Shown: piece after piece, positions 1 through 64,000 of the stretch
Layout of the letters: each line of letters starts with the position of its first letter
How positions within the stretch are numbered: position 1 is the first letter of the stretch
Assembly (NCBI RefSeq): GCF_005116475.1
Contig: NZ_SWBO01000010.1
Coordinates: 62,001 to 126,000 of the forward strand
Direction of reading: 5' to 3'
DNA from: Pedobacter cryotolerans
Lineage (GTDB): Bacteria > Bacteroidota > Bacteroidia > Sphingobacteriales > Sphingobacteriaceae
Length of the DNA: 64,000 nucleotides
Program-made: the position numbers and the translations under genes
Notes under the pieces: model-generated
Database searches by the model: none
What the model was told of the DNA's origin: nothing
What the model saw: only the letters and a program-made list of their open reading frames with translations

Positions 1-98
1 TTTACGCCAATGGTTTGTAGCATAGCCGCTGTATCTTCGCTATTTAGCGCAATGTGGCGGTCTTGAAAATCTTCTTGGTAATGGATATTTAAACTCAT
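1..98 (-). CDS. gcvP: Glycine dehydrogenase (decarboxylating), N-terminal fragment
   Basis: Only the first 33 codons are inside the window; the gene runs off the left edge. The translation begins MSLNIHYQEDFQDRHIALN and continues into AAMLQTIGV, which matches the start of the P protein of the glycine cleavage system (FxxRHIxxN followed by a conserved MLxxIGV). The P protein is the PLP enzyme that decarboxylates glycine and passes the aminomethyl group to the lipoyl H protein. The start is the ATG at 96-98, 25 bases downstream of a TAnnTTTG-type box. The catalytic part is not visible, so the call rests on the N-terminus only. Confidence 0.83.
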   Translation of the reverse strand, partial: MSLNIHYQEDFQDRHIALNSEDTAAMLQTIGV

Positions 99-122
99 GA
101 AGTTGATAAAAATAAGTTGCCG

Positions 123-130
123 CAAAGGTA
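123..130 (-). promoter_or_regulatory. Probable gcvP promoter, -7 box
   Basis: On the minus strand this reads TACCTTTG, matching the Bacteroidota -7 consensus TAnnTTTG. It would place transcription start about 21 bases before the gcvP ATG. No convincing -33 TTG was seen at normal spacing. Confidence 0.55.
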
Positions 131-212
131 AGAAATCTGCAACTATTTTTTGCTATGGAAATGATGAGCAAATCGTCATATTTTGGTGGCAAAAGGAGGG
201 GGTTAAAGTATT

Positions 213-260
213 GTTGAAATGTTGGGAGGTTTGAAAGTTGGAATGTTTTAAAGTTGGAAG
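213..260. repeat. Degenerate tandem array, 8 bp period
   Basis: Six consecutive octamers can be laid out in register: GTTGAAAT, GTTGGGAG, GTTTGAAA, GTTGGAAT, GTTTTAAA, GTTGGAAG. Each starts with GTT and ends in a purine-rich tail. The array sits between the gcvP promoter and the toxin gene. It belongs to the class of short degenerate arrays seen in many gaps of this window. The remaining sequence in 131-336 shows no gene. Confidence 0.7.
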
Positions 261-336
261 CTTGCAGTCAACGAACGACGAAAAAATTAACAACAAAGAA
301 AAAAAAGGAACAAAGTGTATTTTTCCTAAAGCCCAG

Positions 337-618
337 TTAAAGAATAGGGTCTTGTCTATTATCCCACAAAAATAGAATTACAATTTCTTTTTCTCTTATT
401 TCATAAAAGAAAGAACATTGTTTAGCGATTATCCCGATTCTAATTTTTGGGTCTAAAGTAGATGCCTTAAAGATATGGGGATGTTCTAGTAATAAGTCGA
501 AAGTTTGATATGCTTTTAAAAGAAATTTTTCAGCCTCTTTTAAATTCCATTTTTCTTCAATAAATAAAGCCACGGAAACAAGCATTTCGGTTGCTTTATC
601 TGTAAAAACTAGCTCCAT
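337..618 (-). CDS. RelE/ParE-family toxin
   Basis: A 93-residue protein with the ParE pattern: an N-terminal helical part (FTDKATEMLVSVALFIEEKW), a central LLEHPHIFKAS segment typical of ParE (nPxxg..s), and C-terminal beta strands ending in IVILFLWDNRQDP, where the VxxxxfwDnRqdP ending is characteristic of Bacteroidota members. Family members are gyrase or ribosome-dependent toxins; which applies cannot be told. It follows the antitoxin gene with a 10-base overlap, so the pair is translationally coupled. Activity is inferred from family and layout only. Confidence 0.8.
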   Translation of the reverse strand: MELVFTDKATEMLVSVALFIEEKWNLKEAEKFLLKAYQTFDLLLEHPHIFKASTLDPKIRIGIIAKQCSFFYEIREKEIVILFLWDNRQDPIL

Positions 619-821
619 CTATTTGCTAGCAGCTCTTTCACTTCAGCGTAAGTTTTGGTTTCTCCATTATTAGCTTGAAGAATTCCTTTTTCAAGGCCTG
701 CTAAAACCTGTTGTGCATAAGTTTCTTCTGATTGCTCAAAGTTGATTTCTAAAGCCTCTAGAACTGCTTTAATAGCTTTTTCTTTTGCCTCTGTTTCAGG
801 ATGTATAATAATTGTACTCAT
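609..821 (-). CDS. Antitoxin of ParE-type module
   Basis: A 70-residue acidic protein immediately upstream of, and overlapping, the ParE-like toxin gene. Its sequence begins MSTIIIHPETEAKEKAIKAV and continues as amphipathic helices (KAVLEALEINFEQSEE). The C-terminal segment TYAEVKELLANRW resembles the toxin-wrapping helix of small antitoxins. No DNA-binding fold is obvious, so autoregulation cannot be predicted. Size, gene order (antitoxin first) and overlap with the toxin support the call more than motif evidence does. Confidence 0.75.
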   Translation of the reverse strand: MSTIIIHPETEAKEKAIKAVLEALEINFEQSEETYAQQVLAGLEKGILQANNGETKTYAEVKELLANRWS

Positions 822-927
822 AAACTTCTCTCTTTAAAATCAACTAGCATAAAAATAATGAAATTTAATTAAGTTTTTAGGAAATATTAGTGCTCAGCCT
901 CAGCCTCAACCTTGTATCTTTAAAACT

Positions 928-1491
928 TTATTTATTCACTTTCCAGCCTTCTTCTTTATCCAATTTTAAGCGATAAGTTTTGGTGATGAAATCGCTATTG
1001 TCTTTGCTGTTGTTTTGGAAAGGTGCAAAAACAGTGTTTACTTTTTTAAGTGAAACCGTAACTTTTGCATTATTATCGTTTACGCGAGAGAAATTGACGG
1101 GTTTTTCGCTGGCTAATTCATAGTTTACAACCTTAACCGTGGCTTTATCATTGTCTTGCTTAAATACTAAATCGCTCGCTTTATCGGTCAATTTAACAAA
1201 ATATACAAAGCTACTATCTTTTGATAAAAACTTCTTTTTACTTTCTTGTAGGGTTAGGGTGATAAAACCTTCGTTGGCTAAAGTTTTGTATTTCTCTAAC
1301 TCTCCCATTTCTTTTCTACTATTAAAAGTAATTTCCCCAAATTCAAATTTATCAGTTTTATATTCTGGGTTTCCTTTTAGATAAGTAACAATTACATCAG
1401 AAGCTTCTGATTCGCTAATAGTTGCTACGTTTTTGCAAGCACTAAAGGCGATGGTAATTAAAGTTATTAATAGTAATGTGTATTTTTTCAT
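928..1491 (-). CDS. Hypothetical lipoprotein
   Basis: A 187-residue protein with a lipoprotein signal peptide; the lipobox FSAC puts the lipidated cysteine at residue 19. The mature part is rich in lysine, serine and beta-strand-like segments (KVTVSLKKVNTVFAPF, YRLKLDKEEGWKVNK). The closing LDKEEGWKV looks like the end of an NTF2-like or DUF4878-like fold, but no family is recognised with certainty. It is expected in the periplasm or outer membrane. It stands alone between the TA module and the EamA transporter, 31 bases from the latter. Confidence 0.6.
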   Translation of the reverse strand: MKKYTLLLITLITIAFSACKNVATISESEASDVIVTYLKGNPEYKTDKFEFGEITFNSRKEMGELEKYKTLANEGFITLTLQESKKKFLSKDSSFVYFVKLTDKASDLVFKQDNDKATVKVVNYELASEKPVNFSRVNDNNAKVTVSLKKVNTVFAPFQNNSKDNSDFITKTYRLKLDKEEGWKVNK

Positions 1492-1522
1492 GTTTAATTT
1501 TTATGTTTTTAGTAAGGATTTT

Positions 1523-2431
1523 TTAATCCTTAACTTTCTTAAAGATATTCCCCTTTTTTATATTTTCCAAATTTGGGAGGATGAGGGCACTAAGTATAAT
1601 AATAACACCTAACCAACGTAATAAGTTTACCTCTTCATGTAAAATTAAACTGCTCATTAGTACAGCAACAGGTAATTCGGCACTGCTTAAAATAGAACTT
1701 AAAGTTAATCCAATTTTTGGTATGCCCGCTGCAAAACACAATGGAGGAATGAAAGTGCCAAATACCGCTAGTATAATTCCCCATTTTAGTAAGCTACCAC
1801 CCAAAGCACCATTAAATAAAAAAGTAGGAGGCAGACAGATGAATATTAAAATGCAAGCTCCTGTAATCATCAAAGCACTCTTTTTAAGTGGCGGATAATC
1901 ATTGCCTAACTTACCATTTAACATTAAAAATATAGCGTAACAAAGTGCGGCTAACATGCCGAAAATAATACCTTCGATATTGATTTCGCTAGCTTTAGTT
2001 GTTGTAAAACCACTTGCTAAAACTGTTCCGCCTAAAATTACAAAAACAGCTAGAATTTGCATTTTACTTGGCTTCTTTTTATAAATGAAAAGCTCTAATA
2101 AAACACTTATCCATACAAATTGCATCAATAAAATGATAGCTAAAGATGCAGGAACTAATTTTACACATTGATAGTAAAACATACTTACCAAACCTGTAAA
2201 TGTGCCCGCCGCTAATAATTTAAACCAATGTGGTTTAGATTTCGGATATACCTTTTTGCCAGTTTTTTTTGAGATAAAATAAAATAACCACAACAAGATG
2301 GCACCAAAAAAAGCTTGCGTGCCTGTTACATCGCTAAGTGAATAGCCATCGGCATACGCCAATTTTACAAAAGTAGAGAGGATGCCGAAACTGCAGGCAC
2401 CGAATAAAACAAGGAGTATTCCTTTGAGCAT
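1523..2431 (-). CDS. EamA/DMT-family transporter
   Basis: A 302-residue integral membrane protein with about ten hydrophobic segments in two tandem EamA units. The first runs from about residue 3 to 138 (GILLVLFGACSFGILSTFVK onward) and the second from about 150 to 287 (IEGIIFGMLAALCYAIFLML onward). The second unit ends with the usual EEVNLLRWLGVIIILSALI. Members export amino acids or other metabolites; the substrate here cannot be read from sequence. The start codon directly abuts a C-rich palindromic element (2432-2518), so its promoter must lie in or beyond that element, or it is co-transcribed with pdxJ. Confidence 0.85.
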   Translation of the reverse strand: MLKGILLVLFGACSFGILSTFVKLAYADGYSLSDVTGTQAFFGAILLWLFYFISKKTGKKVYPKSKPHWFKLLAAGTFTGLVSMFYYQCVKLVPASLAIILLMQFVWISVLLELFIYKKKPSKMQILAVFVILGGTVLASGFTTTKASEINIEGIIFGMLAALCYAIFLMLNGKLGNDYPPLKKSALMITGACILIFICLPPTFLFNGALGGSLLKWGIILAVFGTFIPPLCFAAGIPKIGLTLSSILSSAELPVAVLMSSLILHEEVNLLRWLGVIIILSALILPNLENIKKGNIFKKVKD

Positions 2432-2518
2432 AACCCCTTAATCCCCTAAAGGGGAAATTAGTTTAACTTTTTTGTTCATTATTTTAAGTCTCCGCCGCGG
2501 CGGATATTTAGGGGTTCA
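2432..2518. repeat. Composite palindromic element between pdxJ and EamA gene
   Basis: The left module reads AACCCCTTAATCCCCTAAAG with a CCCC-TAAA-GGGG hairpin. The right module ends TATTTAGGGGTT, an inverted match of the left end. Inside the right module sits a 14 bp perfect palindrome, TCCGCCGCGGCGGA (2491-2504), far richer in GC than its surroundings. The element touches the EamA start codon on one side and supplies the last codons and TAA stop of pdxJ on the other. Confidence 0.7.
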
Positions 2519-3227
2519 ATTGTCTTAAATAAAGTTGTATCGTATTCTCTAATCCGAAATAAAGCGCATCGCTAATTAAGGCATGGCCGATGGAAACTTC
2601 TAATAAATTAGGAATGTTTTGTGCGAAATATTTGAGATTGTCTAAATCTAAATCGTGACCAGCATTTATGCCTAAACCTAAATCGTTCGCTTTTTTTGCT
2701 GCCGCGATGTAGGGAGCAATTGCAACTTCCTTATTTTTATGAAAATCACTTGCATAAGCTTCTGTGTACAATTCAATTCGATCTGTTCCAGTTGCTAAAG
2801 CACCTTCAACCATGTCGATAACCGGATCTACAAAAATAGAAACACGAATGCCAGCATTTTGAAACAACGAAACCATTTCTTTTAAATAAGCTTGCTCTTT
2901 TATGGTATCCCAGCCATGATTTGAGGTAATTTGCCCTAATACATCGGGTACTAAAGTAACTTGTGCAGGTTTATTTGCCAAAACAAGGTCGATGAATTTT
3001 TGCTCTTTGCAATTGCCTTCTATGTTAAATTCGGTTGCAATAACTGCTTTTAAATCAAAGGTATCTTGGTAACGGATATGTCTTTCATCTGGCCTAGGAT
3101 GTACGGTAATTCCTTGCGCACCAAATCGTTCGCAATCTAATGCTACTTTAACTAAATCTGGGTTATTACCGCCTCTGCTGTTACGTAGGGTTGCAATTTT
3201 ATTAATATTGACTGATAATTTTGTCAT
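2508..3227 (-). CDS. pdxJ: Pyridoxine 5'-phosphate synthase
   Basis: A 239-residue protein of the usual PdxJ length, with family landmarks in order: [18 protein letters not shown] at the N-terminus, [17 protein letters not shown] (phosphate/substrate loop), FNIEGN, and [15 protein letters not shown] near the C-terminus followed by EVSIGHALI. It condenses 1-deoxy-xylulose 5-phosphate with 3-amino-1-hydroxyacetone 1-phosphate in DXP-dependent vitamin B6 synthesis, in the cytoplasm. A -7 box lies only four bases upstream of the ATG, so the mRNA may be leaderless. The C-terminal codons and stop overlap the palindromic element at 2432-2518. Confidence 0.96.
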
Positions 3228-3231
3228 GGGG

Positions 3232-3239
3232 CAAAGATA
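3232..3239 (-). promoter_or_regulatory. pdxJ -7 promoter box, leaderless geometry
   Basis: The minus strand reads TATCTTTG, then four bases (CCCC), then the pdxJ ATG. The box is a perfect TAnnTTTG. With the transcription start expected about four bases after the final G, the start codon would lie at or next to +1. Confidence 0.6.
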
Positions 3240-3407
3240 AGGGTTTAAGCTGAAAGACTAAAGCGCAAAGCGAATGTATCAACCACAAAGATCACGGAGT
3301 GTGCAAAGTTAGTTTGCAAAAGGGTAGGTTCAGAAGACTTATTTGTGGGTTCGAAAAATTTGTTGCTTGTTTATTAATTATTGATGAAATTTATCAAAAA
3401 CTATATT

Positions 3408-3638
3408 ATGAAAAAATATGCTAGAATTTCTTGTGGATTTACTTCAACGGGAGCAATTAGTGGTTTAGATGAAGATGCTGTTGTAACAGAAGATTTAAAT
3501 CTAAAACTTGAAAAATTTCTAAAAAAGAATAAGATTAAAGATTTTAGAATTATTAATGCAGAAACTGTAATTGTGCCAAAGCAAGATTTTACCCACAATT
3601 ACAATTTAGTTTGTTTGCATTTGGAGTACGAAATTTAA
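3408..3638 (+). CDS. Small hypothetical protein
   Basis: A 76-residue protein if started at the ATG giving MKKYARISCGFTSTGAISGL; an in-frame ATG at 3384 would add eight residues. The composition is normal for this genome (KLEKFLKKNKIKDFRIINAE), with a fairly clear beta-alpha-beta look and the C-terminus CLHLEYEI. No family is recognised. It stands alone on the plus strand between pdxJ and a DUF6370 gene. It is flanked by degenerate CACAAAG-like sequence on the left (about 3283-3308) and the opposite-strand form on the right (about 3650-3680). It is probably real but of unknown function. Confidence 0.5.
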   Translation: MKKYARISCGFTSTGAISGLDEDAVVTEDLNLKLEKFLKKNKIKDFRIINAETVIVPKQDFTHNYNLVCLHLEYEI

Positions 3639-3682
3639 CCTCTTTTACTCTGTTAAAACTCAATGTTCTCTGTGTTTAATGC

Positions 3683-4018
3683 CTAATTCTTAGCAGGTAG
3701 AAGCTCAACTTTCTTTGCCTTAAAACGCCCGTCAACAATCTCTCCACTTACTTTTGCTTTACTAATTACATTGCAAAAGCCATGTTTTTCATCGTGTGCA
3801 TCGCCAAAATCATCAATGTTTTTGCCGTCTACGAAATAAGATTTTCCATCAATTCTAATGGCTAAATCACAGCTTTTACCTTTCATGTCAAACTTACATT
3901 CTCCACAAGCTATCTCCACAATTTTGTTGTTAATTTTTGTTGCTGGCTGAGGTTTGGTTTGGGCATTTGCTGCAAAACCAAAAGAAGTTAGGAGTAGGGC
4001 GACAATTAAAGCTTTCAT
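3683..4018 (-). CDS. DUF6370 family exported protein
   Basis: The start chosen is the ATG at 4018 because it opens a clean signal peptide (MKALIVALLLTSFGFAANAQ); upstream in-frame codons are not protein-like. The 111-residue product matches the DUF6370 pattern: VEIACGECKFDMKGKSCDLA, then IRIDGKSYFVDG, DDFGDAHDEKHGFCNVI and VDGRFKAKKVELLP. Four conserved cysteines suggest a small disulfide-bonded or metal-binding periplasmic domain, but the role is unknown. It lies downstream of ahcY on the same strand, behind a strong terminator. Confidence 0.85.
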   Translation of the reverse strand: MKALIVALLLTSFGFAANAQTKPQPATKINNKIVEIACGECKFDMKGKSCDLAIRIDGKSYFVDGKNIDDFGDAHDEKHGFCNVISKAKVSGEIVDGRFKAKKVELLPAKN

Positions 4019-4270
4019 GATTTTAACATTAGAAGTTAACATTATTAAGGCAAATGTAGGTTTTTCATTTTCAAAAGAACTACTGTTTTTTGTAAAATAA
4101 ACCCAATTGGAGCGAACATGAGCCTGCGGCACAAAGGCGAGTAAAGCGGAAAGTGGGGCAGAACTAAGCGAAGAATCACTAACATACTTTTTCTGAAAAA
4201 ATTTAACCAAACAAGACATTGAAGAAACTATAAACTTAAATGAACTTAAATTTCTGATAGGGTTAAACAC
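4019..4270. other. Gene-free stretch with a GC-richer repeat-like fragment
   Basis: No coding region is supported here. The part at about 4103-4175 is noticeably richer in GC and contains GAGCCTGCGGCACAAAGGC followed by GAGTAAAGCGGAAAG. It partly resembles the repeat block at 40800-40880 (AAGTAAAGCGAATGGCAGGG). It may be a fragment of a dispersed repeat. Confidence 0.4.
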
Positions 4271-4304
4271 AAAAAAAGAGATGTACAAAATGCACATCTC
4301 TTTT
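4271..4304 (-). terminator. Rho-independent terminator of ahcY
   Basis: An 11 bp stem, AAAAGAGATGT paired with ACATCTCTTTT, around a 9-base loop, with A/T tracts on both sides. It lies 35 bases after the ahcY stop and could work in both directions. Confidence 0.8.
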
Positions 4305-4314
4305 AAATAATCCA

Positions 4315-4341
4315 AAAGCCCCTTTAGGGGTTTAGGGCTTA
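4315..4341. repeat. Palindromic element overlapping the ahcY stop codon
   Basis: The sequence AAGCCCCTTTAGGGGTTTAG followed by GGCTTA forms a CCCC-TTTA-GGGG hairpin inside an outer AAGCCC/GGGCTT stem. The TAA stop of ahcY (4339-4341) is part of it. It belongs to the same family as the elements at 2432, 36109, 58553 and 63917. Confidence 0.65.
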
Positions 4342-5655
4342 GTATCTGTAAGTATCTGGTTTAAACGGACCATCAACTGCAACACCGATGTAAGCAGCTT
4401 GGTGATCGTCTAAAACATCTAACTCTACACCAATTTTTTCTAAGTGTAAACGAGCAACTTTTTCGTCTAAATGTTTAGGTAACACATAAACTTTGTTTTC
4501 GTATTTACCAGGGTTAGTCCATAGTTCTAATTGAGCTAAAGTTTGGTTGGTAAAAGATGCACTCATTACAAAACTTGGGTGACCAGTTGCGCAACCTAAG
4601 TTAACCAAACGGCCTTCAGCTAAAACGATCACGTCTTTACCTTCGATGGTATATTTATCAACTTGAGGTTTAATTTCAACTTTGGTATCGCCGTAAGCGC
4701 CATTTAACCAAGCCATATCAATTTCATTGTCGAAGTGACCAATGTTACAAACAATTGCTTTGTCTTTTAATGCTCTAAAGTGTTTTTCGCGAACGATATC
4801 ACAGTTACCAGTTGTAGTTACCACGATATCAGCTTCCTGAATTGCAGTGTCTAAACGTTTAACTTCAAAACCTTCCATGGCAGCTTGTAAAGCACAAATT
4901 GGATCGATTTCTGTTACGATAACACGTACACCTTGCGAGCGTAATGATTCGGCAGAACCTTTACCCACATCGCCGTAACCGCAAACAACGGCAACTTTAC
5001 CAGCCATCATTACATCAGTAGCTCTTCTAATTGCGTCTACTAATGATTCGCGACAACCGTATTTGTTATCGAATTTAGATTTTGTTACCGAATCGTTTAC
5101 GTTAATTGCAGGCAAGTGCAATGTTCCGTTTTTCATTCTTTCGTACAAACGGTGTACGCCTGTAGTAGTTTCTTCAGATAAACCTTTAATTGCTGCAATT
5201 AGCTCAGGATATTTGTCGAAAACCATGTTGGTTAAATCACCACCATCATCTAAAATCATATTTAATGGTTGGCGGTCTTCACCAAAGTGTAAAGTTTGCT
5301 CAATACACCAATCAAAATCAGCTTCGTTCAATCCTTTCCAAGCATAAACCTGAATACCCGCAGCAGCAATTGCAGCAGCGGCATGATCTTGTGTTGAGAA
5401 AATGTTGCATGACGACCAAGTTACCTCAGCACCCAATTCTACCAAAGTTTCGATTAAAACTGCGGTTTGGATAGTCATGTGTAAGCAGCCTGCTATACGA
5501 GCGCCTGCTAATGGTTTAGATGGTCCGAATTCTTTTCTAAGCGACATTAAGCCAGGCATTTCTGCTTCGGCTAAGCCAATTTCTTTGCGGCCCCATTCTG
5601 CCAGTGAAATGTCCTTAACTTTGTAAGGAACATAAAGAGTCTCTACTGATGACAT
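4339..5655 (-). CDS. ahcY: Adenosylhomocysteinase
   Basis: A 438-residue enzyme that reversibly hydrolyses S-adenosylhomocysteine to adenosine and homocysteine, keeping SAM-dependent methylation going. Landmarks visible are [20 protein letters not shown] near the N-terminus, [20 protein letters not shown], the NAD-binding [29 protein letters not shown], and the C-terminal [11 protein letters not shown]. The length is full for the class. A -33/-7 promoter is visible upstream and a hairpin terminator downstream, so it is probably a single-gene unit. No defect was seen. Confidence 0.98.
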
Positions 5656-5677
5656 ATTTTTTGTTTTTAATTTAGCA

Positions 5678-5709
5678 CAAAGTTACAGCATAGCATTGTG
5701 AAACCCAAA
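5678..5709 (-). promoter_or_regulatory. ahcY promoter
   Basis: On the minus strand TTTG (5706-5709) is followed by 20 bases and then TAACTTTG (5678-5685). This fits the Bacteroidota TTTG-N19-21-TAnnTTTG promoter. The predicted leader is about 20 bases. Confidence 0.7.
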
Positions 5710-5807
5710 CGAATAGCAGATGTTGTGTTTTTGAAATGTAAATTTCTTTTCGAAAAAGAATGGATGTGGCTTTTGGTATCTTTAGCCCTGCTAATGTTAC
5801 AAGTTCG

Positions 5808-5873
5808 TTGTCTTCGACTACCAGCCACGGCAGGCAAGCGCTCAGACTGACACGAACTTTCCACGTTTATCAG
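5808..5873. repeat. Dispersed repeat with GC-rich insertion, in the ahcY/DUF2752 gap
   Basis: CTTCGACTA and CGCTCAGACTGACA are the two halves of a repeat common in related genomes. Here they are split by an 18-base GC-rich block containing CAGCCACGGCAGGCAAG. The rest of 5710-5928 shows nothing except possible weak promoter sequence for the gene at 5929. Confidence 0.45.
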
Positions 5874-5928
5874 GTTTATAAAACAAAGTTTGTGCATCAA
5901 CAGCAAAAAGCATAATTTTAGCCAAGCA

Positions 5929-6282
5929 ATGAAAATAAAAGTTTTAGGCATATTGTTAATATTGGCTTCGAATACAGAAGGATTTTTCCACTGGCTAAAA
6001 CATCATTTAATTACCTGCCCATTTAAGTCTTTAACTAGTATTGATTGCCCTGGCTGTGGTATTCAGCGTTCTATTGTTGCTTTGCTGCAAGGAGATTTTT
6101 TGGCGTCGTTCAAATTATATCCTGCTACAATTCCAATCGTTGCATTATTTGGTTTTACCATTATTCATCTCAAATTTGATGTTAAAAACGGTGCTTTTTT
6201 TATAAAAATGCTTTATATTGCTGTCACTTTAATTATTGTAAGCAACTACATATACAAAATCATAACCAATCAACTAATTTAA
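5929..6282 (+). CDS. DUF2752 membrane protein
   Basis: The start at the ATG giving MKIKVLGILLILASNTEGFF is preferred over an upstream in-frame ATG because the preceding residues are not protein-like. The 117-residue product carries the DUF2752 signature SIDCPGCGIQRSIVALLQGD and about three hydrophobic segments, including YPATIPIVALFGFTII and MLYIAVTLIIVSNYIY. Function is unknown for the family; the CPxCGxxR motif could bind a metal or form a disulfide. It lies 5 bases upstream of the CCC-motif membrane protein gene, a common Bacteroidota pairing, and is probably co-transcribed with it. Confidence 0.87.
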   Translation: MKIKVLGILLILASNTEGFFHWLKHHLITCPFKSLTSIDCPGCGIQRSIVALLQGDFLASFKLYPATIPIVALFGFTIIHLKFDVKNGAFFIKMLYIAVTLIIVSNYIYKIITNQLI

Positions 6283-6287
6283 AAACA

Positions 6288-6719
6288 ATGTCTGAAGAAC
6301 AATTTCCACAAGAAAACCCACAACAAAATAACCCATTTCAGCAGCAAAATCCCTTTCCACCTCAAAATGGAGGTATGGGTTTTAACGGTATGCAACAACC
6401 TTTGCCTAATGCAACTATCGTGTTAATTTTAGGTATTTTATCAATTTTAACCTGCTGCTGTTATGGTGTAATTGGTTTAATATTAGCAATTGTTGCTTTA
6501 GTATTAAGTAAAAAAGACAGAGCCCTTTATGCACTAAATATGGGTTCGTATACTGAGGGTTCATTTAAAAATTTAAATGCCGGTAGAGTTTGTGCAATTA
6601 TAGGATTGATATTAAATATTATTTACTTAGTATTATGTATCATAGCTATTATGATGTTTGGTTTAACTGCTCTATCTGATCAAGATGCGCTTAGAGAAGC
6701 GCTAGAAAATATGAAATAA
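6288..6719 (+). CDS. CCC-motif membrane protein (DUF4190-like)
   Basis: A 143-residue protein with a disordered N-terminal part of about 40 residues rich in Q, N and P (ENPQQNNPFQQQNPFPPQNG). Two membrane segments follow: ATIVLILGILSILTCCCYGV, whose CCC gives the family name, and VCAIIGLILNIIYLVLCIIA. The layout resembles CD225/dispanin and DUF4190 proteins that sit in the inner membrane. Function is unknown. It is co-transcribed with the DUF2752 gene and followed at once by a strong terminator. Confidence 0.8.
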   Translation: MSEEQFPQENPQQNNPFQQQNPFPPQNGGMGFNGMQQPLPNATIVLILGILSILTCCCYGVIGLILAIVALVLSKKDRALYALNMGSYTEGSFKNLNAGRVCAIIGLILNIIYLVLCIIAIMMFGLTALSDQDALREALENMK

Positions 6720-6733
6720 ATTACCTCAATATT

Positions 6734-6771
6734 AAGCGAGTTGCTAATCATTTAGTAACTCGCTTTTTTTT
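6734..6771 (+). terminator. Rho-independent terminator after DUF2752/CCC operon
   Basis: The stem AAGCGAGTTGCTAA pairs with TTAGTAACTCGCTT (one G-T pair) around a 4-base loop and ends in a run of eight T. Confidence 0.9.
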
Positions 6772-6831
6772 GCCTGTAAGTCAGTAAATTGTTATTTTAT
6801 TTTTGCTAAAATATAAGCGCATTAGATTTGT

Positions 6832-6839
6832 TATCTTTG
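6832..6839 (+). promoter_or_regulatory. Bacilliredoxin promoter, -7 box
   Basis: TATCTTTG is a perfect TAnnTTTG, 24 bases before the ATG at 6864. A TTTG lies 26 bases further upstream (6802-6805), longer than the usual spacing. Confidence 0.6.
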
Positions 6840-6863
6840 TGCTTTAATTTAAAAAAGAAAAAG

Positions 6864-7274
6864 ATGTATCCAGAATATTTAGTAGAACCAATGCGTGCTG
6901 AGTTAACAAACGTTGGTTTTGAAGAATTAAAATCAGCTGAAGCAGTTGATAGTGCAATAAAAGGTGAAGGTACTGTATTTGTTGTAGTAAACTCTGTGTG
7001 TGGTTGTGCAGCGGCAAATGCTCGTCCGGCAGCTAAATTGGCAGCTTCTAACGCTAAACACCCAGATAAATTAGTAACTGTTTTTGCTGGTATGGAAAAA
7101 GATGCGGTAGATAGAGCTAGAGGTTACATGATGCCTTTCCCACCTTCATCGCCATCTATGGCTTTGTTTAAAGATGGTAAATTGGTACACATGATTGAGC
7201 GCCACCAAATAGAAGGCAGACCAGCACAAATGATTGCTGATAGTTTAATTGGTGCTTTTGAGCAGTATTGTTAA
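6864..7274 (+). CDS. BrxA/BrxB family bacilliredoxin
   Basis: The ATG at 6864 gives MYPEYLVEPMRAELTNVGFE, the standard N-terminus of the YphP/YqiW family; the in-frame codons before it overlap the promoter box. The 136-residue product has the CGC active site in FVVVNSVCGCAAANARPA (about residues 49-51), then a thioredoxin-like fold with VFAGMEKDAVDRARGYM and PFPPSSPSMALFKDGKLVHM. In Firmicutes these proteins remove bacillithiol from proteins. Whether this organism makes bacillithiol cannot be seen here, so the disulfide exchange partner is unknown. It is a single-gene unit with its own promoter and terminator. Confidence 0.92.
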   Translation: MYPEYLVEPMRAELTNVGFEELKSAEAVDSAIKGEGTVFVVVNSVCGCAAANARPAAKLAASNAKHPDKLVTVFAGMEKDAVDRARGYMMPFPPSSPSMALFKDGKLVHMIERHQIEGRPAQMIADSLIGAFEQYC

Positions 7275-7326
7275 TTTGGTATTGCGTATAGAGTAAAGCT
7301 TATTGCGTTTGCAAAACGTGAAATAG

Positions 7327-7358
7327 AAACCCATCTTGGTTAGCAGGATGGGTTTTTT
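7327..7358 (+). terminator. Rho-independent terminator of bacilliredoxin gene
   Basis: A 9 bp stem, AAACCCATC paired with GATGGGTTT, with an 11-base loop followed by six T in total. Confidence 0.85.
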
Positions 7359-7376
7359 GTTGAGGAAGATTTAACC

Positions 7377-7755
7377 TATCGGCTGGTGTCTCACCATAGG
7401 TGTTCGGAACAAATTTTTAATGATTATTTATCACATAGAGATTTAGAAAAATTGATAAAAACACGGACTACGAGTGCAATTAAGATTTATTAGAAGTTAC
7501 TTTTAGGCCTCAGAGAGGTCTTATATCTATAGCTAATGTGCAATTATGGTGTGCGACCCCAGCTGGGGTCGAATGTATGCCTTGCAATTGCTATACAGAT
7601 ATTATCCCGCTGGGATAATTGAAACCTCCGTTTAATTTTCTAACCATAATAAGACATTGAAAACATAGGCTAGCGCATTTTTTCCTATATTAACTATGTG
7701 CCTATGTGTTTAATTTTTAAACTTCCGAACATTAATGGTGTCTCACCTGCCGAAA
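7377..7755. repeat. MITE-like non-coding element with inverted ends and internal hairpins
   Basis: The ends are imperfect inverted repeats of about 34 bp. The left end reads TATCGGCTGGTG...TGTTCGGAA (7377-7409). The right end, on the other strand, reads TTTCGGCAGGTG...TGTTCGGAA (7755-7723). Inside are four hairpins: GGCCTC-AGA-GAGGTC (7506-7520), the 16 bp perfect palindrome GACCCCAGCTGGGGTC (7555-7570), ATTATCCC-GCT-GGGATAAT (7601-7619) and AACATAGGC...GCCTATGT (7662-7707). There is no coding sequence. The internal hairpins look like REP-type palindromes. Mobility is inferred from form only. Confidence 0.55.
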
Positions 7756-8157
7756 CCTTTTAGTTTTGAGGTAATTATAAGAGTGGTCGATGAGAGATCG
7801 ATCATTAGAAAGCACTTCGCTCTTCGAGATGTTCTGAAAGGCATCTAGAAGAATTGATAAAGTGGATTTGAAATCCACTAGTATTTTAAGTTCGAGATGC
7901 GCTTCGATTAACATCTCGAACAGCAGGGTTCGCTTTCACCTATCGGCTCACCCGACGAAATTTTGACTTAATTACAAGTATGGTTGGTAATGACATTAAC
8001 CATTAGCAAATGCATTACGATACCCAGTCGAGCTGAGTATGACGATACGCCAAAATTTAATTCTCTAAAAATTATTGAATTTAAAATTCTGAAACAACAT
8101 CATCTCGGGGAAAAAATGATCTGTGTAATCTTCTTAAATCTATGTAATCAATCTTTT
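7756..8157. other. Gene-free stretch with strong palindromes
   Basis: No gene is supported. Two near-perfect hairpins are visible: AGTGGATTT-G-AAATCCACT (7861-7879) and GTTCGAGATG...CATCTCGAAC (7890-7921). The 11-mer ACCTATCGGCT at 7938-7948 repeats that at 7374-7384, linking this part to the element on its left. Short reading frames here are composed of repeat sequence and do not look like proteins. Confidence 0.6.
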
Positions 8158-8955
8158 TTAAAAATCTTTATTCAGTAATTTCTCCAGCTCTCCAAAAGAA
8201 ACATTCATTCTTACTCGGCCTTGTTTGGCGTAGGCAATTTCGCCAGTTTCTTCTGATATGATTACTGCAACAGCGTCTGTCGTTTCAGATACGCCAATCC
8301 CGGCTCTGTGGCGCAAACCGAATTGAGGGGGTAACTTATCGTTGTCTGTTAAAGGCAAAATGCAACTTGCACTTTTTATTTTGTTTTCGGCAATTACTAC
8401 GGCTCCATCATGCAGCGGACTGTATTTTTGAAAGATGCTCTCTAATAAACGTTTAGATATTTTAGAGTCGATTAACTCGCAACTGTTGCTAAAAAGTTCG
8501 TCGTCGTAAAACTTTACAAAAACAATTAATGCCCCAGTTCTAGTTTTTTTCATGCTTTTACAAGCATCAATAATGGGTTTAATTCGAATTAAATTATCAC
8601 GTTCTAAATCTTTACTACCAAACAAATAACCCCACCAAGCTTTGTTTTTTTGCAAAAATGTATTTTTACCCAAGTGCAGTAAAAAACGCCTAATTTCTGG
8701 TTGGAAAATAATAATGAGTGCCATAATCCCTACACTCATAAATTTATTGATGATGGTAGAGAGCAAATCCATATTTAAACTTTTTACCAAATGGTAAAAA
8801 AGAAAAATGATGAGCATACCCAACAATAAATTAACTGCTAAGGTGTTTCTTATTAAACTATATACATAATAAATCAGTATGGCTACAACTAAGATGTCTA
8901 TTATGCTTACCCACGTAATTTTATCTAGCAGAAAATCGAAATCAAAGTTTTTCAT
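8158..8955 (-). CDS. cdaA: Diadenylate cyclase (CdaA type)
   Basis: A 265-residue membrane enzyme that makes cyclic di-AMP from two ATP. Three transmembrane helices lie at about residues 16-34, 42-58 and 72-86, as in CdaA/DacA. The DAC domain carries both catalytic motifs, DGA at 183-185 (SPLHDGAVVIAENK) and RHR at 215-217 (FGLRHRAGIGVSE). c-di-AMP controls potassium and osmotic balance and wall growth. The gene follows folP on the same strand with a 74-base gap, a frequent Bacteroidota arrangement, and may be in one transcript with it. Confidence 0.95.
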   Translation of the reverse strand: MKNFDFDFLLDKITWVSIIDILVVAILIYYVYSLIRNTLAVNLLLGMLIIFLFYHLVKSLNMDLLSTIINKFMSVGIMALIIIFQPEIRRFLLHLGKNTFLQKNKAWWGYLFGSKDLERDNLIRIKPIIDACKSMKKTRTGALIVFVKFYDDELFSNSCELIDSKISKRLLESIFQKYSPLHDGAVVIAENKIKSASCILPLTDNDKLPPQFGLRHRAGIGVSETTDAVAVIISEETGEIAYAKQGRVRMNVSFGELEKLLNKDF

Positions 8956-9029
8956 TGAGCCTAAGTTAGGTATTTAGATGTTTGAAATCAATTTTAAGAG
9001 GAATATTGAGTGTAAAGCATGAAATTTAT

Positions 9030-9896
9030 TTAGAAATAAGCAAATTTTACCTTTTCTGATAGTTTAATGCATTCAATTGATGCTTTTACATCGTGAACTC
9101 TTAAAATTGCGGCACCCTTTTGTAGGGCAATCGTATTTAATACGGTAGTTCCGTTTAAAGCGTCTTCATTTTTAATGTCAAGAACTTTGGTAATCATCGA
9201 TTTTCTTGAAAAACCAACTAAAATTGGTAGTTCAAAAATGTTTAGATCAGCCATTTTCTGCAAAAGCTCGTAATTGTGATCGATGGTTTTAGCAAAGCCG
9301 AAACCTGGATCTATGATTATATCCTTCACACCTAATTTTTTTAATGCAGCAATTTTTTCTGTAAAATAAATAATCACTTCAAGAGTTAGGTTTTGGTAAG
9401 TTGGCTCATGCTGCATGGTTTGCGGTGTACCTTTCATGTGCATCATGATGTAGGGTACTTGCAGTTTTGCAACTGTGTCAAACATATCTTTGTCTAAGCT
9501 TCCGGCAGATATATCATTAATGATGTGTGCTCCTGCAGTTTTGCATTCTTCAGCCACTTTTGCCCTAAAAGTATCGATTGAAATTAAAGTATCCGGAAAT
9601 TCTTTTGCGATGGCTTGTACAATGGGAATAGAACGATTGAGTTCTTCATCAACTGAAATATCTACTGCGCCTGGTCGTGATGAATAGGCACCAACATCAA
9701 TAAATGTAGCGCCTTCATTGATAAACTTTTCAGTAGCTTTTAAAGCTTCATCAACTGTGTTTATCCGGCTGTTGCCGTAAAAGGAATCCGGGGTAACATT
9801 TAAGATGGCCATTACCGCTGGAGAACTCAAATCTATCAGTTTACCTTTGCAGTTTAGTGTTACTTTTCGGTTTAAAAATGTATCTTTAGCCATCAT
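9030..9896 (-). CDS. folP: Dihydropteroate synthase
   Basis: It joins 6-hydroxymethyl-dihydropterin pyrophosphate to p-aminobenzoate in folate synthesis and is the sulfonamide target. Visible motifs are MAILNVTPDSFYGNSR (pterin side), FIDVGAYSSRPGA (loop 2), DTLISIDTFRAKVAEE, INDISAG, MMHMKGTPQTM, IIIDPGFGFAKT and ILVGFSRKSMI. ATG codons at 9896 and 9893 give MMAKDTFLNRK or MAKDTF; an in-frame TTG at 9905 is less likely. A CAAAAATA (TATTTTTG on the minus strand) at 9903-9910 would make the mRNA nearly leaderless if it is the promoter. It is divergent from the DUF1599 gene. Confidence 0.96.
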   Translation of the reverse strand: MMAKDTFLNRKVTLNCKGKLIDLSSPAVMAILNVTPDSFYGNSRINTVDEALKATEKFINEGATFIDVGAYSSRPGAVDISVDEELNRSIPIVQAIAKEFPDTLISIDTFRAKVAEECKTAGAHIINDISAGSLDKDMFDTVAKLQVPYIMMHMKGTPQTMQHEPTYQNLTLEVIIYFTEKIAALKKLGVKDIIIDPGFGFAKTIDHNYELLQKMADLNIFELPILVGFSRKSMITKVLDIKNEDALNGTTVLNTIALQKGAAILRVHDVKASIECIKLSEKVKFAYF

Positions 9897-9948
9897 TTGA
9901 TACAAAAATAGGTATTAAAATGGCTTTAAACTAAATATTTTAATTGTT

Positions 9949-10491
9949 TTGGCAGTAAATACATCTCAGGAATACGATAGCGTTATAGCGGTTTGCAAAT
10001 CTCTTTTTTTAAAGAAAACCAAAGATTATGGAACAGCTTGGCGCATATTAAGACCATCGTCTATAACCGATCAAATTTTTATTAAAGCACAACGCATTAG
10101 AACTTTAGAAGAGAAAAAAGTTTCTAAAGTAGGAGAAGACATTACATCAGAATATGTTGGTATTGTTAATTACTGTGTGATTGCGATGTTGCAATTAGAT
10201 TTAACAGAAGCCGATCCAAATGAAATGGAAGTGGAGTTGGTTGAAAATCTGTTTGATCAAAGAGTTAACGAAACTAAAGAATTGATGTTTGCTAAAAACC
10301 ATGATTACGGTGAAGCTTGGCGTGATATGCGCATCAGTTCGTTAACAGATTTGATCTTGATGAAAATTTTAAGGGTAAAACAAATAGAAGATAATTTGGG
10401 GCAAACAGTAGTTTCTGAAGGTGTAAAAGCCAATTATCAGGATATGTTAAATTATTCGGTTTTTGCCTTGATTAAACTTGGGGTTAAATAA
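9949..10491 (+). CDS. DUF1599 protein with duplicated domain, TTG start
   Basis: A 180-residue protein made of two copies of one unit. Residues about 14-85 (FLKKTKDYGTAWRILRPSS ... VNYCVIAMLQL) and about 108-178 (MFAKNHDYGEAWRDMRISS ... LNYSVFALIKL) share K-(x)-DYGxAWRxxRxSSxTDxIxxK. The repeated DYGxAW and acidic residues recall nucleotide-handling all-alpha folds, but no activity is established. No in-frame ATG lies between the upstream stop (9916-9918) and the conserved region, so TTG at 9949 is the best start. It heads the DUF1599-DoxX-permease-aroK series and is divergent from folP. Confidence 0.86.
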   Translation: MAVNTSQEYDSVIAVCKSLFLKKTKDYGTAWRILRPSSITDQIFIKAQRIRTLEEKKVSKVGEDITSEYVGIVNYCVIAMLQLDLTEADPNEMEVELVENLFDQRVNETKELMFAKNHDYGEAWRDMRISSLTDLILMKILRVKQIEDNLGQTVVSEGVKANYQDMLNYSVFALIKLGVK

Positions 10492-10522
10492 AGATAGCAA
10501 GTTAAATAGAATGGAAACCCTT

Positions 10523-10557
10523 TCTCAAATCTCATATCTAACATCTCAAATCTTATG
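10523..10557. repeat. Degenerate tandem array, 7 bp period
   Basis: Five heptamers in register: TCTCAAA, TCTCATA, TCTAACA, TCTCAAA, TCTTATG. The last one contains the first possible ATG of the DoxX gene. Confidence 0.75.
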
Positions 10558-11709
10558 ATGCAAAAAGCAGCTTTAAATTTTTCTAGATGGTTTGTTGGGT
10601 TATTGTTCATCTTTTCTGGATTGATCAAGGCCAATGATCCGTTAGGATTTGGCTATAAGCTGCAAGAGTATTTTGAGGTTTTTCATATCGCTTTTTTAAA
10701 CGATTGGGCAACGGGTATCGCCATCATTTTATGCGTTTTAGAAATTGTACTTGGTGCATTGTTATTATTTGGTTTTTGGATAAAACAGGTAACTAAAGGA
10801 CTATTGGCTATCATTATTTTCTTTACATTTTTAACGTTTGTTTCTGCTGCTTTTAAAGTAGTTACCTCTTGTGGCTGTTTCGGAGATGCCATTCCGCTAA
10901 CGCCTTGGCAATCGTTTAGTAAAGATTTGGTGTTGCTGGTAATGATTGTATACCTATTCATTCATCAAGCTAAAATACAGCCATTTACTACTAAACCCGG
11001 TGTGCAAAGTGGCTTGTTTTCTGCGGTTTTTGCGGCATCTTTATTTTTTGGAACATTTACTTATAACTATTTACCCATCGTAGATTTTTTACCTTATAAA
11101 GTGGGTTCGAGTATCCCGGATAATATGAAAATCCCGGCAGGTGCTGCACAAGATGAATACTTGATCATGTATCAGCTTAAAAACAAAAAGACTGCTGAAA
11201 CTAAAACCATGAGTGATAAAGATTATCTCAAAGAGGAAATTTGGAAAGATGAAAACTGGGAGATTGTGGGAACACCAGATAAAAAACTTATTAAAAAAGG
11301 ATATGATGTAAAAATTAAGGATTTGATGATTGCTGATGCCTCTGGAACAGATTACACCAAAGAATTAATCGAAAACCCGTACTATAATTTAGTTGTTGTT
11401 GCTTACGATTTAAAACATACTGATGAAAATGCAATGGGCGAAATAAATGCTTTGACCTTAAATGCAGCTGAACAGTTTAATATCCGCACCGTATTACTAA
11501 CCTCTAACTCTGCTCAAGATGCAACTGCATTTAGTAAAAAAATGAAATTATTTGCCGAGGTTTTTTATGCTGATGCTGTGCCGTTAAAAAGTATGGTAAG
11601 AGCAAATCCGGGTGTTTTGCTGCTAAAAAACGGAGTTATTGTTGATAAATGGCATTACCATGGTTTGCCGTCTTTTGATGAATTTACAGAAGATTACTTT
11701 AGCAAATAA
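10555..11709 (+). CDS. BT_3928-type DoxX/MauE family membrane protein
   Basis: A 384-residue protein whose N-terminal 180 residues form a four- to five-helix DoxX/MauE membrane domain. Landmarks are FSRWFVGLLFIFSGLIKAND near the start, the cysteine motif SCGCFGDAIPLTPW, and a further helix before NYLPIVDFLPYKVG. The rest is a soluble domain of about 200 residues with a thioredoxin-like ending (VLLLKNGVIVDKWHYHGLPS). Such proteins may handle electrons or disulfides at the membrane, but the role is not known. ATG at 10555 or 10558 is possible. The stop overlaps the ATG of the next gene by one base, so the two are coupled. Confidence 0.85.
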   Translation: MMQKAALNFSRWFVGLLFIFSGLIKANDPLGFGYKLQEYFEVFHIAFLNDWATGIAIILCVLEIVLGALLLFGFWIKQVTKGLLAIIIFFTFLTFVSAAFKVVTSCGCFGDAIPLTPWQSFSKDLVLLVMIVYLFIHQAKIQPFTTKPGVQSGLFSAVFAASLFFGTFTYNYLPIVDFLPYKVGSSIPDNMKIPAGAAQDEYLIMYQLKNKKTAETKTMSDKDYLKEEIWKDENWEIVGTPDKKLIKKGYDVKIKDLMIADASGTDYTKELIENPYYNLVVVAYDLKHTDENAMGEINALTLNAAEQFNIRTVLLTSNSAQDATAFSKKMKLFAEVFYADAVPLKSMVRANPGVLLLKNGVIVDKWHYHGLPSFDEFTEDYFSK

Positions 11710-12764
11710 TGGGAGTTTACGCACTTAGAAAATTATTATATGGCTTTGCAGTAATGGCAGGGGTAATTTTAGTTGTTTTTGTGCTATTTAATATTTTACC
11801 TGGCGATCCGGCTCGAATGACAATGGGCCAACGTTCTGATGTACAGTCATTAGATGCAGTACGTAAAGAATTTGGCTTAGATCGCTCTAGACCTATTCAA
11901 TTTTTTTTGTACATCAATGATTTATCTCCAATCAGTATTCATCCAAACACAGTAGAAAATCAAGATAAATATCATTACCAAAAACTTTTTACCATAGGCG
12001 ATGATGCAGTGGTGTTAAAAGCGCCTTATCTCAGAAGATCGTATCAAACCAAAAGAGATGTAACTACTATACTATCAGAAACTGTACCTAATACTTTTGT
12101 GTTGGCATTAACTGCGATGATTTTTGCAACCATTATTGGCGTGTTTTTAGGGGTGCTTTCGGCAGTGCATCAAGGTACTTGGATAGATAATGCAGCAAAT
12201 ACTTTTGCCATTTTGGGCATATCGGCACCATCTTTTTTCGCCGGTATTATCATTGCATGGTTATTCGGCTTTGTATTGGCTGATTACACTGGTTTAAATA
12301 TGAGCGGCAGTTTGTATAGTTACGATCCTTTTAAAGGAGAAATTATTACTTGGCGAAATTTATGGTTGCCAATGATCACTTTAGGTTTACGTCCATTAGC
12401 CATTATTGTACAATTAACCCGCAGTGCGATGTTAGATGTATTGGCGCAAGATTATATCCGTACGGCTAGGGCAAAGGGTTTAAGCAGAAATGCAATCATC
12501 TATAAACATGCCTTAAAAAATGCATTAAACCCGGTAATTACAGCAGTTTCTGGTTGGTTTGCATCGCTTTTGGCAGGCTCCTTTTTTGTAGAATATATTT
12601 TTGGTTACAATGGGTTAGGAAGAACTACCGTTACAGCTTTAGAGATGTCGGATTTTCCGGTAGTAATGGGTTCTATTTTATTTATTGCCTTTGTATTTGT
12701 GGTGGTAAATATTCTGGTCGATTTGCTCTATGCATGGGTAGATCCAAGGGTGAAACTTTCATAG
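11709..12764 (+). CDS. Lone DppB/OppB-type ABC transporter permease
   Basis: A 351-residue inner-membrane permease. The N-terminal motif FNILPGDPARMTMGQR, the extended periplasmic loop, six hydrophobic segments and the EAA-type loop DYIRTARAKGLSRNAIIYKH mark the Dpp/Opp peptide/nickel class. The end PVVMGSILFIAFVFVVVNIL followed by DLLYAWVDPR is typical. No second permease, ATPase or binding protein is nearby, so partners must be encoded elsewhere. It is translationally coupled to the DoxX-type protein upstream (TAATG overlap). The substrate is unknown. Confidence 0.9.
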   Translation: MGVYALRKLLYGFAVMAGVILVVFVLFNILPGDPARMTMGQRSDVQSLDAVRKEFGLDRSRPIQFFLYINDLSPISIHPNTVENQDKYHYQKLFTIGDDAVVLKAPYLRRSYQTKRDVTTILSETVPNTFVLALTAMIFATIIGVFLGVLSAVHQGTWIDNAANTFAILGISAPSFFAGIIIAWLFGFVLADYTGLNMSGSLYSYDPFKGEIITWRNLWLPMITLGLRPLAIIVQLTRSAMLDVLAQDYIRTARAKGLSRNAIIYKHALKNALNPVITAVSGWFASLLAGSFFVEYIFGYNGLGRTTVTALEMSDFPVVMGSILFIAFVFVVVNILVDLLYAWVDPRVKLS

Positions 12765-12795
12765 ATGGGAGTAGTGAGATGTGAGATTTGAGACG
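12761..12795. repeat. Degenerate tandem array, 7 bp period
   Basis: Heptamers in register from the permease stop codon onward: ATAGATG, GGAGTAG, TGAGATG, TGAGATT, TGAGACG. The last three closely resemble units of the array at 41804. Confidence 0.65.
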
Positions 12796-12842
12796 AAGTT
12801 TGCCAACAATAAAACAATTTATCAATACAACAATTTTTGAAT

Positions 12843-13340
12843 ATGAAGATTTTTCTTATCGGATTTATGGGCTGTGGCAAAAGCACCAAGGCGAAACAAT
12901 TGGCTAATCGATTAGACTGCCCTGTTATCGATTTAGATGCCGAAATTGTGAAAAGTGAGGAAATGTCTATTGCCGAATATTTTGAAAAACACGGTGAGGC
13001 TGCCTTTAGACAATTGGAAAGTGATACGCTGAAAACATTTGATTATCCAGAAACATGCGTTGTGGCAACAGGCGGTGGTTTGCCTTGTTTTTTCGATAAC
13101 ATAGAGTGGATGAACGAAAATGGTAAAACCGTTTATCTACAAATGTCACCTCCACAATTGGTATCTCGTTTACATAACAGAGAGAAAAGACCTTTGCTTA
13201 AAGGTATGGATGATGAACAATTATTGGCTTTTGTAGAAATGAAATTAGCCGAAAGAAATCCGTTTTACAACCAAGCAAAAATTGTAATTAATGCATTTGA
13301 TTTAGATGCAGAGATTTTGGAAGAACGGTTGAAGGTTTAA
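12843..13340 (+). CDS. aroK: Shikimate kinase
   Basis: A 165-residue enzyme phosphorylating shikimate in aromatic amino acid synthesis. Visible are the Walker A loop GFMGCGKSTKAKQL at residues about 7-20, the shikimate-binding DLDAEI and FRQLE, the ATGGGLP glycine motif, and the lid region REKRPLL. The ATG at 12843 is preferred; a TTG two codons earlier is also in frame. The length is normal for the class. It follows the permease gene with a 78-base gap holding a heptamer array. Confidence 0.95.
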   Translation: MKIFLIGFMGCGKSTKAKQLANRLDCPVIDLDAEIVKSEEMSIAEYFEKHGEAAFRQLESDTLKTFDYPETCVVATGGGLPCFFDNIEWMNENGKTVYLQMSPPQLVSRLHNREKRPLLKGMDDEQLLAFVEMKLAERNPFYNQAKIVINAFDLDAEILEERLKV

Positions 13341-13341
13341 T

Positions 13342-13373
13342 GGGAAGTTGGATAGTTGGGAAGTTGAAAGAAG
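13342..13373. repeat. Degenerate tandem array, 8 bp period
   Basis: Four octamers directly after the aroK stop: GGGAAGTT, GGATAGTT, GGGAAGTT, GAAAGAAG. The aroK/thioesterase gap holds little else. Confidence 0.65.
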
Positions 13374-13397
13374 GAAATATAAGTTGCTATAATCAAT

Positions 13398-13793
13398 CTA
13401 AGCCATGTCATCAAACTGTTCCTCGATATATTTTATTTTTGTTTTGCCATGAGGAGTTGGATCGCCATAATCGTTAATGTTTACGAATACAATCTTGTCA
13501 ATGGTTAAAATACTCTTTCTGGTAATTTTATTTCTAACCTCACAACACATGGTGATGGATGTTGTACCAAAAGCAGTTGCAGTTATACCCATTTCAATAA
13601 TGTCGCCGAGTTTGCCAGAGCTTACGAAATTAATTTCAGACATGTATTTGGTAACTACCTTTGGGTTCTCTAATTGTACTATTGCATAAATTGCCGCTTC
13701 TTCATCAATCCATTTTAATAAGCTTCCTCCAAATAAGCCTCCATTTGGGTTTAGGTCTTCAGGTTTAATCCATTTTCGAGTGTGAAAATTCAT
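13398..13793 (-). CDS. Acyl-CoA thioesterase, hotdog fold
   Basis: A 131-residue single hotdog domain of the YciA/BACH type. The NPNGGLFGGSLLKWIDEEAA segment holds the family's active-site region with a conserved aspartate on the long helix. VVTKYMSEINFVSSGKLGDI and EMGITATAFGTTSITMCCEV give the central strands. It should hydrolyse acyl-CoA in the cytoplasm; chain-length preference is unknown. It is convergent with aroK and stands alone. Confidence 0.88.
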   Translation of the reverse strand: MNFHTRKWIKPEDLNPNGGLFGGSLLKWIDEEAAIYAIVQLENPKVVTKYMSEINFVSSGKLGDIIEMGITATAFGTTSITMCCEVRNKITRKSILTIDKIVFVNINDYGDPTPHGKTKIKYIEEQFDDMA

Positions 13794-13876
13794 AATTGTA
13801 TAGATTTTTTAGTTAGCGCTAAATATAGAATTTTAAGCCACGAAAACAACAATAACCTTGATAAACTGTATTTCTA

Positions 13877-15343
13877 TTATTTGCTTTTTGTATGATCTAT
13901 TTTAGCCGCTATATTTTTTATTGAAGTATCTAAACTTTCAACAGATTCTAATAAAACGTCTTCCATTTCTGCATAAGTTGAGGTCTTGCTATTACTCAAT
14001 TGAATAACATTTATAATACCCAAAATATTTGATAAATGTTTACGAACATCGTGAGAATTGATATGAGCAATTTCATTATTTAATCTTTCGTAAGTTAACT
14101 TATTAAATCTTTTTTTAGCCAATGCAGCTCTATAAAGTAGAAATAATGCTAAAATGCTCATAAAGCCTATTATGAGCGATAGAAATAGATAATTTTTTCT
14201 TACTTCCAAATTTTCTTCTGCCATATCATACCTATTTTTGATGTCACGGTATTTTAATATATTAGAGATGTTCTCTGTGCTAGATTGTTTTTCTGTGTAC
14301 TGAGTAAGTTGTTCTATTGTTTTTTTGTAATAGTACATTGCAGAATCTACATTGCTTTCTTTTAAATAAACATCAATTAATAGCTTATTTAATTTACTGC
14401 TTAAAAAAGGTAATTTTTTTAAATCTCCAGTGCCTAACATAATTAGAATGAATTTTTTAGCTTTTTCTGGCATATTAAACTCAGTATATGCCTGTGCTAA
14501 GTGGTAACCACTCATTAATTCATCATCATCTTTTGGGCTACTTATTACCTTTCTTATTTCGTCAATTGCCGCAGAATCGTTTTTTAGCAATAATTTCATG
14601 TACATCAATCTATGAAACGTAACCTCATCATCAATAGCATTCTTTTCTAATGCTTTATTTGTATAATATTCTAATAATTTGGGTTTCCTGAGGTAGAAGT
14701 AAACAATAGCAATTTTATTATACAATAAATTATTTATATCAGGTAGGTCTTCATCTTTTGCTAATTCAACTCCTTCTTTTAAAGTATTTAGTGATTTTTT
14801 ATAAAGGCCTATTTTTAAATAGACATCTGCTAATCCAATATGATTTACAATCAGTTGTTTACGATATTGATTTCTTTTTTGTCGAGCCAATACATTTTCA
14901 ATAATCTTGTAGTTTTCTATGGCAACAACATAGTTTTCGAGACTGGTTTCTACATTAGCCAATAGAATTAGTAGCCTTATTAATTGATCTTCAAGTATTT
15001 TCGGTTCTTCTAATCCTTTTTGAGCATAAAATTTAGCTTTGCTTAGTTGAAGAAGATTTTTAGCGCTATTCGCTTCTATTTCATAAATGTACGCTTGTTT
15101 ATGCGGTATTTCACTATCTTCAAGAGCGGTTATTAATTGGTCTTTATTGCTTATTATCCTATCTAATGGAGCATCGATAATGTATTTATTTATTAATGGA
15201 TATAACTCTTTTATAGCCATCTTGGGCTGCATTTTCATTACTATTTCCAATCTTTTTGTTAAATTTTCAACAGCGCCAACTCTAAAAGAAAATAGTAACA
15301 AAACTAAAGTCAAGAGGTATAATTTTGCAAGATTATTTTTCAT
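13877..15343 (-). CDS. Membrane TPR sensor with a DHp-like tail and no ATPase domain
   Basis: A 488-residue protein. It has a signal peptide (to about residue 24), about 350 residues of TPR-like helices in the periplasm (ENYVVAIENYKIIENVLARQ, IGLADVYLKIGLYKKSLNTL) and one membrane segment (NYLFLSLIIGFMSILALFLL, about 383-405). The short cytoplasmic tail contains NSHDVRKHLSNILGIINV, which resembles the phosphoacceptor helix of a histidine kinase. The protein ends some 45 residues later, so there is no HATPase domain, and no remnant of one is seen downstream. It may be phosphorylated by another kinase or may not be a kinase partner at all. It is a lone gene. Confidence 0.75.
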   Translation of the reverse strand: MKNNLAKLYLLTLVLLLFSFRVGAVENLTKRLEIVMKMQPKMAIKELYPLINKYIIDAPLDRIISNKDQLITALEDSEIPHKQAYIYEIEANSAKNLLQLSKAKFYAQKGLEEPKILEDQLIRLLILLANVETSLENYVVAIENYKIIENVLARQKRNQYRKQLIVNHIGLADVYLKIGLYKKSLNTLKEGVELAKDEDLPDINNLLYNKIAIVYFYLRKPKLLEYYTNKALEKNAIDDEVTFHRLMYMKLLLKNDSAAIDEIRKVISSPKDDDELMSGYHLAQAYTEFNMPEKAKKFILIMLGTGDLKKLPFLSSKLNKLLIDVYLKESNVDSAMYYYKKTIEQLTQYTEKQSSTENISNILKYRDIKNRYDMAEENLEVRKNYLFLSLIIGFMSILALFLLYRAALAKKRFNKLTYERLNNEIAHINSHDVRKHLSNILGIINVIQLSNSKTSTYAEMEDVLLESVESLDTSIKNIAAKIDHTKSK

Positions 15344-15518
15344 AGAAATACAAACTTTAATTTTAATTGAAATTTAAAACAGGTGTAAATCAATGGATTT
15401 TGTTTTTATGTTAATTCTAAATTGTTTTAATAGCTTATGTCTTTTTTAGCTTGTTTTAACAAATGGGCCAATCAGTTAAATTTATGCACTTTTAGAAATT
15501 TAACTTTTTTGCAAGAAA

Positions 15519-17249
15519 TTAGTTTGCACTACTATTGTTAGATATATTTTTTAGTTCATCTAAAAATATTTGTGTTTGTTTCTCAACCGCTAATGTTGCA
15601 ACTTTAATTGTAGAACCAACTCTTGTTGTTTTAGGCTCAACCGCCATGGTATTAATAGTTGCTAAAGCATCAACATAATACTTACCCCACACTTCAATAA
15701 TGTGTTTCTCATCTGTTAAAGATTTTCCTTCTGCAATTGCTTTTTTGCTCAATTCAAACTCTGTTTTTAAACGAATTAATGCATCATTTTTAACCTGATT
15801 TACTGTTGCTGATGCTGTATTTTCATCTGCAGTAATTAAAGTATAAGCGGCAGTTAATGCACTTACACCTACATTTTTCATCGTTGTAGCGCTAACTTTA
15901 TCAATTCTATCGTTATCAGTATGGTAAAATACATCTGTAAAATGCCACATTAACAAACCCGGAATTTGGTTTCTTAAAAATGGCGTATGGTCGCTACCAC
16001 CTTCAAACGGATTAAAGTTTACTGTCCAATTGGCAAATTTGCCTTGTGTTTTACAAATGTTCATGATAAAATCGTTGTAATAATGCGGAAAAAGATCTTT
16101 TTCTTTCACATCTCCAGCTCCCCATTCGCTGTGTTTATCAGTTCCACGTGTCCAAATTGCAGAAGGGTCTGGCATTTTTTCGATTAAGAAACTACCGCCA
16201 GTTTTTTTAGTATCCTCACCAACCATATCTAAACTCATTCCCCATAAAATTCCCTTAGCTCTTTCTTTATCATCAGTAATATATCTTCCGGTACTCACAA
16301 TTTCATCGCCCCACAAAAAAGTTAAAGTACGTTGAGGGTTTAATTTGCCAGATTTAATTAAAGTAGCAGTTACCCTTGCCATTTCTGCCAATGTACCAAC
16401 GCCAGTAGCGTTATCATTTGCTCCCGGTTCTTGTACGTGAGCGCTGTAAACAAAACGTTCGTTAGGTTTAATACTCCCTTTAACATTTGCAACAATTGTT
16501 AATTCTTCGGCCTGATAAATTTTAGTTTCAATATTAACTTTCAATTCTACTTTTCCTTTTAAGCAAGCAGCTTTTAATTTTTCTTTTACGCCATAAGATA
16601 AAAGCAGAGACCAAATGCCTGCATTGGCTGGCATACTGCCAAAAGAAATTGAGGTTTGGTGAATTTCTGGTTGGTTATATTTTGGCAACGAATAGCCCAT
16701 TGCACCAATAGCACCAGCTTTCACAGCTGCACTAATTAACCTGCCAGTGGCTACATCTCCAAAAACAATTTTTCCTTTTAAATCTTTACCCTCAAAATCA
16801 GCCGGTGTTCCTTTGCCAACAAATACAACCTCTGCTGTAATTCCATCTTTCGGGGTAGATGGACAATTGATAGGGATCATGTTGCGATTGGTTTTGTAAG
16901 CAATCAAAGGCATGGTTTCGCCAACAATAATTACGCTAGCATCAACTGGCTCCCAAGTATTTCGTTTCATTGGGCGTTTTTCAATTCGGTAGGTTAGTGG
17001 CGCTTCAAATTCATTGGCTTTTTCGGCTATATAACCTGCTTTTTTTAAAATATCTTCCACATAGTGGATGCTGGCATTGAAACCTGTATTGCCAGGTACA
17101 CGAAAATATTTTTCTACAAAAGCTGTAGTTTCATAAGCATTTTGCTGATTGAAATTTGCTCTGGTTAATTTAAAATAATTATCAGTTATAGTTTGCGAAA
17201 AGCCGGTAGTTGTGAATAGCGTTAAGGCAAAAATTAAAATTCTTTTCAT
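15519..17249 (-). CDS. M28-family metallopeptidase, exported
   Basis: A 576-residue protein with a signal peptide (KRILIFALTLFTTTGFSQ). An inserted PA-like domain (about 130-260, including VVFVGKGTPADFEGKDLKGK) precedes an M28 zinc peptidase core. The metal ligands are seen in order: YSAHVQEPGANDNATGVG (His and Asp), FLWGDEIVSTG (Glu), SLDMVGED (Asp) and GGSDHTPFLR (His). It is probably an aminopeptidase or carboxypeptidase in the periplasm or outer membrane; specificity is unknown. It is divergent from the AsmA gene, with a 117-base shared upstream region. Confidence 0.9.
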   Translation of the reverse strand: MKRILIFALTLFTTTGFSQTITDNYFKLTRANFNQQNAYETTAFVEKYFRVPGNTGFNASIHYVEDILKKAGYIAEKANEFEAPLTYRIEKRPMKRNTWEPVDASVIIVGETMPLIAYKTNRNMIPINCPSTPKDGITAEVVFVGKGTPADFEGKDLKGKIVFGDVATGRLISAAVKAGAIGAMGYSLPKYNQPEIHQTSISFGSMPANAGIWSLLLSYGVKEKLKAACLKGKVELKVNIETKIYQAEELTIVANVKGSIKPNERFVYSAHVQEPGANDNATGVGTLAEMARVTATLIKSGKLNPQRTLTFLWGDEIVSTGRYITDDKERAKGILWGMSLDMVGEDTKKTGGSFLIEKMPDPSAIWTRGTDKHSEWGAGDVKEKDLFPHYYNDFIMNICKTQGKFANWTVNFNPFEGGSDHTPFLRNQIPGLLMWHFTDVFYHTDNDRIDKVSATTMKNVGVSALTAAYTLITADENTASATVNQVKNDALIRLKTEFELSKKAIAEGKSLTDEKHIIEVWGKYYVDALATINTMAVEPKTTRVGSTIKVATLAVEKQTQIFLDELKNISNNSSAN

Positions 17250-17366
17250 CTGCTGGTTTAAAGTCGAAAGTTAACATGTTATAACCAATAATTATAACTT
17301 AGCCCCATAATTCTTATTTGGCTTGTCATTTGCCTAATTCAGGTACACACACAACATCACCATATC

Positions 17367-19961
17367 ATGTTAAAGAAAATTATTATCACAATCGGAATTT
17401 TACTTGTTGTATTATTGGCCTCTGCAGCCATAATTCCGATGGTTTTTAAGAAAGAAATCGTAGCTAAAGTTAAATCCTCTATCAACAATCAGCTAAATGC
17501 CAAGGTAGATTTTAAAGAATTTGATTTGACCCTTATCAGTTCTTTCCCCAATTTGGGTATAAAATTGAACAATTTAACCGTTGTTGGAACAGATAGTTTT
17601 GCCAAGGATACGCTGGCAAACATTAAACAGCTACAATTAAATTTAAATTTAATGAGTGTAGTTAATGGCGGTACTTACGAAATAAAAACTGTTAATTTAG
17701 ATGAGCCAACTATTTACGCTAAGGTTTTAAAAAGTGGTAAAGCCAATTGGGATATCATGAAACCTGATAGTACAACTACAACAACTGATACTGCTCAAAC
17801 TAGTTTTAAGGCTGCATTACAAAAATACAGTATAGAAAAAGGAAATATTACTTACGATGATGCTTCTTTAGGTTTTTATATGCAAGCCGAAAACTTAAAT
17901 CACACAGGTAAAGGCGATTTTACCCAAGATATTTTCACTTTAAATACACAATCAGAAATTGAAAAATTAACCGTTAAATATGGCGGTATTCCATATTTAA
18001 ACAAAGTGAATTTAAATGCTGAGTTGCCTTTAGACATAGACATGAAGCAGATGAAATTTACCTTCGGCGAAAACAAGATCAAACTTAATGAGCTGTTACT
18101 TTCTGCTGTTGGTTATTTGGCAATGCCGAATGAAAATGATATGGTAATGGATTTTAAGTTTGATGCGCAAAAATCTGATTTAAAGAATTTTTTATCGCTA
18201 ATACCAGCAATTTACGCTACCAATTTTAAGGATCTAGAAGCAACCGGTAAATTTGCAATGAATGGTACGGCAAAAGGCACGTATAACGATAAGTCTATTC
18301 CGGCATTTAATGTTAATTTGGGTATCGAAAACGGTAAAATTAAATATCCTAGTTTGCCATCGGCGATAAATAATATCCAGGTTAAATCCACTATTTCTAA
18401 TCCTGATGGTGTAATTGATCACACTGTGATAAATGTACCAGCATTTCATTTAGAGTTTGGTGCTGCACCAATTGATGGTAGGTTATTGGTTAGAAACCCA
18501 ATGTCAGATCCGTTTGTAGACATGGCACTAAAAGGAAATTTAGATTTAAAGCAATTAACAGCAATTTTCCCGATGAAAGATTTGACTTTGAGTGGTCTCT
18601 TAAATGCAGATGTGCAAGCCGCAGGTCGTAAGTCATCAATAGATAAAGGCCAATATCAAGATTTTAAAGCCTCTGGACAAATGCAGGCTAGCAATTTTAT
18701 CTATGCTGGTAAAAATGTGCTAATGCCAGTTAATGTGCCATCGGCGAAGATGAGTTTTAGTCCGCAAAACATAACTTTAAGTAATTTGGTGGCTAAAGTT
18801 GGTAAAAGCGATTTTGCTGCCAATGGTACTGTAAATAATTACTTGAGTTATGTATTCAAGAAAAATCAATTGTTAAAAGGTAATTTCAATCTAACATCTG
18901 GTTTAATAGATGTGAATGAGCTCATGGGTTCACCTAAAGTAACTACGGATAATAAATCAGCTGATGCGAAAATGACAATATTTGAAGTACCCGAGAATAT
19001 CGACTTTAATTTAGGTGTAAAGGCAGCAAAAGTTAATTACGATAAATATGATATCCGCAATGCGAAAGGAGATTTATTAATAAAAGATAAAACTGTATAT
19101 TTTAAAGATATGGCTTTAAATATGTTGGCTGGAACAGTAAAAATGAATGGTTCTTATGCAACGGTTAATCCAAAAAAGCCAAAAGTTGATATCGATTTTG
19201 GTATTGAAAGGATGGATATACAACAAGCTTTTAATGCATTTAATACTATAAAATTATTGGCGCCAGTGGCTAAGTTTACCAAAGGTACGTTCTCTACAAA
19301 CTTGAAATTTAACTCAGATTTAGATGAAGGAATGATGCCAATCTATTCATCGATAAATGCGGAAGGTTTAACCAACATTATACAGGCTTTAGTAGAAGGT
19401 TTTGAGCCAGTAAATAAATTGGCAGCAGCATTAGGTTCTGCCGACTTGAAAAAGTTGGAGTTAAATAACGTACTCACTAAATTTAAAATTGCCAACGGGC
19501 GATTAAACGTTTCGCCATTTGATATTAAAGCAAAAGGAATAGTAATGAATGTAGGCGGCTCTAACGGTATAGACCAAACTATGGATTATAATTTGGCTTT
19601 AAATGTGCCAAGGGCGATGCTTGGTGCAAGTGCTAATAATGCAGCCAATGCCATTATTGCTGGCTTAAATAGCAAAGCTGGCACCAACGTTTCTATGGGC
19701 GAAACCGTTAAGGTTAACGCAGTTTTAGGCGGTACATTTTTAAAACCTACTATTAAATTAAAATATGGTGCTGGCGATGGAACAGCAAAATCTGCTGTAG
19801 CCACTACAGTAAACCAAGTTGTAGCAGAAAAGAAGGCCGAATTACAAGCCAAAGCACAAGAAAAAATAGATACGGTTAAAAAGAAAGCAGTAGAAAAGGT
19901 AACTACAGAAATTGGCAAAAAATTAGGAGGGTTGTTTAAGAAGAAGACTGAAAATCCGTAA
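17367..19961 (+). CDS. AsmA-family protein
   Basis: An 864-residue protein with one N-terminal membrane anchor (KKIIITIGILLVVLLASAAI) and the AsmA start (VKSSINNQLNAKVDFKEFDL, then FPNLGIKLNNLTVVG). A long repetitive beta-rich body follows, and AsmA_2-type features appear near the C-terminus (LNNVLTKFKIANGRLNVSPF, KAKGIVMNVGGSNGIDQTMD). The last 60 residues are a lysine/alanine-rich coiled coil. AsmA-like proteins are now thought to form bridges carrying lipid between membranes; here that is inference. A single gene followed by REP-like palindromes. Confidence 0.9.
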   Translation: MLKKIIITIGILLVVLLASAAIIPMVFKKEIVAKVKSSINNQLNAKVDFKEFDLTLISSFPNLGIKLNNLTVVGTDSFAKDTLANIKQLQLNLNLMSVVNGGTYEIKTVNLDEPTIYAKVLKSGKANWDIMKPDSTTTTTDTAQTSFKAALQKYSIEKGNITYDDASLGFYMQAENLNHTGKGDFTQDIFTLNTQSEIEKLTVKYGGIPYLNKVNLNAELPLDIDMKQMKFTFGENKIKLNELLLSAVGYLAMPNENDMVMDFKFDAQKSDLKNFLSLIPAIYATNFKDLEATGKFAMNGTAKGTYNDKSIPAFNVNLGIENGKIKYPSLPSAINNIQVKSTISNPDGVIDHTVINVPAFHLEFGAAPIDGRLLVRNPMSDPFVDMALKGNLDLKQLTAIFPMKDLTLSGLLNADVQAAGRKSSIDKGQYQDFKASGQMQASNFIYAGKNVLMPVNVPSAKMSFSPQNITLSNLVAKVGKSDFAANGTVNNYLSYVFKKNQLLKGNFNLTSGLIDVNELMGSPKVTTDNKSADAKMTIFEVPENIDFNLGVKAAKVNYDKYDIRNAKGDLLIKDKTVYFKDMALNMLAGTVKMNGSYATVNPKKPKVDIDFGIERMDIQQAFNAFNTIKLLAPVAKFTKGTFSTNLKFNSDLDEGMMPIYSSINAEGLTNIIQALVEGFEPVNKLAAALGSADLKKLELNNVLTKFKIANGRLNVSPFDIKAKGIVMNVGGSNGIDQTMDYNLALNVPRAMLGASANNAANAIIAGLNSKAGTNVSMGETVKVNAVLGGTFLKPTIKLKYGAGDGTAKSAVATTVNQVVAEKKAELQAKAQEKIDTVKKKAVEKVTTEIGKKLGGLFKKKTENP

Positions 19962-19984
19962 TAAAATTCAATATTAACTCACTG

Positions 19985-20072
19985 GTCTTAGCATCTCGCT
20001 AATACCTTATTGTGTTTTTTTTGTTTAGTCTTAGCGAGACGCTAAGACTAGGGGGGACGCTAAGACTAGGGG
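19985..20072. repeat. REP-like palindromes after the AsmA gene
   Basis: TAGTCTTAGCG-AGA-CGCTAAGACTA (20026-20050) is a perfect 11 bp stem. Its half GACGCTAAGACTAGGGG is repeated directly at 20038-20054 and 20056-20072. An inverted, nearly identical copy, GTCTTAGCATCTCGCTAA, lies at 19985-20002. The cluster lies between two convergent genes and may also stop transcription. Confidence 0.7.
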
Positions 20073-20094
20073 CTATGAATTGGTTTTGAAATTT

Positions 20095-20775
20095 CTATTG
20101 TTTTTGTAAACTATCTAGTAAACTTTTTTTGCTTTTATCAGCGTGATTTATGGCATAAATATCAACACAAAACTTGATGATAAAGAAGGGTAGGATGATT
20201 GCATATTTATTAAAACTGCCAAATGTGAAACTAAAACTTGTGAATTTACCACTTGTAATTGCCCATAAAAATGCGCCTAAAATGATTGATAAATGCAAGG
20301 TTAATAAATTACCGCTCATGTCACTAAAACTTGGTATTGGCGCATTGCGATTTAAAGATGCTGTTCTAATCTGAATAAACTCTCTAACTAAAGCAATCAT
20401 GATGCACACATTAAATGCTATATCTTGAAAAAACACAATTTTAATATTTCTCCCAAGTGCATCTGTACTATCTTTATCGAGATGAAAGAATAAACCGAAT
20501 ACAATTACAATAAAAACTGAATAAACAAATAAAAAGAAGAACCTTGCTTTTACATTTGTTAAGGCCTGTGCTTTAGTGAATTTTGGTACAATTTGTAAAT
20601 CTTCTGTATGCATTTTTAATTGAATGTACATCGAGATACTTCTGATTAGTTCATCAAACCAAAATAAATAAACAATAAAAAATATACTGGCATTTTGATA
20701 AGTTATGCTGTAAATAGCATAGGCACTAAATAACAATAAAAATAGAATATTGATGTTTTTTTGTGCCTTTTCCAT
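20095..20775 (-). CDS. Hypothetical integral membrane protein
   Basis: A 226-residue protein with about six hydrophobic segments (NINILFLLLFSAYAIYSITY, FFFLFVYSVFIVIVFGLFFH, NLLTLHLSIILGAFLWAITS, YAIILPFFIIKFCVDIYAIN). No family is recognised with confidence; DUF6498-like proteins have a similar look. It begins one base after the stop of the GH20 gene on the same strand and so is probably in its operon. The end LLDSLQKQ is cytoplasmic by the positive-inside rule. Function is unknown. Confidence 0.65.
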   Translation of the reverse strand: MEKAQKNINILFLLLFSAYAIYSITYQNASIFFIVYLFWFDELIRSISMYIQLKMHTEDLQIVPKFTKAQALTNVKARFFFLFVYSVFIVIVFGLFFHLDKDSTDALGRNIKIVFFQDIAFNVCIMIALVREFIQIRTASLNRNAPIPSFSDMSGNLLTLHLSIILGAFLWAITSGKFTSFSFTFGSFNKYAIILPFFIIKFCVDIYAINHADKSKKSLLDSLQKQ

Positions 20776-20776
20776 G

Positions 20777-22735
20777 CTATCTTTTGCCTGCTCGCTTCTC
20801 TAATTCTTCAATTGGCATATTCATCATCCTACCTACCGGATTTTTACCTCTGTAAGTAATCACTTTTAAAACTTTTGCATCAATTGGTGGCACTAGAGGA
20901 GTGGTGTATTTAGGGTAAAAACGATCTGGAAATGAATTATCGAAACTGTAGTAAATATCTAAACCTTCAACCTCTGTACTTAAAGTAACCAATAAATTTC
21001 TATCAGCACTTCGTTTAACCCCAAAAATAGGATCGTAAACACTTGGTGCGTATTTGGTTTCTGCAATGTCTAGTCTTTTAAAATGAGCTTCTGTTTTAGC
21101 AAAAAAAGTAGTCCAGTTTTTTTTCTCTTTTGGGCTCCAAACCGATTCTGCTATGGCAAAACCACGTGGCCAAGTCATGTATTCTGCTTGACGGATGTTA
21201 AAAACCTGCTCCGTCCATAAATTTGCTTGTCCGCCTTTTATAAATTTCGCGTTAGCGCCTTCTGGTACGGGATCGAACTCGTAAGATTTACTTAAACGTA
21301 AAGAAGCATAAACCTTAGGTTCGGTAATGGCATCTGCCTGCATATAATCAATGTAAGCGTATTGGGTTGGTGTCATCACTACTTCGTGGCCAGCTTTTGC
21401 CGCATCTAAGCCATGTTGCATATTTCGCCAGCTCATTACGGCTGCTGTGGGCGAAACACCACCTTCTAAAACTTCATCCCAAGCCATAAATTTTTTACCT
21501 TTTGAAACGATAATTTGTTCTACTCGTTTCTCGAAATAGGCTTGTACCTCTGGGATGGTTTTTAAACCTTCGCGTTTCATCAGTTCTTTGATCTGATCAT
21601 TCTTTTCCCAAAAATTACGAGCAACTTCATCTCCACCTACATGGATATAAGGAAAAGGGAATAATTGTGCTATTTGACTAAAAACCGTGTCTAAAAAAAC
21701 GTAAACCTTCTCATTTGCCGGACAAAGCGTATTATCAACCAAACCCAATGGTGGTGCGCCACGGCTCCAATCCATAATTTTTTCGCCGCTGCGTACTTTA
21801 TAGTTTACCGCTTCTGGTGTGCAAGAAAGTTCGGGGTAAGATGCAATTGCAGCCAAACTATGCCCAGGAACATCAATTTCTGGCATAATATCTACAAAAC
21901 GCTCTTTAGCATAAGCTACTAATTCTTTTATGTCTTCTTGGGTATAAAAGCCCCCATAATTGCGTGGTTCGTTTGGTTTTGGTGTAATAAAATCGCCGAA
22001 GGTACCTTCACGTTTTACATTCCAAGCACCAACTTCGGTTAGTTTTGGCAAACCTTTAATTTCAATTCTCCATCCTTCATCATCAGATAGGTGTAAATGC
22101 AAAATATTATATTTATAGCGAACCATGGCATCTATATACTGCTTTACTTCTTGTTTGGTAAAAAAGTGTCTGGCTACATCAAACATTAATCCTCTCCAAC
22201 CCAAACGTGGATAATCGGTAACTTCCACACAAGGTGCAGTCCATTTTACGCCTTTAATTTCTTCTTTACTTTCTATTTCTTTTGGCAAGAGTTGGATAAA
22301 AGATTGAACCCCATAAAAAATACCTGCGGGCTTATTTGCACGAATGATAACTTGTTTTGTGCCAACTGTAAGATGATAGCCTTCATTACCTAAAGTTGCA
22401 TCTTCCGTATCGTTAATTACTAGTTTAATGGTTGGGTTTGTTGCTGGTGGATTAACTGAGTTTATATAATATCCCGTAGGTACGGATAAACGCTCTTTTA
22501 AAAAGGCAACTGTTTGCTTTAGCTCTGCCGATTTGCCTACTTGAATAGTTATATTATTGGGTAATATGAAATGTCCAGTTTGTTTAATTAAACGAACTGG
22601 TTCAGGAATAATGGCAATTTCGGTATTTGATATGGGCTCATTATTGGCAAAAGTTTCGCTATTCTCTTCAATAGTTTGTGCAGAAACGTTTAGACATAAA
22701 AGTAAAAAGGGGAATATGTGGAAGATAAATTTCAT
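20777..22735 (-). CDS. Beta-N-acetylhexosaminidase, GH20
   Basis: A 652-residue exported enzyme; the ATG at 22735 opens the signal peptide KFIFHIFPFLLLCLNVSAQ. The N-terminal GH20b domain (IIPEPVRLIKQTGHFILPNN) is followed by the catalytic barrel with YPRLGWRGLMFDVARHF, LHLHLSDDEGWRIEI, MPEIDVPGHSLAA and the catalytic HVGGDE (Asp-Glu pair). The C-terminal segment contains a chitobiase-type Fn3-like end (DIYYSFDNSFPDRFYPKYTT). It removes terminal GlcNAc/GalNAc from glycans in the periplasm or cell surface. It leads the short unit with the membrane protein at 20095. Confidence 0.94.
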   Translation of the reverse strand: MKFIFHIFPFLLLCLNVSAQTIEENSETFANNEPISNTEIAIIPEPVRLIKQTGHFILPNNITIQVGKSAELKQTVAFLKERLSVPTGYYINSVNPPATNPTIKLVINDTEDATLGNEGYHLTVGTKQVIIRANKPAGIFYGVQSFIQLLPKEIESKEEIKGVKWTAPCVEVTDYPRLGWRGLMFDVARHFFTKQEVKQYIDAMVRYKYNILHLHLSDDEGWRIEIKGLPKLTEVGAWNVKREGTFGDFITPKPNEPRNYGGFYTQEDIKELVAYAKERFVDIMPEIDVPGHSLAAIASYPELSCTPEAVNYKVRSGEKIMDWSRGAPPLGLVDNTLCPANEKVYVFLDTVFSQIAQLFPFPYIHVGGDEVARNFWEKNDQIKELMKREGLKTIPEVQAYFEKRVEQIIVSKGKKFMAWDEVLEGGVSPTAAVMSWRNMQHGLDAAKAGHEVVMTPTQYAYIDYMQADAITEPKVYASLRLSKSYEFDPVPEGANAKFIKGGQANLWTEQVFNIRQAEYMTWPRGFAIAESVWSPKEKKNWTTFFAKTEAHFKRLDIAETKYAPSVYDPIFGVKRSADRNLLVTLSTEVEGLDIYYSFDNSFPDRFYPKYTTPLVPPIDAKVLKVITYRGKNPVGRMMNMPIEELEKRAGKR

Positions 22736-22772
22736 CAAAAAGTAAATTGGTTAAAAATGATGTTGCAATTTA

Positions 22773-23171
22773 TTAATTATTTGGTACTTGAGAAATTGAT
22801 TGTAACTCTTTCTGGTGATAGCATTGATTAGCGTAAATGATACCCATAAAAATAATGGCGAAAATAATATTCAGCTTGCCAAATAATAATAACTCTGGAG
22901 CGAGAAAGAATTCTATGATGTTCATACTAGCAATTAACATCAATTGAAAAAGAGTAGTTAATTTAGGTTGAAGTCTTGTCAAAATCCAAATTGCTAAGAG
23001 CACTTCTAAAATCCCTATAGTTTTTGTTAGCAAAACTGCATATTCTTGAGAAAGTGCTTTGCCAACTATTGCTTGATGACGAGGTGCAAGATTTAAAACT
23101 TTGCAGAAAAAGCCATTTATAAACCAAACCATCGCAATTGCGAAATTAACAAACAAGTTTAAGAACTTCAT
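22773..23171 (-). CDS. DoxX-like family membrane protein
   Basis: A 132-residue protein with four hydrophobic helices (FVNFAIAMVWFINGFFCKVL, TIGILEVLLAIWILTRLQ, FQLMLIASMNIIEFFLAPEL, INIIFAIIFMGIIYANQC-like end). The pattern GFFCKVLNLAPRHQAIVGK matches the DoxX-like small membrane proteins. Function is unknown. Its ATG overlaps the stop of the GNAT gene upstream by one base, so the two are coupled. Confidence 0.75.
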   Translation of the reverse strand: MKFLNLFVNFAIAMVWFINGFFCKVLNLAPRHQAIVGKALSQEYAVLLTKTIGILEVLLAIWILTRLQPKLTTLFQLMLIASMNIIEFFLAPELLLFGKLNIIFAIIFMGIIYANQCYHQKELQSISQVPNN

Positions 23172-23680
23172 TATATGGTATTTGGTTTTCTAATGGCATA
23201 AACTACTTCATCGTAAAAAGTGCCATTTTTATAAAGTGTTTCTTTCAATTCTGCCTCCAAAGAAAATCCCGCTTTTTCTAAAACACGTCGAGATTTTAGG
23301 TTGATATCATAAGTTGAAGCATAAATTCTTGTGATATCGAAAGTTTTAAAACCATAATTAACCATTAATTTTACGGCTTCGGGAACTATGCCATTTCCCC
23401 AAAACTCTTCTCCAATCCAATAGCCAATTTCTGCATTTTTGCAATGGATGTCTGTTTTTGGATGAACACCAATTGAGCCAACGACTTCATTATTTATAGT
23501 TATCGCAAAAATTTCTGGTGTTATTGCTGATAAAGCTAAATTGATAAAGGCTATTCCATGATCTATAGTGTACGGAAATTCAAATTTATTGCTTAAATTT
23601 TTGGCAATATTGTAATTGTTAGCGTGTTTTACCAAGCTATTTAAATCTGAAGATTGAAAAGGACGAAGTTCGAATTGCAT
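23171..23680 (-). CDS. GNAT N-acetyltransferase, RimJ/RimL-like
   Basis: A 169-residue acetyl-CoA-dependent transferase. Visible are LRPFQSSDLNSLVKHANN at the start, VGSIGVHP (strand 4), AEIGYWIGEEFWGNGIVPEA, whose fWGnGi(v)tEA is the acetyl-CoA binding motif A, and NLKSRRVLEKAGFSLEAELK near the end. This is the subgroup acting on ribosomal protein N-termini or small molecules; the substrate is unknown. Translationally coupled with the following DoxX-like gene. Confidence 0.9.
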   Translation of the reverse strand: MQFELRPFQSSDLNSLVKHANNYNIAKNLSNKFEFPYTIDHGIAFINLALSAITPEIFAITINNEVVGSIGVHPKTDIHCKNAEIGYWIGEEFWGNGIVPEAVKLMVNYGFKTFDITRIYASTYDINLKSRRVLEKAGFSLEAELKETLYKNGTFYDEVVYAIRKPNTI

Positions 23681-23701
23681 AATCTTAATTATTTATCCTT
23701 C

Positions 23702-23920
23702 CGACTTTGGAGGAATTTCAATGAGTACCTTCAAAAATGAGATTCTTCGTTGCACTTCCATTGACGTTATTTATTAAGTATCTATAAATCAATTTTTTTT
23801 AAAAAAAATAAGCTCCTTGTTTTGTCATTTCCTGCCTGCCGGCAGGCAGGCGACTTCGGAGGAATCTCATAGTTGGAATACAAAATTCGAGATCCTTCGC
23901 TGCACTCTGGATGACAAAAC
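23702..23920. repeat. Two hairpin-type dispersed repeats with a nested 20 bp palindrome
   Basis: Unit 1 (23702-23768) and unit 2 (23851-23916) each start CGACTT(T/C)GGAGGAAT(T/C)TC and end GAGAT(T/C)CTTCG(T/C)TGCACT, about 70 bp each, with an inverted GAGGAATCTC/GAGATCCTTC core. Directly before unit 2 lies the perfect palindrome CCTGCCTGCCGGCAGGCAGG (23831-23850). It appears cleanly inserted into GTCATTTC|GACTTCGG. No gene lies in 23681-23981. Confidence 0.65.
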
Positions 23921-23981
23921 GAGCTAAATTAACGTCATTCATATTTTTTTTATGAAATAAATTATCCCTCAGAATGACAAT

Positions 23982-25391
23982 CTATTTCAAAGCATCTAAA
24001 ACTTTAAAAAGCTTTTTACTAATATTAGAGCCGCTATAGTTATTGATGTTAATTACTGCGATATATTTTTGTCCGTTACTTGCTGTATAATAGCCAGCAT
24101 AGGCTGAAACATCATTAATACTCCCACTTTTAAGTTTCATGCCATTGTTTTCTGGCAATGAATTGTAAAAGGGAGCAAACCAATCTTCTTTTTGAGCCTG
24201 AAATAAAATACTAGCCATTGCCGATGTAGTCACTCTTGTGCCAGGAGATAATCCACTTCCGTCTAAAATATTTAATGCATTTTTATCAATTCCTTTGCCT
24301 GCCCAATAATTAATTACCGCTGTAGCACCGTTTTTTGTTGAAGGTGTTTTGCCTGTTTTCCAAGCAATAGTTTTTAGCAGTTGCTCGCCATAAAGATTTA
24401 CGCTTTTTTTATTGAACCAATATACAATTTCGCTTAAGTCTGGAGAACTTGTAGTTGTTAGTTTTTGCGTAGCCGTAGGTATATTTTGATTTGCTAGAAC
24501 TAACTTTCTGTTCGTTGTAGCTTCTTTACCTACCGAAATATTTAGTCTTGATAAAGTATCTTGTAAACGAAAAGCCGCATCAAAAGCGGGGTCGGGTAAA
24601 GCCAATGAAATACCTGATTTGTTAATCCCCATTCCCCAAGTGCCACGTAAATAAGCCAAATCTCCATAAGGTGGCAGAAACCCGTAAGCGTTATCGCCAG
24701 AGCCAGATGAGCCAGTTTTAAGTTCGTTTACAATTTTGATATAAGGCATTGCCGGAACAAAATTTTGAACAGTAACTGCAGCTCCCATATTGCTTCCTGG
24801 TTTTAATTTCACGTCGAACTGATTTTCACGCCAAGAGAGTGAAGATCCACCAGCGCCATAATAATTACCCATGTCTTGCCAAATCCAGCCTTCAGGCATG
24901 GTTTGGGTGCCAAATAAACTATCATCGCCAACAACCGAACCTGTAATTTTTTTAATTCCTGCAGTTTTAATGGCATTAACCCAACTATTTAAAACAACAT
25001 TTTCTTTGGTTTGCTCATAACGCCACGAGCCTAAAGTTGGGTCTCCGCTACCAATAATGATTAAATCACCGTCTAAAGTCCCATTATTATCAATCTTGCC
25101 GCTATAGGCCAAAGTAGTTTGATATTTAAAATCCTTACCTAAAATGCTAAAAGCTGTTGCTGCGGTTATGGTTTTTAAGGTTGAAGCTGTTGCTAAACCA
25201 ATATTTTCATTTTTAGCAAAAACTATCTTTCCGCTTTGCGCATCTAATACGCAAAGTGAGGTAATGGCATATTTTGCTTGCTCATCATTTGCTAAAATCT
25301 GATAAGCTTGTTCTAGCTTAGCAACTGGATATTGGGCAAATGAAGTAACGGAAAGTGCAATTAAGAAAAGGGATAGCTTGATAAATTTCAT
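23982..25391 (-). CDS. dacB: D-alanyl-D-alanine carboxypeptidase/endopeptidase (PBP4, S13)
   Basis: A 469-residue periplasmic penicillin-binding protein of family S13 with signal peptide (KFIKLSLFLIALSVTSFAQ). The active-site SxxK is in LATASTLKTITAATA. The long S13 insertion follows, then SxN in NKKSVNLYGEQLLKT. The third box is KSG (MKLKSGSINDVSAYAGYY) in place of the more usual KTG. The Ser-for-Thr change is conservative and activity is expected. It trims or opens peptidoglycan cross-links. It lies downstream of asd but is separated from it by a strong terminator. Confidence 0.92.
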   Translation of the reverse strand: MKFIKLSLFLIALSVTSFAQYPVAKLEQAYQILANDEQAKYAITSLCVLDAQSGKIVFAKNENIGLATASTLKTITAATAFSILGKDFKYQTTLAYSGKIDNNGTLDGDLIIIGSGDPTLGSWRYEQTKENVVLNSWVNAIKTAGIKKITGSVVGDDSLFGTQTMPEGWIWQDMGNYYGAGGSSLSWRENQFDVKLKPGSNMGAAVTVQNFVPAMPYIKIVNELKTGSSGSGDNAYGFLPPYGDLAYLRGTWGMGINKSGISLALPDPAFDAAFRLQDTLSRLNISVGKEATTNRKLVLANQNIPTATQKLTTTSSPDLSEIVYWFNKKSVNLYGEQLLKTIAWKTGKTPSTKNGATAVINYWAGKGIDKNALNILDGSGLSPGTRVTTSAMASILFQAQKEDWFAPFYNSLPENNGMKLKSGSINDVSAYAGYYTASNGQKYIAVININNYSGSNISKKLFKVLDALK

Positions 25392-25493
25392 TTGCTGATT
25401 TTTGTTAGATGGGCAAATCTCTAAATTATGTAATTTTAGATTATAATATCGTTTTTATATGTAATATTGAGATTAGAGAATGTTTTGCAACAA

Positions 25494-25524
25494 AAAAAGT
25501 GATGCATTAGATACATCACTTTTT
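25494..25524 (-). terminator. Rho-independent terminator of asd
   Basis: An 11 bp stem, AAAAAGTGATG paired with CATCACTTTTT, with a 9-base loop, 24 bases after the asd stop. The T tract exists on both strands. Confidence 0.85.
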
Positions 25525-25547
25525 AAAATTTTTTAGTAAAAAATAAT

Positions 25548-26540
25548 TTATACTAATTCTTTTCTCACCAAATACTCGGCAATTTGAACTGCATTTGTAG
25601 CAGCACCTTTACGCAAGTTATCGGCAACAATCCACATGTTTAAAGTATTTGGCATCGATTCGTCTCTACGTATGCGACCTACAAAAACTTCGTCTTTTTC
25701 ATGTGCATCTTTTGGCATTGGATATTTATTATTTGCAATATCATCAACTACAATAATTCCCTCAGTTTTTTCTAATAAAGAAGTTACTTCAGCTAAATCA
25801 AATTCATTTTCAAACTCGATGTTTACAGACTCTGAGTGACCGCCCATAACAGGGATTCGAACCGTAGTAGCTGTTAAACGAATGCTATCATCGCCCATAA
25901 TTTTACGGGTTTCGTTAATCATTTTCATTTCCTCCTTGGTGTAGCCATTCTCTGTAAATACATCAATTTGTGGAATAACGTTTAAATCGATTTGATAAGC
26001 ATAAGCCATTTCACCATCAAAAACACCATTACGTTCATTCATCATTTGGTCTACAGCTTTTACACCAGTACCAGTAACCGATTGATAAGTTGAAACAACA
26101 ACACGTTTAATTTTGTATTTATCGTGTAATGGTTTAAGCGCAACTACCATTTGTATAGTAGAGCAATTTGGGTTAGCAATAATTTTATCATCTAATGATA
26201 AAACATTTGCATTAACTTCTGGCACAACCAAAGGGATTTTTGGATCCATTCTCCATGCAGAAGAATTATCGATAACTGTTGTTCCAGCTTCTTTAAAGCG
26301 AGGAGCGTGTTCTAATGATGTACTTCCGCCAGCAGAAAATAGGGCAATATCAGGGCGCATTCCAATCGCAGTATCCATGCTAACGATTGGAAACTGTTTA
26401 CCCTTAAACGTAATTAACTTACCAACGCTCTTTTCTGAAGCAACTGGAATTAATTCTGTTAATGGGAAATTTCTCTCCTCCAATACTTTTAACATAACAG
26501 TACCTACAAGTCCTGTGGCACCTACTACTGCAACTTTCAT
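25548..26540 (-). CDS. asd: Aspartate-semialdehyde dehydrogenase
   Basis: A 330-residue NADPH enzyme of the lysine/threonine/methionine branch. The Rossmann start is VAVVGATGLVGTVMLKVLEE, followed by FSAGGSTSLEHAPRF, the catalytic cysteine in IANPNCSTIQMVVALKPL, VVVSTYQSVTGTGVKA, and VRIPVMGGHSESVNIEF with the active-site His. The length is typical of the bacterial class. It appears to be a single-gene unit, divergent from the lamin-tail gene. Confidence 0.96.
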   Translation of the reverse strand: MKVAVVGATGLVGTVMLKVLEERNFPLTELIPVASEKSVGKLITFKGKQFPIVSMDTAIGMRPDIALFSAGGSTSLEHAPRFKEAGTTVIDNSSAWRMDPKIPLVVPEVNANVLSLDDKIIANPNCSTIQMVVALKPLHDKYKIKRVVVSTYQSVTGTGVKAVDQMMNERNGVFDGEMAYAYQIDLNVIPQIDVFTENGYTKEEMKMINETRKIMGDDSIRLTATTVRIPVMGGHSESVNIEFENEFDLAEVTSLLEKTEGIIVVDDIANNKYPMPKDAHEKDEVFVGRIRRDESMPNTLNMWIVADNLRKGAATNAVQIAEYLVRKELV

Positions 26541-26588
26541 TTTCTGTTTTTTTAATTATATTTAGTTAATTCTTAATATCTACCAAAT

Positions 26589-28391
26589 ATGAGAAAAACT
26601 TTACTTTTATTTATGCTCCTGAGTGTTAAACTTACATTCGGTCAATTAACTGATGACTTTAGCGATGGCAATTTTACGGCAAATCCATCCTGGGTTGGTC
26701 AAAATTCTCAGTTTTATGTCAACGCCAACGGGCAGCTTCAAAGCGCATTAAGTTCTACTGCTCAATTGGTTAGCTTAAGTACTGCTAATTTTTTAGCACT
26801 TAATACCCAATGGGATTTTTTTGTGCAAATGAATTTTGATCCTTCATCTAGCAACCAAGCAAGAATTTATTTAATTGCTGATCAACAGGATTTAAGCGGC
26901 TCTTTAAATGGGTATTTTATCCAAATTGGAGAAAGTGGAAGTACAGATAGTTACGATTTGTTTAGGCAAACAGGTACAACGGTTACTAAAATTATAGATG
27001 GTGCAGCAAAAAGCAGAGCTGATGTAAATTTATTAAAAGCTAAAATAAAAGTAATTCGAGATGAATACGGTAAATGGGAATTGTATACCGATATTACTGG
27101 AGCTAACAATTTTGTAATAGAGGGAACAACAACGGATTTAACGCATGTAAACTCAGATTGGTTTGGCGTGAGGTGCAATTACACAGCAACACGTTCAGCA
27201 GGTTTTATCTTTGATGATTTTAAAATTGTAGCGTTAACACCAGATATTACACCTCCTGTTTTATTGAGTGCCAAAGCATTAGATGAATTTAATATAGAAG
27301 TTGTTTTCTCTGAAAGATTACAAGTATCATCCGCCTTTATGGCGAGCAATTACACGGTAACTAATTTAGGCAACCCAGTAAATGTATCAAATACAACAAT
27401 TGCAAATGTTTATAAATTAACTTTTGCATCGGCTTTGCCAAATGGCGAAAATAAATTGACTGTTCATAATTTGAGCGATTTGGCGGGTAATCCAATAGTT
27501 GCAAATAGTTTAGCGTCGTTCTTTTATTTAAAACCATATACACTTAAAAAAGGTGATATTTTAATTAGTGAAGTGCTTTCTAATCCACGAACTGGAGGTG
27601 TAGATTTTGTAGAAATTTACAACAATACCAACCAAATATTAGATGTAAAAGAATTGCAATTAGCCAACACTGATGCAGCTGGTCAGCCAGCAAATATAAA
27701 AAATGTAAGCACCGCATCAGTTTATGTGCCTGCCAAAACCTATTGGGTGTTAACAACAAATCCTACAACCATTCAGCAACATTACGATGTAAAATATCCT
27801 AATCAGTTGATACAAATGAGCAGTCTGCCCGCATATAATAACGATCAAGGTACAGTTGTTTTATTAACTAGTAACGGAGTTTTAGAACAATTGAATTACA
27901 ACGAAAAAATGCATATTAAGCTACTGCAAGATGGTGATGGTGTATCGCTAGAGCGGATATCATTTGCAGCTGATGCAAATGCAATTGGTAATTTTAAATC
28001 TGCCGCTCAGTCTGTAGGTTTTGCTACGCCAACAGCTAAAAATTCTCAAGAGTTTGATAATTCGATTACTAAAAGCAAAGTTTCAATAGCAAACAAAGTG
28101 TTTTCGCCTGACGATGATGGCTTTGAAGATGTATTAAAAATTGACTACAACTTCATTACTAATGGTTATGTGGCTACGGTAAACATCTATACAGACAGGG
28201 GAGTTTTAGTGCGCAAGTTGCAACGCAATACAACTATTGCAAGCAACGGTTTTTTTACTTGGGATGGCTTAAATGATGCCGGAATAAAAGGTAACATTGG
28301 TATTTATATAATTAAATTTGATGCCTTTACTGCAAACGGAAAAATGGAAAGTTTTAAACAAACTTGCGTTTTGGCAGCAAAGCTGAATTAA
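26589..28391 (+). CDS. Lamin-tail domain surface protein with FlgD-like C-terminus
   Basis: A 600-residue exported protein. It has a signal peptide (RKTLLLFMLLSVKLTFGQ) and an N-terminal LamG/jelly-roll-like region starting TDDFSDGNFTANPSWVGQ. A Big_5/SbsA-type Ig-like part follows (PPVLLSAKALDEFNIEVVFS), then a lamin-tail domain (LISEVLSNPRTGGVDFVEIY) and a FlgD-like Ig end (VFSPDDDGFEDVLKIDYNF ... TWDGLNDAGIKGNIGIYII). Proteins of this layout are common in Bacteroidota surfaces; the lamin-tail domain may help attach DNA or other proteins, but the role here is unknown. Confidence 0.85.
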   Translation: MRKTLLLFMLLSVKLTFGQLTDDFSDGNFTANPSWVGQNSQFYVNANGQLQSALSSTAQLVSLSTANFLALNTQWDFFVQMNFDPSSSNQARIYLIADQQDLSGSLNGYFIQIGESGSTDSYDLFRQTGTTVTKIIDGAAKSRADVNLLKAKIKVIRDEYGKWELYTDITGANNFVIEGTTTDLTHVNSDWFGVRCNYTATRSAGFIFDDFKIVALTPDITPPVLLSAKALDEFNIEVVFSERLQVSSAFMASNYTVTNLGNPVNVSNTTIANVYKLTFASALPNGENKLTVHNLSDLAGNPIVANSLASFFYLKPYTLKKGDILISEVLSNPRTGGVDFVEIYNNTNQILDVKELQLANTDAAGQPANIKNVSTASVYVPAKTYWVLTTNPTTIQQHYDVKYPNQLIQMSSLPAYNNDQGTVVLLTSNGVLEQLNYNEKMHIKLLQDGDGVSLERISFAADANAIGNFKSAAQSVGFATPTAKNSQEFDNSITKSKVSIANKVFSPDDDGFEDVLKIDYNFITNGYVATVNIYTDRGVLVRKLQRNTTIASNGFFTWDGLNDAGIKGNIGIYIIKFDAFTANGKMESFKQTCVLAAKLN

Positions 28392-28444
28392 AAAATCAAA
28401 AAACAATTTTATTTTAGGCTTGTTATTTTTAAAACATTAAAACT

Positions 28445-28813
28445 ATGAAATACGGAAAATTGATATCGAAATTGACAAAGAGATCTAATAATAACGGATA
28501 CGTAGCAGTAGCATTAGTTGCGGGTTTAGCAGCAGGTGCATTATTGAGTATTTTATTTGCACCAGAAAGTGGCGAAGATACACGAAGAGTAATTAGAGAT
28601 AAAGCAAAAGGCTTAGGCGATAATGCAAGAGATAAATTTAATGCCCTTAAAAATAAATTTAATGGCTATGATTTTGAAGAGCATGATGATGATGTTGCTC
28701 CTGAAGTTCCGCATTTTGTGAATAAAGTGCCTAAAAAGCGAAAATCAGATATTAAAGATATCGTTCATGAAGCTCATGTAGAAAGTCAGAACACCGAACA
28801 ATCTATAAGTTAA
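28445..28813 (+). CDS. YtxH domain protein
   Basis: A 122-residue protein with one membrane-inserting stretch (GYVAVALVAGLAAGALLSIL) followed at once by the YtxH signature FAPESGEDTRR and amphipathic helices (DKAKGLGDNARDKFNALKNK). The C-terminal 40 residues are charged and probably disordered. YtxH proteins are often linked to general stress, but the mechanism is unknown. It lies 53 bases after the lamin-tail gene and ends before a bidirectional terminator. Confidence 0.88.
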   Translation: MKYGKLISKLTKRSNNNGYVAVALVAGLAAGALLSILFAPESGEDTRRVIRDKAKGLGDNARDKFNALKNKFNGYDFEEHDDDVAPEVPHFVNKVPKKRKSDIKDIVHEAHVESQNTEQSIS

Positions 28814-28875
28814 TTCACTTGTAAAATTTGCTTTTAAAAAGCAATTATTATCATTTTGGCTTCCCCATATCTCAT

Positions 28876-28915
28876 AAAAAAATCCCAACAATTTAAATTG
28901 TTAGGATTTTTTTTT
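28876..28915. terminator. Bidirectional terminator between YtxH and isomerase genes
   Basis: A long stem AAAAATCCCAACAATTT/AAATTGTTAGGATTTTT with one mismatch and almost no loop, A-tract on one side and T-tract on the other. The flanking genes converge here. Confidence 0.85.
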
Positions 28916-28928
28916 GAGGTTGTATTAA

Positions 28929-29804
28929 TTACAATAGTTGAGTATTCACATAATCAAAACTTGATTTAACAGAACCCATCACGTCTGGTTTGTAATTGGT
29001 TTCATGCTCAACAAAATAATGTTTAACTCCAGCCTGTTTAGCTCCAGTTAAAATATTTTTAAAATCTATACTGCCTTGTCCAACTTCTGCATTTAAAGCT
29101 TTGTTGCCTTTATCCATATCTTTAACATGAAACATGGTGAAGCGTTTAGGGTGTGCATTAAACAAATCTATCGGGTTTATTTCTGATCTTACTGCCCAGT
29201 ATAAATCTAATTCAAAATCAACTAACTTTTTATCAGTTTCATTGAGCAAAATTTCGAATCCTGTGGTGTCGCCAAATTTTTTAAATTCAAAATCGTGGTT
29301 ATGGTAAGCGATTTTTAAACCAGAAGCTTTACATAAATTACCTGCTTCATTAAGTTTAGCTGCGATTTTTTTATAATCATCAGCAGTTTTCCTCACGTTT
29401 CCATCAAGCCAAGGCACCGTTACGTAGGTACTACCTAAAATATTTGCAGCTTCAATGTATGCTTTTAATACATCGGTATTTTTGCCCGACATGTATTCTC
29501 CCATTTCGAAATGCCCACTCGGAGAACTCATGCCATGTTGATCTAATAAAGCTTTGAAGGCCTTCGCATCTAAACCCCAAAAACCATTTTTTGCAGAATA
29601 ACTAAAAGTTTCAACTTCCTTATAGCCTATGGCAGCAACCTTTGAAATAATGCTAGTGATGTCATTTTTAATCACATCTCTCAAGCTGTACAATTGCAAG
29701 CCAATTGCCTTTTTGGCCACAGGCGTACATGCAAACGATGGTGCTATTGCTACAGTTGCAGCAAATAAACCAGATTGTTTAAGGAAAGTTCTTCTAGAGT
29801 TCAT
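28929..29804 (-). CDS. Tat-exported TIM-barrel sugar isomerase/epimerase-like protein
   Basis: The ATG at 29804 opens a twin-arginine signal (MNSRRTFLKQSGLFAATVAI) ending in a cysteine at SFAC; in-frame residues before it are unlikely. The 291-residue product is an AP_endonuc_2/xylose-isomerase-like barrel (GLQLYSLRDVIKNDITSIIS, KIAYHNHDFEFKKFGDTTGF, DLYWAVRSEINPIDLFNAHP, FTMFHVKDMDKG). Members of this fold isomerise or beta-eliminate sugars, including 3-keto-glycosides. It is the last gene of the nine-gene sugar oxidation cluster, 21 bases after the porter gene. Confidence 0.9.
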   Translation of the reverse strand: MNSRRTFLKQSGLFAATVAIAPSFACTPVAKKAIGLQLYSLRDVIKNDITSIISKVAAIGYKEVETFSYSAKNGFWGLDAKAFKALLDQHGMSSPSGHFEMGEYMSGKNTDVLKAYIEAANILGSTYVTVPWLDGNVRKTADDYKKIAAKLNEAGNLCKASGLKIAYHNHDFEFKKFGDTTGFEILLNETDKKLVDFELDLYWAVRSEINPIDLFNAHPKRFTMFHVKDMDKGNKALNAEVGQGSIDFKNILTGAKQAGVKHYFVEHETNYKPDVMGSVKSSFDYVNTQLL

Positions 29805-29825
29805 ATTGCAAAATAGCATTTTTTT

Positions 29826-31052
29826 TTATAATTCTGTTTGGGTTTTGGTTTTATCGTTAAATAGCAATGCAAATATTAAAAATACTACAAAAGCTATACC
29901 TGCCGGGATAATCCAAATCATTTTCCAATCTTCAACTCCGTTAATTTTATAAGTTTCGGTGATTTGGCCAGCAACCATAAAACCAATAAGCATACCAATA
30001 CCATAAGTTGCTAAAGTAATTAAACCTTGTGCAGCACTTTTAAATTTATCGCCAGCTTTAGAGTTGGTATAAATTTGGCCTGATACAAAGAAAAAATCAT
30101 AACAAATGCCATGTAAAGCTATACCAATAATTAACATGAAACTCAATTCGCCTGCATTGCCATAAGCAAATAAAACATAACGAATTGCCCAAGCCAACAT
30201 ACCAACCAAAATTGTTTTTTTGAAGCCGAATTTTTTGAAAAATATAGGTAAAGCTAAAAGGAATAAAACTTCAGAAATTTGACCAATGGTCATTTTTCCT
30301 GTGGGATTTTCCATACCAACATTGGTTAAAAAATTATTTGCGTTTTGATAGTAGAATGCTAAAGGAATACAGATCAAAATAGATGAGATAAAGAAAATCA
30401 GAAAGTTTTTGTCCTTCAAAAGTTTCAATGCATCTAAGCCCAAAATATCAGAAACTGTGATTTTTTCTCCTTTACCTTTTGGTGGAGTTTTTGGTAACAA
30501 GAAACTAAATACACCAAGAACAATTGATGCAATGCTTGCCATTAAAAATGTATTTCTCAATAATCCATCTTTAACGCCTTCTTGCGAATCCCAATGAAAA
30601 GCAAAGCTGATTAACAAACCTGCTGCGATCCAACCTAATGTACCCCATATTCTAATACTTGAAAACTCTTTTTCAGGATCTGTCATTTGGTTAAATGAAA
30701 CTGAATTTACCAAAGCTAAAGTTGGCATGTACAAAATCATATAGCTTAACACATAAGGATAGAATACAGAAATATCTGCCGCATTGTACATCTGATACAT
30801 TAAAATTGCTCCTAAAATGTGTAAAACACCAAGAATTTTTTCTGCATTAAAATAACGATCGGCAATTAAACCAATAATAAAAGGGGCGATAATTGCTCCC
30901 CAAGATTGGGTTGAAAAAACTGCACCTGTTTCGGGTCCTGATGCACCTAAATTTTTGCTCAGAAATGTGCCAAGTGTTACAAACCATGCTCCCCAGATAA
31001 AAAATTCTAGGAACATCATAAAAGACAGTTTAACGCGGATAGTTGGGTTCAT
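29826..31052 (-). CDS. MFS porter, nucleoside:H+ symporter family
   Basis: A 408-residue inner-membrane carrier with about 12 helices. The start VKLSFMMFLEFFIWGAWFVT, then SKNLGASGPETGAVFSTQSW, IAPFIIGLIADRYFNAEKIL and SFNQMTDPEKEFSSIRIWGT mark the NupG/XapB-like nucleoside-H+ symporter group used widely in Bacteroidota operons for sugars. The TM11-12 region is GLITLATYGIGMLIGFMVAG. In this cluster the likely cargo is a (keto)sugar released in the periplasm; that is inference. A hairpin (31080-31115) separates it from the DUF1080 gene upstream. Confidence 0.9.
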   Translation of the reverse strand: MNPTIRVKLSFMMFLEFFIWGAWFVTLGTFLSKNLGASGPETGAVFSTQSWGAIIAPFIIGLIADRYFNAEKILGVLHILGAILMYQMYNAADISVFYPYVLSYMILYMPTLALVNSVSFNQMTDPEKEFSSIRIWGTLGWIAAGLLISFAFHWDSQEGVKDGLLRNTFLMASIASIVLGVFSFLLPKTPPKGKGEKITVSDILGLDALKLLKDKNFLIFFISSILICIPLAFYYQNANNFLTNVGMENPTGKMTIGQISEVLFLLALPIFFKKFGFKKTILVGMLAWAIRYVLFAYGNAGELSFMLIIGIALHGICYDFFFVSGQIYTNSKAGDKFKSAAQGLITLATYGIGMLIGFMVAGQITETYKINGVEDWKMIWIIPAGIAFVVFLIFALLFNDKTKTQTEL

Positions 31053-31079
31053 TTTATATTTGGTTTTAAGTTAAATGCA

Positions 31080-31115
31080 AAAGCAAAAAGACCAAAGATT
31101 TGGCCTTTTTGCTTT
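31080..31115 (-). terminator. Intra-operon hairpin, possible attenuator
   Basis: AAAGCAAAAAG pairs with CTTTTTGCTTT, and inside that CCAAA pairs with TTTGG around a GA loop. On the minus strand the stem is followed by a T-rich stretch. It lies between the DUF1080 and MFS genes, so it may cut down transcription of the last two genes. Confidence 0.65.
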
Positions 31116-31128
31116 AAACTTTATAATT

Positions 31129-31812
31129 TTATTTTAATTCTTTAATCATGATGTTTTTAAACCAAACCTCATCACCATGGTCTTGTAAACCAATTTTACC
31201 AGTTTTGTGTACGCCGAAACCTTCCCATTTAGCAAATTTACTTCCTGCAATTAAGGCTTTCCAATTGTCATCCCACATGGTGGTTTTAACAACTTTAACG
31301 CCATTTAAAACTAAGGTTAATTTGCCATTATCACTAATAATTTCTGCTTTATTCCATTCGCCAACTGGTTTAACTGGTTCGCTTTTGCTTTTAACCATAT
31401 CGTACAAATCACCAGCTCTGTGTTTGGTAATTTTACCATCTGGGTGGCCATCATTATCAATAACTTGCATTTCTGGTCCAGTTAAATACGTTTGACCATA
31501 TTTTTTGTCTTCAAAAATATTAAAAATGATACCGCTATTGGCTTTAGGAGCAACTTTCCATTCTAATTTTAAATGATAGTTTGTGTAAGCTTTGTCGGTA
31601 ACTAAATCTCCACCACCAGTTCTACCTTTTTTGGTTGGGTTCATGTGTATGGCGCCATCAACAACTTCCCAAGCACTACCAACAGTAGTTTTGTTGTAGG
31701 TATGCCATCCCGTCATTGTTTTTCCATCGAATAAAGGCACAAAGCCTTTTTGTGCACTAGCAAATTGGCTTGCTGCGAAAATCATTAGTGCAGATAATAT
31801 GTATTTTTTCAT
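31129..31812 (-). CDS. DUF1080 protein (3-keto-disaccharide hydrolase family)
   Basis: A 227-residue exported protein with signal peptide KKYILSALMIFAASQFASAQ. The concanavalin-like beta-sandwich of PF06439 is clear: FVPLFDGKTMTGWHTYNKTT, VVDGAIHMNPTKKGRTGGGD, YHLKLEWKVAPKANSGIIFN, TGPEMQVIDNDGHPDGK, AGDLYDMV and GKIGLQDHGDEVWFKNIMIK. The family is named for hydrolysis of 3-keto-glycosides, and the surrounding dehydrogenases fit that role. It is bracketed by two hairpins within the cluster, suggesting its level is set separately. Confidence 0.92.
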   Translation of the reverse strand: MKKYILSALMIFAASQFASAQKGFVPLFDGKTMTGWHTYNKTTVGSAWEVVDGAIHMNPTKKGRTGGGDLVTDKAYTNYHLKLEWKVAPKANSGIIFNIFEDKKYGQTYLTGPEMQVIDNDGHPDGKITKHRAGDLYDMVKSKSEPVKPVGEWNKAEIISDNGKLTLVLNGVKVVKTTMWDDNWKALIAGSKFAKWEGFGVHKTGKIGLQDHGDEVWFKNIMIKELK

Positions 31813-31833
31813 TATATAATTTTAAGGATGTCA

Positions 31834-31873
31834 AACCCATCATCAAATTGTTTAAATAAGCTGATGATGGGTT
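31834..31873 (-). promoter_or_regulatory. Intra-operon hairpin before DUF1080 gene
   Basis: A 12 bp perfect stem, AACCCATCATCA paired with TGATGATGGGTT, around a 16-base loop. There is no T tract on the minus strand, so mRNA end protection or processing is more likely than termination. Confidence 0.6.
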
Positions 31874-31885
31874 AATTTTTGTTAA

Positions 31886-33343
31886 TTACACGCCTAAGCT
31901 GTAACCATCGCGATATTGTCTTTTCACAAACTGATTAACATCGTCGAAGTTTGTTACTTTCATCAACTCGTTACTCCATAATAATTTTGTGTATCTACCT
32001 GGGTACGTATTTCTGCCACGCTCATCTTTACGCTGTACATCTGCTGCACGAATTGCCAAGTTAGCCATCAATAAAGCTTCTGTTAACGGACCCGCAATCT
32101 CGAATGGAGAACTTAACTCTTTTTTACCGTGTCCTGCAATTGCAGCTTCTACCCATTGTGCATAGTGACCAGCCTCCTGATTTGTTACACGAGCAAATTT
32201 TTGCGCAACTTTTAAGTTTTCCATTCTGCTTAATGGTAAAAGTTTAGGATTTCTTCCATAAGTTTCAGAAGTCATTTTGCCTTTTGTACCAATAAACAAA
32301 GTAGCGTTACCGCCATCACCAAATTTTTCGTTTGGTGCTAATTCTTCTGGTCTTTCTGGCTGTATACCACCATCCATCCAGTGTACAGTAACATCACCTT
32401 TGGTTTTATTTGTTTTAGGGAATTTTAAAGTTACATGGCTCGATGGAGGGCAACTATCTGGGAAATATCCACGTTTAAATTCATCAACATAAACCGAACC
32501 TACACTTGCCTGTACTTCTGTTGCATATTTTAAACCTAACACACTAAAAGGTGTTTCTAATAGGTGGCAACCCATATCTCCTAATGCACCAGTTCCATAA
32601 TCCCACCATCCACGCCAGTTAAAAGGCACTAATTTATCTACAAAATCTTTGTAAGGTGCAGTACCTAACCATAAATCCCAATCTAATTCTTTAGGAATAT
32701 CTGCTTTGTTTGCAGACCATGGAATACCTTGTGGCCAAACAGGTCTATCGGTAAATGCATAAATAGTGTGCACATCGCCAATTAAACCCGCATCATACCA
32801 TTCTTTCATTTGGCGTGGACCATCATTTGAAGATCCTTGATTGCCCATTTGAGTTACAACTTTATATTTTTTCGCAGCTTCGGTTAAAGCACGAGCTTCA
32901 AAAATATCATGAGCTAAAGGTTTTTGAACATAAACGTGTTTGCCTAACTGCATAGCTGCCATAGCTTGCACAGCGTGGTTATGATCTGGCGTAGAAACAG
33001 AAACAGCATCAAAATTTTTGTGCTCTTTTTCATACATTTCACGCCAATCTTTATAAAATTTAGCTTTTGGATATGCTTTTACGCTACCTGCAGCTCTACG
33101 GGTATCTACATCGCACAAGAAACCAATATCAGCTTTACCGCTATCGTAGAATGCTTTGATATCTCCACCACCTTTACCACCAACACCAACACCTGCTACA
33201 ATTAAGCGATCACTTGGTGCTAAAAATCCTTTTCCACCCAAAACATGGCGTGGTACAATTGTAAATGCAGCAGCGGCAACTGCGGTCGATTTAAGAAAAT
33301 TACGTCTGCTATTGTCTGCCGTTTCCTTATTTAAGTTTTTCAT
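31886..33343 (-). CDS. Tat-exported Gfo/Idh/MocA oxidoreductase
   Basis: A 485-residue protein with a twin-arginine signal (DNSRRNFLKSTAVAAAAFTI) and a Rossmann domain (RLIVAGVGVGGKGGGDIKAF, DAVSVSTPDHNHAVQAMAAM, GKHVYVQKPLAHDIFEARAL with the EKP-like QKP lysine). The C-terminal Gfo/Idh domain includes TQMGNQGSSNDGPRQMKEW and LAPNEKFGDGGNATLFIGTK. Exported members carry tightly bound NAD(P) and oxidise or reduce sugars at C3, or act as glycosidases through a transient ketone. It sits between cytochrome c and DUF1080 in the cluster, fitting periplasmic 3-keto chemistry. Confidence 0.93.
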   Translation of the reverse strand: MKNLNKETADNSRRNFLKSTAVAAAAFTIVPRHVLGGKGFLAPSDRLIVAGVGVGGKGGGDIKAFYDSGKADIGFLCDVDTRRAAGSVKAYPKAKFYKDWREMYEKEHKNFDAVSVSTPDHNHAVQAMAAMQLGKHVYVQKPLAHDIFEARALTEAAKKYKVVTQMGNQGSSNDGPRQMKEWYDAGLIGDVHTIYAFTDRPVWPQGIPWSANKADIPKELDWDLWLGTAPYKDFVDKLVPFNWRGWWDYGTGALGDMGCHLLETPFSVLGLKYATEVQASVGSVYVDEFKRGYFPDSCPPSSHVTLKFPKTNKTKGDVTVHWMDGGIQPERPEELAPNEKFGDGGNATLFIGTKGKMTSETYGRNPKLLPLSRMENLKVAQKFARVTNQEAGHYAQWVEAAIAGHGKKELSSPFEIAGPLTEALLMANLAIRAADVQRKDERGRNTYPGRYTKLLWSNELMKVTNFDDVNQFVKRQYRDGYSLGV

Positions 33344-33364
33344 CTATTTAATTTTAGGGTGAAA

Positions 33365-33754
33365 TTATTTTTTTAACGAAAGAATATATTTAACCATTGA
33401 TTTGGCATCATCTTCTGTAATTTTTGCATGAGGTGTCATTGGTACAGCACCCCAAACTCCCTTACCGCCTTTTATAATTTTGCTCGCTAAAAGGGCTATA
33501 TTTTCATCATTTGATGGATATTTTTCAGCAATTTCTTTATATGATGGACCAATTAATTTGTTTTCCTTATGGTGGCAACCCACGCAATCAGATTTAACAA
33601 TTAATAATTCTCCTGGCTCCATTGCTGATTTGCTTGCTGGGGCGGGAGTTGTAGTAGCTGTTGTTGCAGTAGTGCTTTCGGATGTGTCACCTGAGCCACC
33701 GCAAGCAGCTAAAAATAAGGCGATACCTCCCAAAAATAGAAATGTTTTTTTCAT
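33365..33754 (-). CDS. Class I cytochrome c lipoprotein
   Basis: The ATG at 33754 gives a lipoprotein signal with cysteine at residue 18 (LFLAACGG), then a Thr/Ala-rich linker and a small haem domain with CVGCH at residues 57-61. VPMTPHAKITEDDAKSMVKY holds the methionine ligand. 129 residues. Placed in the oxidoreductase cluster, it is the likely electron acceptor of the GMC dehydrogenase, passing electrons to the respiratory chain; this is inferred from context. Confidence 0.93.
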   Translation of the reverse strand: MKKTFLFLGGIALFLAACGGSGDTSESTTATTATTTPAPASKSAMEPGELLIVKSDCVGCHHKENKLIGPSYKEIAEKYPSNDENIALLASKIIKGGKGVWGAVPMTPHAKITEDDAKSMVKYILSLKK

Positions 33755-33796
33755 GTGTTTTGTTGTGTTATGTGTTGTAGTGAGTTTCATTTAACT

Positions 33797-34852
33797 TTAT
33801 GATAAGCCTAATATTGTTTTGTTAAAATCTTGATTTCCGCCAGATGCGGCAAAATCATCAAAAGCTTTTGTGGTTACTGGTATAATGTGATTTTTGATAA
33901 ATTCGGCGCCTTCGCGAGCACCAGTTTCTGAATCTTTAATGCAGCATTCCCATTCCATTACTGCCCAGCCTTTATAATCGTATTGTGTTAATTTGCTAAA
34001 AATGCGTTTAAAATCAACTTGTCCATCTCCAGGAGAACGGTATCTGCCGGCACGATTTGCCCAGCTTTGGTAACCGCCAAAAGTACCTTGTTTACCTGTC
34101 GGATTAAATTCGGCATCTTTTACATGGAAAGCTTTAATTCGCTCGTGGTAAAAATCGATGTATTGAATATAATCTAATTGTTGTAGCACAAAGTGGGATG
34201 GATCGTATAATAAACACGCTCTTGGATGATGATTTACCTTATCTAAAAACATTTCATAAGTTTCGCCATCAAATAAATCTTCACCTGGATGAATTTCATA
34301 GCAAACATCAACCCCACAATTGTCAAATTCATTTAAAATGGGTGTCCAACGTTTGGCTAATTCAGTAAAACCGTCATCAACCAAACCTTCAGGTCTTTGT
34401 GGCCAAGGATGAAAAGTATGCCATAAAAGTGAACCGCTAAATGTTGCATGTGCATTTAAACCTAAGTTTTGAGAAGCTTTAGCCGCGTACATCATTTGTT
34501 GTACAGCCCATTCGGTTCTAGCTTTCGGGTTTCCCTTTACTTCATTGGCAGCAAAAGCATCAAATAATGAATCGTAAGCTGGGTTTACCGCTACCAATTG
34601 CCCTTGTAAATGCGTTGATAATTCTGTAATTACCAAGCCATGTGAGGCTACTTGTGCAGTCAATTCATCAGCATAGGTTTTACTTTCTGCAGCTAACTTT
34701 AAGTCGATAAATCTTTTATCAAGTGTTGGCATTTGAACGCCCTTGAAACCTAAATTTGCTGCCCATTTACAAATTCCATCTAACGAATTAAATGGTGCCT
34801 CATCTCCAATAAATTGGGCTAAAAATACTGCTGGTCCTTGTATCGTTGTCAT
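33797..34852 (-). CDS. Sugar phosphate isomerase/epimerase family protein
   Basis: The ATG at 34852 gives MTTIQGPAVFLAQFIGDEAP; in-frame codons before it are made of heptamer-array sequence. A 351-residue TIM barrel without a signal peptide, so cytoplasmic. Features: WAANLGFKGVQMPTLDKRFI, THLQGQLVAVNPAYDSLFDA, GVDVCYEIHPGEDLFDGETY (metal Glu), LLYDPSHFVLQQLDYIQYID, IKAFHVKDAEFNPTGKQGTF and WAVMEWECCIKDSETGAREG. Such enzymes work with Gfo/Idh partners on keto-sugars or inosose-like substrates; the true substrate is unknown. Confidence 0.9.
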   Translation of the reverse strand: MTTIQGPAVFLAQFIGDEAPFNSLDGICKWAANLGFKGVQMPTLDKRFIDLKLAAESKTYADELTAQVASHGLVITELSTHLQGQLVAVNPAYDSLFDAFAANEVKGNPKARTEWAVQQMMYAAKASQNLGLNAHATFSGSLLWHTFHPWPQRPEGLVDDGFTELAKRWTPILNEFDNCGVDVCYEIHPGEDLFDGETYEMFLDKVNHHPRACLLYDPSHFVLQQLDYIQYIDFYHERIKAFHVKDAEFNPTGKQGTFGGYQSWANRAGRYRSPGDGQVDFKRIFSKLTQYDYKGWAVMEWECCIKDSETGAREGAEFIKNHIIPVTTKAFDDFAASGGNQDFNKTILGLS

Positions 34853-34870
34853 TTTTAGTTTAGTTTTTGG

Positions 34871-34949
34871 TTGATAGTTTATAGTCAATGGTTTATAGTC
34901 AATTGTGCTTACGCAAATAGGCTATATGCTATCAACCATCAGCTATCAT
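34871..34949. repeat. Two facing 7 bp arrays between isomerase and Gfo/Idh genes
   Basis: The left array: TTGATAG, TTTATAG, TCAATGG, TTTATAG, TCAATTG (34871-34905). The right array is inverted: CTATATG, CTATCAA, CCATCAG, CTATCAT (34922-34949). Together they can fold back (TTGATAG against CTATCAA) around a 16-base centre. Confidence 0.75.
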
Positions 34950-34953
34950 CATT

Positions 34954-36108
34954 TTAAACAGTAAAATCATACCACTTTTGTTCTGATTTGCTTGAAGCAA
35001 CTACATTTTCTATAAAAGCCATACCTCTTACACCTTCAGCGGCACCTGGAAAATCCAACATTTCTTCACTAGGAGTTGTTCCATTTTCTTTGGCAGCAAT
35101 TGTTTGGGCGAAGTTTTTATAGATATTGGCAAATGCTTCTAAATATCCCTCTGGGTGACCAGACGGTGTTCTTGTATTGTATTTTGCGATGTCTGAATTG
35201 TAGCCATTACCAGTTCTATAAACTTGCATTGGCTGATCTAGCCATTTTACTAATAACGTGTTCGGCTCCATTTGGTGCCATTCTAAACCTCCTTTTTCGC
35301 CGTACACATAAATTTTAATAGCGTTTTCTTCACCCGCTGCAATTTGCGATGCAAAAAGAACACCATTAGCTCCGTTATCGAATTTTAACAAAACATTACC
35401 ATCATCATCTAACAATCTATTCTCTACAACGATATTTAAATCGGCACAAATTTTTGTGATTTGTAAGCCAGAAATATACTCTGCTAAATGAGCTGCATGA
35501 GTACCAACATCGGCCATGCATCCGCTAATGCCACTTTTTGCTGGGTCTGCTCTCCAAGCCGCTTGTTTGTTATCAGCATCTGCTGGAAGACTTAACCAAC
35601 CCTGCGGATATTCTACCACAACTTTTCTGATCTTGCCAAAAGCACCATCCTTAACCATTTTTTTGGCTTGTTTTACCATCGGATAACCAGAGTAGGTGTG
35701 GGTAAGGCAAATCATCAACCCTGTTTCATCAGCTTTGGCTTTTAAAGCTTTAGCTTCTGCTAAGGTTAGGGTTATGGGTTTATCAATTAAAACATGGAAG
35801 CCATTTTCTAAAGCCAACATTGCTGGCTCAAAATGTAAATTATTAGGAGTAACAATACTTACAAAATGTATTCTCTCCGATGCGGGAAGTTTACTTTCTG
35901 CAGTTATCATTTCAGCATAGCTTGTATATATTCTATTATCGGGAAGAAACAAATCTTTACCAGATTCAATTGCATTTTCTGCATTGCTACTAAAAGCTCC
36001 GCAACTCAATTCAATTAATCCATCTAAACTTGCAGCCATCCGGTGTACAGCGCCAATAAACGCTTTTTTGCCACCGCCAACCATTCCCATTCTTATTTTT
36101 TGTTTCAT
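34954..36108 (-). CDS. Gfo/Idh/MocA oxidoreductase, cytoplasmic
   Basis: The ATG at 36108 gives MKQKIRMGMVGGGKKAFIGA with the nucleotide-binding GGGKKAFIG; residues before it come from a palindromic repeat. A 384-residue enzyme: IHFVSIVTPNNLHFEPAMLA, HVLIDKPITLTLAEAKALKA with the catalytic DKP lysine, GGLEWHQMEPNTLL and RTPSGHPEGYLEAFANIY. It has no signal peptide, unlike the second Gfo/Idh protein of the cluster. It probably reduces or oxidises imported keto-sugar with NAD(P). The pair with the isomerase downstream is typical. Confidence 0.92.
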   Translation of the reverse strand: MKQKIRMGMVGGGKKAFIGAVHRMAASLDGLIELSCGAFSSNAENAIESGKDLFLPDNRIYTSYAEMITAESKLPASERIHFVSIVTPNNLHFEPAMLALENGFHVLIDKPITLTLAEAKALKAKADETGLMICLTHTYSGYPMVKQAKKMVKDGAFGKIRKVVVEYPQGWLSLPADADNKQAAWRADPAKSGISGCMADVGTHAAHLAEYISGLQITKICADLNIVVENRLLDDDGNVLLKFDNGANGVLFASQIAAGEENAIKIYVYGEKGGLEWHQMEPNTLLVKWLDQPMQVYRTGNGYNSDIAKYNTRTPSGHPEGYLEAFANIYKNFAQTIAAKENGTTPSEEMLDFPGAAEGVRGMAFIENVVASSKSEQKWYDFTV

Positions 36109-36203
36109 ATCCCTCCTAAATCCTCCCAAAGGGAGGACTTTGTATAATTTTATATTTTTAGCTCCATAAAGCCCCTCCATTGGAGGGGTTGGGGAGGATT
36201 TAA
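36109..36203. repeat. Composite palindromic element between GMC and Gfo/Idh genes
   Basis: One module, CTAAATCCTCCCAAAGGGAG (hairpin CCTCCC-AAA-GGGAGG), touches the Gfo/Idh start codon with only two bases between. The second module, CCCCTCC-ATT-GGAGGGG (36172-36188) plus TTGGGGAGGATTTA, contains the TAA stop of the GMC gene. The outer ends ATCCCTCC and GGGGAGGAT are inverted copies. Confidence 0.7.
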
Positions 36204-37900
36204 AGGTTTCCTTTTTTCAATTCGCTAACTGCAAAATCTGCTGCTCTTGCTGTTAAAGCCATATAAGTTAATGATGGGTTTTGGCAAGCAGCCGATGGCA
36301 TACAAGCTCCATCAGTAACAAAAACATTTTTAACTTCATGCATTTGGTTCCATTTATTTAAAACCGATGTTTTAGGATCATGGCCCATTCTGGCTGTGCC
36401 CATTTCATGAATTGCCATACCAGGTTCAGACCCATTATCAAATGTTTTTATATCTTTAAGTCCGGCAGCTTCCAACATTTCTGCAGCATCATTCATCATG
36501 TCTACACGCATTTTAGCTTCGTTTTCTCCAAATTCACAATCGATAGCTAAAACAGGTTGACCCCATTTATCTTTTTTAGTTTTATCAATATATACATGAT
36601 TTTTATGGAATGGCAATGTTTCGCCGAAACCACCTAAACCCATATTCCAAGCACCTGGAGTACTCATTATATCTTTAAAATCACCACCAAAATCTAGCTC
36701 AGCAATTTCTTTATGCCAACTGCCACGGTTTGCATTACCTTGATAACCGAAACCTCGTAAATAATCACGCTTTTCATTACCTATGTTTCTGTAACGAGGG
36801 ATGTAAATTCCGTTAGCTCTCTTTCCGTAAACATACTTGTCATCAAAACCTTCGGCTTTGCCATTTGCACCAGCACGGAAATGGTGATCCATTAAGTTGT
36901 GCCCTAACTCGCCACTACCGTTACCTAGTCCGTTTGGATGCTCGGCAGATGTTGAGTTTAATAATAAGAATGTAGTGCCAAGTGTAGATCCATTCACAAA
37001 AACAATTTTTGCAAAATATTCAATGTTCTCCATGGTTTCAGAATCGATAATTCTTACACCTTTTGCTTTTTGGGTTTCTTTATCGTAAATAATTTCGTTT
37101 ACTAAAGAGAATGGTCTTAAAGTTAAATTGCCCGTTGCTATCGCGGCTGGCAATGTAGATGATTGTGTGCTGAAATAAGCTCCGAAAGGACAACCTCTGC
37201 TGCATAAATTACGGTATTGGCAACTTCCTCTGCCACCATGTTCAACGGTTAAGTTCGCTACACGACCCATTGTCATGATGCGGCTGCGGTTGTATTTTTT
37301 CTCAATACGCTCTTTAACTGCTTTTTCTACCACATTCATTTGCATCGGAGGTAAAAACTGCCCATCAGGGAAATGAGGGAAATCTTCATTCATCCCACTT
37401 ATTCCAGCAAATTTCTCTGCATAATCATACCAAGGAGCAATATCTTTATAACGAATTGGCCAATCTACGCCATGTCCATCCTTTAAATTTTCTTCAAAGT
37501 TTAAATCGCTGAAACGGTAGCTTTGGCGTCCCCACATTAAAGATTTTCCACCAACGTGAAAACCACGATACCAATCAAATCTTTTAACTTCGGTGTAAGG
37601 GCAATCTAAATCATTAACCCAAAAACTTTCATTGTATTCTTGATAAGGATAATCTCTTTTTTGAACTGGGTGTGTTCTTTTTTGCTCTTCGGTTAATTTA
37701 CCACGATGCTCAAATTCCCAAGGCTTTTTCATTGCCGTGGTATAATCTTTTATATGTTCAATGTTTCTGCCACGCTCAAGTAACAAAACCTTTAAACCTT
37801 TTTCTGTTAATTCTTTTGCTGCCCAACCACCACTAATTCCAGAACCTACAACTATAGCGTCGTAAGTATTTTGTGCAGTTGCTTTTGTATTTAAATTCAT
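36200..37900 (-). CDS. GMC-family oxidoreductase
   Basis: A 566-residue FAD enzyme of the gluconate-2-dehydrogenase/glucoside-3-dehydrogenase large-subunit type. The FAD motif is IVVGSGISGGWAAKELTEKG, then LLLERGR, GGKSLMWGRQSYRF, a cysteine cluster GGRGSCQYRNLCSRGCPFGA, IHEMGTARMGHDP, and the C-terminal QNPSLTYMALTARAADFAV. It has no own signal; the adjacent subunit III carries a twin-arginine leader and probably carries the complex out as a pair. It should oxidise a sugar hydroxyl and pass electrons to cytochrome c. Its stop codon lies inside a palindromic repeat. Confidence 0.93.
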   Translation of the reverse strand: MNLNTKATAQNTYDAIVVGSGISGGWAAKELTEKGLKVLLLERGRNIEHIKDYTTAMKKPWEFEHRGKLTEEQKRTHPVQKRDYPYQEYNESFWVNDLDCPYTEVKRFDWYRGFHVGGKSLMWGRQSYRFSDLNFEENLKDGHGVDWPIRYKDIAPWYDYAEKFAGISGMNEDFPHFPDGQFLPPMQMNVVEKAVKERIEKKYNRSRIMTMGRVANLTVEHGGRGSCQYRNLCSRGCPFGAYFSTQSSTLPAAIATGNLTLRPFSLVNEIIYDKETQKAKGVRIIDSETMENIEYFAKIVFVNGSTLGTTFLLLNSTSAEHPNGLGNGSGELGHNLMDHHFRAGANGKAEGFDDKYVYGKRANGIYIPRYRNIGNEKRDYLRGFGYQGNANRGSWHKEIAELDFGGDFKDIMSTPGAWNMGLGGFGETLPFHKNHVYIDKTKKDKWGQPVLAIDCEFGENEAKMRVDMMNDAAEMLEAAGLKDIKTFDNGSEPGMAIHEMGTARMGHDPKTSVLNKWNQMHEVKNVFVTDGACMPSAACQNPSLTYMALTARAADFAVSELKKGNL

Positions 37901-37918
37901 TATAAAATGAGATAAGAT

Positions 37919-38587
37919 TTATGCGTAAACTCTTTGACCAGGTTTCATTTTCATATCGCCATCATAGCGACCTGGAATTTCTACAAACTCATAGGCTTGT
38001 GTAGCACCAATTTCAGATGTGAAAAAGCCAAGAATGGTTAAGTCTCTTGCTATTGCAAAAAACTGTGGGGCTTTTTTAGGTTTTTCTTTCACCGCCATCG
38101 GGTTTCCTGCCTGTTCTTTTTCGGGTTTGGCTCCTTTAGAGTCTTGTTCTAATTTAGCAGCTTTTTCACCGCTACTCTTTTCTTCATCTATAGAAGCCAA
38201 AGTATCTTCGCGAAGTTTGGCGACTAATTGTTGGCGTTCTTTTACAGAAATTTCTATAAATGATTTTTTAAATTCTTTTTTAGAACGATCTTCCAAATCA
38301 TCAAGTCCTTTTACAAATGCTGTTTGTGCATCCTCTGGATAACAATCTTTCATCATCATGGTAATAAAAGGACCAACATTTGCCGCCTTTGCACCAGGAG
38401 ATTTTGCAGTTGTCGGAATAATGATATCTGCTAGCTCAGTAACTATTTTCTGGTGATTATCGGAAAATAAATTTTCACCATTTTTGCCAGGTTCGTTACA
38501 GCTATCAAATAAAGTAGCAATTGTGGTAGCTGATAATGCTCCACCAATTAAAAAGGCCACGCTTTTTACGGCTTCTCTTCTGTCCAT
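37919..38587 (-). CDS. Gluconate 2-dehydrogenase subunit III family protein
   Basis: A 222-residue protein beginning MDRREAVKSVAFLIGGALSA, a twin-arginine signal, followed by ADIIIPTTAKSPGAKAANVG and GPFITMMMKDCYPEDAQTAF of the subunit III fold, and the conserved end FTSEIGATQAYEFVEIPGRY. Between about residues 130 and 175 is a low-complexity Lys/Glu/Ala insertion (KSSGEKAAKLEQDSKGAKPE). First gene of the nine-gene cluster, 18 bases ahead of its GMC partner. It likely stabilises and exports the catalytic subunit. Confidence 0.92.
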   Translation of the reverse strand: MDRREAVKSVAFLIGGALSATTIATLFDSCNEPGKNGENLFSDNHQKIVTELADIIIPTTAKSPGAKAANVGPFITMMMKDCYPEDAQTAFVKGLDDLEDRSKKEFKKSFIEISVKERQQLVAKLREDTLASIDEEKSSGEKAAKLEQDSKGAKPEKEQAGNPMAVKEKPKKAPQFFAIARDLTILGFFTSEIGATQAYEFVEIPGRYDGDMKMKPGQRVYA

Positions 38588-38804
38588 ATACTTTGGTTAG
38601 GTTTTGTGCCATTAAATTAGACAAAAAAACTATACATAAAGAAAAGCCTACTAAATTTATGAGGTGTAAAAGGTACACAATTTAAAAAAGTGCATTTAAT
38701 GCATAACTAAAAGGATTTAGTAATTGTAAAAATTAGCTTACAAAAGAAATGATGACACCCAAAATTTATTGTGTTTATCTAATAAAAGGTTAATTCCATT
38801 TTTT

Positions 38805-38812
38805 TACCTTTG
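38805..38812 (+). promoter_or_regulatory. Threonine dehydrogenase promoter, -7 box
   Basis: TACCTTTG matches TAnnTTTG and lies 17 bases before the ATG at 38830. The rest of the divergent gap 38588-38804 is AT-rich and must hold the promoter of the sugar oxidation cluster, but no clear box was found on the minus strand. Confidence 0.55.
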
Positions 38813-38829
38813 CAGAATATCCATAATGT

Positions 38830-39774
38830 ATGAGCGAAAAAATTTTAGTTTTAGGATCTAACGGACAAATAGGTACAGAATTAGTTACGGCCTTGCGTAA
38901 AGCCTATGGTAATGATAACGTAGTAGCCTGTGATATTAGAAGACCTGACTATGAAACCAAAAATGCTGGTCCATTTGAATTTGTTAACGTTTTAGATAAA
39001 GAAATCTTGAAAGAGATTTTTACCAAATATAAACCAAAACAAGTTTATTTATTGGCTGCCTTATTATCTGCAACTGGTGAACAAAACCCAAAATTGGCTT
39101 GGGATTTAAATATGAACGGTTTGCTAAATGTGTTAGATTTAGCTTTGGTATTTAAAACCGCAAAGGTTTACTGGCCGAGTTCAATTGCTATTTTTGGTCC
39201 AAATTCTCCAAAAGATAATACACCACAATATTGTACAATGGACCCGAATACGGTTTATGGTATTAGTAAAATGGCAGGTGAACGTTGGTGCGAATATTAC
39301 TATCAAAAATATAATTTAGATGTAAGAAGTATTCGCTACCCTGGTTTAATTAGTTGGAAAGCAGCTCCAGGAGGAGGAACAACTGATTATGCTATTCATA
39401 TTTTTCATGAAGCCTTAAAAAAAGGAAGTTATGCTTCATTTTTATCGGCAACAACAGAACTGCCGATGATGTACATGGATGATGCGATTAGAGGAACCAT
39501 AGAATTGATGGATGCACCTGCAGACCAAATTTCTATCAGATCAAGCTATAATTTTGGGGGGGTTAGCTTTACTCCAGAGGTATTAGCAACAGAAATTCGC
39601 AGACATATTCCAGATTTTAAATTATCTTACACAGCAAATGATCCTCGTCAAGATATTGCCAACAGTTGGCCAAAATCTATTGATGATAGTTTTGCTAAAA
39701 ATGATTGGGCATGGAAACCAGAATTTGATTTGGCTAGAATGACTGATGATATGTTGAAAAATTTAAAGAAATAG
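38830..39774 (+). CDS. L-threonine 3-dehydrogenase, short-chain (NAD-epimerase) type
   Basis: A 314-residue extended SDR enzyme: ILVLGSNGQIGTELVTALRK (GxxGxxG), VVACDIRRPDYE, VYLLAALLSATGEQNP, YWPSSIAIFGP, the catalytic YGISKMAGERWCEYY (YxxxK) and VRSIRYPGLISWKAAPGGGT TDYA. The SAL(L)SATGE-NP and PGLIS signatures fit the threonine dehydrogenase group rather than UDP-sugar epimerases. It converts threonine to 2-amino-3-ketobutyrate, the substrate of the kbl product encoded at 61167. Confidence 0.88.
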   Translation: MSEKILVLGSNGQIGTELVTALRKAYGNDNVVACDIRRPDYETKNAGPFEFVNVLDKEILKEIFTKYKPKQVYLLAALLSATGEQNPKLAWDLNMNGLLNVLDLALVFKTAKVYWPSSIAIFGPNSPKDNTPQYCTMDPNTVYGISKMAGERWCEYYYQKYNLDVRSIRYPGLISWKAAPGGGTTDYAIHIFHEALKKGSYASFLSATTELPMMYMDDAIRGTIELMDAPADQISIRSSYNFGGVSFTPEVLATEIRRHIPDFKLSYTANDPRQDIANSWPKSIDDSFAKNDWAWKPEFDLARMTDDMLKNLKK

Positions 39775-39776
39775 AC

Positions 39777-39832
39777 GCGTTTGGCGTTAAGCGTTTTGCG
39801 TTTCGCTTCCCGCTTATCGCTTAACTCAAAAC
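39777..39832. repeat. Degenerate tandem array, 7 bp period
   Basis: Eight heptamers fill the gap to yebC: GCGTTTG, GCGTTAA, GCGTTTT, GCGTTTC, GCTTCCC, GCTTATC, GCTTAAC, TCAAAAC. They begin two bases after the stop codon. Confidence 0.8.
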
Positions 39833-39841
39833 AATGTAAAA

Positions 39842-40570
39842 ATGGGAAGAGCATTCGAATTTAGAAAAGAAAGAAAATTTAAACGTTGGGCTAAAATGGC
39901 CGTTCAGTTTACGCGTATCGGTAAAGATATTGTAATGGCGGTTAAAGATGCTGGGCCTCATCCAGAAACCAACTCACGTTTACGTACAGCTATGCAAAAT
40001 GCTAAGGCTGTAAACATGCCAAAAGATAGGGTAGAAGCTGCAATTAAGCGTGCTTCAGATAAATCTATGGCCAATTATGAAGAGATTGTTTATGAAGGTT
40101 ATGCACCTCATGGTGTTGCTGTTTTAATTGAAACTGCTACAGATAATACCAACCGTACCGTTGCAAATGTGCGTAGCTATTTTAACAAAACTGATGGCTC
40201 ATTGGGTAAAACAGGATCGTTAGATTTTGTATTTAACCGTAAATCTATATTCAGGTTTGTGCCTGCTGAAGATTTAGATTTAGAAGAGTTAGAATTTGAA
40301 TTAATTGATGCTGGTTTAGAAGAATTATATGTAGAGGCTGATGAGGAAGGAAATGATATCGCGGTAGCGCAAGGAACTTTTGAAAATTTTGGTCCACTGC
40401 AAAAAGCATTAGAAGAAAAAGGAATTGAATTAAAAAGTTCAAAATTAGAGCGTATTGCTTTGTCGCATCATGAAGTTACAGAAGAACAAGCATTAGATGT
40501 TTTGAAATTGATAGATAAGTTGGAAGAGGATGATGATGTTCAAGCGGTTTATCATAACATGGCTGAGTAA
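39842..40570 (+). CDS. YebC/PmpR family protein
   Basis: A 242-residue protein with the family opening MGRAFEFRKERKFKRWAKMA, then RIGKDIVMAVKDAGPHPETN, NMPKDRVEAAIKRAS, YEGYAPHGVAVLIETATDNT NRT, and LGKTGSLDFVFNRKSIF. Members have been described as transcription regulators and, more recently, as helpers of translation at difficult sequences. The length is normal. It is preceded by a heptamer array and followed by a terminator. Confidence 0.94.
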   Translation: MGRAFEFRKERKFKRWAKMAVQFTRIGKDIVMAVKDAGPHPETNSRLRTAMQNAKAVNMPKDRVEAAIKRASDKSMANYEEIVYEGYAPHGVAVLIETATDNTNRTVANVRSYFNKTDGSLGKTGSLDFVFNRKSIFRFVPAEDLDLEELEFELIDAGLEELYVEADEEGNDIAVAQGTFENFGPLQKALEEKGIELKSSKLERIALSHHEVTEEQALDVLKLIDKLEEDDDVQAVYHNMAE

Positions 40571-40619
40571 AAATTTGTCATTCAGAGCGAAGCAAAGAAT
40601 CTGAAATAAAGATTATAGT

Positions 40620-40649
40620 GGCTTGGAGATATATTCTTCAAGCCTTTTT
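40620..40649 (+). terminator. Terminator of yebC-type gene
   Basis: GGCTTG pairs with CAAGCC, with a partly paired AT-rich interior, followed by five T. It lies 50 bases after the stop. Confidence 0.7.
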
Positions 40650-40660
40650 GTTTTGATAAT

Positions 40661-40995
40661 TTTTGAAGAGCAAAACCTGTGTCAGTCGGTTAATTCAGTC
40701 CCGCCATCATTCCAAGTTCTCATTTCTTCGCAGCGGGCGGATCCATTCTGAGCTTTACATTTTGTCGGGTCTATTTTACTTAGGTTTGCCTTTATATGCT
40801 AAACCTGACAGCAGCGAGCACGAAGCCGATTTTTCATCGGCAAGTAAAGCGAATGGCAGGGCTTTCGGAACCGATGAAATGCAGGAATTTGCTTTTCAAA
40901 AAGCTTTAGAAAGGAGATTGCTTCGTCGGCTGAAAAGCCTTCTCGCAATGACGAATATTAAACGTCATTGCTGTAGAGGAATGAAGCAATCTTAA
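40661..40995. repeat. Repeat-derived block, no gene supported
   Basis: The stretch is GC-richer than its surroundings. It contains a GCCGAT-TTTTC-ATCGGC hairpin (about 40823-40839), the words AAGTAAAGCGAATGGCAGGG and, at the right, GAGATTGCTTCGTCGGCTGAAAAG with a later TGAAGCAATC. Its open frame of about 110 codons has the look of translated repeat, not of a protein. A shorter relative may lie at 4103-4175. Confidence 0.5.
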
Positions 40996-41024
40996 AGCGA
41001 AAGATATTCTTTTGAGTTTGTAAC

Positions 41025-41801
41025 TTACTTCTTGTGGCTAAATAACCAAGGCATTAACTCTGGTTCGGCAAAAGTGCTATCCCAACTGTTATGGTTTGCT
41101 TTTGGGTAAATGGTGTATTTGGGCTCATAACCTAACTTTCTTAATTCTCTAAAAACACTATAGGTTAACTGCGGATTTACCACATCATCTAAGCCACCAT
41201 GAAAAATCCAAAGTGGTACGTTTTTGTATTTTTTAGCATTTGCAGGATTATCGCCGCCACAAATTGAAAATGCTGCAGCAAAAGTTTTTGGTTTACGTCT
41301 TAAAATTTCAAAAGTTCCCATGCCACCCATAGATAAGCCTCCAACGTAAATTTGGTTTTGCGCTACAAAAGGTTTTTTGAAAAATTCATCGGTAAACTGT
41401 AAAACCAAATTCATTGATTTGGTAGGTTCGCCACCTTTTACAAAATTGAAAAAACGCTTATTACTTACCGTTTCAATTTCTACATTTGCCCAATAACTAT
41501 CTTCGGCACATTGTGGAAATATAACAATTGACGGGTGGTTTTTACGATAGTTATCAGATAGAAATAGCTTTCCTCCATTTGCTAATTGCTTTTGGTTGTC
41601 GTTACCACTCTCGCCTCTGCCATGCAAAAACAAAACCACAGGGTATTGTTTTTTGGCATCAAAATTTTCTGGATATAAAATTCTGTACTTTAAGGTATCA
41701 GTACCGAGTACGAAACTTTGCTTTTCATATTTGCTTAAATCTTGCGCAAAGGCTGATGAAATGAGTAAACAAAGCGTGAATATGATTGATATTTTTTTCA
41801 T
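41025..41801 (-). CDS. Exported alpha/beta hydrolase, esterase-like
   Basis: The ATG at 41801 opens a signal peptide (KKISIIFTLCLLISSAFAQ); in-frame codons before it are heptamer-array sequence. A 258-residue esterase with YPVVLFLHGRGESGND (oxyanion side), the nucleophile in YVGGLSMGGMGTFEI (GxSxG), Asp in LWIFHGGLDDVVNP and His in YPKANHNSWDSTF. The fold is the poly-3-hydroxybutyrate depolymerase/feruloyl esterase type. Last gene of the minus-strand glucan locus; it may remove acyl groups from the glycan. Substrate is not known. Confidence 0.88.
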   Translation of the reverse strand: MKKISIIFTLCLLISSAFAQDLSKYEKQSFVLGTDTLKYRILYPENFDAKKQYPVVLFLHGRGESGNDNQKQLANGGKLFLSDNYRKNHPSIVIFPQCAEDSYWANVEIETVSNKRFFNFVKGGEPTKSMNLVLQFTDEFFKKPFVAQNQIYVGGLSMGGMGTFEILRRKPKTFAAAFSICGGDNPANAKKYKNVPLWIFHGGLDDVVNPQLTYSVFRELRKLGYEPKYTIYPKANHNSWDSTFAEPELMPWLFSHKK

Positions 41802-41803
41802 TG

Positions 41804-41880
41804 TTTTGAGATTTGAGACATTAGATGTGAGATTTGAGACCTTCCGCCTTCCAACCCTCAACCTTTTGCCTTATTTAACC
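41804..41880. repeat. Eleven-unit degenerate array, 7 bp period, between esterase and GH3 genes
   Basis: In one register: TTTTGAG, ATTTGAG, ACATTAG, ATGTGAG, ATTTGAG, ACCTTCC, GCCTTCC, AACCCTC, AACCTTT, TGCCTTA, TTTAACC. The unit type switches halfway without loss of phase. The last units run through the bglX stop codon (41871-41873). Confidence 0.8.
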
Positions 41881-44168
41881 AATTTAAAATCTACCTCCTT
41901 AACATCTCTAACATTTGGACCAACAAAAACTTTAAAATCACCAGCTTCGGCAACAAACTTTAAATCGCTATTAAAGAATTTTAAATCTTCTTCCGTAATG
42001 TTAAAAGTAACCACTTTGCTTTCGCCAGGTTGTAAACTAATTTTTTGGAAACCTTTTAATTCTTTAACCGGTCTTGTGCTAGTTCCAACCAAGTCACGAG
42101 TATATAATTGAACAATTTCTTCGCCGGCAACTTTACCCGTATTGGTAATAGTTACATAAGCAGTTAATTTTTGTTCAGGTTTTAAAGTGTTACTGCTTAA
42201 TTTAAAGTTGCTGTAATCAAATGTAGTATAGCTTAAGCCATAACCGAAAGGATATAAAGGTTCGTTGCTCACATCTAAATAATTAGAGCGGAAACGGAAA
42301 AACCATTTCTCATCTGCCAACGGGCGACCAGTATTTTTATGGCTGTAATACAATGGCACTTGACCAACATTTTGAGGAAAAGTAACCGTTAATTTTCCAG
42401 AAGGATTTGCATCACCAAATAAAACATCGCCTATGGCTTTTGCAGCTTCAACACCGCCAAACCAAACGTTTAAAATTGCTGGTACGTTTTCACTTTCCCA
42501 TTTTAAAGTCATGGGGCGACCAGCAAATAATACCAAAACTACAGGTTTGCCAGTTTTAAGTAAGGCTGCTAATAATTTTTTCTGCGTTTCTGGAATACCG
42601 ATATCAGTTCTGCTAGAGCTTTCCCCACTCATTTCAGAAGCTTCGCCCAAGGCAGCCACAATTACATCAGCTTTATTAGCAGTTTTTACCGCTTCTTCAA
42701 TTATTTCTTCTTCAGAACGGTTATCTCTAGGAATATCTCTACCGTGTGCAGTAGCATAAGTTTGTTGGTTTGCATCAGCAATTAAATTTGAGCCTAATGC
42801 ATGAATAATTTTTACATTTTTACCAGCAACCTCAGTTAAACCTTGTAAAAGTGTTGGTATTTTAGACATATCAGCGTTTACGCTCCAAGTACCAGGCATA
42901 TTACTAGCTGTATTTGCCAAAGGGCCAATTAGAGCAATTGTTCCAGATCTTTTTAAAGGTAAAGTTTGGTTATCATTTTTTAATAATACGAAAGTTTTAG
43001 CTGCGGTTTCTCTGGCAAATTTTAAGTTTTCAGGCGTTAAGATTTCGTTTTTAGCACGTTCTTCGCTGCAGTACCTAAAAGGATCATCAAACAAACCTAA
43101 TTTGTATTTAGCTTCCAAAATTAAACGGCAAGCATTGTCTATTTGTGTAATTGCTACTTTACCTTCTTTAACAGATTGTTTTAAAGTAGTTAAATACCCT
43201 TCGCTTACCATATCCATATCTGTACCAGCTTTAAGCGATAGGGCCGAAACGGTTTTTAAATCGCCTAAACCATGGTTTATCAATTCGCTAACACCAGTAT
43301 AATCTGAAGCTACAAAACCTTTAAAGCCCCATTGTTTACGTAAAACATCAGTTAATAACCATTTATTAGCTGTTGCAGGCACGCCGTTAATGTCGTTAAA
43401 AGAAACCATGATACTACCAGCGCCTGCATCTAAAGCAGCTTTGTAAGGAGGCAAATATTCATTATACATTCTATCTAAACTCATATCGGTAGTGTTGTAA
43501 TCTCTACCAGCTTCTGAGGCTCCGTATAAAGCAAAGTGTTTTACGCAAGCCATAAGTGTATTATTTGCAGCTAAATCATTGCCTTGGTAGCCTCTTACCA
43601 TTACTTTAGCAATTTGAGAACCCAAATAAGTATCTTCTCCACTTCCTTCTGCAATTCTTCCCCAACGGGCATCACGAGCAATATCTACCATAGGTGAGAA
43701 AGTCCAGTTTAAGCCATCGGCACTTGCTTCTTGTGCTGCAACACGGGCAGTTTTTTCTATTAAGGGCAAATCCCAACTTGCAGCTAAAGCTAAAGGAATT
43801 GGAAAAGTAGTTTTATAACCGTGTATCACATCCTGACCAAAAATTAAAGGAATTTTCAATCTACTTTTCATGGCAATTTCTTGCGTTTTGCGAATTTTAG
43901 CCGGGGTTGTCATGCTAAAAATGCCACCAACGTTACCTTTTGCAATTTTCGATTCAATAGCTGTACTCACTGCAGAGCCAGTATTAGCTTCGCCACCAGT
44001 AACTAAATTTAACTGTCCTATTTTTTCATCAATTGTCATTTTAGACATTAAAGAATTGATGAATGTGTTCATTTTTTGCTGTGCAGGATTTACTGCTTTC
44101 TTTTGTTGGGCAAAACCAGTGTTAAATGTAAATGCGGCAATTACGAGTAGGAAATTAATTTTTTTCAT
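41871..44168 (-). CDS. bglX: Beta-glucosidase, GH3
   Basis: A 765-residue exported enzyme with signal peptide (KKINFLLVIAAFTFNTGFAQ), the GH3 N-terminal barrel (MTIDEKIGQLNLV, PLIFGQDVIHGYKTTFPIPL, ARDARWGRIAEGSGEDTYLG), the nucleophile Asp in GFKGFVASDYTGVSEL, the C-terminal domain with GEASEMSGESSSRTDIGIP (acid/base region) and an Fn3-like tail (VTITNTGKVAGEEIVQLYTR). BglX type by layout. In this locus it should split glucose from beta-glucan oligosaccharides in the periplasm. Confidence 0.95.
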   Translation of the reverse strand: MKKINFLLVIAAFTFNTGFAQQKKAVNPAQQKMNTFINSLMSKMTIDEKIGQLNLVTGGEANTGSAVSTAIESKIAKGNVGGIFSMTTPAKIRKTQEIAMKSRLKIPLIFGQDVIHGYKTTFPIPLALAASWDLPLIEKTARVAAQEASADGLNWTFSPMVDIARDARWGRIAEGSGEDTYLGSQIAKVMVRGYQGNDLAANNTLMACVKHFALYGASEAGRDYNTTDMSLDRMYNEYLPPYKAALDAGAGSIMVSFNDINGVPATANKWLLTDVLRKQWGFKGFVASDYTGVSELINHGLGDLKTVSALSLKAGTDMDMVSEGYLTTLKQSVKEGKVAITQIDNACRLILEAKYKLGLFDDPFRYCSEERAKNEILTPENLKFARETAAKTFVLLKNDNQTLPLKRSGTIALIGPLANTASNMPGTWSVNADMSKIPTLLQGLTEVAGKNVKIIHALGSNLIADANQQTYATAHGRDIPRDNRSEEEIIEEAVKTANKADVIVAALGEASEMSGESSSRTDIGIPETQKKLLAALLKTGKPVVLVLFAGRPMTLKWESENVPAILNVWFGGVEAAKAIGDVLFGDANPSGKLTVTFPQNVGQVPLYYSHKNTGRPLADEKWFFRFRSNYLDVSNEPLYPFGYGLSYTTFDYSNFKLSSNTLKPEQKLTAYVTITNTGKVAGEEIVQLYTRDLVGTSTRPVKELKGFQKISLQPGESKVVTFNITEEDLKFFNSDLKFVAEAGDFKVFVGPNVRDVKEVDFKLVK

Positions 44169-44191
44169 TTGTATGTATTTTATTCGATATT

Positions 44192-45175
44192 CTATTTTTT
44201 GCTTGAGCTAAAATTCACCTGTTCGAAGTCGAAATTATGCTCTTTTTCTAATTTATATTCATTTAAATACGGTGAGTAAGTTTTAATATTAACCGTATTC
44301 TTTTTAAAGTTAAGATAGATAATCCTTAAAAAACCATTGCCACCTTTTACAGATCCCTTAACACCTTCTTGGTAATTGGCTAACATTTGGTAAACTGGAA
44401 GTCCGGCATCATTTGTACTGGTAAGTGTACCAACGCCACCGTTTAAAATGTGTCCAGAAAATACAAAACGTACATTAGCATTTTTACGAATAAGCTTCTC
44501 CCAAATTTGCTCGCCATCATTTACCGCTTTTTCGCCAGTGTCTTTACCAACACCATAAGCTTGTGGTCTCCAATTATCACCTTCGCCAATTCGGGTATTA
44601 TCGCTGTACATGTAAGCATGTGTATTTACAATTGCTAACCTGTCTGGGTGTTTTGCTAATATTTCATTTGCCCAGGTTAAAACTTCATTCCTCGGGCCAA
44701 ACTCTAAGGTGATAGCTATCCATTTTACTTTTCCGGTGTTTAACAGAAAATAGGCATTGTCAAGTTTTTGAGGTTCAAATGTTCCGCCGAAATAGCTTTG
44801 TTTAGCAAAATCTGCAAAGGGGAAATAGGTGTTAAAAATTGTACTGTTCCTAACATCAGCAAATTTACCTACTGCACTACCCATATCGTGATTACCAACG
44901 GCCAAAACATAAGGAACCTTATTGTCTATTTTAGAAAAATTATCTTTTACAACTTGCCATTCTTTATCGTTGTTATTTTGCGTTAAATCTCCCTGTTGCA
45001 AAACAAAGTTGATGTTTTTTGCATTACTGGCCACCCAATTAAGCTGCGATTCCATTATTTCTGGATACTTTTCTGCATAAGTTTGGGTGTCTGGTAATAA
45101 CACAATTCTCGCTTTTTGGCTACAAGAAGCAAGTATCAAACTAAACAAAAAGATGAAATATATTTTTCTATCCAT
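44192..45175 (-). CDS. Metallophosphoesterase lipoprotein
   Basis: A 327-residue calcineurin-like phosphoesterase with lipobox LASC (Cys at residue 18). Metal motifs are visible in order: RIVLLPDTQTYAEKYPEIM (D-x-Q variant of DxH), FVLQQGDLTQNN (GD), VLAVGNHDMGS (GNHD) and VFSGHILNGG (GH). It is exported and probably faces the periplasm or surface. It lies in the middle of the glucan locus, 1 base after the GH144 gene. This suggests removal of a phosphate-containing substituent from the glycan, which is inference. Confidence 0.9.
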   Translation of the reverse strand: MDRKIYFIFLFSLILASCSQKARIVLLPDTQTYAEKYPEIMESQLNWVASNAKNINFVLQQGDLTQNNNDKEWQVVKDNFSKIDNKVPYVLAVGNHDMGSAVGKFADVRNSTIFNTYFPFADFAKQSYFGGTFEPQKLDNAYFLLNTGKVKWIAITLEFGPRNEVLTWANEILAKHPDRLAIVNTHAYMYSDNTRIGEGDNWRPQAYGVGKDTGEKAVNDGEQIWEKLIRKNANVRFVFSGHILNGGVGTLTSTNDAGLPVYQMLANYQEGVKGSVKGGNGFLRIIYLNFKKNTVNIKTYSPYLNEYKLEKEHNFDFEQVNFSSSKK

Positions 45176-45176
45176 T

Positions 45177-46517
45177 TTATATTTTCGGACTTTCGAAACC
45201 TAATTTTTTTAAACCTGTTTTAATTTCTGGAGCACTCATAAATAAGTTCCAAAGTAAACCAGTTCTGCCATTTTCAATCATTACCACAATTGGACCTTGA
45301 TCTATACCAATGTAACGTTTAGGGTACCAGTTAGCAGTTTCGCTATAAGCATCATAAAATCCAAATTCTCCCCAAACTTTGTCGCCCATATTTTCATATA
45401 AGTGTCTAATCATTTGCATGCTTTCTTTAGGTGCATAAGGATAAGATGATAAAGCAGCAGTTGGGCTAATTACACCTTTATCTTCTCCTTCTGATGGCAT
45501 GTGTGCAGCATATCCTTTTACCGAATAACTTGCAGTTAAACCCCAAGAGTTTGCTCCATAACCTTTAAAGCCTTTCGGATTTGCGATTGCGTAATCGTAA
45601 TTAATTAAAGTATGGCTTTTGTTCTCTTCCCAATAATCCGCATACTTATCTTTTAATCCCTTTGGATTTAAGCCTAAGTACGAATAGTGTGCCCAAAAAA
45701 GAGGGCCAACGTTTTGTCCAACTACATTATGTTTTAACTTAACCGGATGACCATACATAGAAAAGCTGGTATTTATTGCCCCACTTTTAGCCCAACCTTG
45801 ATGGTAAACGGCTGCAGGTACGCCATGGGTAGGAGAGCAAGCCGCCATAACGTAAGTAATTAAACATTCGTTGTAACCGGTAATGGCAAAATTCATTTTC
45901 CAGCCAGTGTTCGGCGACCAGTGCCAGTACAAAACATTTTGATTATTTTGGCGGAAGAAGTTCCATTCTATTCCTTTCCAAAGTTCATCCGCTTTGCGGG
46001 CTAATTCTTTTTCTTCGGCATTGCCATTTGCATAATATTGACGCACACAAACCAAAGCTTGAGCTAAGAATGAAGTTTCTACCAAATCACCAGCATCATC
46101 ATTTTTACCAAATGCTTTTGCTTTTCCAGAGGGATGCATCCAATGCGCCCAAACACCATGAAATCGATCAGCTTTTGCTAAAAAATCTAATCCTTTTTTA
46201 AGGTGATCGTATCCTTGCTTTTTAGTAATAAATTTACGTTCGATGGCAACAATAGTTCCCATTATGCCAAAACCACTAGCTCCTGTTGCAATGATATCTT
46301 TATCATTAGAAGGATAAATATTGTCACTGTGGTAACGCTCTCTGGAAAGTCCAGAAATAGGTTCTGCACCCTCATAAAAGTACTTGTAAGTTTGTTTTTG
46401 AACTAAGGTTAGTAATTGATCATCTGTTAATTTTTTTTGAGATGCTACATTAGTTTTTTGTTGTGTACCGCAGCTACTTAGAATAACGAAAAGGGAGATT
46501 GTATATAAAAATTTCAT
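45177..46517 (-). CDS. Glucoamylase-family lipoprotein, GH144-like beta-1,2-glucanase
   Basis: A 446-residue lipoprotein (lipobox LSSC, Cys at about 16) of the PF10091 alpha/alpha-barrel family, which in Bacteroidota includes GH144 endo-beta-1,2-glucanases. Signature segments: LLTLVQKQTYKYFYEGAEPI, GFGIMGTIVAIERKFI, LVETSFLAQALVCVRQYY, LYWHWSPNTGWKMNFAITGY NE, GVISPTAALSSYPYAPKESM and AIDQ-like IDQGPIVVMIENGRTGLLWN. It is paralogous to the protein encoded just upstream (46530). GH144 assignment is by similarity; catalytic residues were not assigned. Confidence 0.88.
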   Translation of the reverse strand: MKFLYTISLFVILSSCGTQQKTNVASQKKLTDDQLLTLVQKQTYKYFYEGAEPISGLSRERYHSDNIYPSNDKDIIATGASGFGIMGTIVAIERKFITKKQGYDHLKKGLDFLAKADRFHGVWAHWMHPSGKAKAFGKNDDAGDLVETSFLAQALVCVRQYYANGNAEEKELARKADELWKGIEWNFFRQNNQNVLYWHWSPNTGWKMNFAITGYNECLITYVMAACSPTHGVPAAVYHQGWAKSGAINTSFSMYGHPVKLKHNVVGQNVGPLFWAHYSYLGLNPKGLKDKYADYWEENKSHTLINYDYAIANPKGFKGYGANSWGLTASYSVKGYAAHMPSEGEDKGVISPTAALSSYPYAPKESMQMIRHLYENMGDKVWGEFGFYDAYSETANWYPKRYIGIDQGPIVVMIENGRTGLLWNLFMSAPEIKTGLKKLGFESPKI

Positions 46518-46529
46518 TGGTGTGTTGTG

Positions 46530-48200
46530 TTATAGGTTTGGACTCGTGAAGCCTAAATTTTTCATTCCTGTTTTAACTTCAGGAGCACTCATAAAAAGAT
46601 TCCATAATAATTTACTACGATGATTTTCTATCATTATGATAATTGGTCCTTGATCAATTGCTAAATGAGAACTTGCAAACCATGGTTCGTTCAACGCAAA
46701 TGCATCAACAAAACCATATTCTTTCCAAATTTTATCACCTAATTTATAATAAAAAAACTTTAGTGCTTGCATTGATTCGGTAGGTGTATACGGAAAAGAA
46801 GATAATGCAGCAGTAGGCGAAATTACTCCTCTGTCATTTGTTGGAGAATTTGCACCATATCCGTTAGGAATATCACTTGCAGTTAAACCCCAACAATCGG
46901 CACTATAGCCTGTATGTTTTGCGGGGTTTGCTACACAATAATTATAATTGATTAAAGTATGTGCTTTTGTTTGAGTTTCGTAATTAGCATACGCATCAAC
47001 CAATCCATTAGGATTAATACCTAAAAATGAATAGTGCTCTAAAAACAATGGGCCACCATTGGCAGTACCTAAAGGCAGTTGAACGCCATAATAAGTGTTT
47101 CCATTTCTCATCGCTCCATTTCTAGCCCAACCTTGGTCGTATACTGATTTAGGGATAGAAGAAGTAGGAGAAGAAGCTGCCATTACGTAAGTTATTAAAC
47201 ATTCATTCCATCCTTGTACAGGTAAATTCATTTCCCAAGCATTTGTTGGGCTCCAATGCCAGTATAAAGTGTTGCTGTTGTCTTTTCTAAACCAAGCCCA
47301 TTCTACACCATTATAAATCGCATTAATATCAGCTCTTAAAGTCGTTTCAGCCGCATCATTGCCAGCAAAATACTGCCTTGCAGTAATTAATCCTGACATT
47401 AAAAAAGAAGTTTCGACCAAATCTGCACCATTATCTTTTGCACTAAAAGGAAGAGTTGCACCTGTATTTCCGTCCATCCAATGCGAATAAGCCCCATGAT
47501 GTCTGGTTGCTTTGTTTTTTAAGAAATCTACAATTTTTTGTAATCGGGCTAAGCCTTCTGCTTTGGTAATAAAGCCACGGTGTATGCCTGTGATAATTGC
47601 CATGACCCCAAATCCAGAACCACCAGAGGTTACAGTATTGCCAGAGGTATTTCTTTCTCTAGCCATTCCGCTAACGGGATGTGCAAAATCCCAAAAATAT
47701 TTAAATGTTTGTTTTTGAACGAGTGTTAAAAGTTCTTCATCAGTTATTCGTGGGAATTTATCAGTATCATTTAATCCACTTATTAGATTAATGTTAACAG
47801 GGTTGATTAATCTTCCGCCAGTTGATGATTTTAAATTATTATTAATAGCAAGCGTATAACTTGTAAATGAGTTCAGGTCTAATTGTGGAGTAATATTTAA
47901 AGTTTTATCTCCATTTGAAAGTGTTGCAGTAGTAGTGATATTATTTCCAGATGCATCTGTTAAAAGGATGCCAGTTGTTATAGTTGCAGGATTAATTGCT
48001 TCGGTAAAATTAAATTTGATGACAGGTTTTAGATTTAGACCTGTATATTTCAAGGTGCCATTGTTGGCATCGTTTACAGTAAACGAGAGAGAAGTGTCAG
48101 TACTTTTTGTGGTTTCTGTTGTATTCTTTTTACAAGCAGTTACAAAAAAAAAGGAGAGGGCTATTGAAAATATGGTAAAGGTTCTGCAGCTCATTTTCAT
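46530..48200 (-). CDS. GH144-like glucanase with N-terminal Ig-like domain
   Basis: The ATG at 48200 gives a lipoprotein signal ending FVTACKK; in-frame residues before it are implausible. The 556-residue product has a Big_5/SbsA-type Ig-like domain (FTVNDANNGTLKYTGLNLKP to about residue 140) and then a PF10091 domain closely matching the neighbour (LVQKQTFKYFWDFAHPVSGM, LVETSFLMSGLITARQYF, LYWHWSPTNAWEMNLPVQGW, GVISPTAALSSFPYTPTESM, AIDQGPIIIMIENHRSKLLW). Two paralogues in tandem may divide surface and periplasmic work. It lies after the terminator-like hairpin at 48248. Confidence 0.88.
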   Translation of the reverse strand: MKMSCRTFTIFSIALSFFFVTACKKNTTETTKSTDTSLSFTVNDANNGTLKYTGLNLKPVIKFNFTEAINPATITTGILLTDASGNNITTTATLSNGDKTLNITPQLDLNSFTSYTLAINNNLKSSTGGRLINPVNINLISGLNDTDKFPRITDEELLTLVQKQTFKYFWDFAHPVSGMARERNTSGNTVTSGGSGFGVMAIITGIHRGFITKAEGLARLQKIVDFLKNKATRHHGAYSHWMDGNTGATLPFSAKDNGADLVETSFLMSGLITARQYFAGNDAAETTLRADINAIYNGVEWAWFRKDNSNTLYWHWSPTNAWEMNLPVQGWNECLITYVMAASSPTSSIPKSVYDQGWARNGAMRNGNTYYGVQLPLGTANGGPLFLEHYSFLGINPNGLVDAYANYETQTKAHTLINYNYCVANPAKHTGYSADCWGLTASDIPNGYGANSPTNDRGVISPTAALSSFPYTPTESMQALKFFYYKLGDKIWKEYGFVDAFALNEPWFASSHLAIDQGPIIIMIENHRSKLLWNLFMSAPEVKTGMKNLGFTSPNL

Positions 48201-48214
48201 AAGAGTTGTGTTTT

Positions 48215-48234
48215 TCACCCCTAAATAGGGGTGA
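48215..48234. repeat. Perfect inverted repeat before the GH144 gene
   Basis: TCACCCCTA-AA-TAGGGGTGA: a 9 bp stem just upstream of the start at 48200. It is similar in C-rich/G-rich style to the stop-codon palindromes and may be a degenerate copy of them or a control site. Confidence 0.5.
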
Positions 48235-48247
48235 TGAAGAAAAGAAA

Positions 48248-48274
48248 GCACAGTGCCACAAGGACACTGTGCTT
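48248..48274 (-). terminator. Terminator-like hairpin after LamG lipoprotein gene
   Basis: The stem GCACAGTG/CACTGTGC (extended to AAGCACAGTG/CACTGTGCTT on the minus strand) with a 9-base loop, followed on the minus strand by TTCTTTTCTTC. It could reduce transcription from susCD into the hydrolase genes. Confidence 0.65.
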
Positions 48275-48279
48275 AAGAA

Positions 48280-49206
48280 TTATTTGCCTGCTAAACCAAG
48301 GTTATAAAGGGCTTTAATGTTTGCATCAGGTAAATCAATGTTGTAAACTCTTAACTCATCAATTTTACCAGTCATGGCTGCAAAACTAACATCTGTATTA
48401 ACTGTTTTACCAGGAATAGTATTGTAGTTACCGCCGATAATAATTTCTCCTGGCTCGTAAGCTTTAAATAAATTATTACCTGTACCTCTGCTCGGGAATG
48501 CACCAGCTTTAACACCGTTAATCCAAATATGGAAGAAACCAGTTGTACCGTTATAAGTAAGCAAAAGATGTATCCATTTGTTGGCCTCTAATTTTGGTGT
48601 AATGTAAGGAACATAGTTAGGCATACCAGGGCTATCTCTTTGTGTATTGATATTGTCTTGAGTACCACCACCAATTGTAGTAAAAGTTGGTTGTACTTTA
48701 AGGTTATCAAAGTTTGTAGCAGGATAAGATTGCGTATTTAAAGCGAAGTTAATACTTCCATTAAAAATACCTGGTCTAGCCAATTGAAAAATCATAGTAC
48801 GTTTAGAGCCATTGTTTAAAACTTGTACCCACTCGCTAATGGTAAAACTTTTTAAAGCATCGGTTTTAAATGCATTTAACTGTGTGCCGAAGTAAAGGTA
48901 ACCGCCAGTTAATGATAATGCTTGACCTTTTACGCCGCCAGCAACTAATGCATCATTTGCGGTAGATGTTGGTGCAGTATTACTTTTGGTTTCATTCTTA
49001 TTTGCATCAAAGTTCCAATAAGCTACCAAGTTGTTTGGATAAATTTCATCAGAGCTAGTATAGCCATCAATTTTACCTTCGTATGTAGCTGAAGATACAT
49101 CTGGTAAATTGTTAGGGTTACCATCTTTTTTACAAGACGATAATACCGTAGCTGATAGTGAAAGAGCCACAACACAGCTATTAATATATAATTTTGATAA
49201 TTTCAT
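48280..49206 (-). CDS. LamG-domain lipoprotein, probable surface glycan-binding protein
   Basis: A 308-residue lipoprotein (lipobox LSSC then KKDGN). After a short spacer comes a concanavalin-like LamG domain: NNLVAYWNFDANKNETKSN, GVKGQALSLTGGYLYFGTQL, SFTISEWVQVLNNGSKRTMI, WIHLLLTYNGTTGFFHIWIN GVK, IIIGGNYNTIPGK and MTGKIDELRVYNIDLPDANI. Placed directly after susD, where loci usually encode the surface glycan-binding protein. Ligand by context is the same glucan; no direct evidence. Confidence 0.85.
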   Translation of the reverse strand: MKLSKLYINSCVVALSLSATVLSSCKKDGNPNNLPDVSSATYEGKIDGYTSSDEIYPNNLVAYWNFDANKNETKSNTAPTSTANDALVAGGVKGQALSLTGGYLYFGTQLNAFKTDALKSFTISEWVQVLNNGSKRTMIFQLARPGIFNGSINFALNTQSYPATNFDNLKVQPTFTTIGGGTQDNINTQRDSPGMPNYVPYITPKLEANKWIHLLLTYNGTTGFFHIWINGVKAGAFPSRGTGNNLFKAYEPGEIIIGGNYNTIPGKTVNTDVSFAAMTGKIDELRVYNIDLPDANIKALYNLGLAGK

Positions 49207-49225
49207 TTTCTTGTTACATTAAAGA

Positions 49226-50770
49226 TTAATAACCAGGATTTTGCGTTAAAACGCCTTTACTCAAATCAATTTGTTGCTGAGGAATAGGCAAAAGATTATC
49301 ACGAGAAGCAATAAAATTCGTTTTACCTGCATCTTGCATTACTTGTTGAGAAATTCCCCATCTTACAATATCAAAGAAACGCTCGTGTTCCATAGCTAAT
49401 TCTACTCTTCTTTCTTGACGGATTGCGGTACGCAAAACAGCTTGATCTGTTGTAGTTAAATTTGGTAGAGTACCACCTGGTGCGCCAATTCTGGCTCTAG
49501 CTCTTACGCTATTTACAGCAGCTAGTGCATTAGCAATGTTTGCAGCACCTCCAACTTCATTTGCAGCCTCGGCATACATTAATACTACATCCGCATAACG
49601 AAGAATTCTCACATTCATCCACCAACTTCCACGAGTATTATACCTAGCTATAAATGAAGGATTTGCTAATACTTTATGGTTGTATTTAGGGTTTGGAACT
49701 TCTGTAGGAAATAAAGGAGCAGTTTGTCCGTAATAAGTTTGGCGTGGAGCGCCAGCTTGACTTGAATATAAAATTGTTCTGTTTTTTCGTGGATCATTAG
49801 CCTCGTAAGCAGCTTCTAACTGAGCACTTGGCATATTCCAACCCCAACCTCTATTCCATTCTACTGTATTGCCACGAGTACCTTGGATATTGGCATACTG
49901 AATACCGTTTGCAGTTGGAACTTGGGCACTAGCCGTACCTTGAATTTCGAATACAGATTCTTTACTATTCTCGCCTGCTTCTGTAAAAATTACGCCATAA
50001 TTTACAGATAAATCATATTGACTAGATGTCATTACCATATTGGCTGTTGCCATTGCCATTGCCCATTTTTGTTGGTACAAATAAACTTTTGCTAACATAC
50101 CATTTGCGGCACCTTTTGTAGATCTACCTGAATATTTGCTTTCCCAATTCAATGGTAAATTTGCTGCAGCAAATTTCAAGTCTTCTTCTATAAATGCATA
50201 GATTTCTGACGCGGAACTTTGTGGTACATTTGCTGTGGCAGCTAATGGTTTATCAATTTTAGGCACTCTACCATAAGCTCTTACTAAAAAGAAATAAGAA
50301 TAAGCACGCAAGAATCTAGCTTCTGCTTCTGCTTGTAGTTTAGCCTCTGGTGTGGCAACAATAGCTGTGTTGTTTTGAACTTGATCGATAATATCATTGC
50401 ATCTCACAATCATTACAAAATATTCTGTCCATAAGGTGTTCACTCTGCCATTGCTTAAAACAGGGAAATTATCCATTGCAATTACATCAGCACCGCCATC
50501 TGTAGGTGTGCTACCTTTGTCTGCATCATCACTACGAATGCTCGAAGCCACCATAAAACCATCTGAAACAAAATTGTAAGCTCTTAATGCATCATATGCA
50601 GAGAATAAAAATGTATCATAAGGTGTTCCGCCTTGAGGGTAAGGATAGTTTTCTGTAGTGTAAACTCCTTGACGCTCAGTATCTAAAAAGCTTTTGCAGC
50701 CAGAATTGATAGAAATTAAACTGGCGGCAGTAATTGCCATACAGATATTTCTTTTATTAAATATTTTCAT
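49226..50770 (-). CDS. SusD/RagB-family outer membrane lipoprotein
   Basis: A 514-residue lipoprotein (Cys25 in INSGCKSFLDTERQG) with the SusD TPR-like fold: RFLRAYSYFFLVRAYGRVPK, AKVYLYQQKWAMAMATANMV, ILRYADVVLMYAEAANEVGG and RQERRVELAMEHERFFDIVR W. It forms the lid that captures glycan for the SusC channel at the cell surface. It follows susC with a 27-base gap. Confidence 0.96.
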   Translation of the reverse strand: MKIFNKRNICMAITAASLISINSGCKSFLDTERQGVYTTENYPYPQGGTPYDTFLFSAYDALRAYNFVSDGFMVASSIRSDDADKGSTPTDGGADVIAMDNFPVLSNGRVNTLWTEYFVMIVRCNDIIDQVQNNTAIVATPEAKLQAEAEARFLRAYSYFFLVRAYGRVPKIDKPLAATANVPQSSASEIYAFIEEDLKFAAANLPLNWESKYSGRSTKGAANGMLAKVYLYQQKWAMAMATANMVMTSSQYDLSVNYGVIFTEAGENSKESVFEIQGTASAQVPTANGIQYANIQGTRGNTVEWNRGWGWNMPSAQLEAAYEANDPRKNRTILYSSQAGAPRQTYYGQTAPLFPTEVPNPKYNHKVLANPSFIARYNTRGSWWMNVRILRYADVVLMYAEAANEVGGAANIANALAAVNSVRARARIGAPGGTLPNLTTTDQAVLRTAIRQERRVELAMEHERFFDIVRWGISQQVMQDAGKTNFIASRDNLLPIPQQQIDLSKGVLTQNPGY

Positions 50771-50797
50771 CTTATTAAATATTAAATGTTTTTAAAA

Positions 50798-53700
50798 TTA
50801 AAAAGTAACGTTTAACCCGAATGAGTAAACTGCTGGTATAGGATAAACACCATTATCTGCACCACCACCTAAAATACTTCCAATTTGTGCCTCAGGAGTG
50901 TAACCAGTTGCTTGGCTCCATGTTTGGATATTCTGACCACTTAAATACAATCTTAATTTTTGTATACCTGCTTTTGCCAGCATATTTGCGCCAAAAGTGT
51001 AACCTAATTGTACGGTACGTAACCTAAAATAATCACCAGGCTCTAAATAATGTGAACTGAATAGGTAATTGTTTCCTCGCGTATTATCTAAAATTGGTTC
51101 AACATTTGAAGTTCCTGGGGCAGTCCATGCGTTTAATCTGTTGGCTTCATAATTTAATGTAGCGAAATTTTGCGTTCTACGTTGGGTATAAATTTGGTTC
51201 CCAGCTACACCTTGTCCTTCGATCAAAGCATCAAATCCTTTATAACCTAAAGACAAACTCATGCCATAGCTATAAGGAGGGAATGGAGTACCTAAATAAG
51301 TCCTATCCAAAGGAGAGATTATTCCGTCACCATTGGTGTCTTCATAAGAAATATCTCCAGGTAATGAATTGCTAAATTTCGGTGTCTTATCTAAATCTGC
51401 TGTAGATTGATAAATACCTGTTTGTCTGTAGCCATAGAAATAGCCGATTGATTGACCGGTATTGGTTAAATTTACACCACCATTTCCGATAATTTGGAAA
51501 TCAATTGTATTGCCAATTGATATTACACGATTTTTATTGTAGCTAAAATTTCCAGAAACATTAAAGGTTAAATCTTTCCCAATTTTATCCGTCCAGCCCA
51601 TACTCACCTCAATACCTTTATTGTTTACTTCACCTAAGTTGGTAAAAAATGCAGGTTGACCAGCTTGTATAGGGTAACTAGTTAATAATCCATCAGTTTT
51701 TTTTGTGTATAAGTTTATTTCTGCATTATATCGACTGTCAAATGCACGAATATCAAGACCAACATCAACACCTTGAATAATTTCAAAGCGTAAATTTGGA
51801 TCTGGAAAAAATTCAGGGCCTACTGCTGTAAAAATGTTCTCTCCAAAAATAGCATCTCTACCATTTGCAAGTAAAACTTGGTATCGATTGTCAGCAACGC
51901 CATTCGAATTTCCTAATCTTCCGAATGAAGCACGAAGTTTCAAGAAGTTAATTGCTTTAATGTTGTCTTTAAAGAAATCTTCTTCACTTGCAACCCAACC
52001 TAAACCAACACTACCAAAAGTACCCCATCTATTTTGAGGTGCAAATCTCGAACTACCATCTCTACGGATAGTTCCGTTGAATAAATACCTGTCTTTGTAG
52101 GTATAACTTAATCTACCAAAAACACCAGCATTGGTTTGTTCATTACCGCCCCCTCCATTGGTTAAAATATTGTTAGCATTAATTACGCCCAAATACCATA
52201 AATCTGGATTATCTGGTACAACTAAAGTACTATCTGTGCGAGAGCCACTAATGTTTGAACCAGCAAAACGCAATGATGTAAAACCAACCATTGCAGTAAC
52301 TCTATGGTCATTTGCTATTGTTTTTTCATATGTAACAGTGTGGTCTTGCTGATATCTGTGTGACTCTGATTGACCTTGACTCACCGTAGAACGGAATTGG
52401 TTATCTATGACAGTAGTTGTTGGACCACCATTTTCTCCTACGTTAATAAACGAGAAAGGAGGTCTTGTAAATCCTCTACTGTAATCATAACCATATCGAG
52501 CATAGAATGTAGATCTAGCAGTAAAGTTTTTCAAGAATTTTAATTCTGCAAATACACTTCCATTAAAGCTCAGTCCTTTATTAATTGAGTTGTTTCTATT
52601 TCTTTCCATTGGAGCAATTGGATTACCTACCTGTGCTCTTTGAAAAGATGGCATTGCATAATAGGTATATGCATCTGTTTGAACAGGTACAATTGGTGCA
52701 GCCCAAATCGCATTGTTTAAACCAGCTGTAGCGCCTTGATTGATGTCATGAAAACCTGTAATATCTGCGCCAACTTTAAATTTGTCAGTAACTCTTATCT
52801 CTTCACTTAACCTTAAAATAAACTTCTGATATTGGTTATATTTTAAAACACCCTCTTGGTTATTATATGCCAAGTTTATTAAAGTAGATGTTTTTTCACC
52901 AGTATTTGAGAAGGTTAAACTATTGGTATTGATGATAGCGGTTTGCAAAATTAGATCTTGCCAATCTGTATTACCATTGTAATTGCTAAAATCAAATGGA
53001 GCAGCACCGATATTTGCCAACTGAGTTGAATAAAGTTTCTTAAACCCTTCTGCATCAGTCACGTCGATCCTGTCAATTACTTTTTGGATACCAACATTAC
53101 TAGTGAAGTTGATACGCGTTTGGCCTTTAGCGGCCCTCTTTGTTGTAATTGCAATTACACCATTGGCACCTCTTAAACCATAAATTGCAGATGATGATGC
53201 ATCTCTTAATAAATCAATAGATTCAATGTCTGCTGGGTTTAAATAATCAATGTTGTCTTGAATAAATCCATCTACAACATATAAAGGTGTAGCGTTATTT
53301 GTACTTGCTATACCACGAATACGAATAACTGGTTGTGAGCCAGCACCGCCTGAGTTGACAACTGTTAAACCTGCAACTTTACCTTGCAATGAAGCCAATG
53401 GGCTTACTGCCGGCATTTTTGCAAGATCTTCTCCGCTAACGCTAGATATAGCGCCAGTAACGTCTTTTCGCTTTTGCGTACCATAACCTACTACCACCAC
53501 CTGCTCTAAATCTTGAGTTGATGTAGCCATTGAAACATTAATAGTTGTTTGGTTTTTAACTTCAATTTCTCTTGCCGAGAAACCTATTGAAGAGAAAACT
53601 AAAATTGAATTTGCTGGGACACTTAACGAGTAATCCCCGTCAGGATTTGTTACCGTAGCATTCGTTGTTCCTTTTACTGTAACACCAACACCAGGGATAG

Positions 53701-53815
53701 GTAGCTTGCCATCGGTTACCTTACCCTTAACTGTAACATTTTGGGCATAGGCAACGTTTAATAAAAGCAAACAAAGTGTGGTTAGAACAGAAAATTTTGT
53801 AAAGATTTTTTTCAT
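50798..53815 (-). CDS. SusC/RagA-family TonB-linked outer membrane protein
   Basis: A 1005-residue TonB-dependent glycan importer. Signal peptide, then a CarboxypepD_reg-like domain (VTVKGKVTDGKLPIPGVGVT, about 27-110), the SusC linker QVVVVGYGTQKRKDVTGAIS, the plug (LQGKVAGLTVV, IRIRGIASTNNATPLYVVDG, LLRDASSSAIYGLRGANGVI) and a long barrel with FGRLGNSNGVADNR and a final strand ending SFGLNVTF. First gene of the glucan locus; the 250 bases before it hold the probable control region. Likely cargo is beta-1,2-glucan oligosaccharide (inferred from the hydrolases). Confidence 0.97.
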   Translation of the reverse strand: MKKIFTKFSVLTTLCLLLLNVAYAQNVTVKGKVTDGKLPIPGVGVTVKGTTNATVTNPDGDYSLSVPANSILVFSSIGFSAREIEVKNQTTINVSMATSTQDLEQVVVVGYGTQKRKDVTGAISSVSGEDLAKMPAVSPLASLQGKVAGLTVVNSGGAGSQPVIRIRGIASTNNATPLYVVDGFIQDNIDYLNPADIESIDLLRDASSSAIYGLRGANGVIAITTKRAAKGQTRINFTSNVGIQKVIDRIDVTDAEGFKKLYSTQLANIGAAPFDFSNYNGNTDWQDLILQTAIINTNSLTFSNTGEKTSTLINLAYNNQEGVLKYNQYQKFILRLSEEIRVTDKFKVGADITGFHDINQGATAGLNNAIWAAPIVPVQTDAYTYYAMPSFQRAQVGNPIAPMERNRNNSINKGLSFNGSVFAELKFLKNFTARSTFYARYGYDYSRGFTRPPFSFINVGENGGPTTTVIDNQFRSTVSQGQSESHRYQQDHTVTYEKTIANDHRVTAMVGFTSLRFAGSNISGSRTDSTLVVPDNPDLWYLGVINANNILTNGGGGNEQTNAGVFGRLSYTYKDRYLFNGTIRRDGSSRFAPQNRWGTFGSVGLGWVASEEDFFKDNIKAINFLKLRASFGRLGNSNGVADNRYQVLLANGRDAIFGENIFTAVGPEFFPDPNLRFEIIQGVDVGLDIRAFDSRYNAEINLYTKKTDGLLTSYPIQAGQPAFFTNLGEVNNKGIEVSMGWTDKIGKDLTFNVSGNFSYNKNRVISIGNTIDFQIIGNGGVNLTNTGQSIGYFYGYRQTGIYQSTADLDKTPKFSNSLPGDISYEDTNGDGIISPLDRTYLGTPFPPYSYGMSLSLGYKGFDALIEGQGVAGNQIYTQRRTQNFATLNYEANRLNAWTAPGTSNVEPILDNTRGNNYLFSSHYLEPGDYFRLRTVQLGYTFGANMLAKAGIQKLRLYLSGQNIQTWSQATGYTPEAQIGSILGGGADNGVYPIPAVYSFGLNVTF

Positions 53816-54068
53816 ACTGTTTACATTTGTTTTTAATTGATTAATCTAATTTTCTGTTTTATGTTGGCTTATGCAAACGTTACCACCTCTACATTAATAC
53901 ATCAACATACTTTTGTGTACTATCTCAAAGTGGTATACTGATTTGATTTTTGGGCTAAAAACGATGTTTTTATGTTGTTAACAAGAATATTACAACTACT
54001 ACAAGTTGAATTGTACTACAACATTTTGATGTGAGATAAATATGGCTTTGTGTGGTAATGATGTAGTA
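53816..54068 (-). promoter_or_regulatory. Control region between the sensor-regulator and susC
   Basis: No gene. The octamer TACTACAA occurs at 53997-54004 and 54014-54021, 17 bases apart, with another TACAAC at 53991. TACCAC (53881) and GTGGTA (53930) form an inverted pair. These are candidates for binding of the adjacent regulator. A clear -7 box was not found; the closest is TAACGTTTG on the minus strand near 53876-53884. Confidence 0.4.
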
Positions 54069-56969
54069 TTAAAGTTCCATTAAAAACTCAGTTAAGTTTT
54101 TATCGTGAGGTACTTCTAACTTTTTACGCAAACGATAGCGTCTAATTTCTACACCCCTGAGAGAGATATTTAGTAGAGACGCCATTTCTTTACTGCTCAT
54201 GTTCATGTGTAAATAGGCACAAAGTTTTAAGTCGTTTGGAACCAGATCTGGGTGATTTGCTTTTAGCTTTTTGAAGAAACTTTCATGAGCTTCATTGAAA
54301 CTGTTCTCAAATAAATTCCAATCTCGCTCATCATTCATTCCATCATCTATTACCTTTTGGATTTTTCTTAATTGGTCTTCAGATAGCTTCTTTCCATTCT
54401 CATCTTTTAACTTGTTCATCTCCTCACTTAACTTTTGAAGCAATTCGTTTTTATATACCAAACTCATTGCAGAATTAGCCAATTCTCTGTTTTTGCCGGC
54501 TAGTTCAGCTTGTAGTTTTTCGGTTTGTATTTTGATGATTTGTTTTTCAGTAGCCTCTGCTTCTTTTTTAAGAAATTCTTCTTTTTCTGTTTGAAGTTTG
54601 TCGGTAATCTTTTGCTGATCTTTCATCAGCTTTGCTTCGTAAATACGCTTTCCTGCGTAAAGAGCAATAATGCCAATAATTACATAAAATGAAATAGCCC
54701 AATTACTACCATACCATGGAGGTAAAATCTTAAATTCTAATACTGTTATTTCGCTGATGATATTTTCATTTAGCTTGGCTCTAACTTTAAATCTGTAAGT
54801 ACCCTTAGTAAGGTTAGTGAAATCTTTTTGCGTTGCCGAGCTCCAATCAGACCATTGGTTTGAATATCCTTCTAGGTAAAACTGGTATTTAACTTTTGCT
54901 TGTCGATAGTAGGGTAGTGCAAAAGAAATCCTAATGTTATTTCTACTAAATGGTATTTCAATTAAATCTTGTAAGCTCCCGTTTTCAGATAAAGTGCTGT
55001 ATTTGTCGGTAATATCCTCTACTTTTCTAATTAATACCGAGGGAAGTTTTGGATTTTGGCTTTGGTTATTTGATGTTGTGCTATTGTAAATCACAAAACC
55101 ATCATCAACGCTAATTAAATAAATCTTATTACTTATCTGACTAATGTTCTCATAGTATTGAACCATTCTGCCATCTAATATGCTAAAACGATTCGAGTCG
55201 ATTTCAATCTTCCCGGGTTCGGTTAAATGCACTAAGCTCATTTTACCATGGTTAATGAACCAGTATTTTTTAAAACCAGCGCTGATGATTTTATTTGATG
55301 TAGAAAAGCTCCCTAGTTTTTTGTTAAGCACATCGTATTTACTAAAGCGGTTGCTGATGTCATCGTACACTAAAAAACCATTATCTGATGAGAAAATAAG
55401 CTTATTCTCTACATTAAACATGTTGATGTTAAAACTGCTAGGTAAACCGTTTTTCTCATTGTAAAACTGTATGTTTTTGGCAGATTTTAAGTCGGAGCTT
55501 AAGGTTAATTTATATAATCCTTTATAAGCATGACTAACCCAAATATCGCCTTTATTGTCTTGCTCTACATACCTAGATGGTTCACCAAAACCTGAAATTT
55601 TATGACTAAATGCCCAGTTTCCAGCAGCATCTTTCTTAAATAAAACTAAGCCAGTATACGTTCCCTGAATAAGATAATTTGGGTTAGAATTGAGTTTTTT
55701 AATTGTCCATCCTCCGTTAATGGAAGAGGTTTTTTGCATTTGATCTCCGTTTATAATGAAGGAGCCATCGTTATGCCCACAAATAAGCTGGTTATCTATT
55801 AAGCTTAAATCCCAAACTTGGCCTTGTGAGTTTTGGATTAACCTAAAATCGAAATTGCTATTTAAGTTGCCATTTTCTGGTAACCACGGACTTACAAACA
55901 AACCTTGATTAGTGCCTAAATAAATCTTGTTTTTTACAATTAAGCTGGAGTAAACGGTTCCGAATTGGCCAGTTTTATCAAAATAAAAATACAGCGGCGA
56001 ATTAAGTTCGATTCTATCAATTCCATTATCTAAACCTGCCCAAAGATTTTGTTCATTGTCTGCATATAAACTGAGTATAGTATTGTTCTGTAAACCGCTT
56101 GATTTATTGATCCTTTGAACAATTTTACCGTTTTCATCAATGATAATTAAACCGTTTAAGATGGTTCCGTAAGCATAATATTTGTTGAGTAGTTTAACTC
56201 CATTGTTGAGTTGAAATGTTTTTAGAAAAGAATTAGCATCACTTGCAAAAGGAATAAATGTTACTCCATCATAAACGAAAAGCCCATTTTTACTAGTGCC
56301 AATAATATAGCCGCCATTTTTGTAGGGTAAGATAGATAACACCCCTGTTGTACCAATGATTTCACTGTTAGGTAACGCAACTAATTTGTTGTTTTTTAGT
56401 TCAAAAAGTCCTTTGCCTAAAATTTGAGCAAATATTTTATTGCCAACAGCGTGTGTAAAAAGAAATGTTCCGGGGCCTTTTACTACACTTACTTTTTGGT
56501 TTTCGTAAACATAAATGGTAGAAAATGTCTGAAAAATAACTTTCTTGCCTACGATATATATTTTCCAAACTTCATCGGTAATTTTATTTGGTTTTGGGAT
56601 GAGATTGATTAATGATTTATAAGTCAGGTGCTTATTTTGGTAACTCCAATAACCAAATTCACCGAAGCTACCTGTATAAATTAATCCATTTTCAGTCGCT
56701 ACGGCTCTTACAATTTGTCGATTTGGCATTTTATACTGTTGCCAATATTTACCGTCAAAGGTTAATAATCCTTCAGCATTGCCAAAATACATTACGCCAT
56801 TTTTATCTTTTGCAATAGACCAGTTTTGATTTCCCGATAGGTAAGAAGATTTTGGATAATTCTGCACATAAGGAACTCCTATGCTTTGAATATCATCGGC
56901 AAAAAGTTTTCCTGAAAAAAGTAAAAGAGCGAAAAGAAGGTGAAAATATTTAAAGGATTTGTTTTTCAT
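54069..56969 (-). CDS. Membrane one-component regulator: beta-propeller, Y_Y_Y, LuxR-type HTH
   Basis: A 966-residue protein: signal peptide (to about 24); two-component-regulator propeller repeats over about 30-650 (WSIAKDKNGVMYFGNAEGLL, ILSLYADNEQNLWAGLDNGI); a Y_Y_Y domain (VKYQFYLEGYSNQWSDWSSA); one membrane helix (WAISFYVIIGIIALYAGKRI); a coiled coil of about 80 residues; and a C-terminal LuxR-like HTH (LKLCAYLHMNMSSKEMASLL NISLRGVEIRRYRLRKKL). No kinase or receiver domain is present, so the periplasmic sensor must act on the DNA-binding end directly. It probably controls the adjacent susC locus in response to a glucan oligosaccharide. Confidence 0.92.
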   Translation of the reverse strand: MKNKSFKYFHLLFALLLFSGKLFADDIQSIGVPYVQNYPKSSYLSGNQNWSIAKDKNGVMYFGNAEGLLTFDGKYWQQYKMPNRQIVRAVATENGLIYTGSFGEFGYWSYQNKHLTYKSLINLIPKPNKITDEVWKIYIVGKKVIFQTFSTIYVYENQKVSVVKGPGTFLFTHAVGNKIFAQILGKGLFELKNNKLVALPNSEIIGTTGVLSILPYKNGGYIIGTSKNGLFVYDGVTFIPFASDANSFLKTFQLNNGVKLLNKYYAYGTILNGLIIIDENGKIVQRINKSSGLQNNTILSLYADNEQNLWAGLDNGIDRIELNSPLYFYFDKTGQFGTVYSSLIVKNKIYLGTNQGLFVSPWLPENGNLNSNFDFRLIQNSQGQVWDLSLIDNQLICGHNDGSFIINGDQMQKTSSINGGWTIKKLNSNPNYLIQGTYTGLVLFKKDAAGNWAFSHKISGFGEPSRYVEQDNKGDIWVSHAYKGLYKLTLSSDLKSAKNIQFYNEKNGLPSSFNINMFNVENKLIFSSDNGFLVYDDISNRFSKYDVLNKKLGSFSTSNKIISAGFKKYWFINHGKMSLVHLTEPGKIEIDSNRFSILDGRMVQYYENISQISNKIYLISVDDGFVIYNSTTSNNQSQNPKLPSVLIRKVEDITDKYSTLSENGSLQDLIEIPFSRNNIRISFALPYYRQAKVKYQFYLEGYSNQWSDWSSATQKDFTNLTKGTYRFKVRAKLNENIISEITVLEFKILPPWYGSNWAISFYVIIGIIALYAGKRIYEAKLMKDQQKITDKLQTEKEEFLKKEAEATEKQIIKIQTEKLQAELAGKNRELANSAMSLVYKNELLQKLSEEMNKLKDENGKKLSEDQLRKIQKVIDDGMNDERDWNLFENSFNEAHESFFKKLKANHPDLVPNDLKLCAYLHMNMSSKEMASLLNISLRGVEIRRYRLRKKLEVPHDKNLTEFLMEL

Positions 56970-56983
56970 TTATAGCAAGCAGG

Positions 56984-57053
56984 TTGATAGATGATGGTTG
57001 ATAGCTAATAGTTGATGGTTTATAGATAATAGCTGATGGATAATGGTGGATAG
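56984..57053. repeat. Ten-unit degenerate array, 7 bp period
   Basis: In register: TTGATAG, ATGATGG, TTGATAG, CTAATAG, TTGATGG, TTTATAG, ATAATAG, CTGATGG, ATAATGG, TGGATAG. It starts 14 bases before the start codon of the sensor-regulator gene. Unit type is the same as at 34871. Confidence 0.85.
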
Positions 57054-57134
57054 TAGAAAATTTAAAGTTAGTAAAATGAAGATTATTTGTGCGAGTATTT
57101 TTAGCTAAATTAACTGCGAATATATCTTACCATT

Positions 57135-57488
57135 ATGGCATTTAAATTTGAAGAACTAAAAGTTTGGCAAATTTCGTTGTTATTAAGTGACGAAATTGAT
57201 GCGGCTACTAAATACTTTCCAAAAACTGAGCTATTTAGTTTGACTACTCAAATTAAAAAAGCTGCTGATTCTGTTAATTTAAATATCGCTGAAGGTTGCA
57301 TGGGACAATCCAAAGCGGAGTTTTCTAGGTTTTTAACCTATTCTGTTAGATCGGGACTAGAAGTTGTCAGTTGTTTGTTCATGGCTCGCAATAGAAATTA
57401 TATGCCTATCGAAAGGTTTAACTATTTTTATAACGAGTACGAACAACTGTGTAAGATGATTAATGCTCTAAAGAATTCCCTGAAATAA
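57135..57488 (+). CDS. Four-helix bundle protein (23S rRNA IVP / S23 type)
   Basis: A 117-residue helical protein with the family pattern FEELKVWQISLLLSDEID at the start, FSLTTQIKKAADSVNLNIAE G (the conserved q.rraa.Si..NiaEG), then FSRFLTYSVRSGLEVVSCLF and a last helix. Family members are found in rRNA intervening sequences or as free genes; here it is a free gene with no rRNA nearby. Function is unknown. It is flanked on both sides by 7 bp arrays. Confidence 0.9.
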   Translation: MAFKFEELKVWQISLLLSDEIDAATKYFPKTELFSLTTQIKKAADSVNLNIAEGCMGQSKAEFSRFLTYSVRSGLEVVSCLFMARNRNYMPIERFNYFYNEYEQLCKMINALKNSLK

Positions 57489-57511
57489 ATTCAAGAGCAC
57501 CGCGACCGCCC

Positions 57512-57539
57512 ATCAACTATTAACTATTAACCTTTCATA
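57512..57539. repeat. Short 7 bp array running into the trhO C-terminus
   Basis: ATCAACT, ATTAACT, ATTAACC, TTTCATA in register. The array crosses the trhO stop codon (57527-57529) and includes its final codons. Confidence 0.6.
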
Positions 57540-58459
57540 ACCACAGGCTGAGGCACTTTTACATAATATCCAGTACCATCGTAAGGGCGTTTACGTGGGT
57601 GTGTAGTACAGGCAACCGAACAACATCCTTGTAATTCGTCGCCACAGTTATCACATTGTGTAATGTGTTCATTGCACTCCGGATTAGCACAGTTGATCAT
57701 TTTTGGTGTTGTTGTACCACAGTTGTAGCAAACAGAAACAATTGTTGGATTTACAGAATTTACATCAACTGCAATTCTGTTGTCAAATACATAACATTTG
57801 CCTTCAAAATCTTTACCGCCAGCTTCTTTACCATATTTAATAATGCCGCCATGCAATTGGTAAACATCTGTAAAGCCATGGTGTAAAAGCAAAGCTGATG
57901 CCTTTTCGCATTTAATACCGCCAGTACAATAGGTCATTATTTTTTTGTCTTTGTACTGTGCCAAGGCATTTATCTGATCAGGAAAATCTCTAAAGTTATC
58001 GATATCTAAGGTTACTGCATTTTTAAACTTCCCTAAATTGTGTTCGTAATTAGAGCGAACATCTAGCACTACAACATCATCGCGATCTAGCATTTCGCTA
58101 AATTCTTTTGGCTCTAAATATTTTCCTGTTTCTTTATTTGGGTCGATGATAGTTGTATCTCTTAATCCAGAATGCACGATTTCTTCCTTGTAGCGACAAT
58201 GCATCTTGATAAAAGATGGCTCAGGAACTTCATCAATTTTAAATTCAGTTTTTGCGAAACGTTCATCGGCATGTATAGCTTGCATGTAAACTTCACAAGC
58301 TTCTTTGGTGCCAGAAACAGTTCCGTTTAAACCTTCTTCGGCAACTATAATTCTGCCTACCAAGCCTAAAGATTTACAAAAATTTAAGTGATCTGCTGCA
58401 AACTGTTCAGCATTTGCTATAGGAGCATAGCAATAATAGAGTAAAGTATTGTACATCAT
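57527..58459 (-). CDS. trhO: tRNA uridine(34) hydroxylase, rhodanese family
   Basis: A 310-residue YceA/TrhO protein: N-terminal UPF0176 domain (GRIIVAEEGLNGTVSGTKEA), central linker (FIKMHCRYKEEIVHSGLRD), rhodanese domain with VVVLDVRSNYEHNLGKFKNA and the active-site loop MTYCTGGIKCEKASALLLHH (Cys about 178). The C-terminal part is cysteine-rich (CYNCGTT, CANPECNEHITQCDNCGDEL, CCSVACTTHP) and probably binds zinc. It hydroxylates U34 of some tRNAs using oxygen. Single gene with its own -7 box. Confidence 0.94.
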   Translation of the reverse strand: MMYNTLLYYCYAPIANAEQFAADHLNFCKSLGLVGRIIVAEEGLNGTVSGTKEACEVYMQAIHADERFAKTEFKIDEVPEPSFIKMHCRYKEEIVHSGLRDTTIIDPNKETGKYLEPKEFSEMLDRDDVVVLDVRSNYEHNLGKFKNAVTLDIDNFRDFPDQINALAQYKDKKIMTYCTGGIKCEKASALLLHHGFTDVYQLHGGIIKYGKEAGGKDFEGKCYVFDNRIAVDVNSVNPTIVSVCYNCGTTTPKMINCANPECNEHITQCDNCGDELQGCCSVACTTHPRKRPYDGTGYYVKVPQPVVMKG

Positions 58460-58496
58460 AATTTATTGATACCGCTGCAAACGGCGTTTAACGATG

Positions 58497-58504
58497 CAAA
58501 GATA
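58497..58504 (-). promoter_or_regulatory. trhO promoter, -7 box
   Basis: TATCTTTG on the minus strand, the same word as at pdxJ and the bacilliredoxin gene. The start codon lies 37 bases downstream. The rest of 58505-58552 is purine-rich with weak 7 bp periodicity. Confidence 0.6.
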
Positions 58505-58552
58505 GAAAAAAAGGTTGAGGGATAAAAGGTAGAAGGTTTTTGGATTTTCAAC

Positions 58553-58585
58553 TCCCTCCTTTTTGAGGAGGTTTGGGGGGATTTA
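58553..58585. repeat. Palindromic element overlapping the DUF5686 stop codon
   Basis: TCCCTCCTTTTTGAGGAGG followed by TTTGGGGGGATTTA: hairpin CCTCC/GGAGG plus a G-rich tail. The TAA stop of the DUF5686 gene (58583-58585) forms its end, as in the copy at the GMC stop. Confidence 0.65.
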
Positions 58586-61033
58586 CAAACTATAGGCAAT
58601 TCTAAATCCTTGGTCTACTTTTTTGCTACCATCATAAGCATAACCGTAACTTACACCAAAACCAAAACGTTCTATACCGAAGTAAAATTCTTTATAGTTC
58701 TTTTTATTGGGTTGGGTTAAATAACTAACGCCAATAATTTCTTCGAATTTAAGCTTACGCAACAAAGGAATTTTATTGATCAATAAGCCACCAAAATTAT
58801 GTTCAATATGTGCTTCTGCAAAATGCCTGTCGGTGCTGTATTGGTAAAAGTCTAAAAACCTAAATTTTCTTAGGTTGGGAGGGAAGATTGTAGAATTATT
58901 TCCTCTAAAATGTTTGCTATCTGGATAAAAAACAACGTTATTGTTTAAGAATTTGCCTGCTCCAACAACAAAAGAGAAATAGCCAAGTAAACCAGCGCTA
59001 ATTCTTTCTTGATAAATTTCGAGCCCTAAATAATCATAATCAACGGCGCTATTTAAAATTCCTTTAAAACCTTTTCTATAATTTAATTGAAAACGAGGAT
59101 ATTTTGATTCCTGATAAAATTTACCATCTGGCCTAGTAATATAAGTCTGCCCAATTGTATAAACTAAGGTGGCCGATATGTTAAAAGAGGCGTAAGTTGG
59201 AAATAAAGGAGTTTCTAAACTTGGAGTAAAAGGATTGTTAGACGTAAAAGCTTTGTCTGAAACATCTCTAAAACTATAATTGCTAGTGTTTTGAAGAGTT
59301 TGATTTCTAGCATATTCAATATTAGCATAAGCTTGTAGTCCATCTGCTAGTTCTCTTGTAGAATTTAGTGTAAAAAACTCTTTTTTATAAAGCTTAAGCA
59401 AGTTTGTTTCAAACACCAATGAGTTGATTGTATTTGAACGTAAACTCATGGTTCCATAACTGTTTAAATCTGCAATTGAGGTTCCAAAACTTGCACTTAC
59501 ACTTGCTCTTTTAAGTGGGTCGTAATAATAACTTGAGCTTAGGTTTGCCGTAAAAATTTTATTGCTGAAACCATATCTAGCTTCTGGTCTTATCGAAAAA
59601 CTTTTTCTATCCTCAAAATTCTTTCTAAATGTAACGCCGTATCTCAAAGCGAGTCCTTCAACAGTGTTATAAAATACAGAAGTAACTAACGGGTCAAAGG
59701 ATATATATTTTTTTTCATACCTGTTATTAATGGTGTAACCTGAAAAAAATAGCTTCCCAATCCCGAACTTATTGTTTTTACTTTCTAAAGAATCTAGATA
59801 AGGTTTTGATTGTTTGAGCAAAGCAACACTATCCTTCTTTTTATAGTCAAATTTTTCTTCTTCGGTTAATGGTATTGGCCTATTGTTCATCCAGTAAAGC
59901 GAATCTTTTTTATTTACGGCTTTAGTAACTTTTAAAATTTCAGCAGTAAAGAATTTCTCAGGGAAATTGGGTTTAATATTGTAATTGCTATAAATGCCAA
60001 TAAAATATCCTTCGAATTTAAATTTTAAAATACCACCATTAAACTGAAATCTAATACTCGATGGCATGTAAACATCTTCAATTTTTACAAATTGTTGGCT
60101 TATATTTAAAGTATCTACGAAATTTATGCCTGCATCTTCTGTTAAATTAAGGTTTGTGCCTAATAATCGCCAGCTCTCATCAGTAATATAAATAATACCT
60201 CTAAAAACGGGATCATTTTTACGTCTGGGTATTACTTCAATTTTATTGATCGTTACTCCATTTTCTTCTGAACTTCCTAAAAGTTTGTATCTATAGTAAA
60301 ATAATGCATTGTCAGCTATTGGCGAAACAAAACTTCGCCCACTTAAACCTGTGTTTTCTAACATCAAATTTTCATAAAAATTTACAATTAAATCTGAAGC
60401 TTTATTGAAACTGAATGCATTATTGTTGCCAGATACTTTAGAAGACACCATTTCTTCGTGAATTTTGTTTGGTCTTTTAAAGCTGAAAGTAGATTGAGTT
60501 TCTGATAGGTATAAAATCCCTTGTCTGTTGGTGTCTAAGTCTAATGTTTTTTGAATATCTCTGCCCATAAATTTTTTGGGCGCACTTACCAATTTTTGTA
60601 ATCCTTTAGTGTAAACGTCGGTACTAAAGGCTTCAACTTCGTTTAAATGTTGTTTTCTTAATTTAATAGCTTGTCTTATAATTTCGTAAGCCAGGTCTTC
60701 TGCATTTGGTCTAATCACTACATTATTTAAGGTATAACTTTCTGTAGGCAAAGCCTGATTTAAAGTTAAATTACCATTCACCTGTATGTTTCTTTCGGTA
60801 GTTTTAAATCCGATAGCAGTATAAATTAAAGTGTAAGAACCTTTGTCTAAATTAATGGTATACATGCCATTAACATTTGCAGAAACGCCTTTGCTGGTAT
60901 TTTTGATATATATTGATGCAAAAGGAATTACTTCGCCATTGGTTTCGGTAATTTTTCCAGTGATTTGATATTGCGCTAATGATAAGCTTGTTAGCGTTAA
61001 AATAAAAACAATCGAGAGAAAGATTTTCTTCAT
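58583..61033 (-). CDS. DUF5686 / carboxypeptidase-like regulatory domain protein
   Basis: The ATG at 61033 gives the signal peptide KKIFLSIVFILTLTSLSLAQ. A CarboxypepD_reg-like domain (YQITGKITETNGEVIPFASI to about residue 105) is followed by about 700 residues of DUF5686, with FRGIIYITDESWRLLGTNLN, ISQQFVKIEDVYMPSSIRFQ and many beta strands ending FGVSYGYAYDGSKKVDQGFR. It is probably an outer membrane barrel. Function is unknown; members are abundant in Bacteroidota. 816 residues. Confidence 0.9.
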   Translation of the reverse strand: MKKIFLSIVFILTLTSLSLAQYQITGKITETNGEVIPFASIYIKNTSKGVSANVNGMYTINLDKGSYTLIYTAIGFKTTERNIQVNGNLTLNQALPTESYTLNNVVIRPNAEDLAYEIIRQAIKLRKQHLNEVEAFSTDVYTKGLQKLVSAPKKFMGRDIQKTLDLDTNRQGILYLSETQSTFSFKRPNKIHEEMVSSKVSGNNNAFSFNKASDLIVNFYENLMLENTGLSGRSFVSPIADNALFYYRYKLLGSSEENGVTINKIEVIPRRKNDPVFRGIIYITDESWRLLGTNLNLTEDAGINFVDTLNISQQFVKIEDVYMPSSIRFQFNGGILKFKFEGYFIGIYSNYNIKPNFPEKFFTAEILKVTKAVNKKDSLYWMNNRPIPLTEEEKFDYKKKDSVALLKQSKPYLDSLESKNNKFGIGKLFFSGYTINNRYEKKYISFDPLVTSVFYNTVEGLALRYGVTFRKNFEDRKSFSIRPEARYGFSNKIFTANLSSSYYYDPLKRASVSASFGTSIADLNSYGTMSLRSNTINSLVFETNLLKLYKKEFFTLNSTRELADGLQAYANIEYARNQTLQNTSNYSFRDVSDKAFTSNNPFTPSLETPLFPTYASFNISATLVYTIGQTYITRPDGKFYQESKYPRFQLNYRKGFKGILNSAVDYDYLGLEIYQERISAGLLGYFSFVVGAGKFLNNNVVFYPDSKHFRGNNSTIFPPNLRKFRFLDFYQYSTDRHFAEAHIEHNFGGLLINKIPLLRKLKFEEIIGVSYLTQPNKKNYKEFYFGIERFGFGVSYGYAYDGSKKVDQGFRIAYSL

Positions 61034-61115
61034 AAAGGTGTTAAAGTGTAAATATCGCTTTAGTTGCAAAACTTAACGTATTTAATGTGTTAAAGTTTGT
61101 TAACGTGCAAAATAT

Positions 61116-61123
61116 TATATTTG
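61116..61123 (+). promoter_or_regulatory. kbl promoter, -7 box
   Basis: TATATTTG with TTTG at 61096-61099, 16 bases upstream. The leader to the ATG at 61167 is about 40 bases. Confidence 0.6.
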
Positions 61124-61166
61124 TGACGAAAATTAATCACAATTGGTTGCACCAAAATAAATATAT

Positions 61167-62354
61167 ATGTACAAAACCCTTCAACCTGTTCTACAAAAAG
61201 AACTTCAAGAAATAGAAAATGCAGGCTTATTTAAACGCGAACGTATCATCACAACTCCTCAAGGTGCAGATATTAAAGTAAGTAGCGGAGCTGAAGTAAT
61301 TAATTTTTGTGCCAACAATTATTTAGGTTTATCATCTCATCCAAAAGTTATCGAAGCTGCCAAAAAAGCGATAGATGATTATGGTTATGGCATGTCGTCT
61401 GTTCGTTTTATTTGCGGTACACAAAATATTCATAAAGAATTGGAAGCAAAAATTTCTGAATTTTTAGGTACAGAAGATACCATTTTATATGCAGCAGCTT
61501 TTGATGCAAATGGAGGTGTTTTTGAACCTTTGTTTGGCGCAGAAGATGCTATTATTTCTGATGAATTAAACCACGCTTCTATTATTGATGGTGTACGTTT
61601 GTGTAAAGCGCAACGTTTTCGTTATAAAAATGCTGATATGGCAGATTTGGAAGCTCAATTGATTGCTGCAAAAGATTGCCGACATAGAATTATAGTTACC
61701 GATGGTGCTTTTTCTATGGATGGTTCAGTAGCTCCGTTAGATCAAATTTGCGATTTAGCCGATAAATATGAAGCCTTGGTAATGATTGATGAATCGCACT
61801 GTACTGGTTTTATTGGTAAAACTGGTAGAGGTACGCATGAGCATTTTAACGTAATGGATCGTGTAGATATTATTACCGGTACTTTGGGTAAAGCTTTAGG
61901 TGGCGCATCTGGCGGATTTACTTCTGGTAAAAAAGAAATTGTAGATATGTTGCGTCAGCGCTCACGCCCATATTTATTCTCAAACACATTAGCTCCTGCA
62001 ATTGCTGGTGCTTCTGTTGCTGTTTTAGATATGTTAAGTGAAACTACTTCACTTCGTGATAAATTGGAAAGTAATACAAAATATTTCCGCGAAAAAATGA
62101 CTGCTGCTGGGTTTGATATTAAACCAGGTTTTCATCCAATTGTGCCAGTAATGTTGTACGATGCTAAAATAGCACAATCTTTTGCTGCAAAAATGTTAGA
62201 TGAAGGTATTTATGTAGTTGGATTTTTCTATCCGGTTGTTGGACAAGGTAAAGCAAGAATTAGAGTGCAGCTTTCGGCAGCACATGAGCAACATCACTTA
62301 GATAAAGCAATTGCTGCATTTACAAAAGTTGGTAAAGAGTTAGGTGTAATTTAA
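61167..62354 (+). CDS. kbl: Glycine C-acetyltransferase (2-amino-3-ketobutyrate CoA ligase)
   Basis: A 395-residue PLP enzyme of the alpha-oxoamine synthase family that splits 2-amino-3-ketobutyrate with CoA into glycine and acetyl-CoA. Landmarks: [100 protein letters not shown], the PLP lysine in [15 protein letters not shown], and [16 protein letters not shown]. With the dehydrogenase at 38830 and gcvP at the left edge it completes threonine breakdown. Confidence 0.96.
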
Positions 62355-62389
62355 TTACATCTAATTCGTTATGTTTTTTTATTATCCTT

Positions 62390-63319
62390 ATGAAAAATTT
62401 CAAGATTGTTTTCCTCAACATCGCTTTTTTATTATTTTTTGCTAGTTGCGAAAAAAGTGATCCACCTGCTTACCAAGTAGAAGCCGAAGCAAAAACAATG
62501 TTAGATGTTGCTTATGGCACTGATCCAAAGCAAACCATGGATATCTACTTGCCTGCAAACAGAACATCAAACACTGGAATAATAATTTTAGTGCATGGCG
62601 GTAGTTTTATAGGTGGCGATAAGAACGAACTTAACAATCAAGCCAAATATTTGGCCACAAGTGGCTACGCTGTTTTAAATGTAAACTATCGTTTAGTAAA
62701 TGGTGCAGGCTTGCTAACACAAACTAATCCGCCAAGATTAGAAAGTAATGTAAAGGTTAAAGATCAGGTTACTGATATAAATTCCGTAGTAGATTATGCT
62801 TTAACCAATGCTAAACAATGGGTTACAAATGCCGACAGAATTGTTATGATTGGGCATAGTGCAGGTGCATCATTATCACTTTTATATAGTTACGACCAGA
62901 GAAATACCAATAAAGTAAAGGCAGTTTCTAATTTAGCTGGAGCCTTAGATTTGGTTTTTACAAATATTCCGAATTGGCAGTTTTACCCACCAGTGCTTTT
63001 TGAAGCAGGATACAGATACACAGGTTTCGAGGTAAAAACCGAAAATGAAACTTATTATAAAGAAATAAGTGCATTAAGTGTGGCAAATGCCGATAGAAAA
63101 GTGCCTACGCTTAACGTATTGCCAGAAAATAACGATTTACAAGGTTTACCAAAACAAGATATTGCAACTTATAATATTTTTAGAGCTAGGTTAAATGAAC
63201 TTAAAGTTCCAAACGAATTTTATTATGTGGTTGGAGCCAATCATTCTTTTTCGCAAACAGGCAAATGGCAGCAGGTGTTAGACGCATCAGTATTCTATTT
63301 CAATACTACTTTAGATTAG
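62390..63319 (+). CDS. Alpha/beta hydrolase lipoprotein (esterase/lipase-like)
   Basis: A 309-residue lipoprotein (lipobox FFASC, Cys at 20) with the HSL/BD-FAE type fold: TMDIYLPANRTSNTGIIILV, HGGSFIGGDKNELNNQAKYL (oxyanion HGG), YAVLNVNYRLVNGAG, the nucleophile in VMIGHSAGASLSLLYSY and a His near the end (VVGANHSFSQTGKW). Substrate is unknown. It follows kbl with a 35-base gap and may be co-transcribed with it. Confidence 0.88.
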   Translation: MKNFKIVFLNIAFLLFFASCEKSDPPAYQVEAEAKTMLDVAYGTDPKQTMDIYLPANRTSNTGIIILVHGGSFIGGDKNELNNQAKYLATSGYAVLNVNYRLVNGAGLLTQTNPPRLESNVKVKDQVTDINSVVDYALTNAKQWVTNADRIVMIGHSAGASLSLLYSYDQRNTNKVKAVSNLAGALDLVFTNIPNWQFYPPVLFEAGYRYTGFEVKTENETYYKEISALSVANADRKVPTLNVLPENNDLQGLPKQDIATYNIFRARLNELKVPNEFYYVVGANHSFSQTGKWQQVLDASVFYFNTTLD

Positions 63320-63416
63320 TTTCACATTTAGTATTGTAAGTTCATTTACTTGTAATAAATGTGCTTCAAGTTGATATTTGAACTCACAGCTAGTAAAATA
63401 ATTCTATAAATTGCTG

Positions 63417-63424
63417 TATATTTG
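63417..63424 (+). promoter_or_regulatory. pheS -7 box, leaderless geometry
   Basis: TATATTTG, then four bases (GCGC), then the pheS ATG at 63429. The spacing is the same as at pdxJ. Confidence 0.55.
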
Positions 63425-63428
63425 GCGC

Positions 63429-64000
63429 ATGTTGCAAGACCAGATCACACAATATACAGCAGAAATAAATGCGTTTGATACTAAAAATGCAGATGAGCTG
63501 GAACAATTTCGTATTCGTTTTTTAGGTACAAAAGGCATTATTAAAGATATTTTTGATGAGTTTAAAGCCGTTTCTCCTGAAGAAAAAAGAACTTTAGGGA
63601 AAGTTTTAAACGAATTTAAGCAATTAGCCGAGGCAAAATATCAAGCTTTAAATGAACTAACGGAAAACTCTAAACTGCAAACTGAAAACTCCCAACTAGA
63701 CATGACTTTGCCTGGTGAGGGTTTTGAAGTTGGTGCTCGCCATCCTTTAGCTTTAGTGAGAAGAGAAATCATCGAGATTTTTAACAAACTAGGTTTTAGC
63801 GTGGCTGAAGGGCCAGAAATAGAAGATGATTGGCATAATTTCTCTGCATTAAACTTTCCAGAAGAACATCCGGCAAGAGATATGCAAGATACCTTCTTCA
63901 TTAAAAAAGCTGATAGCTCCCTCTCTACTGGAGAGGGTCGGGGTGAGGCTAAAGGTGATATCGCTCTACGTACACACACCTCTTCTGTTCAAGTTCGTAT
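63429..64000 (+). CDS. pheS: Phenylalanine-tRNA ligase alpha subunit, N-terminal part
   Basis: The gene runs off the right edge; 190 codons are visible. The coiled-coil N-terminal domain (MLQDQITQYTAEINAFDTKN, FRIRFLGTKGIIKDIFDEFK) leads into the catalytic core: ARHPLALVRREIIEIFNKLG FSV, EGPEIEDDWHNFSALNFPEE HPARDMQDTFFI and, after an unusual segment, LRTHTSSVQVR. The segment between FFIKK and LRTHTS is KADSSLSTGEGRGEAKGDIA, longer than the usual few residues. It is encoded by a palindromic repeat (63917-63948). The frame stays open through it. Confidence 0.95.
   Translation, partial: MLQDQITQYTAEINAFDTKNADELEQFRIRFLGTKGIIKDIFDEFKAVSPEEKRTLGKVLNEFKQLAEAKYQALNELTENSKLQTENSQLDMTLPGEGFEVGARHPLALVRREIIEIFNKLGFSVAEGPEIEDDWHNFSALNFPEEHPARDMQDTFFIKKADSSLSTGEGRGEAKGDIALRTHTSSVQVR
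63917..63948. repeat. Palindromic repeat inserted in frame within pheS
   Basis: CTCCCTCTC-TACT-GGAGAGGG followed by TCGGGGTGAGG. The stem is CCCTCTC (63919-63925) with GAGAGGG (63931-63937) and the G-rich tail is that of the stop-codon elements. It encodes SLSTGEGRGE within PheS. Confidence 0.75.

Follow-up and report, generated by a model that had tools for sequence, protein, structure and literature searches.

The degenerate heptamer arrays found in a 64,000-nucleotide stretch of the Pedobacter cryotolerans genome (contig NZ_SWBO01000010.1, positions 62,001 to 126,000; hereafter, the window) are probably the terminal inverted arms of small elements of the intervening sequence (IVS) type located outside rRNA genes, or gene-less derivatives of such elements. 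An element of this kind would measure about 0.5-0.6 kb and comprise a 5' heptamer arm, a gene for a pentamer-type S23p/IVP four-helix-bundle protein, and an arm of reverse-complement heptamers. The initial annotation of the window described arrays in which the period is conserved and the sequence is not. This contrast was confirmed across arrays (units TTGATAG, TGTGAGA, GTATCAA, GGGAACA, etc.), as was their non-chance character, but the earlier reading missed the inverted pairing around a PF05635 (S23p/IVP) gene, the gene-less remnants, and the dependence of the arrays on PF05635.

Results

The most regular array of the window consists of ten heptamers in strict register on the plus strand (56984-57053), namely TTGATAG, ATGATGG, TTGATAG, CTAATAG, TTGATGG, TTTATAG, ATAATAG, CTGATGG, ATAATGG, and TGGATAG. 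Columns 4, 5, and 7 are invariant and column 2 is constant in nine of the ten units, which agrees with the previous description of a ten-unit array having few fixed positions. The companion arrays named earlier were also recovered, with period 7 at positions 10523, 12763, 34877, 39777, 41805, and 57515 and with period 8 at 214 and 13341, and a further period-7 array was located at 63659; the 7-mer and 8-mer versions, already grouped together in the earlier reading, were judged to be the same kind of sequence (Table 1). Shuffled sequence yielding equally regular arrays had been named as the outcome that would overturn the observation. Dinucleotide shuffles of the intergenic DNA of the window gave 0.4 lag-7 segments, compared to the eight observed (approximately 20-fold more), one or two of which are weak or A/T-rich. 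A chance origin of the arrays is thus ruled out, and the suggestion that a process beyond plain drift is at work still stands. The wider census, based on sampled genome stretches and pattern searches, indicated that period-7 arrays are common and not uniformly distributed, as other 20-kb samples from array-bearing genomes were poorer than the window. A CRISPR array was also considered and rejected, given that such an array is made of identical repeats with unique spacers and cas genes, and the focal heptamers are contiguous, with no spacers. Besides the arrays, the window contains short GC-rich palindromes resembling REP sequences at 2484-2507 and 23830-23860 (CCGCCGCGGCGG and CCTGCCTGCCGGCAGGCAGG) and, at 20038-20072, a perfect tandem 18-mer (GACGCTAAGACTAGGGGG) beside an imperfect inverted copy (CTTAGCGAGACGCTAAG).

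Table 1. Positions in the window of the components of the focal element and of the other arrays.
Feature	Position	Strand	Remarks
5' arm (relative to the gene), degenerate TTGATAG array, ten units	56983..57053	+	Pairs with 57511-57533
Leader, 5' arm to gene	57054..57134	+	
Gene for 117-aa S23p/IVP four-helix-bundle protein (PF05635)	57135..57488	+	Profile match 9.9e-30
3' arm, reverse-complement heptamer array CCATCAACTATTAACTATTAACC	57511..57533	+	Overlaps stop codon of UPF0176 gene (57527-58459, minus)
8-base array, 16-bp consensus TTGAAAGTTGGAAGGT	214..260	.	
Single-arm array TCTCAAA/TCTCATA	10523..10554	.	Lag-7 scan and shuffles
Single-arm array GAGATGT/GAGATTT	12767..12797	.	Lag-7 scan and shuffles
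8-base array TGGGAAGT/TGGATAGT	13341..13370	.	
Gene-less hairpin, TTGATAG unit family, GTTGATAGTTTATAG ... CTATATGCTATCAAC	34870..34953	.	
Gene-less inverted arms, GCGTTTA unit	39775..39841	.	Gap upstream of yebC
Gene-less chimeric array, AGGTTGA-type 5' arm joined to TCTCANA-type 3' arm	41790..41871	-	Joined at AAGGTCTC
Single-arm array AACTGAA/AACTCCC	63659..63690	.	

The ten-unit array had been placed before a sensor-regulator gene, and that gene (54069-56969, minus strand) indeed starts 14 bp to its left; however, the array is also located 81 bp upstream of a plus-strand PF05635 gene, and the two sides of the latter are complementary, the 5' arm GGTTGATAGCTAATAGTTGATGG pairing with the 3' arm CCATCAACTATTAACTATTAACC. 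The encoded protein belongs to PF05635 (profile score of 103 bits compared to a curated cut-off of 33.8), and its nearest solved relative is 2gsc, a structure with five chains (sequence match E 8e-10). In the predicted RNA fold of the whole focal stretch (z -4.6), the arms are paired at the base and form the closing structure. The focal element therefore has the S23p ORF between stem-capable terminal inverted repeats that characterizes an IVS, but it lies between the UPF0176 gene and a two-component propeller gene and not inside an rRNA gene, so we refer to it as IVS-type and not as a 23S IVS.

Avd of diversity-generating retroelements has a fold related to that of S23p. A retroelement of this type was nevertheless rejected for the focal locus, since no reverse transcriptase adjoins the focal gene and many PF05635-bearing genomes lack RVT_1. 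The latter observation also eliminates dependence on reverse transcriptase in general, and this enzyme is not required for element movement. Phage carriage was considered as well, and a search of the phage collection returned no match.

Inverted arms are a general feature of PF05635 genes. All six of these genes in the P. cryotolerans genome are bracketed by inverted arrays, which are built on five different units. In a non-redundant set of 107 PF05635 genes, mostly from Bacteroidota, matching inverted arms were found around 77, whereas two control gene sets gave 7 of 107 each (Fisher 1.6e-34); arms were called when complementarity between the upstream and downstream flanks exceeded the 95th percentile obtained with mismatched pairs. 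Detectable arm pairing was missing in the remaining 30 of 107 genes, which may reflect degraded arms or low sensitivity. The best arm period was 7 or 14 in 66 of the 77 elements, 8 or 15 in nine, and 6 or 12 in two. Within the same genus, coverage by period-7 sequence reached 0.109 at distances of up to 200 bp from PF05635 genes and fell to 0.0074 at more than 1.6 kb; periods 6 and 8 were likewise elevated near these genes, whereas periods 5, 10, and 11 were not. Arm composition was strongly asymmetric, with G exceeding C in the 5' arm of 69 of the 77 elements and C exceeding G in two, and the reverse (C-rich, G-poor) in the 3' arm, so that scant G-C pairing is possible within each arm. Moreover, purifying selection acts on the PF05635 genes, with a median dN/dS of 0.07. 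At one locus (L097, G005:C3), the arms take a 6-mer form, the PF05635 gene lying between hexamer arrays, CTTAAC/CTCAAC upstream and GAGACT/GAGGCT downstream.

The units of the arms vary with the protein. Among elements at different sites, arm similarity climbed with protein identity, from 0.18 at <30% to 0.56 at 80-97%, and elements sharing a site and encoding divergent proteins (30-45% identity) had arm similarity at baseline. Judging from these comparisons, unit identity goes with protein clade and not with site. For example, the gap after a fadA-type thiolase gene is occupied by GTATCAA elements in some species, by TGTGAGA elements in others, and by AAGGAAC in another. The median arm-to-arm match score was 31 within an element and 22 between sister elements whose proteins are 60-70% identical, which demonstrates that the two arms change jointly. 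The arms could alternatively be protein-binding arrays read by an S23p ring, one unit per subunit, either on RNA or, in the manner of transposase end sites, on DNA, with arm pairing being secondary. The tracking of units with protein clade, the fixed spacing with few fixed bases, and the ring shape of the five-chain relative 2gsc are all in agreement with such a role, but clade tracking is also predicted by shared descent, a unit conserved across the family is absent, and the composition of the arms (5' G>C in 69 of 71) better suits a strand-specific RNA role. We therefore regard ring binding as a possible but rather doubtful explanation.

The elements are located mostly between genes read in the same direction. 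Both neighbors are encoded on the strand of the element in 92 of 104 cases, compared to 138 of 273 controls. At the focal site, relatives that retain both neighbors have either an empty gap of 126-279 bp or a filled gap of 668-904 bp. The orientation of the element gene matches that of UPF0176 in five genomes (G020, G047, G050, G059, and G065) and is reversed in the window, so that either the segment between the inverted arms has flipped or the elements were inserted separately. No direct movement event was seen among the genomes compared, and no target duplication was found between species, whose intergenic DNA is too diverged to define one. In other Pedobacter (L066, L068, and L070), the gap downstream of UPF0176 contains an unrelated short ORF, with a protein starting MELQTIKNKIYQIRNQKVILDFDLSALYETETRALKQAV, and for this reason the gap may be an insertion hot spot. 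It has been proposed by MacGregor (PMC4679880) that the TAACTGA repeats of Beggiatoaceae are regulatory sites, and the arrays described here could similarly be translational or transcriptional regulatory sites in intergenic DNA, with the S23p gene being incidental or a regulator itself. Arrays are often found just upstream of start codons, which is the placement reported for the TAACTGA repeats; nonetheless, regulatory sites would account poorly for inverted pairing around a single gene family, for the turnover of units between species at one site, and for the empty sites in relatives, making this proposal improbable.

The arrays depend on the presence of PF05635 in the genome. PF05635 genes occurred in 39 of 60 genomes of the genus, and from 760 kb sampled in each group, 13 strong period-7 arrays were obtained in bearing genomes (away from the sampled PF05635 loci) and none in lacking genomes. 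An array upstream of yebC was present in 28 of 37 bearing genomes and in one of 20 lacking genomes, and the TCTCANA family in 28 of 39 and none of 21, respectively (the genome of the window itself giving 19 matches), although these counts are not phylogenetically independent and the lacking genomes are partly clustered. Three genomes (G015, G048, and G073) with a yebC 91-97% identical to that of the window have neither PF05635 nor arrays, and Pedobacter genomes without PF05635 genes are essentially array-free. Because of this dependence, gene-less arrays are most simply seen as derivatives of gene-bearing elements. Several of them are back-to-back inverted arms (34870-34953 and 39775-39841 in the window; L227:15607), and the yebC position holds arrays of other units in most PF05635-bearing Pedobacter genomes. 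Gene-less chimeras of an AGGTTGA-type 5' arm and a TCTCANA-type 3' arm share the junction AAGGTCTC at unrelated sites, among them the window (41790-41871, minus strand), L248-L256, L260, L261, and L364:16678; at yebC, chimeras occur in ~16 species. The AGGTTGA and TCTCANA arms are not complementary and are unable to pair, which counts against our interpretation of the arrays as paired arms.

Plain replication slippage has also been invoked for repeats of this kind (PMC4679880; PMC4692102), in which case heptamer arrays would arise by polymerase slippage and then decay, the period corresponding to the polymerase contact length. In agreement with this, two close Nostoc plasmids (L189 and L234) have different numbers of 3' arm units at one site and little other difference nearby, and slippage probably contributes to unit number. 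Alone, however, it leaves unexplained the inverted second arm, the link to PF05635, and the absence of arrays from sister genomes without PF05635, and as a full account of the arrays it is highly improbable.

Armed PF05635 genes are not restricted to Pedobacter. They were found on cyanobacterial plasmids, from which the cyanobacterial elements were drawn, in Nostoc (GGGAACA), Picosynechococcus (AGGAGAT), Anabaena (GGTGACA), Stanieria, Geminocystis, and others, and on a plasmid of Gemmatirosa (Gemmatimonadota) with the 8-mer GGGCAGGA. In Azospirillum (L241), a PF05635 ORF lies inside the 23S rRNA gene (Rfam RF02541) and is flanked by AGAGGAC-type heptamers and their reverse complement; this is a classical IVS with the same ends as the intercistronic elements. 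Besides, PF05635 elements occur in cyanobacterial cas operons (L188, L193, and L237). The order cas6, S23p, cas4 is found in both Pseudanabaena and Anabaena, at one site and with different units, and in Pseudanabaena (L188) the nearest arrays have a single orientation, with inverted copies farther out. Since these genes bear heptamer arms like other copies, a simple reading is offered for IVP genes in cas loci, namely that they are inserted elements.

Discussion

The interpretation that we favor, that the arrays are arms of IVS-type elements, suggests how such insertions could persist in operons. Elements would be placed between co-transcribed genes, and in the mRNA of the operon their 5' arm (rich in G, poor in C) would base-pair with the 3' arm (rich in C, poor in G) to give a stem whose loop contains the ORF. 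By extension from rRNA IVSs, RNase III would cut the arm stem and each cistron would survive, so that an insertion between cistrons would be tolerated. Slippage may alter the number of units, while selection or a copying process would maintain the complementarity of the arms and not a particular unit, which would result in fixed spacing and free sequence. The probable target of the S23p protein is the stem or the DNA of the element, the spread of which the protein probably aids, and gene-less arrays would arise from elements by deletion or recombination.

In a broader and much more tentative extension, S23p might drive the movement or copying of a class of elements that lacks a transposase, recognizing paired arms by structure and not by sequence, rewriting units genome-wide, and underlying orphan heptamers (STRRs, TAACTGA, and GGGAATC) across bacteria. 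The IVS-type reading itself, which we hold as probable, would join four oddities described separately so far, namely rRNA IVSs and their protein, heptamer repeats with no assigned origin, IVP genes scattered in cas operons, and the fast-changing intergenic arrays of Bacteroidota. A bacterial repeat class of previously unexplained origin would be accounted for, with IVS-related elements in operons of several phyla, and the S23p family would gain a genomic role outside rRNA, making its function testable. These results also raise the question of what role a strongly constrained ring-type protein (dN/dS 0.07) plays for an element that conserves only end spacing and complementarity.

Comparison with known systems

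Although the initial annotation knew of no named family for the arrays, a close counterpart exists in the 23S rRNA IVS. In the open literature, to which the search was limited, the separate pieces have been described (PMC4679880, PMC4692102, PMC4990558, and PMC3936711), but heptamer arrays and S23p genes were not linked in any paper found. The IVS of Coxiella has a 28-bp terminal stem, is excised by RNase III, and contains GACAGAT heptamers whose number depends on the strain (PMC4990558), and heptamer repeats in the arms are thus shared by rRNA IVSs of Coxiella and, in our data, Azospirillum (L241). As in the 23S rRNA IVSs of Coxiella, Leptospira, and others, the stem formed by the terminal repeats of the elements described here has an S23p/IVP gene in its loop and heptamers in the arm; in contrast to those IVSs, the elements occupy intercistronic gaps of protein operons, with many copies and unit families per genome and with gene-less derivatives.

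The STRR heptanucleotides of cyanobacteria and the GGGGA(C/T)T/GGGAATC repeats of Nostoc and Xanthomonas are also intergenic tandem arrays of 7-mers (PMC4692102), and the PF05635 genes of Nostoc plasmids have GGGAACA/TGTTCCC arms, but those repeats were published as simple repeats of mostly perfect units with no gene partner (PMC4692102). The TAACTGA direct repeats of Beggiatoaceae, Cyanobacteria, and five Bacteroidetes are similarly intergenic heptamers, often beside start codons and patchy in the same phyla, and differ in having one fixed unit and no reported inverted partner or S23p gene (PMC4679880). The 23S_rRNA_IVP genes reported in cas loci, for which a link to CRISPR was considered (PMC3936711), belong to the same protein family as the cas-operon copies of the current study (L188, L193, and L237). 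Finally, an autonomous gene-bearing copy accompanied by many gene-less repeats is reminiscent of REP/RAYT and MITE systems; unlike these, the elements of the present study have no transposase, and their arms are degenerate tandem arrays with no fixed end sequence.

Follow-up and report, generated by a model that had tools for sequence, protein, structure and literature searches.

A palindromic insert in the pheS gene of Pedobacter cryotolerans and palindrome-bracketed, unspliced DUF559 endonuclease units

The spread of short palindromic repeats, and the entry of some of them into essential reading frames without killing the cell, pose a long-standing question. The palindromic elements of Rickettsia, as described in the available text of a 2013 survey (PMC3733652), are short, present in many copies, and located both between genes and in frame within conserved genes. 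The same text defines the CGTC REPs by a CGTC, TGTC, or CCTC tag abutting a stem of 8 to 9 bp that starts with AT, together with a CCA-like tail, assigns the Rickettsia conorii elements RPE-4 and RPE-6 to this class, and reports no dedicated transposase as apparent for it. The words endonuclease, DUF559, GIY-YIG, and transposase are absent from the main text, as available, of a 2025 REP survey (PMC12306157). In the open-access literature (subscription papers and preprints lay outside the search), we found neither a link of DUF559 or GIY-YIG to palindromic repeats nor an in-frame insertion of DUF559 in essential genes.

Here we analyze a palindrome within pheS of Pedobacter cryotolerans. Taken alone, this insert is another protein-coding palindrome; the novelty lies in the palindrome-bracketed, unspliced endonuclease unit. 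We consider it fairly probable that the insert in pheS represents a non-autonomous solo copy of the ends of such a unit, the enzyme being a DUF559 (Vsr-like) endonuclease.

The pheS insert and its copies in the host genome

The window, i.e., the entire stretch of 64,000 nucleotides that was analyzed, contains the following features.

63429..64000, plus strand: 5' part of pheS (phenylalanyl-tRNA synthetase alpha), the host gene, from the ORF listing, cut by the window end
63915..63950, plus strand: solo palindromic element (element A), AGCTCCCTCTCTACTGGAGAGGGTCGGGGTGAGGCT, 36 nt or 12 codons, read as SSLSTGEGRGEA in the pheS frame
63919..63937, plus strand: hairpin of element A, stem CCCTCTC/GAGAGGG (arms 63919-63925 and 63931-63937), loop TACTG (5 nt)
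63938..63948, plus strand: tail of element A, TCGGGGTGAGG
36111..36137, minus strand: palindrome with the layout of element A and another sequence, head-to-head with 36172-36197
36172..36197, plus strand: CCCCTCCATTGGAGGGGTTGGGGAGG, inverted partner of 36111-36137, close to where two minus-strand ORFs meet
58555..58580, plus strand: CCTCCTTTTTGAGGAGGTTTGGGGGG, element A layout, adjoining the ORF at 58583-61069

The start of pheS (ATG at 63429) is our choice, and the complete ORF (L001) matched PF01409 (E 1e-96) and PF02912 in the Pfam scan. The stem of element A is followed by TC and then GGGGTGAGG; its ends, AGCT and GAGGCT, were set by the majority of the nine copies in the host genome. Four of the six frames of the 36-nt element are stop-free. 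The original prediction had placed an in-frame palindromic repeat at 63900-63965, which was right to within the flanks. It had further likened the insert to intergenic elements of the window; the likeness held for the layout, which is that of the palindromes at 36111-36137, 36172-36197, and 58555-58580, whereas their sequences differ. The pheS-type element itself is present as a single copy within the window, where its second half, GAGAGGGNNGGGGTGAGG, occurred once with up to three mismatches, versus 0.04 occurrences expected from shuffles.

We then compared this site with those of relatives. The host PheS loop reads KKADSSLSTGEGRGEAKGDI, and the carrier is the only pheS match of the genome. 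All 19 other genus members examined possess a short loop, KKGGExGDI (RKGGENGDI in one case), that is equal in length among them and free of the element, rather than a segment as long as that of the host with unrelated DNA. The loop is also empty in the closest relative (G125), whose PheS is 95% identical. In a sequence alignment with solved PheS chains, the insert faces a gap that directly follows the DTFYF strand, and on this basis the predicted tolerance of the insert in a surface loop near motif 2 appears correct. A set of 50 pheS loci, consisting of the 30 best and 20 picked by us, some of them for a split alignment, contained (i) other solo palindromes in the same loop (L068 and L072), (ii) pairs of inverted palindromes separated by a short spacer (L077, L078, and L079), and (iii) loops that look like degenerate remnants (L080 and L074). 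The PheS loop has been struck repeatedly by palindromes. Another type of in-frame repeat was noticed in the host pheS at window positions 63658-63702, which read TENSKLQTENSQLD (AACTGAAAACT units); repeats of this type are present also at the leuS junction of two relatives (L174 and L177).

A search of the whole genome (G000, 4.25 Mb) yielded nine exact matches to the layout of element A and none to a reversed control pattern. Five of the copies are in long host frames, namely, pheS, kdpB, ileS, and twice leuS, and the other four are outside long ORFs; the names kdpB and ileS are ours, based on the sequence, and Pfam gives general families. Folding energy was discarded as proof of the element, since the value for a single copy is unremarkable (z of -1.5). 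A chance palindrome is ruled out by the genomic copies, the zero count of the reversed pattern, and the low expectation in the window. That a variable linker merely drifted into a palindromic form by accident is hardly credible; the PheS loop is indeed variable in length in the family, but there are nine near-identical copies, the sites of relatives are empty, and the dispersal of the copies through the genome refutes this reading.

Both kdpB and ileS of the host carry a pair of inverted palindromes. At the kdpB site, 17 of the 18 readable genus-mates (of 19) are empty and one (G153) has a similar pair; the ileS site was readable by motif in 2 of the 19 genus-mates, both of which are empty, one of them being 94% identical. 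The empty sites of pheS, leuS, kdpB, and ileS are variable linkers that differ in length and sequence, and target duplications and exact insertion boundaries are for this reason unreadable. The right palindrome of kdpB (L347) seems to be split by another palindrome, CCTGCCGGCCGGACAGG, translated as LPAGRTGG, perhaps a nested insertion. In the small sample of the five in-gene copies (window 63915-63950, L003, L005, L007, and L008), element A apparently uses one codon phase in either orientation.

Element B (CCCCCTTTAGGGGGTTGGGGG) was found at 20 distinct genomic places (25 rows with overlaps; control, 0), and 8 of these are inside ORFs with Pfam matches. The hosts are a class-I glutamine amidotransferase (at the C-terminal end), GcpE/IspG (two), thymidylate synthase (thyA), HisIE, HisB (in the upstream part, which may precede the true start), and a DUF559-HisF fusion (two). 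The predicted resemblance to the protein-coding palindromic elements of Rickettsia was borne out by in-frame copies in conserved genes, i.e., pheS, kdpB, ileS, and leuS for element A and ispG, thyA, and hisIE for element B, and by their multicopy nature, which includes intergenic copies.

One candidate for moving such a repeat is a RAYT-type (Y1_Tnp) transposase, as with GTAG REPs, and the host genome contains four Y1_Tnp matches. However, element A was present within 1.5 kb of none of the four, the sole match there having 4 mismatches in 16 fixed bases; Y1_Tnp was rejected as the partner, and we judge its involvement very improbable.

Palindromes around DUF559 endonuclease domains

In leuS, the two copies of element A stand in opposite orientation on either side of a DUF559 domain (PF04480, E 1.5e-34), which is fused in frame between LeuRS domains at the SVGASVKF/YIEVFTTRVDT junction. 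In bracketed DUF559 loci, the tail (of the TCGGGGTGAGG type) points away from the nuclease. Among 30 leuS loci (L157-L186), 28 were readable at this junction; the domain is present in 15 (L157-L171) and missing in 13, including G125. No second LeuRS of comparable score was among the matches listed for the host genome. Three more DUF559 domains of this genome (L015, where it precedes HisF in a fusion, L016, and L017) are each flanked by palindromes with the layout of element A and another sequence. A self-splicing intron or an intein around the nuclease was ruled out: no Rfam family reached the threshold in 11 tested DUF559 loci, Pfam scans of DUF559-bearing ORFs revealed no intein domain, and no stop interrupts the host frame across the insert. 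The leuS site of L183 contains both palindromes and a short spacer without nuclease, and its right end resembles that of the full unit in L038; such an arrangement would result from an internal deletion. The other double palindromes show no visible remnant of a nuclease. Further repeat-like inserts were seen at the leuS junction of L179, L180, and L182.

To quantify the bracketing, we surveyed 151 genomes of the host's bacterial family, of which 89 had a DUF559 match and 68 a strong match by our cut (E < 1e-20). From these, 94 DUF559 domains at 93 loci (L014-L046 and L097-L156) were picked mostly by score, as a subset of all matches. The two 300-bp flanks of each domain were compared, an inverted repeat being scored at 16 or above, and windows of the same loci shifted by 1 kb served as controls. 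An inverted repeat of at least 16 was found around 62 of the 94 domains and in none of the 183 shifted windows. When flanks were mixed between loci, the number was 15 of 281, which would be expected from repeat families common to several loci. A C-rich hairpin was present in both flanks of 60 of the 94 domains versus 0 of 183 shifted windows, and in 6 of 989 windows from pheS, leuS, ileS, and kdpB loci.

Bracketing of DUF559 by inverted palindromes recurs across phyla. The sample from other phyla comprised 80 named-genome loci (the best among 581 confirmed stretches that a Bacteroidota-derived motif had retrieved) and 5 loci from a plasmid collection. C-rich hairpins were detected in both flanks of 51 of 82 DUF559 loci (3 of the 85 having been dropped for short flanks) versus 2 of 153 shifted windows, and the inverted-repeat test was positive for 38 of 85 scored domains versus 2 of 159. 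About one-third of the DUF559 loci, namely, 34 of 94 in the family and 31 of 82 in other phyla, had no hairpins on both sides according to the detector used. The loci of the plasmid collection were picked by us from 40 and 34 records so as to cover a range of species. Of its DUF559 loci, 11 in all, 7 had an inverted repeat of at least 16 (two from Deinococcus and one each from Pseudanabaena, Picosynechococcus, Azospirillum lipoferum, Sinorhizobium meliloti, and Sphingomonas), and 4, from Escherichia coli and three others, had none of this score. The palindrome-bracketed Sphingomonas gene (L390) separates sufB from sufC in a plasmid operon.

At the genome level, element A was carried by 44 of the 68 genomes with strong DUF559 matches versus 7 of the 83 others. 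Phylogeny accounts for part of this correlation, the Fisher p of 1e-13 becoming 0.004 in a within-genus permutation.

Of the 178 DUF559 domains used for the tree, 79 are in frames of at least 300 codons. Their hosts are HisF (22), LeuRS at a first site (18) and at a second site (2), methylmalonyl-CoA mutase (6), Lhr-like helicase (2), and others (29). A Pfam scan of 20 chosen ORFs confirmed as hosts LeuRS- and IleRS-type synthetases, methylmalonyl-CoA mutase, Lhr, an HrpA-type helicase, UvrC, a lumazine-binding (riboflavin-synthase-like) protein, an MmeI-like restriction enzyme, HsdR, a GHMP kinase, chorismate synthase, and uroporphyrinogen-III synthase. The palindromes are translated as linkers, such as SLTPTLSEGEGA or SLSLGEGRGEA. 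The residues D, E, D, and H, which are catalytic in related nucleases, are retained in 177, 178, 177, and 177 of the 178 domains, respectively. The DUF559 profile matched 3HRL, a relative of solved structure, and, weakly, 3R3P (a mobile intron protein; E 6e-6), the latter being I-Bth0305I, a Vsr-like (EDxHD) homing endonuclease. DUF559 is hence a nuclease of a family that includes homing enzymes, and its catalytic residues are intact. In the available text of a study of Caulobacter (PMC12907096), the DUF559 protein VsrA was required for the SOS response in cells lacking a methyltransferase; a member of this family can therefore act on DNA in cells.

The tree was based on a short alignment, and many of its forks are open. 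The HisF inserts form one group (100/94), as do those of methylmalonyl-CoA mutase (97/76), whereas the first-site inserts of LeuRS need four changes, at least two of which are forced by well-supported branches. The leuS site was entered at least twice. The single groups of HisF and the mutase indicate that these inserts may be long retained, as would be the case if the nuclease or the added loop were kept as a useful domain helpful to the host protein. However, the hosts are unrelated, insert-free relatives are common, and the same palindromes are found alone and between genes; we regard such a benefit as a quite unlikely explanation.

GIY-YIG genes and CGTC-type repeats

Small GIY-YIG ORFs were intended as the control nuclease. 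Thirty loci were taken from the same 151 genomes, and 25 remained after five short ones (L277, L280, L281, L283, and L286) had been dropped. A flanking inverted repeat of at least 16 was found in 9 of the 25, and a [CT]GTCA tag was present in both flanks of 12 of the 25 versus 1 of 50 shifted windows. Since this control was also flanked by inverted repeats, bracketing is not unique to DUF559; the remaining negative controls are the shifted windows of the same loci and the 989 windows of other loci. None of the 25 had a C-rich hairpin in both flanks. A CGTC-type tag was present in both flanks of 0 of 94 DUF559 domains of the family and of 1 of 82 in other phyla, and on these counts DUF559 was dropped as a partner of CGTC REPs. 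The C-rich hairpins of DUF559 and the CGTC/TGTC tags of GIY-YIG appear therefore to be matching, separate palindrome classes.

A set of 17 small GIY-YIG loci from named records, 12 of which were picked by us, included S. meliloti, A. lipoferum, Novosphingobium aromaticivorans, and Neisseria gonorrhoeae. An inverted repeat of at least 16 was found in 15 of the 17, and for 11 of them the detector used gave CGTC-type hairpins on both sides. The corresponding controls for this hairpin were 4 of 62 shifted windows (of GIY-YIG, DUF559, and UvrC loci) and 0 of 3 UvrC loci. CGTC/TGTC-tagged REPs were seen to bracket small GIY-YIG genes among L272-L301, L367-L372, and L376-L387. One locus (L292; G113:C1:2472620-2474980) contains seven tandem GIY-YIG ORFs with identical scores and a regular spacing of 358 bp.

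Possible mobilization and comparison with known systems

We infer that the palindromes are mobilized by DUF559, and the following sequence of events is conceivable. (i) The mobile unit would consist of two inverted 36-nt palindromic ends with DUF559 as the sole gene and no splicing part. (ii) DUF559 would cut or nick the empty target site. (iii) In a homing-like manner, the break would be repaired with a copy of the whole unit or of a single hairpin end. (iv) Solo and double palindromes would be partial copies or products of internal deletion. (v) The unit would persist because its ends and gene are stop-free in the frames used and because its landing sites are tolerant loops and domain junctions.

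The chief rival has the palindromes as targets, i.e., DUF559 (and GIY-YIG) genes home into the gaps of existing pairs while something else spreads the palindromes. The nuclease-free double palindromes with short spacers in pheS, kdpB, and ispG would agree with this, as would the repeated entry into leuS and the fact that CGTC REPs are mostly head-to-head dimers according to the available text of PMC3733652. However, no other enzyme was found near element A, none of the four Y1_Tnp genes of the genome having it within 1.5 kb, and the two nuclease classes are paired with palindromes of different classes, so that we hold this rival to be unlikely.

If mobilization by DUF559 is extended to both nucleases, a general class of minimal mobile elements can be proposed, in which a small endonuclease gene is combined with inverted palindromes of a matched class (DUF559 with C-rich and GIY-YIG with CGTC/TGTC palindromes, including neisserial and alphaproteobacterial ones). 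The nuclease would then be the missing mobilizer of transposase-less repeats, possibly RPE-4 and RPE-6, and the units would be installed unspliced in essential proteins. Our own judgment on this extension is evenly divided.

DUF559 is a testable candidate enzyme for one palindrome class, and the natural full, double, and solo copies can be compared; the bracketed endonuclease unit makes the movement of the repeat directly testable. The data also indicate that leucyl-tRNA synthetase, methylmalonyl-CoA mutase, and other proteins can accommodate an unspliced endonuclease domain of approximately 105 residues, which is relevant for annotation, protein evolution, and the choice of tolerant insertion sites.

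Several known systems share features with these units. (i) Like MITEs, element A occurs as non-autonomous short inverted-repeat copies beside a full element; however, its units are single hairpins of about 36 nt, the enzyme is no known transposase, and no target duplication was seen, the empty sites being variable linkers. (ii) The Vsr-like homing endonucleases of the I-Bth0305I type (3R3P) are related nucleases by profile and share the presence/absence pattern in conserved genes, whereas the DUF559 unit has no intron or intein in the loci scanned, remains part of the host protein, and is terminated by palindromes. (iii) GTAG REPs with RAYT genes (REPtrons) likewise combine small palindromes with a palindrome-flanked gene and dispersed solo copies. 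Their enzyme is a tyrosine transposase, and none of the host Y1_Tnp loci is flanked by element A; the enzyme here is a Vsr-like endonuclease, and element and nuclease are often inside host frames. (iv) The CGTC/TGTC/CCTC REPs (Di Nocera 2013) are also palindromes that are partly intragenic and often in inverted pairs, but their tag, stem, and CCA tail differ from element A, whose stem is CCCTCTCC and whose ends are those given above, and their partner here is GIY-YIG rather than DUF559. (v) The palindromic elements of Rickettsia, as far as described in the available text of PMC3733652, are alike in being multicopy short palindromes found between genes and in frame. They differ in sequence, and the genome studied here also has element A on both sides of an endonuclease gene. 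Since the repeats bracket DUF559 endonuclease genes, the resemblance to Rickettsia comes with a candidate mobilizing enzyme.
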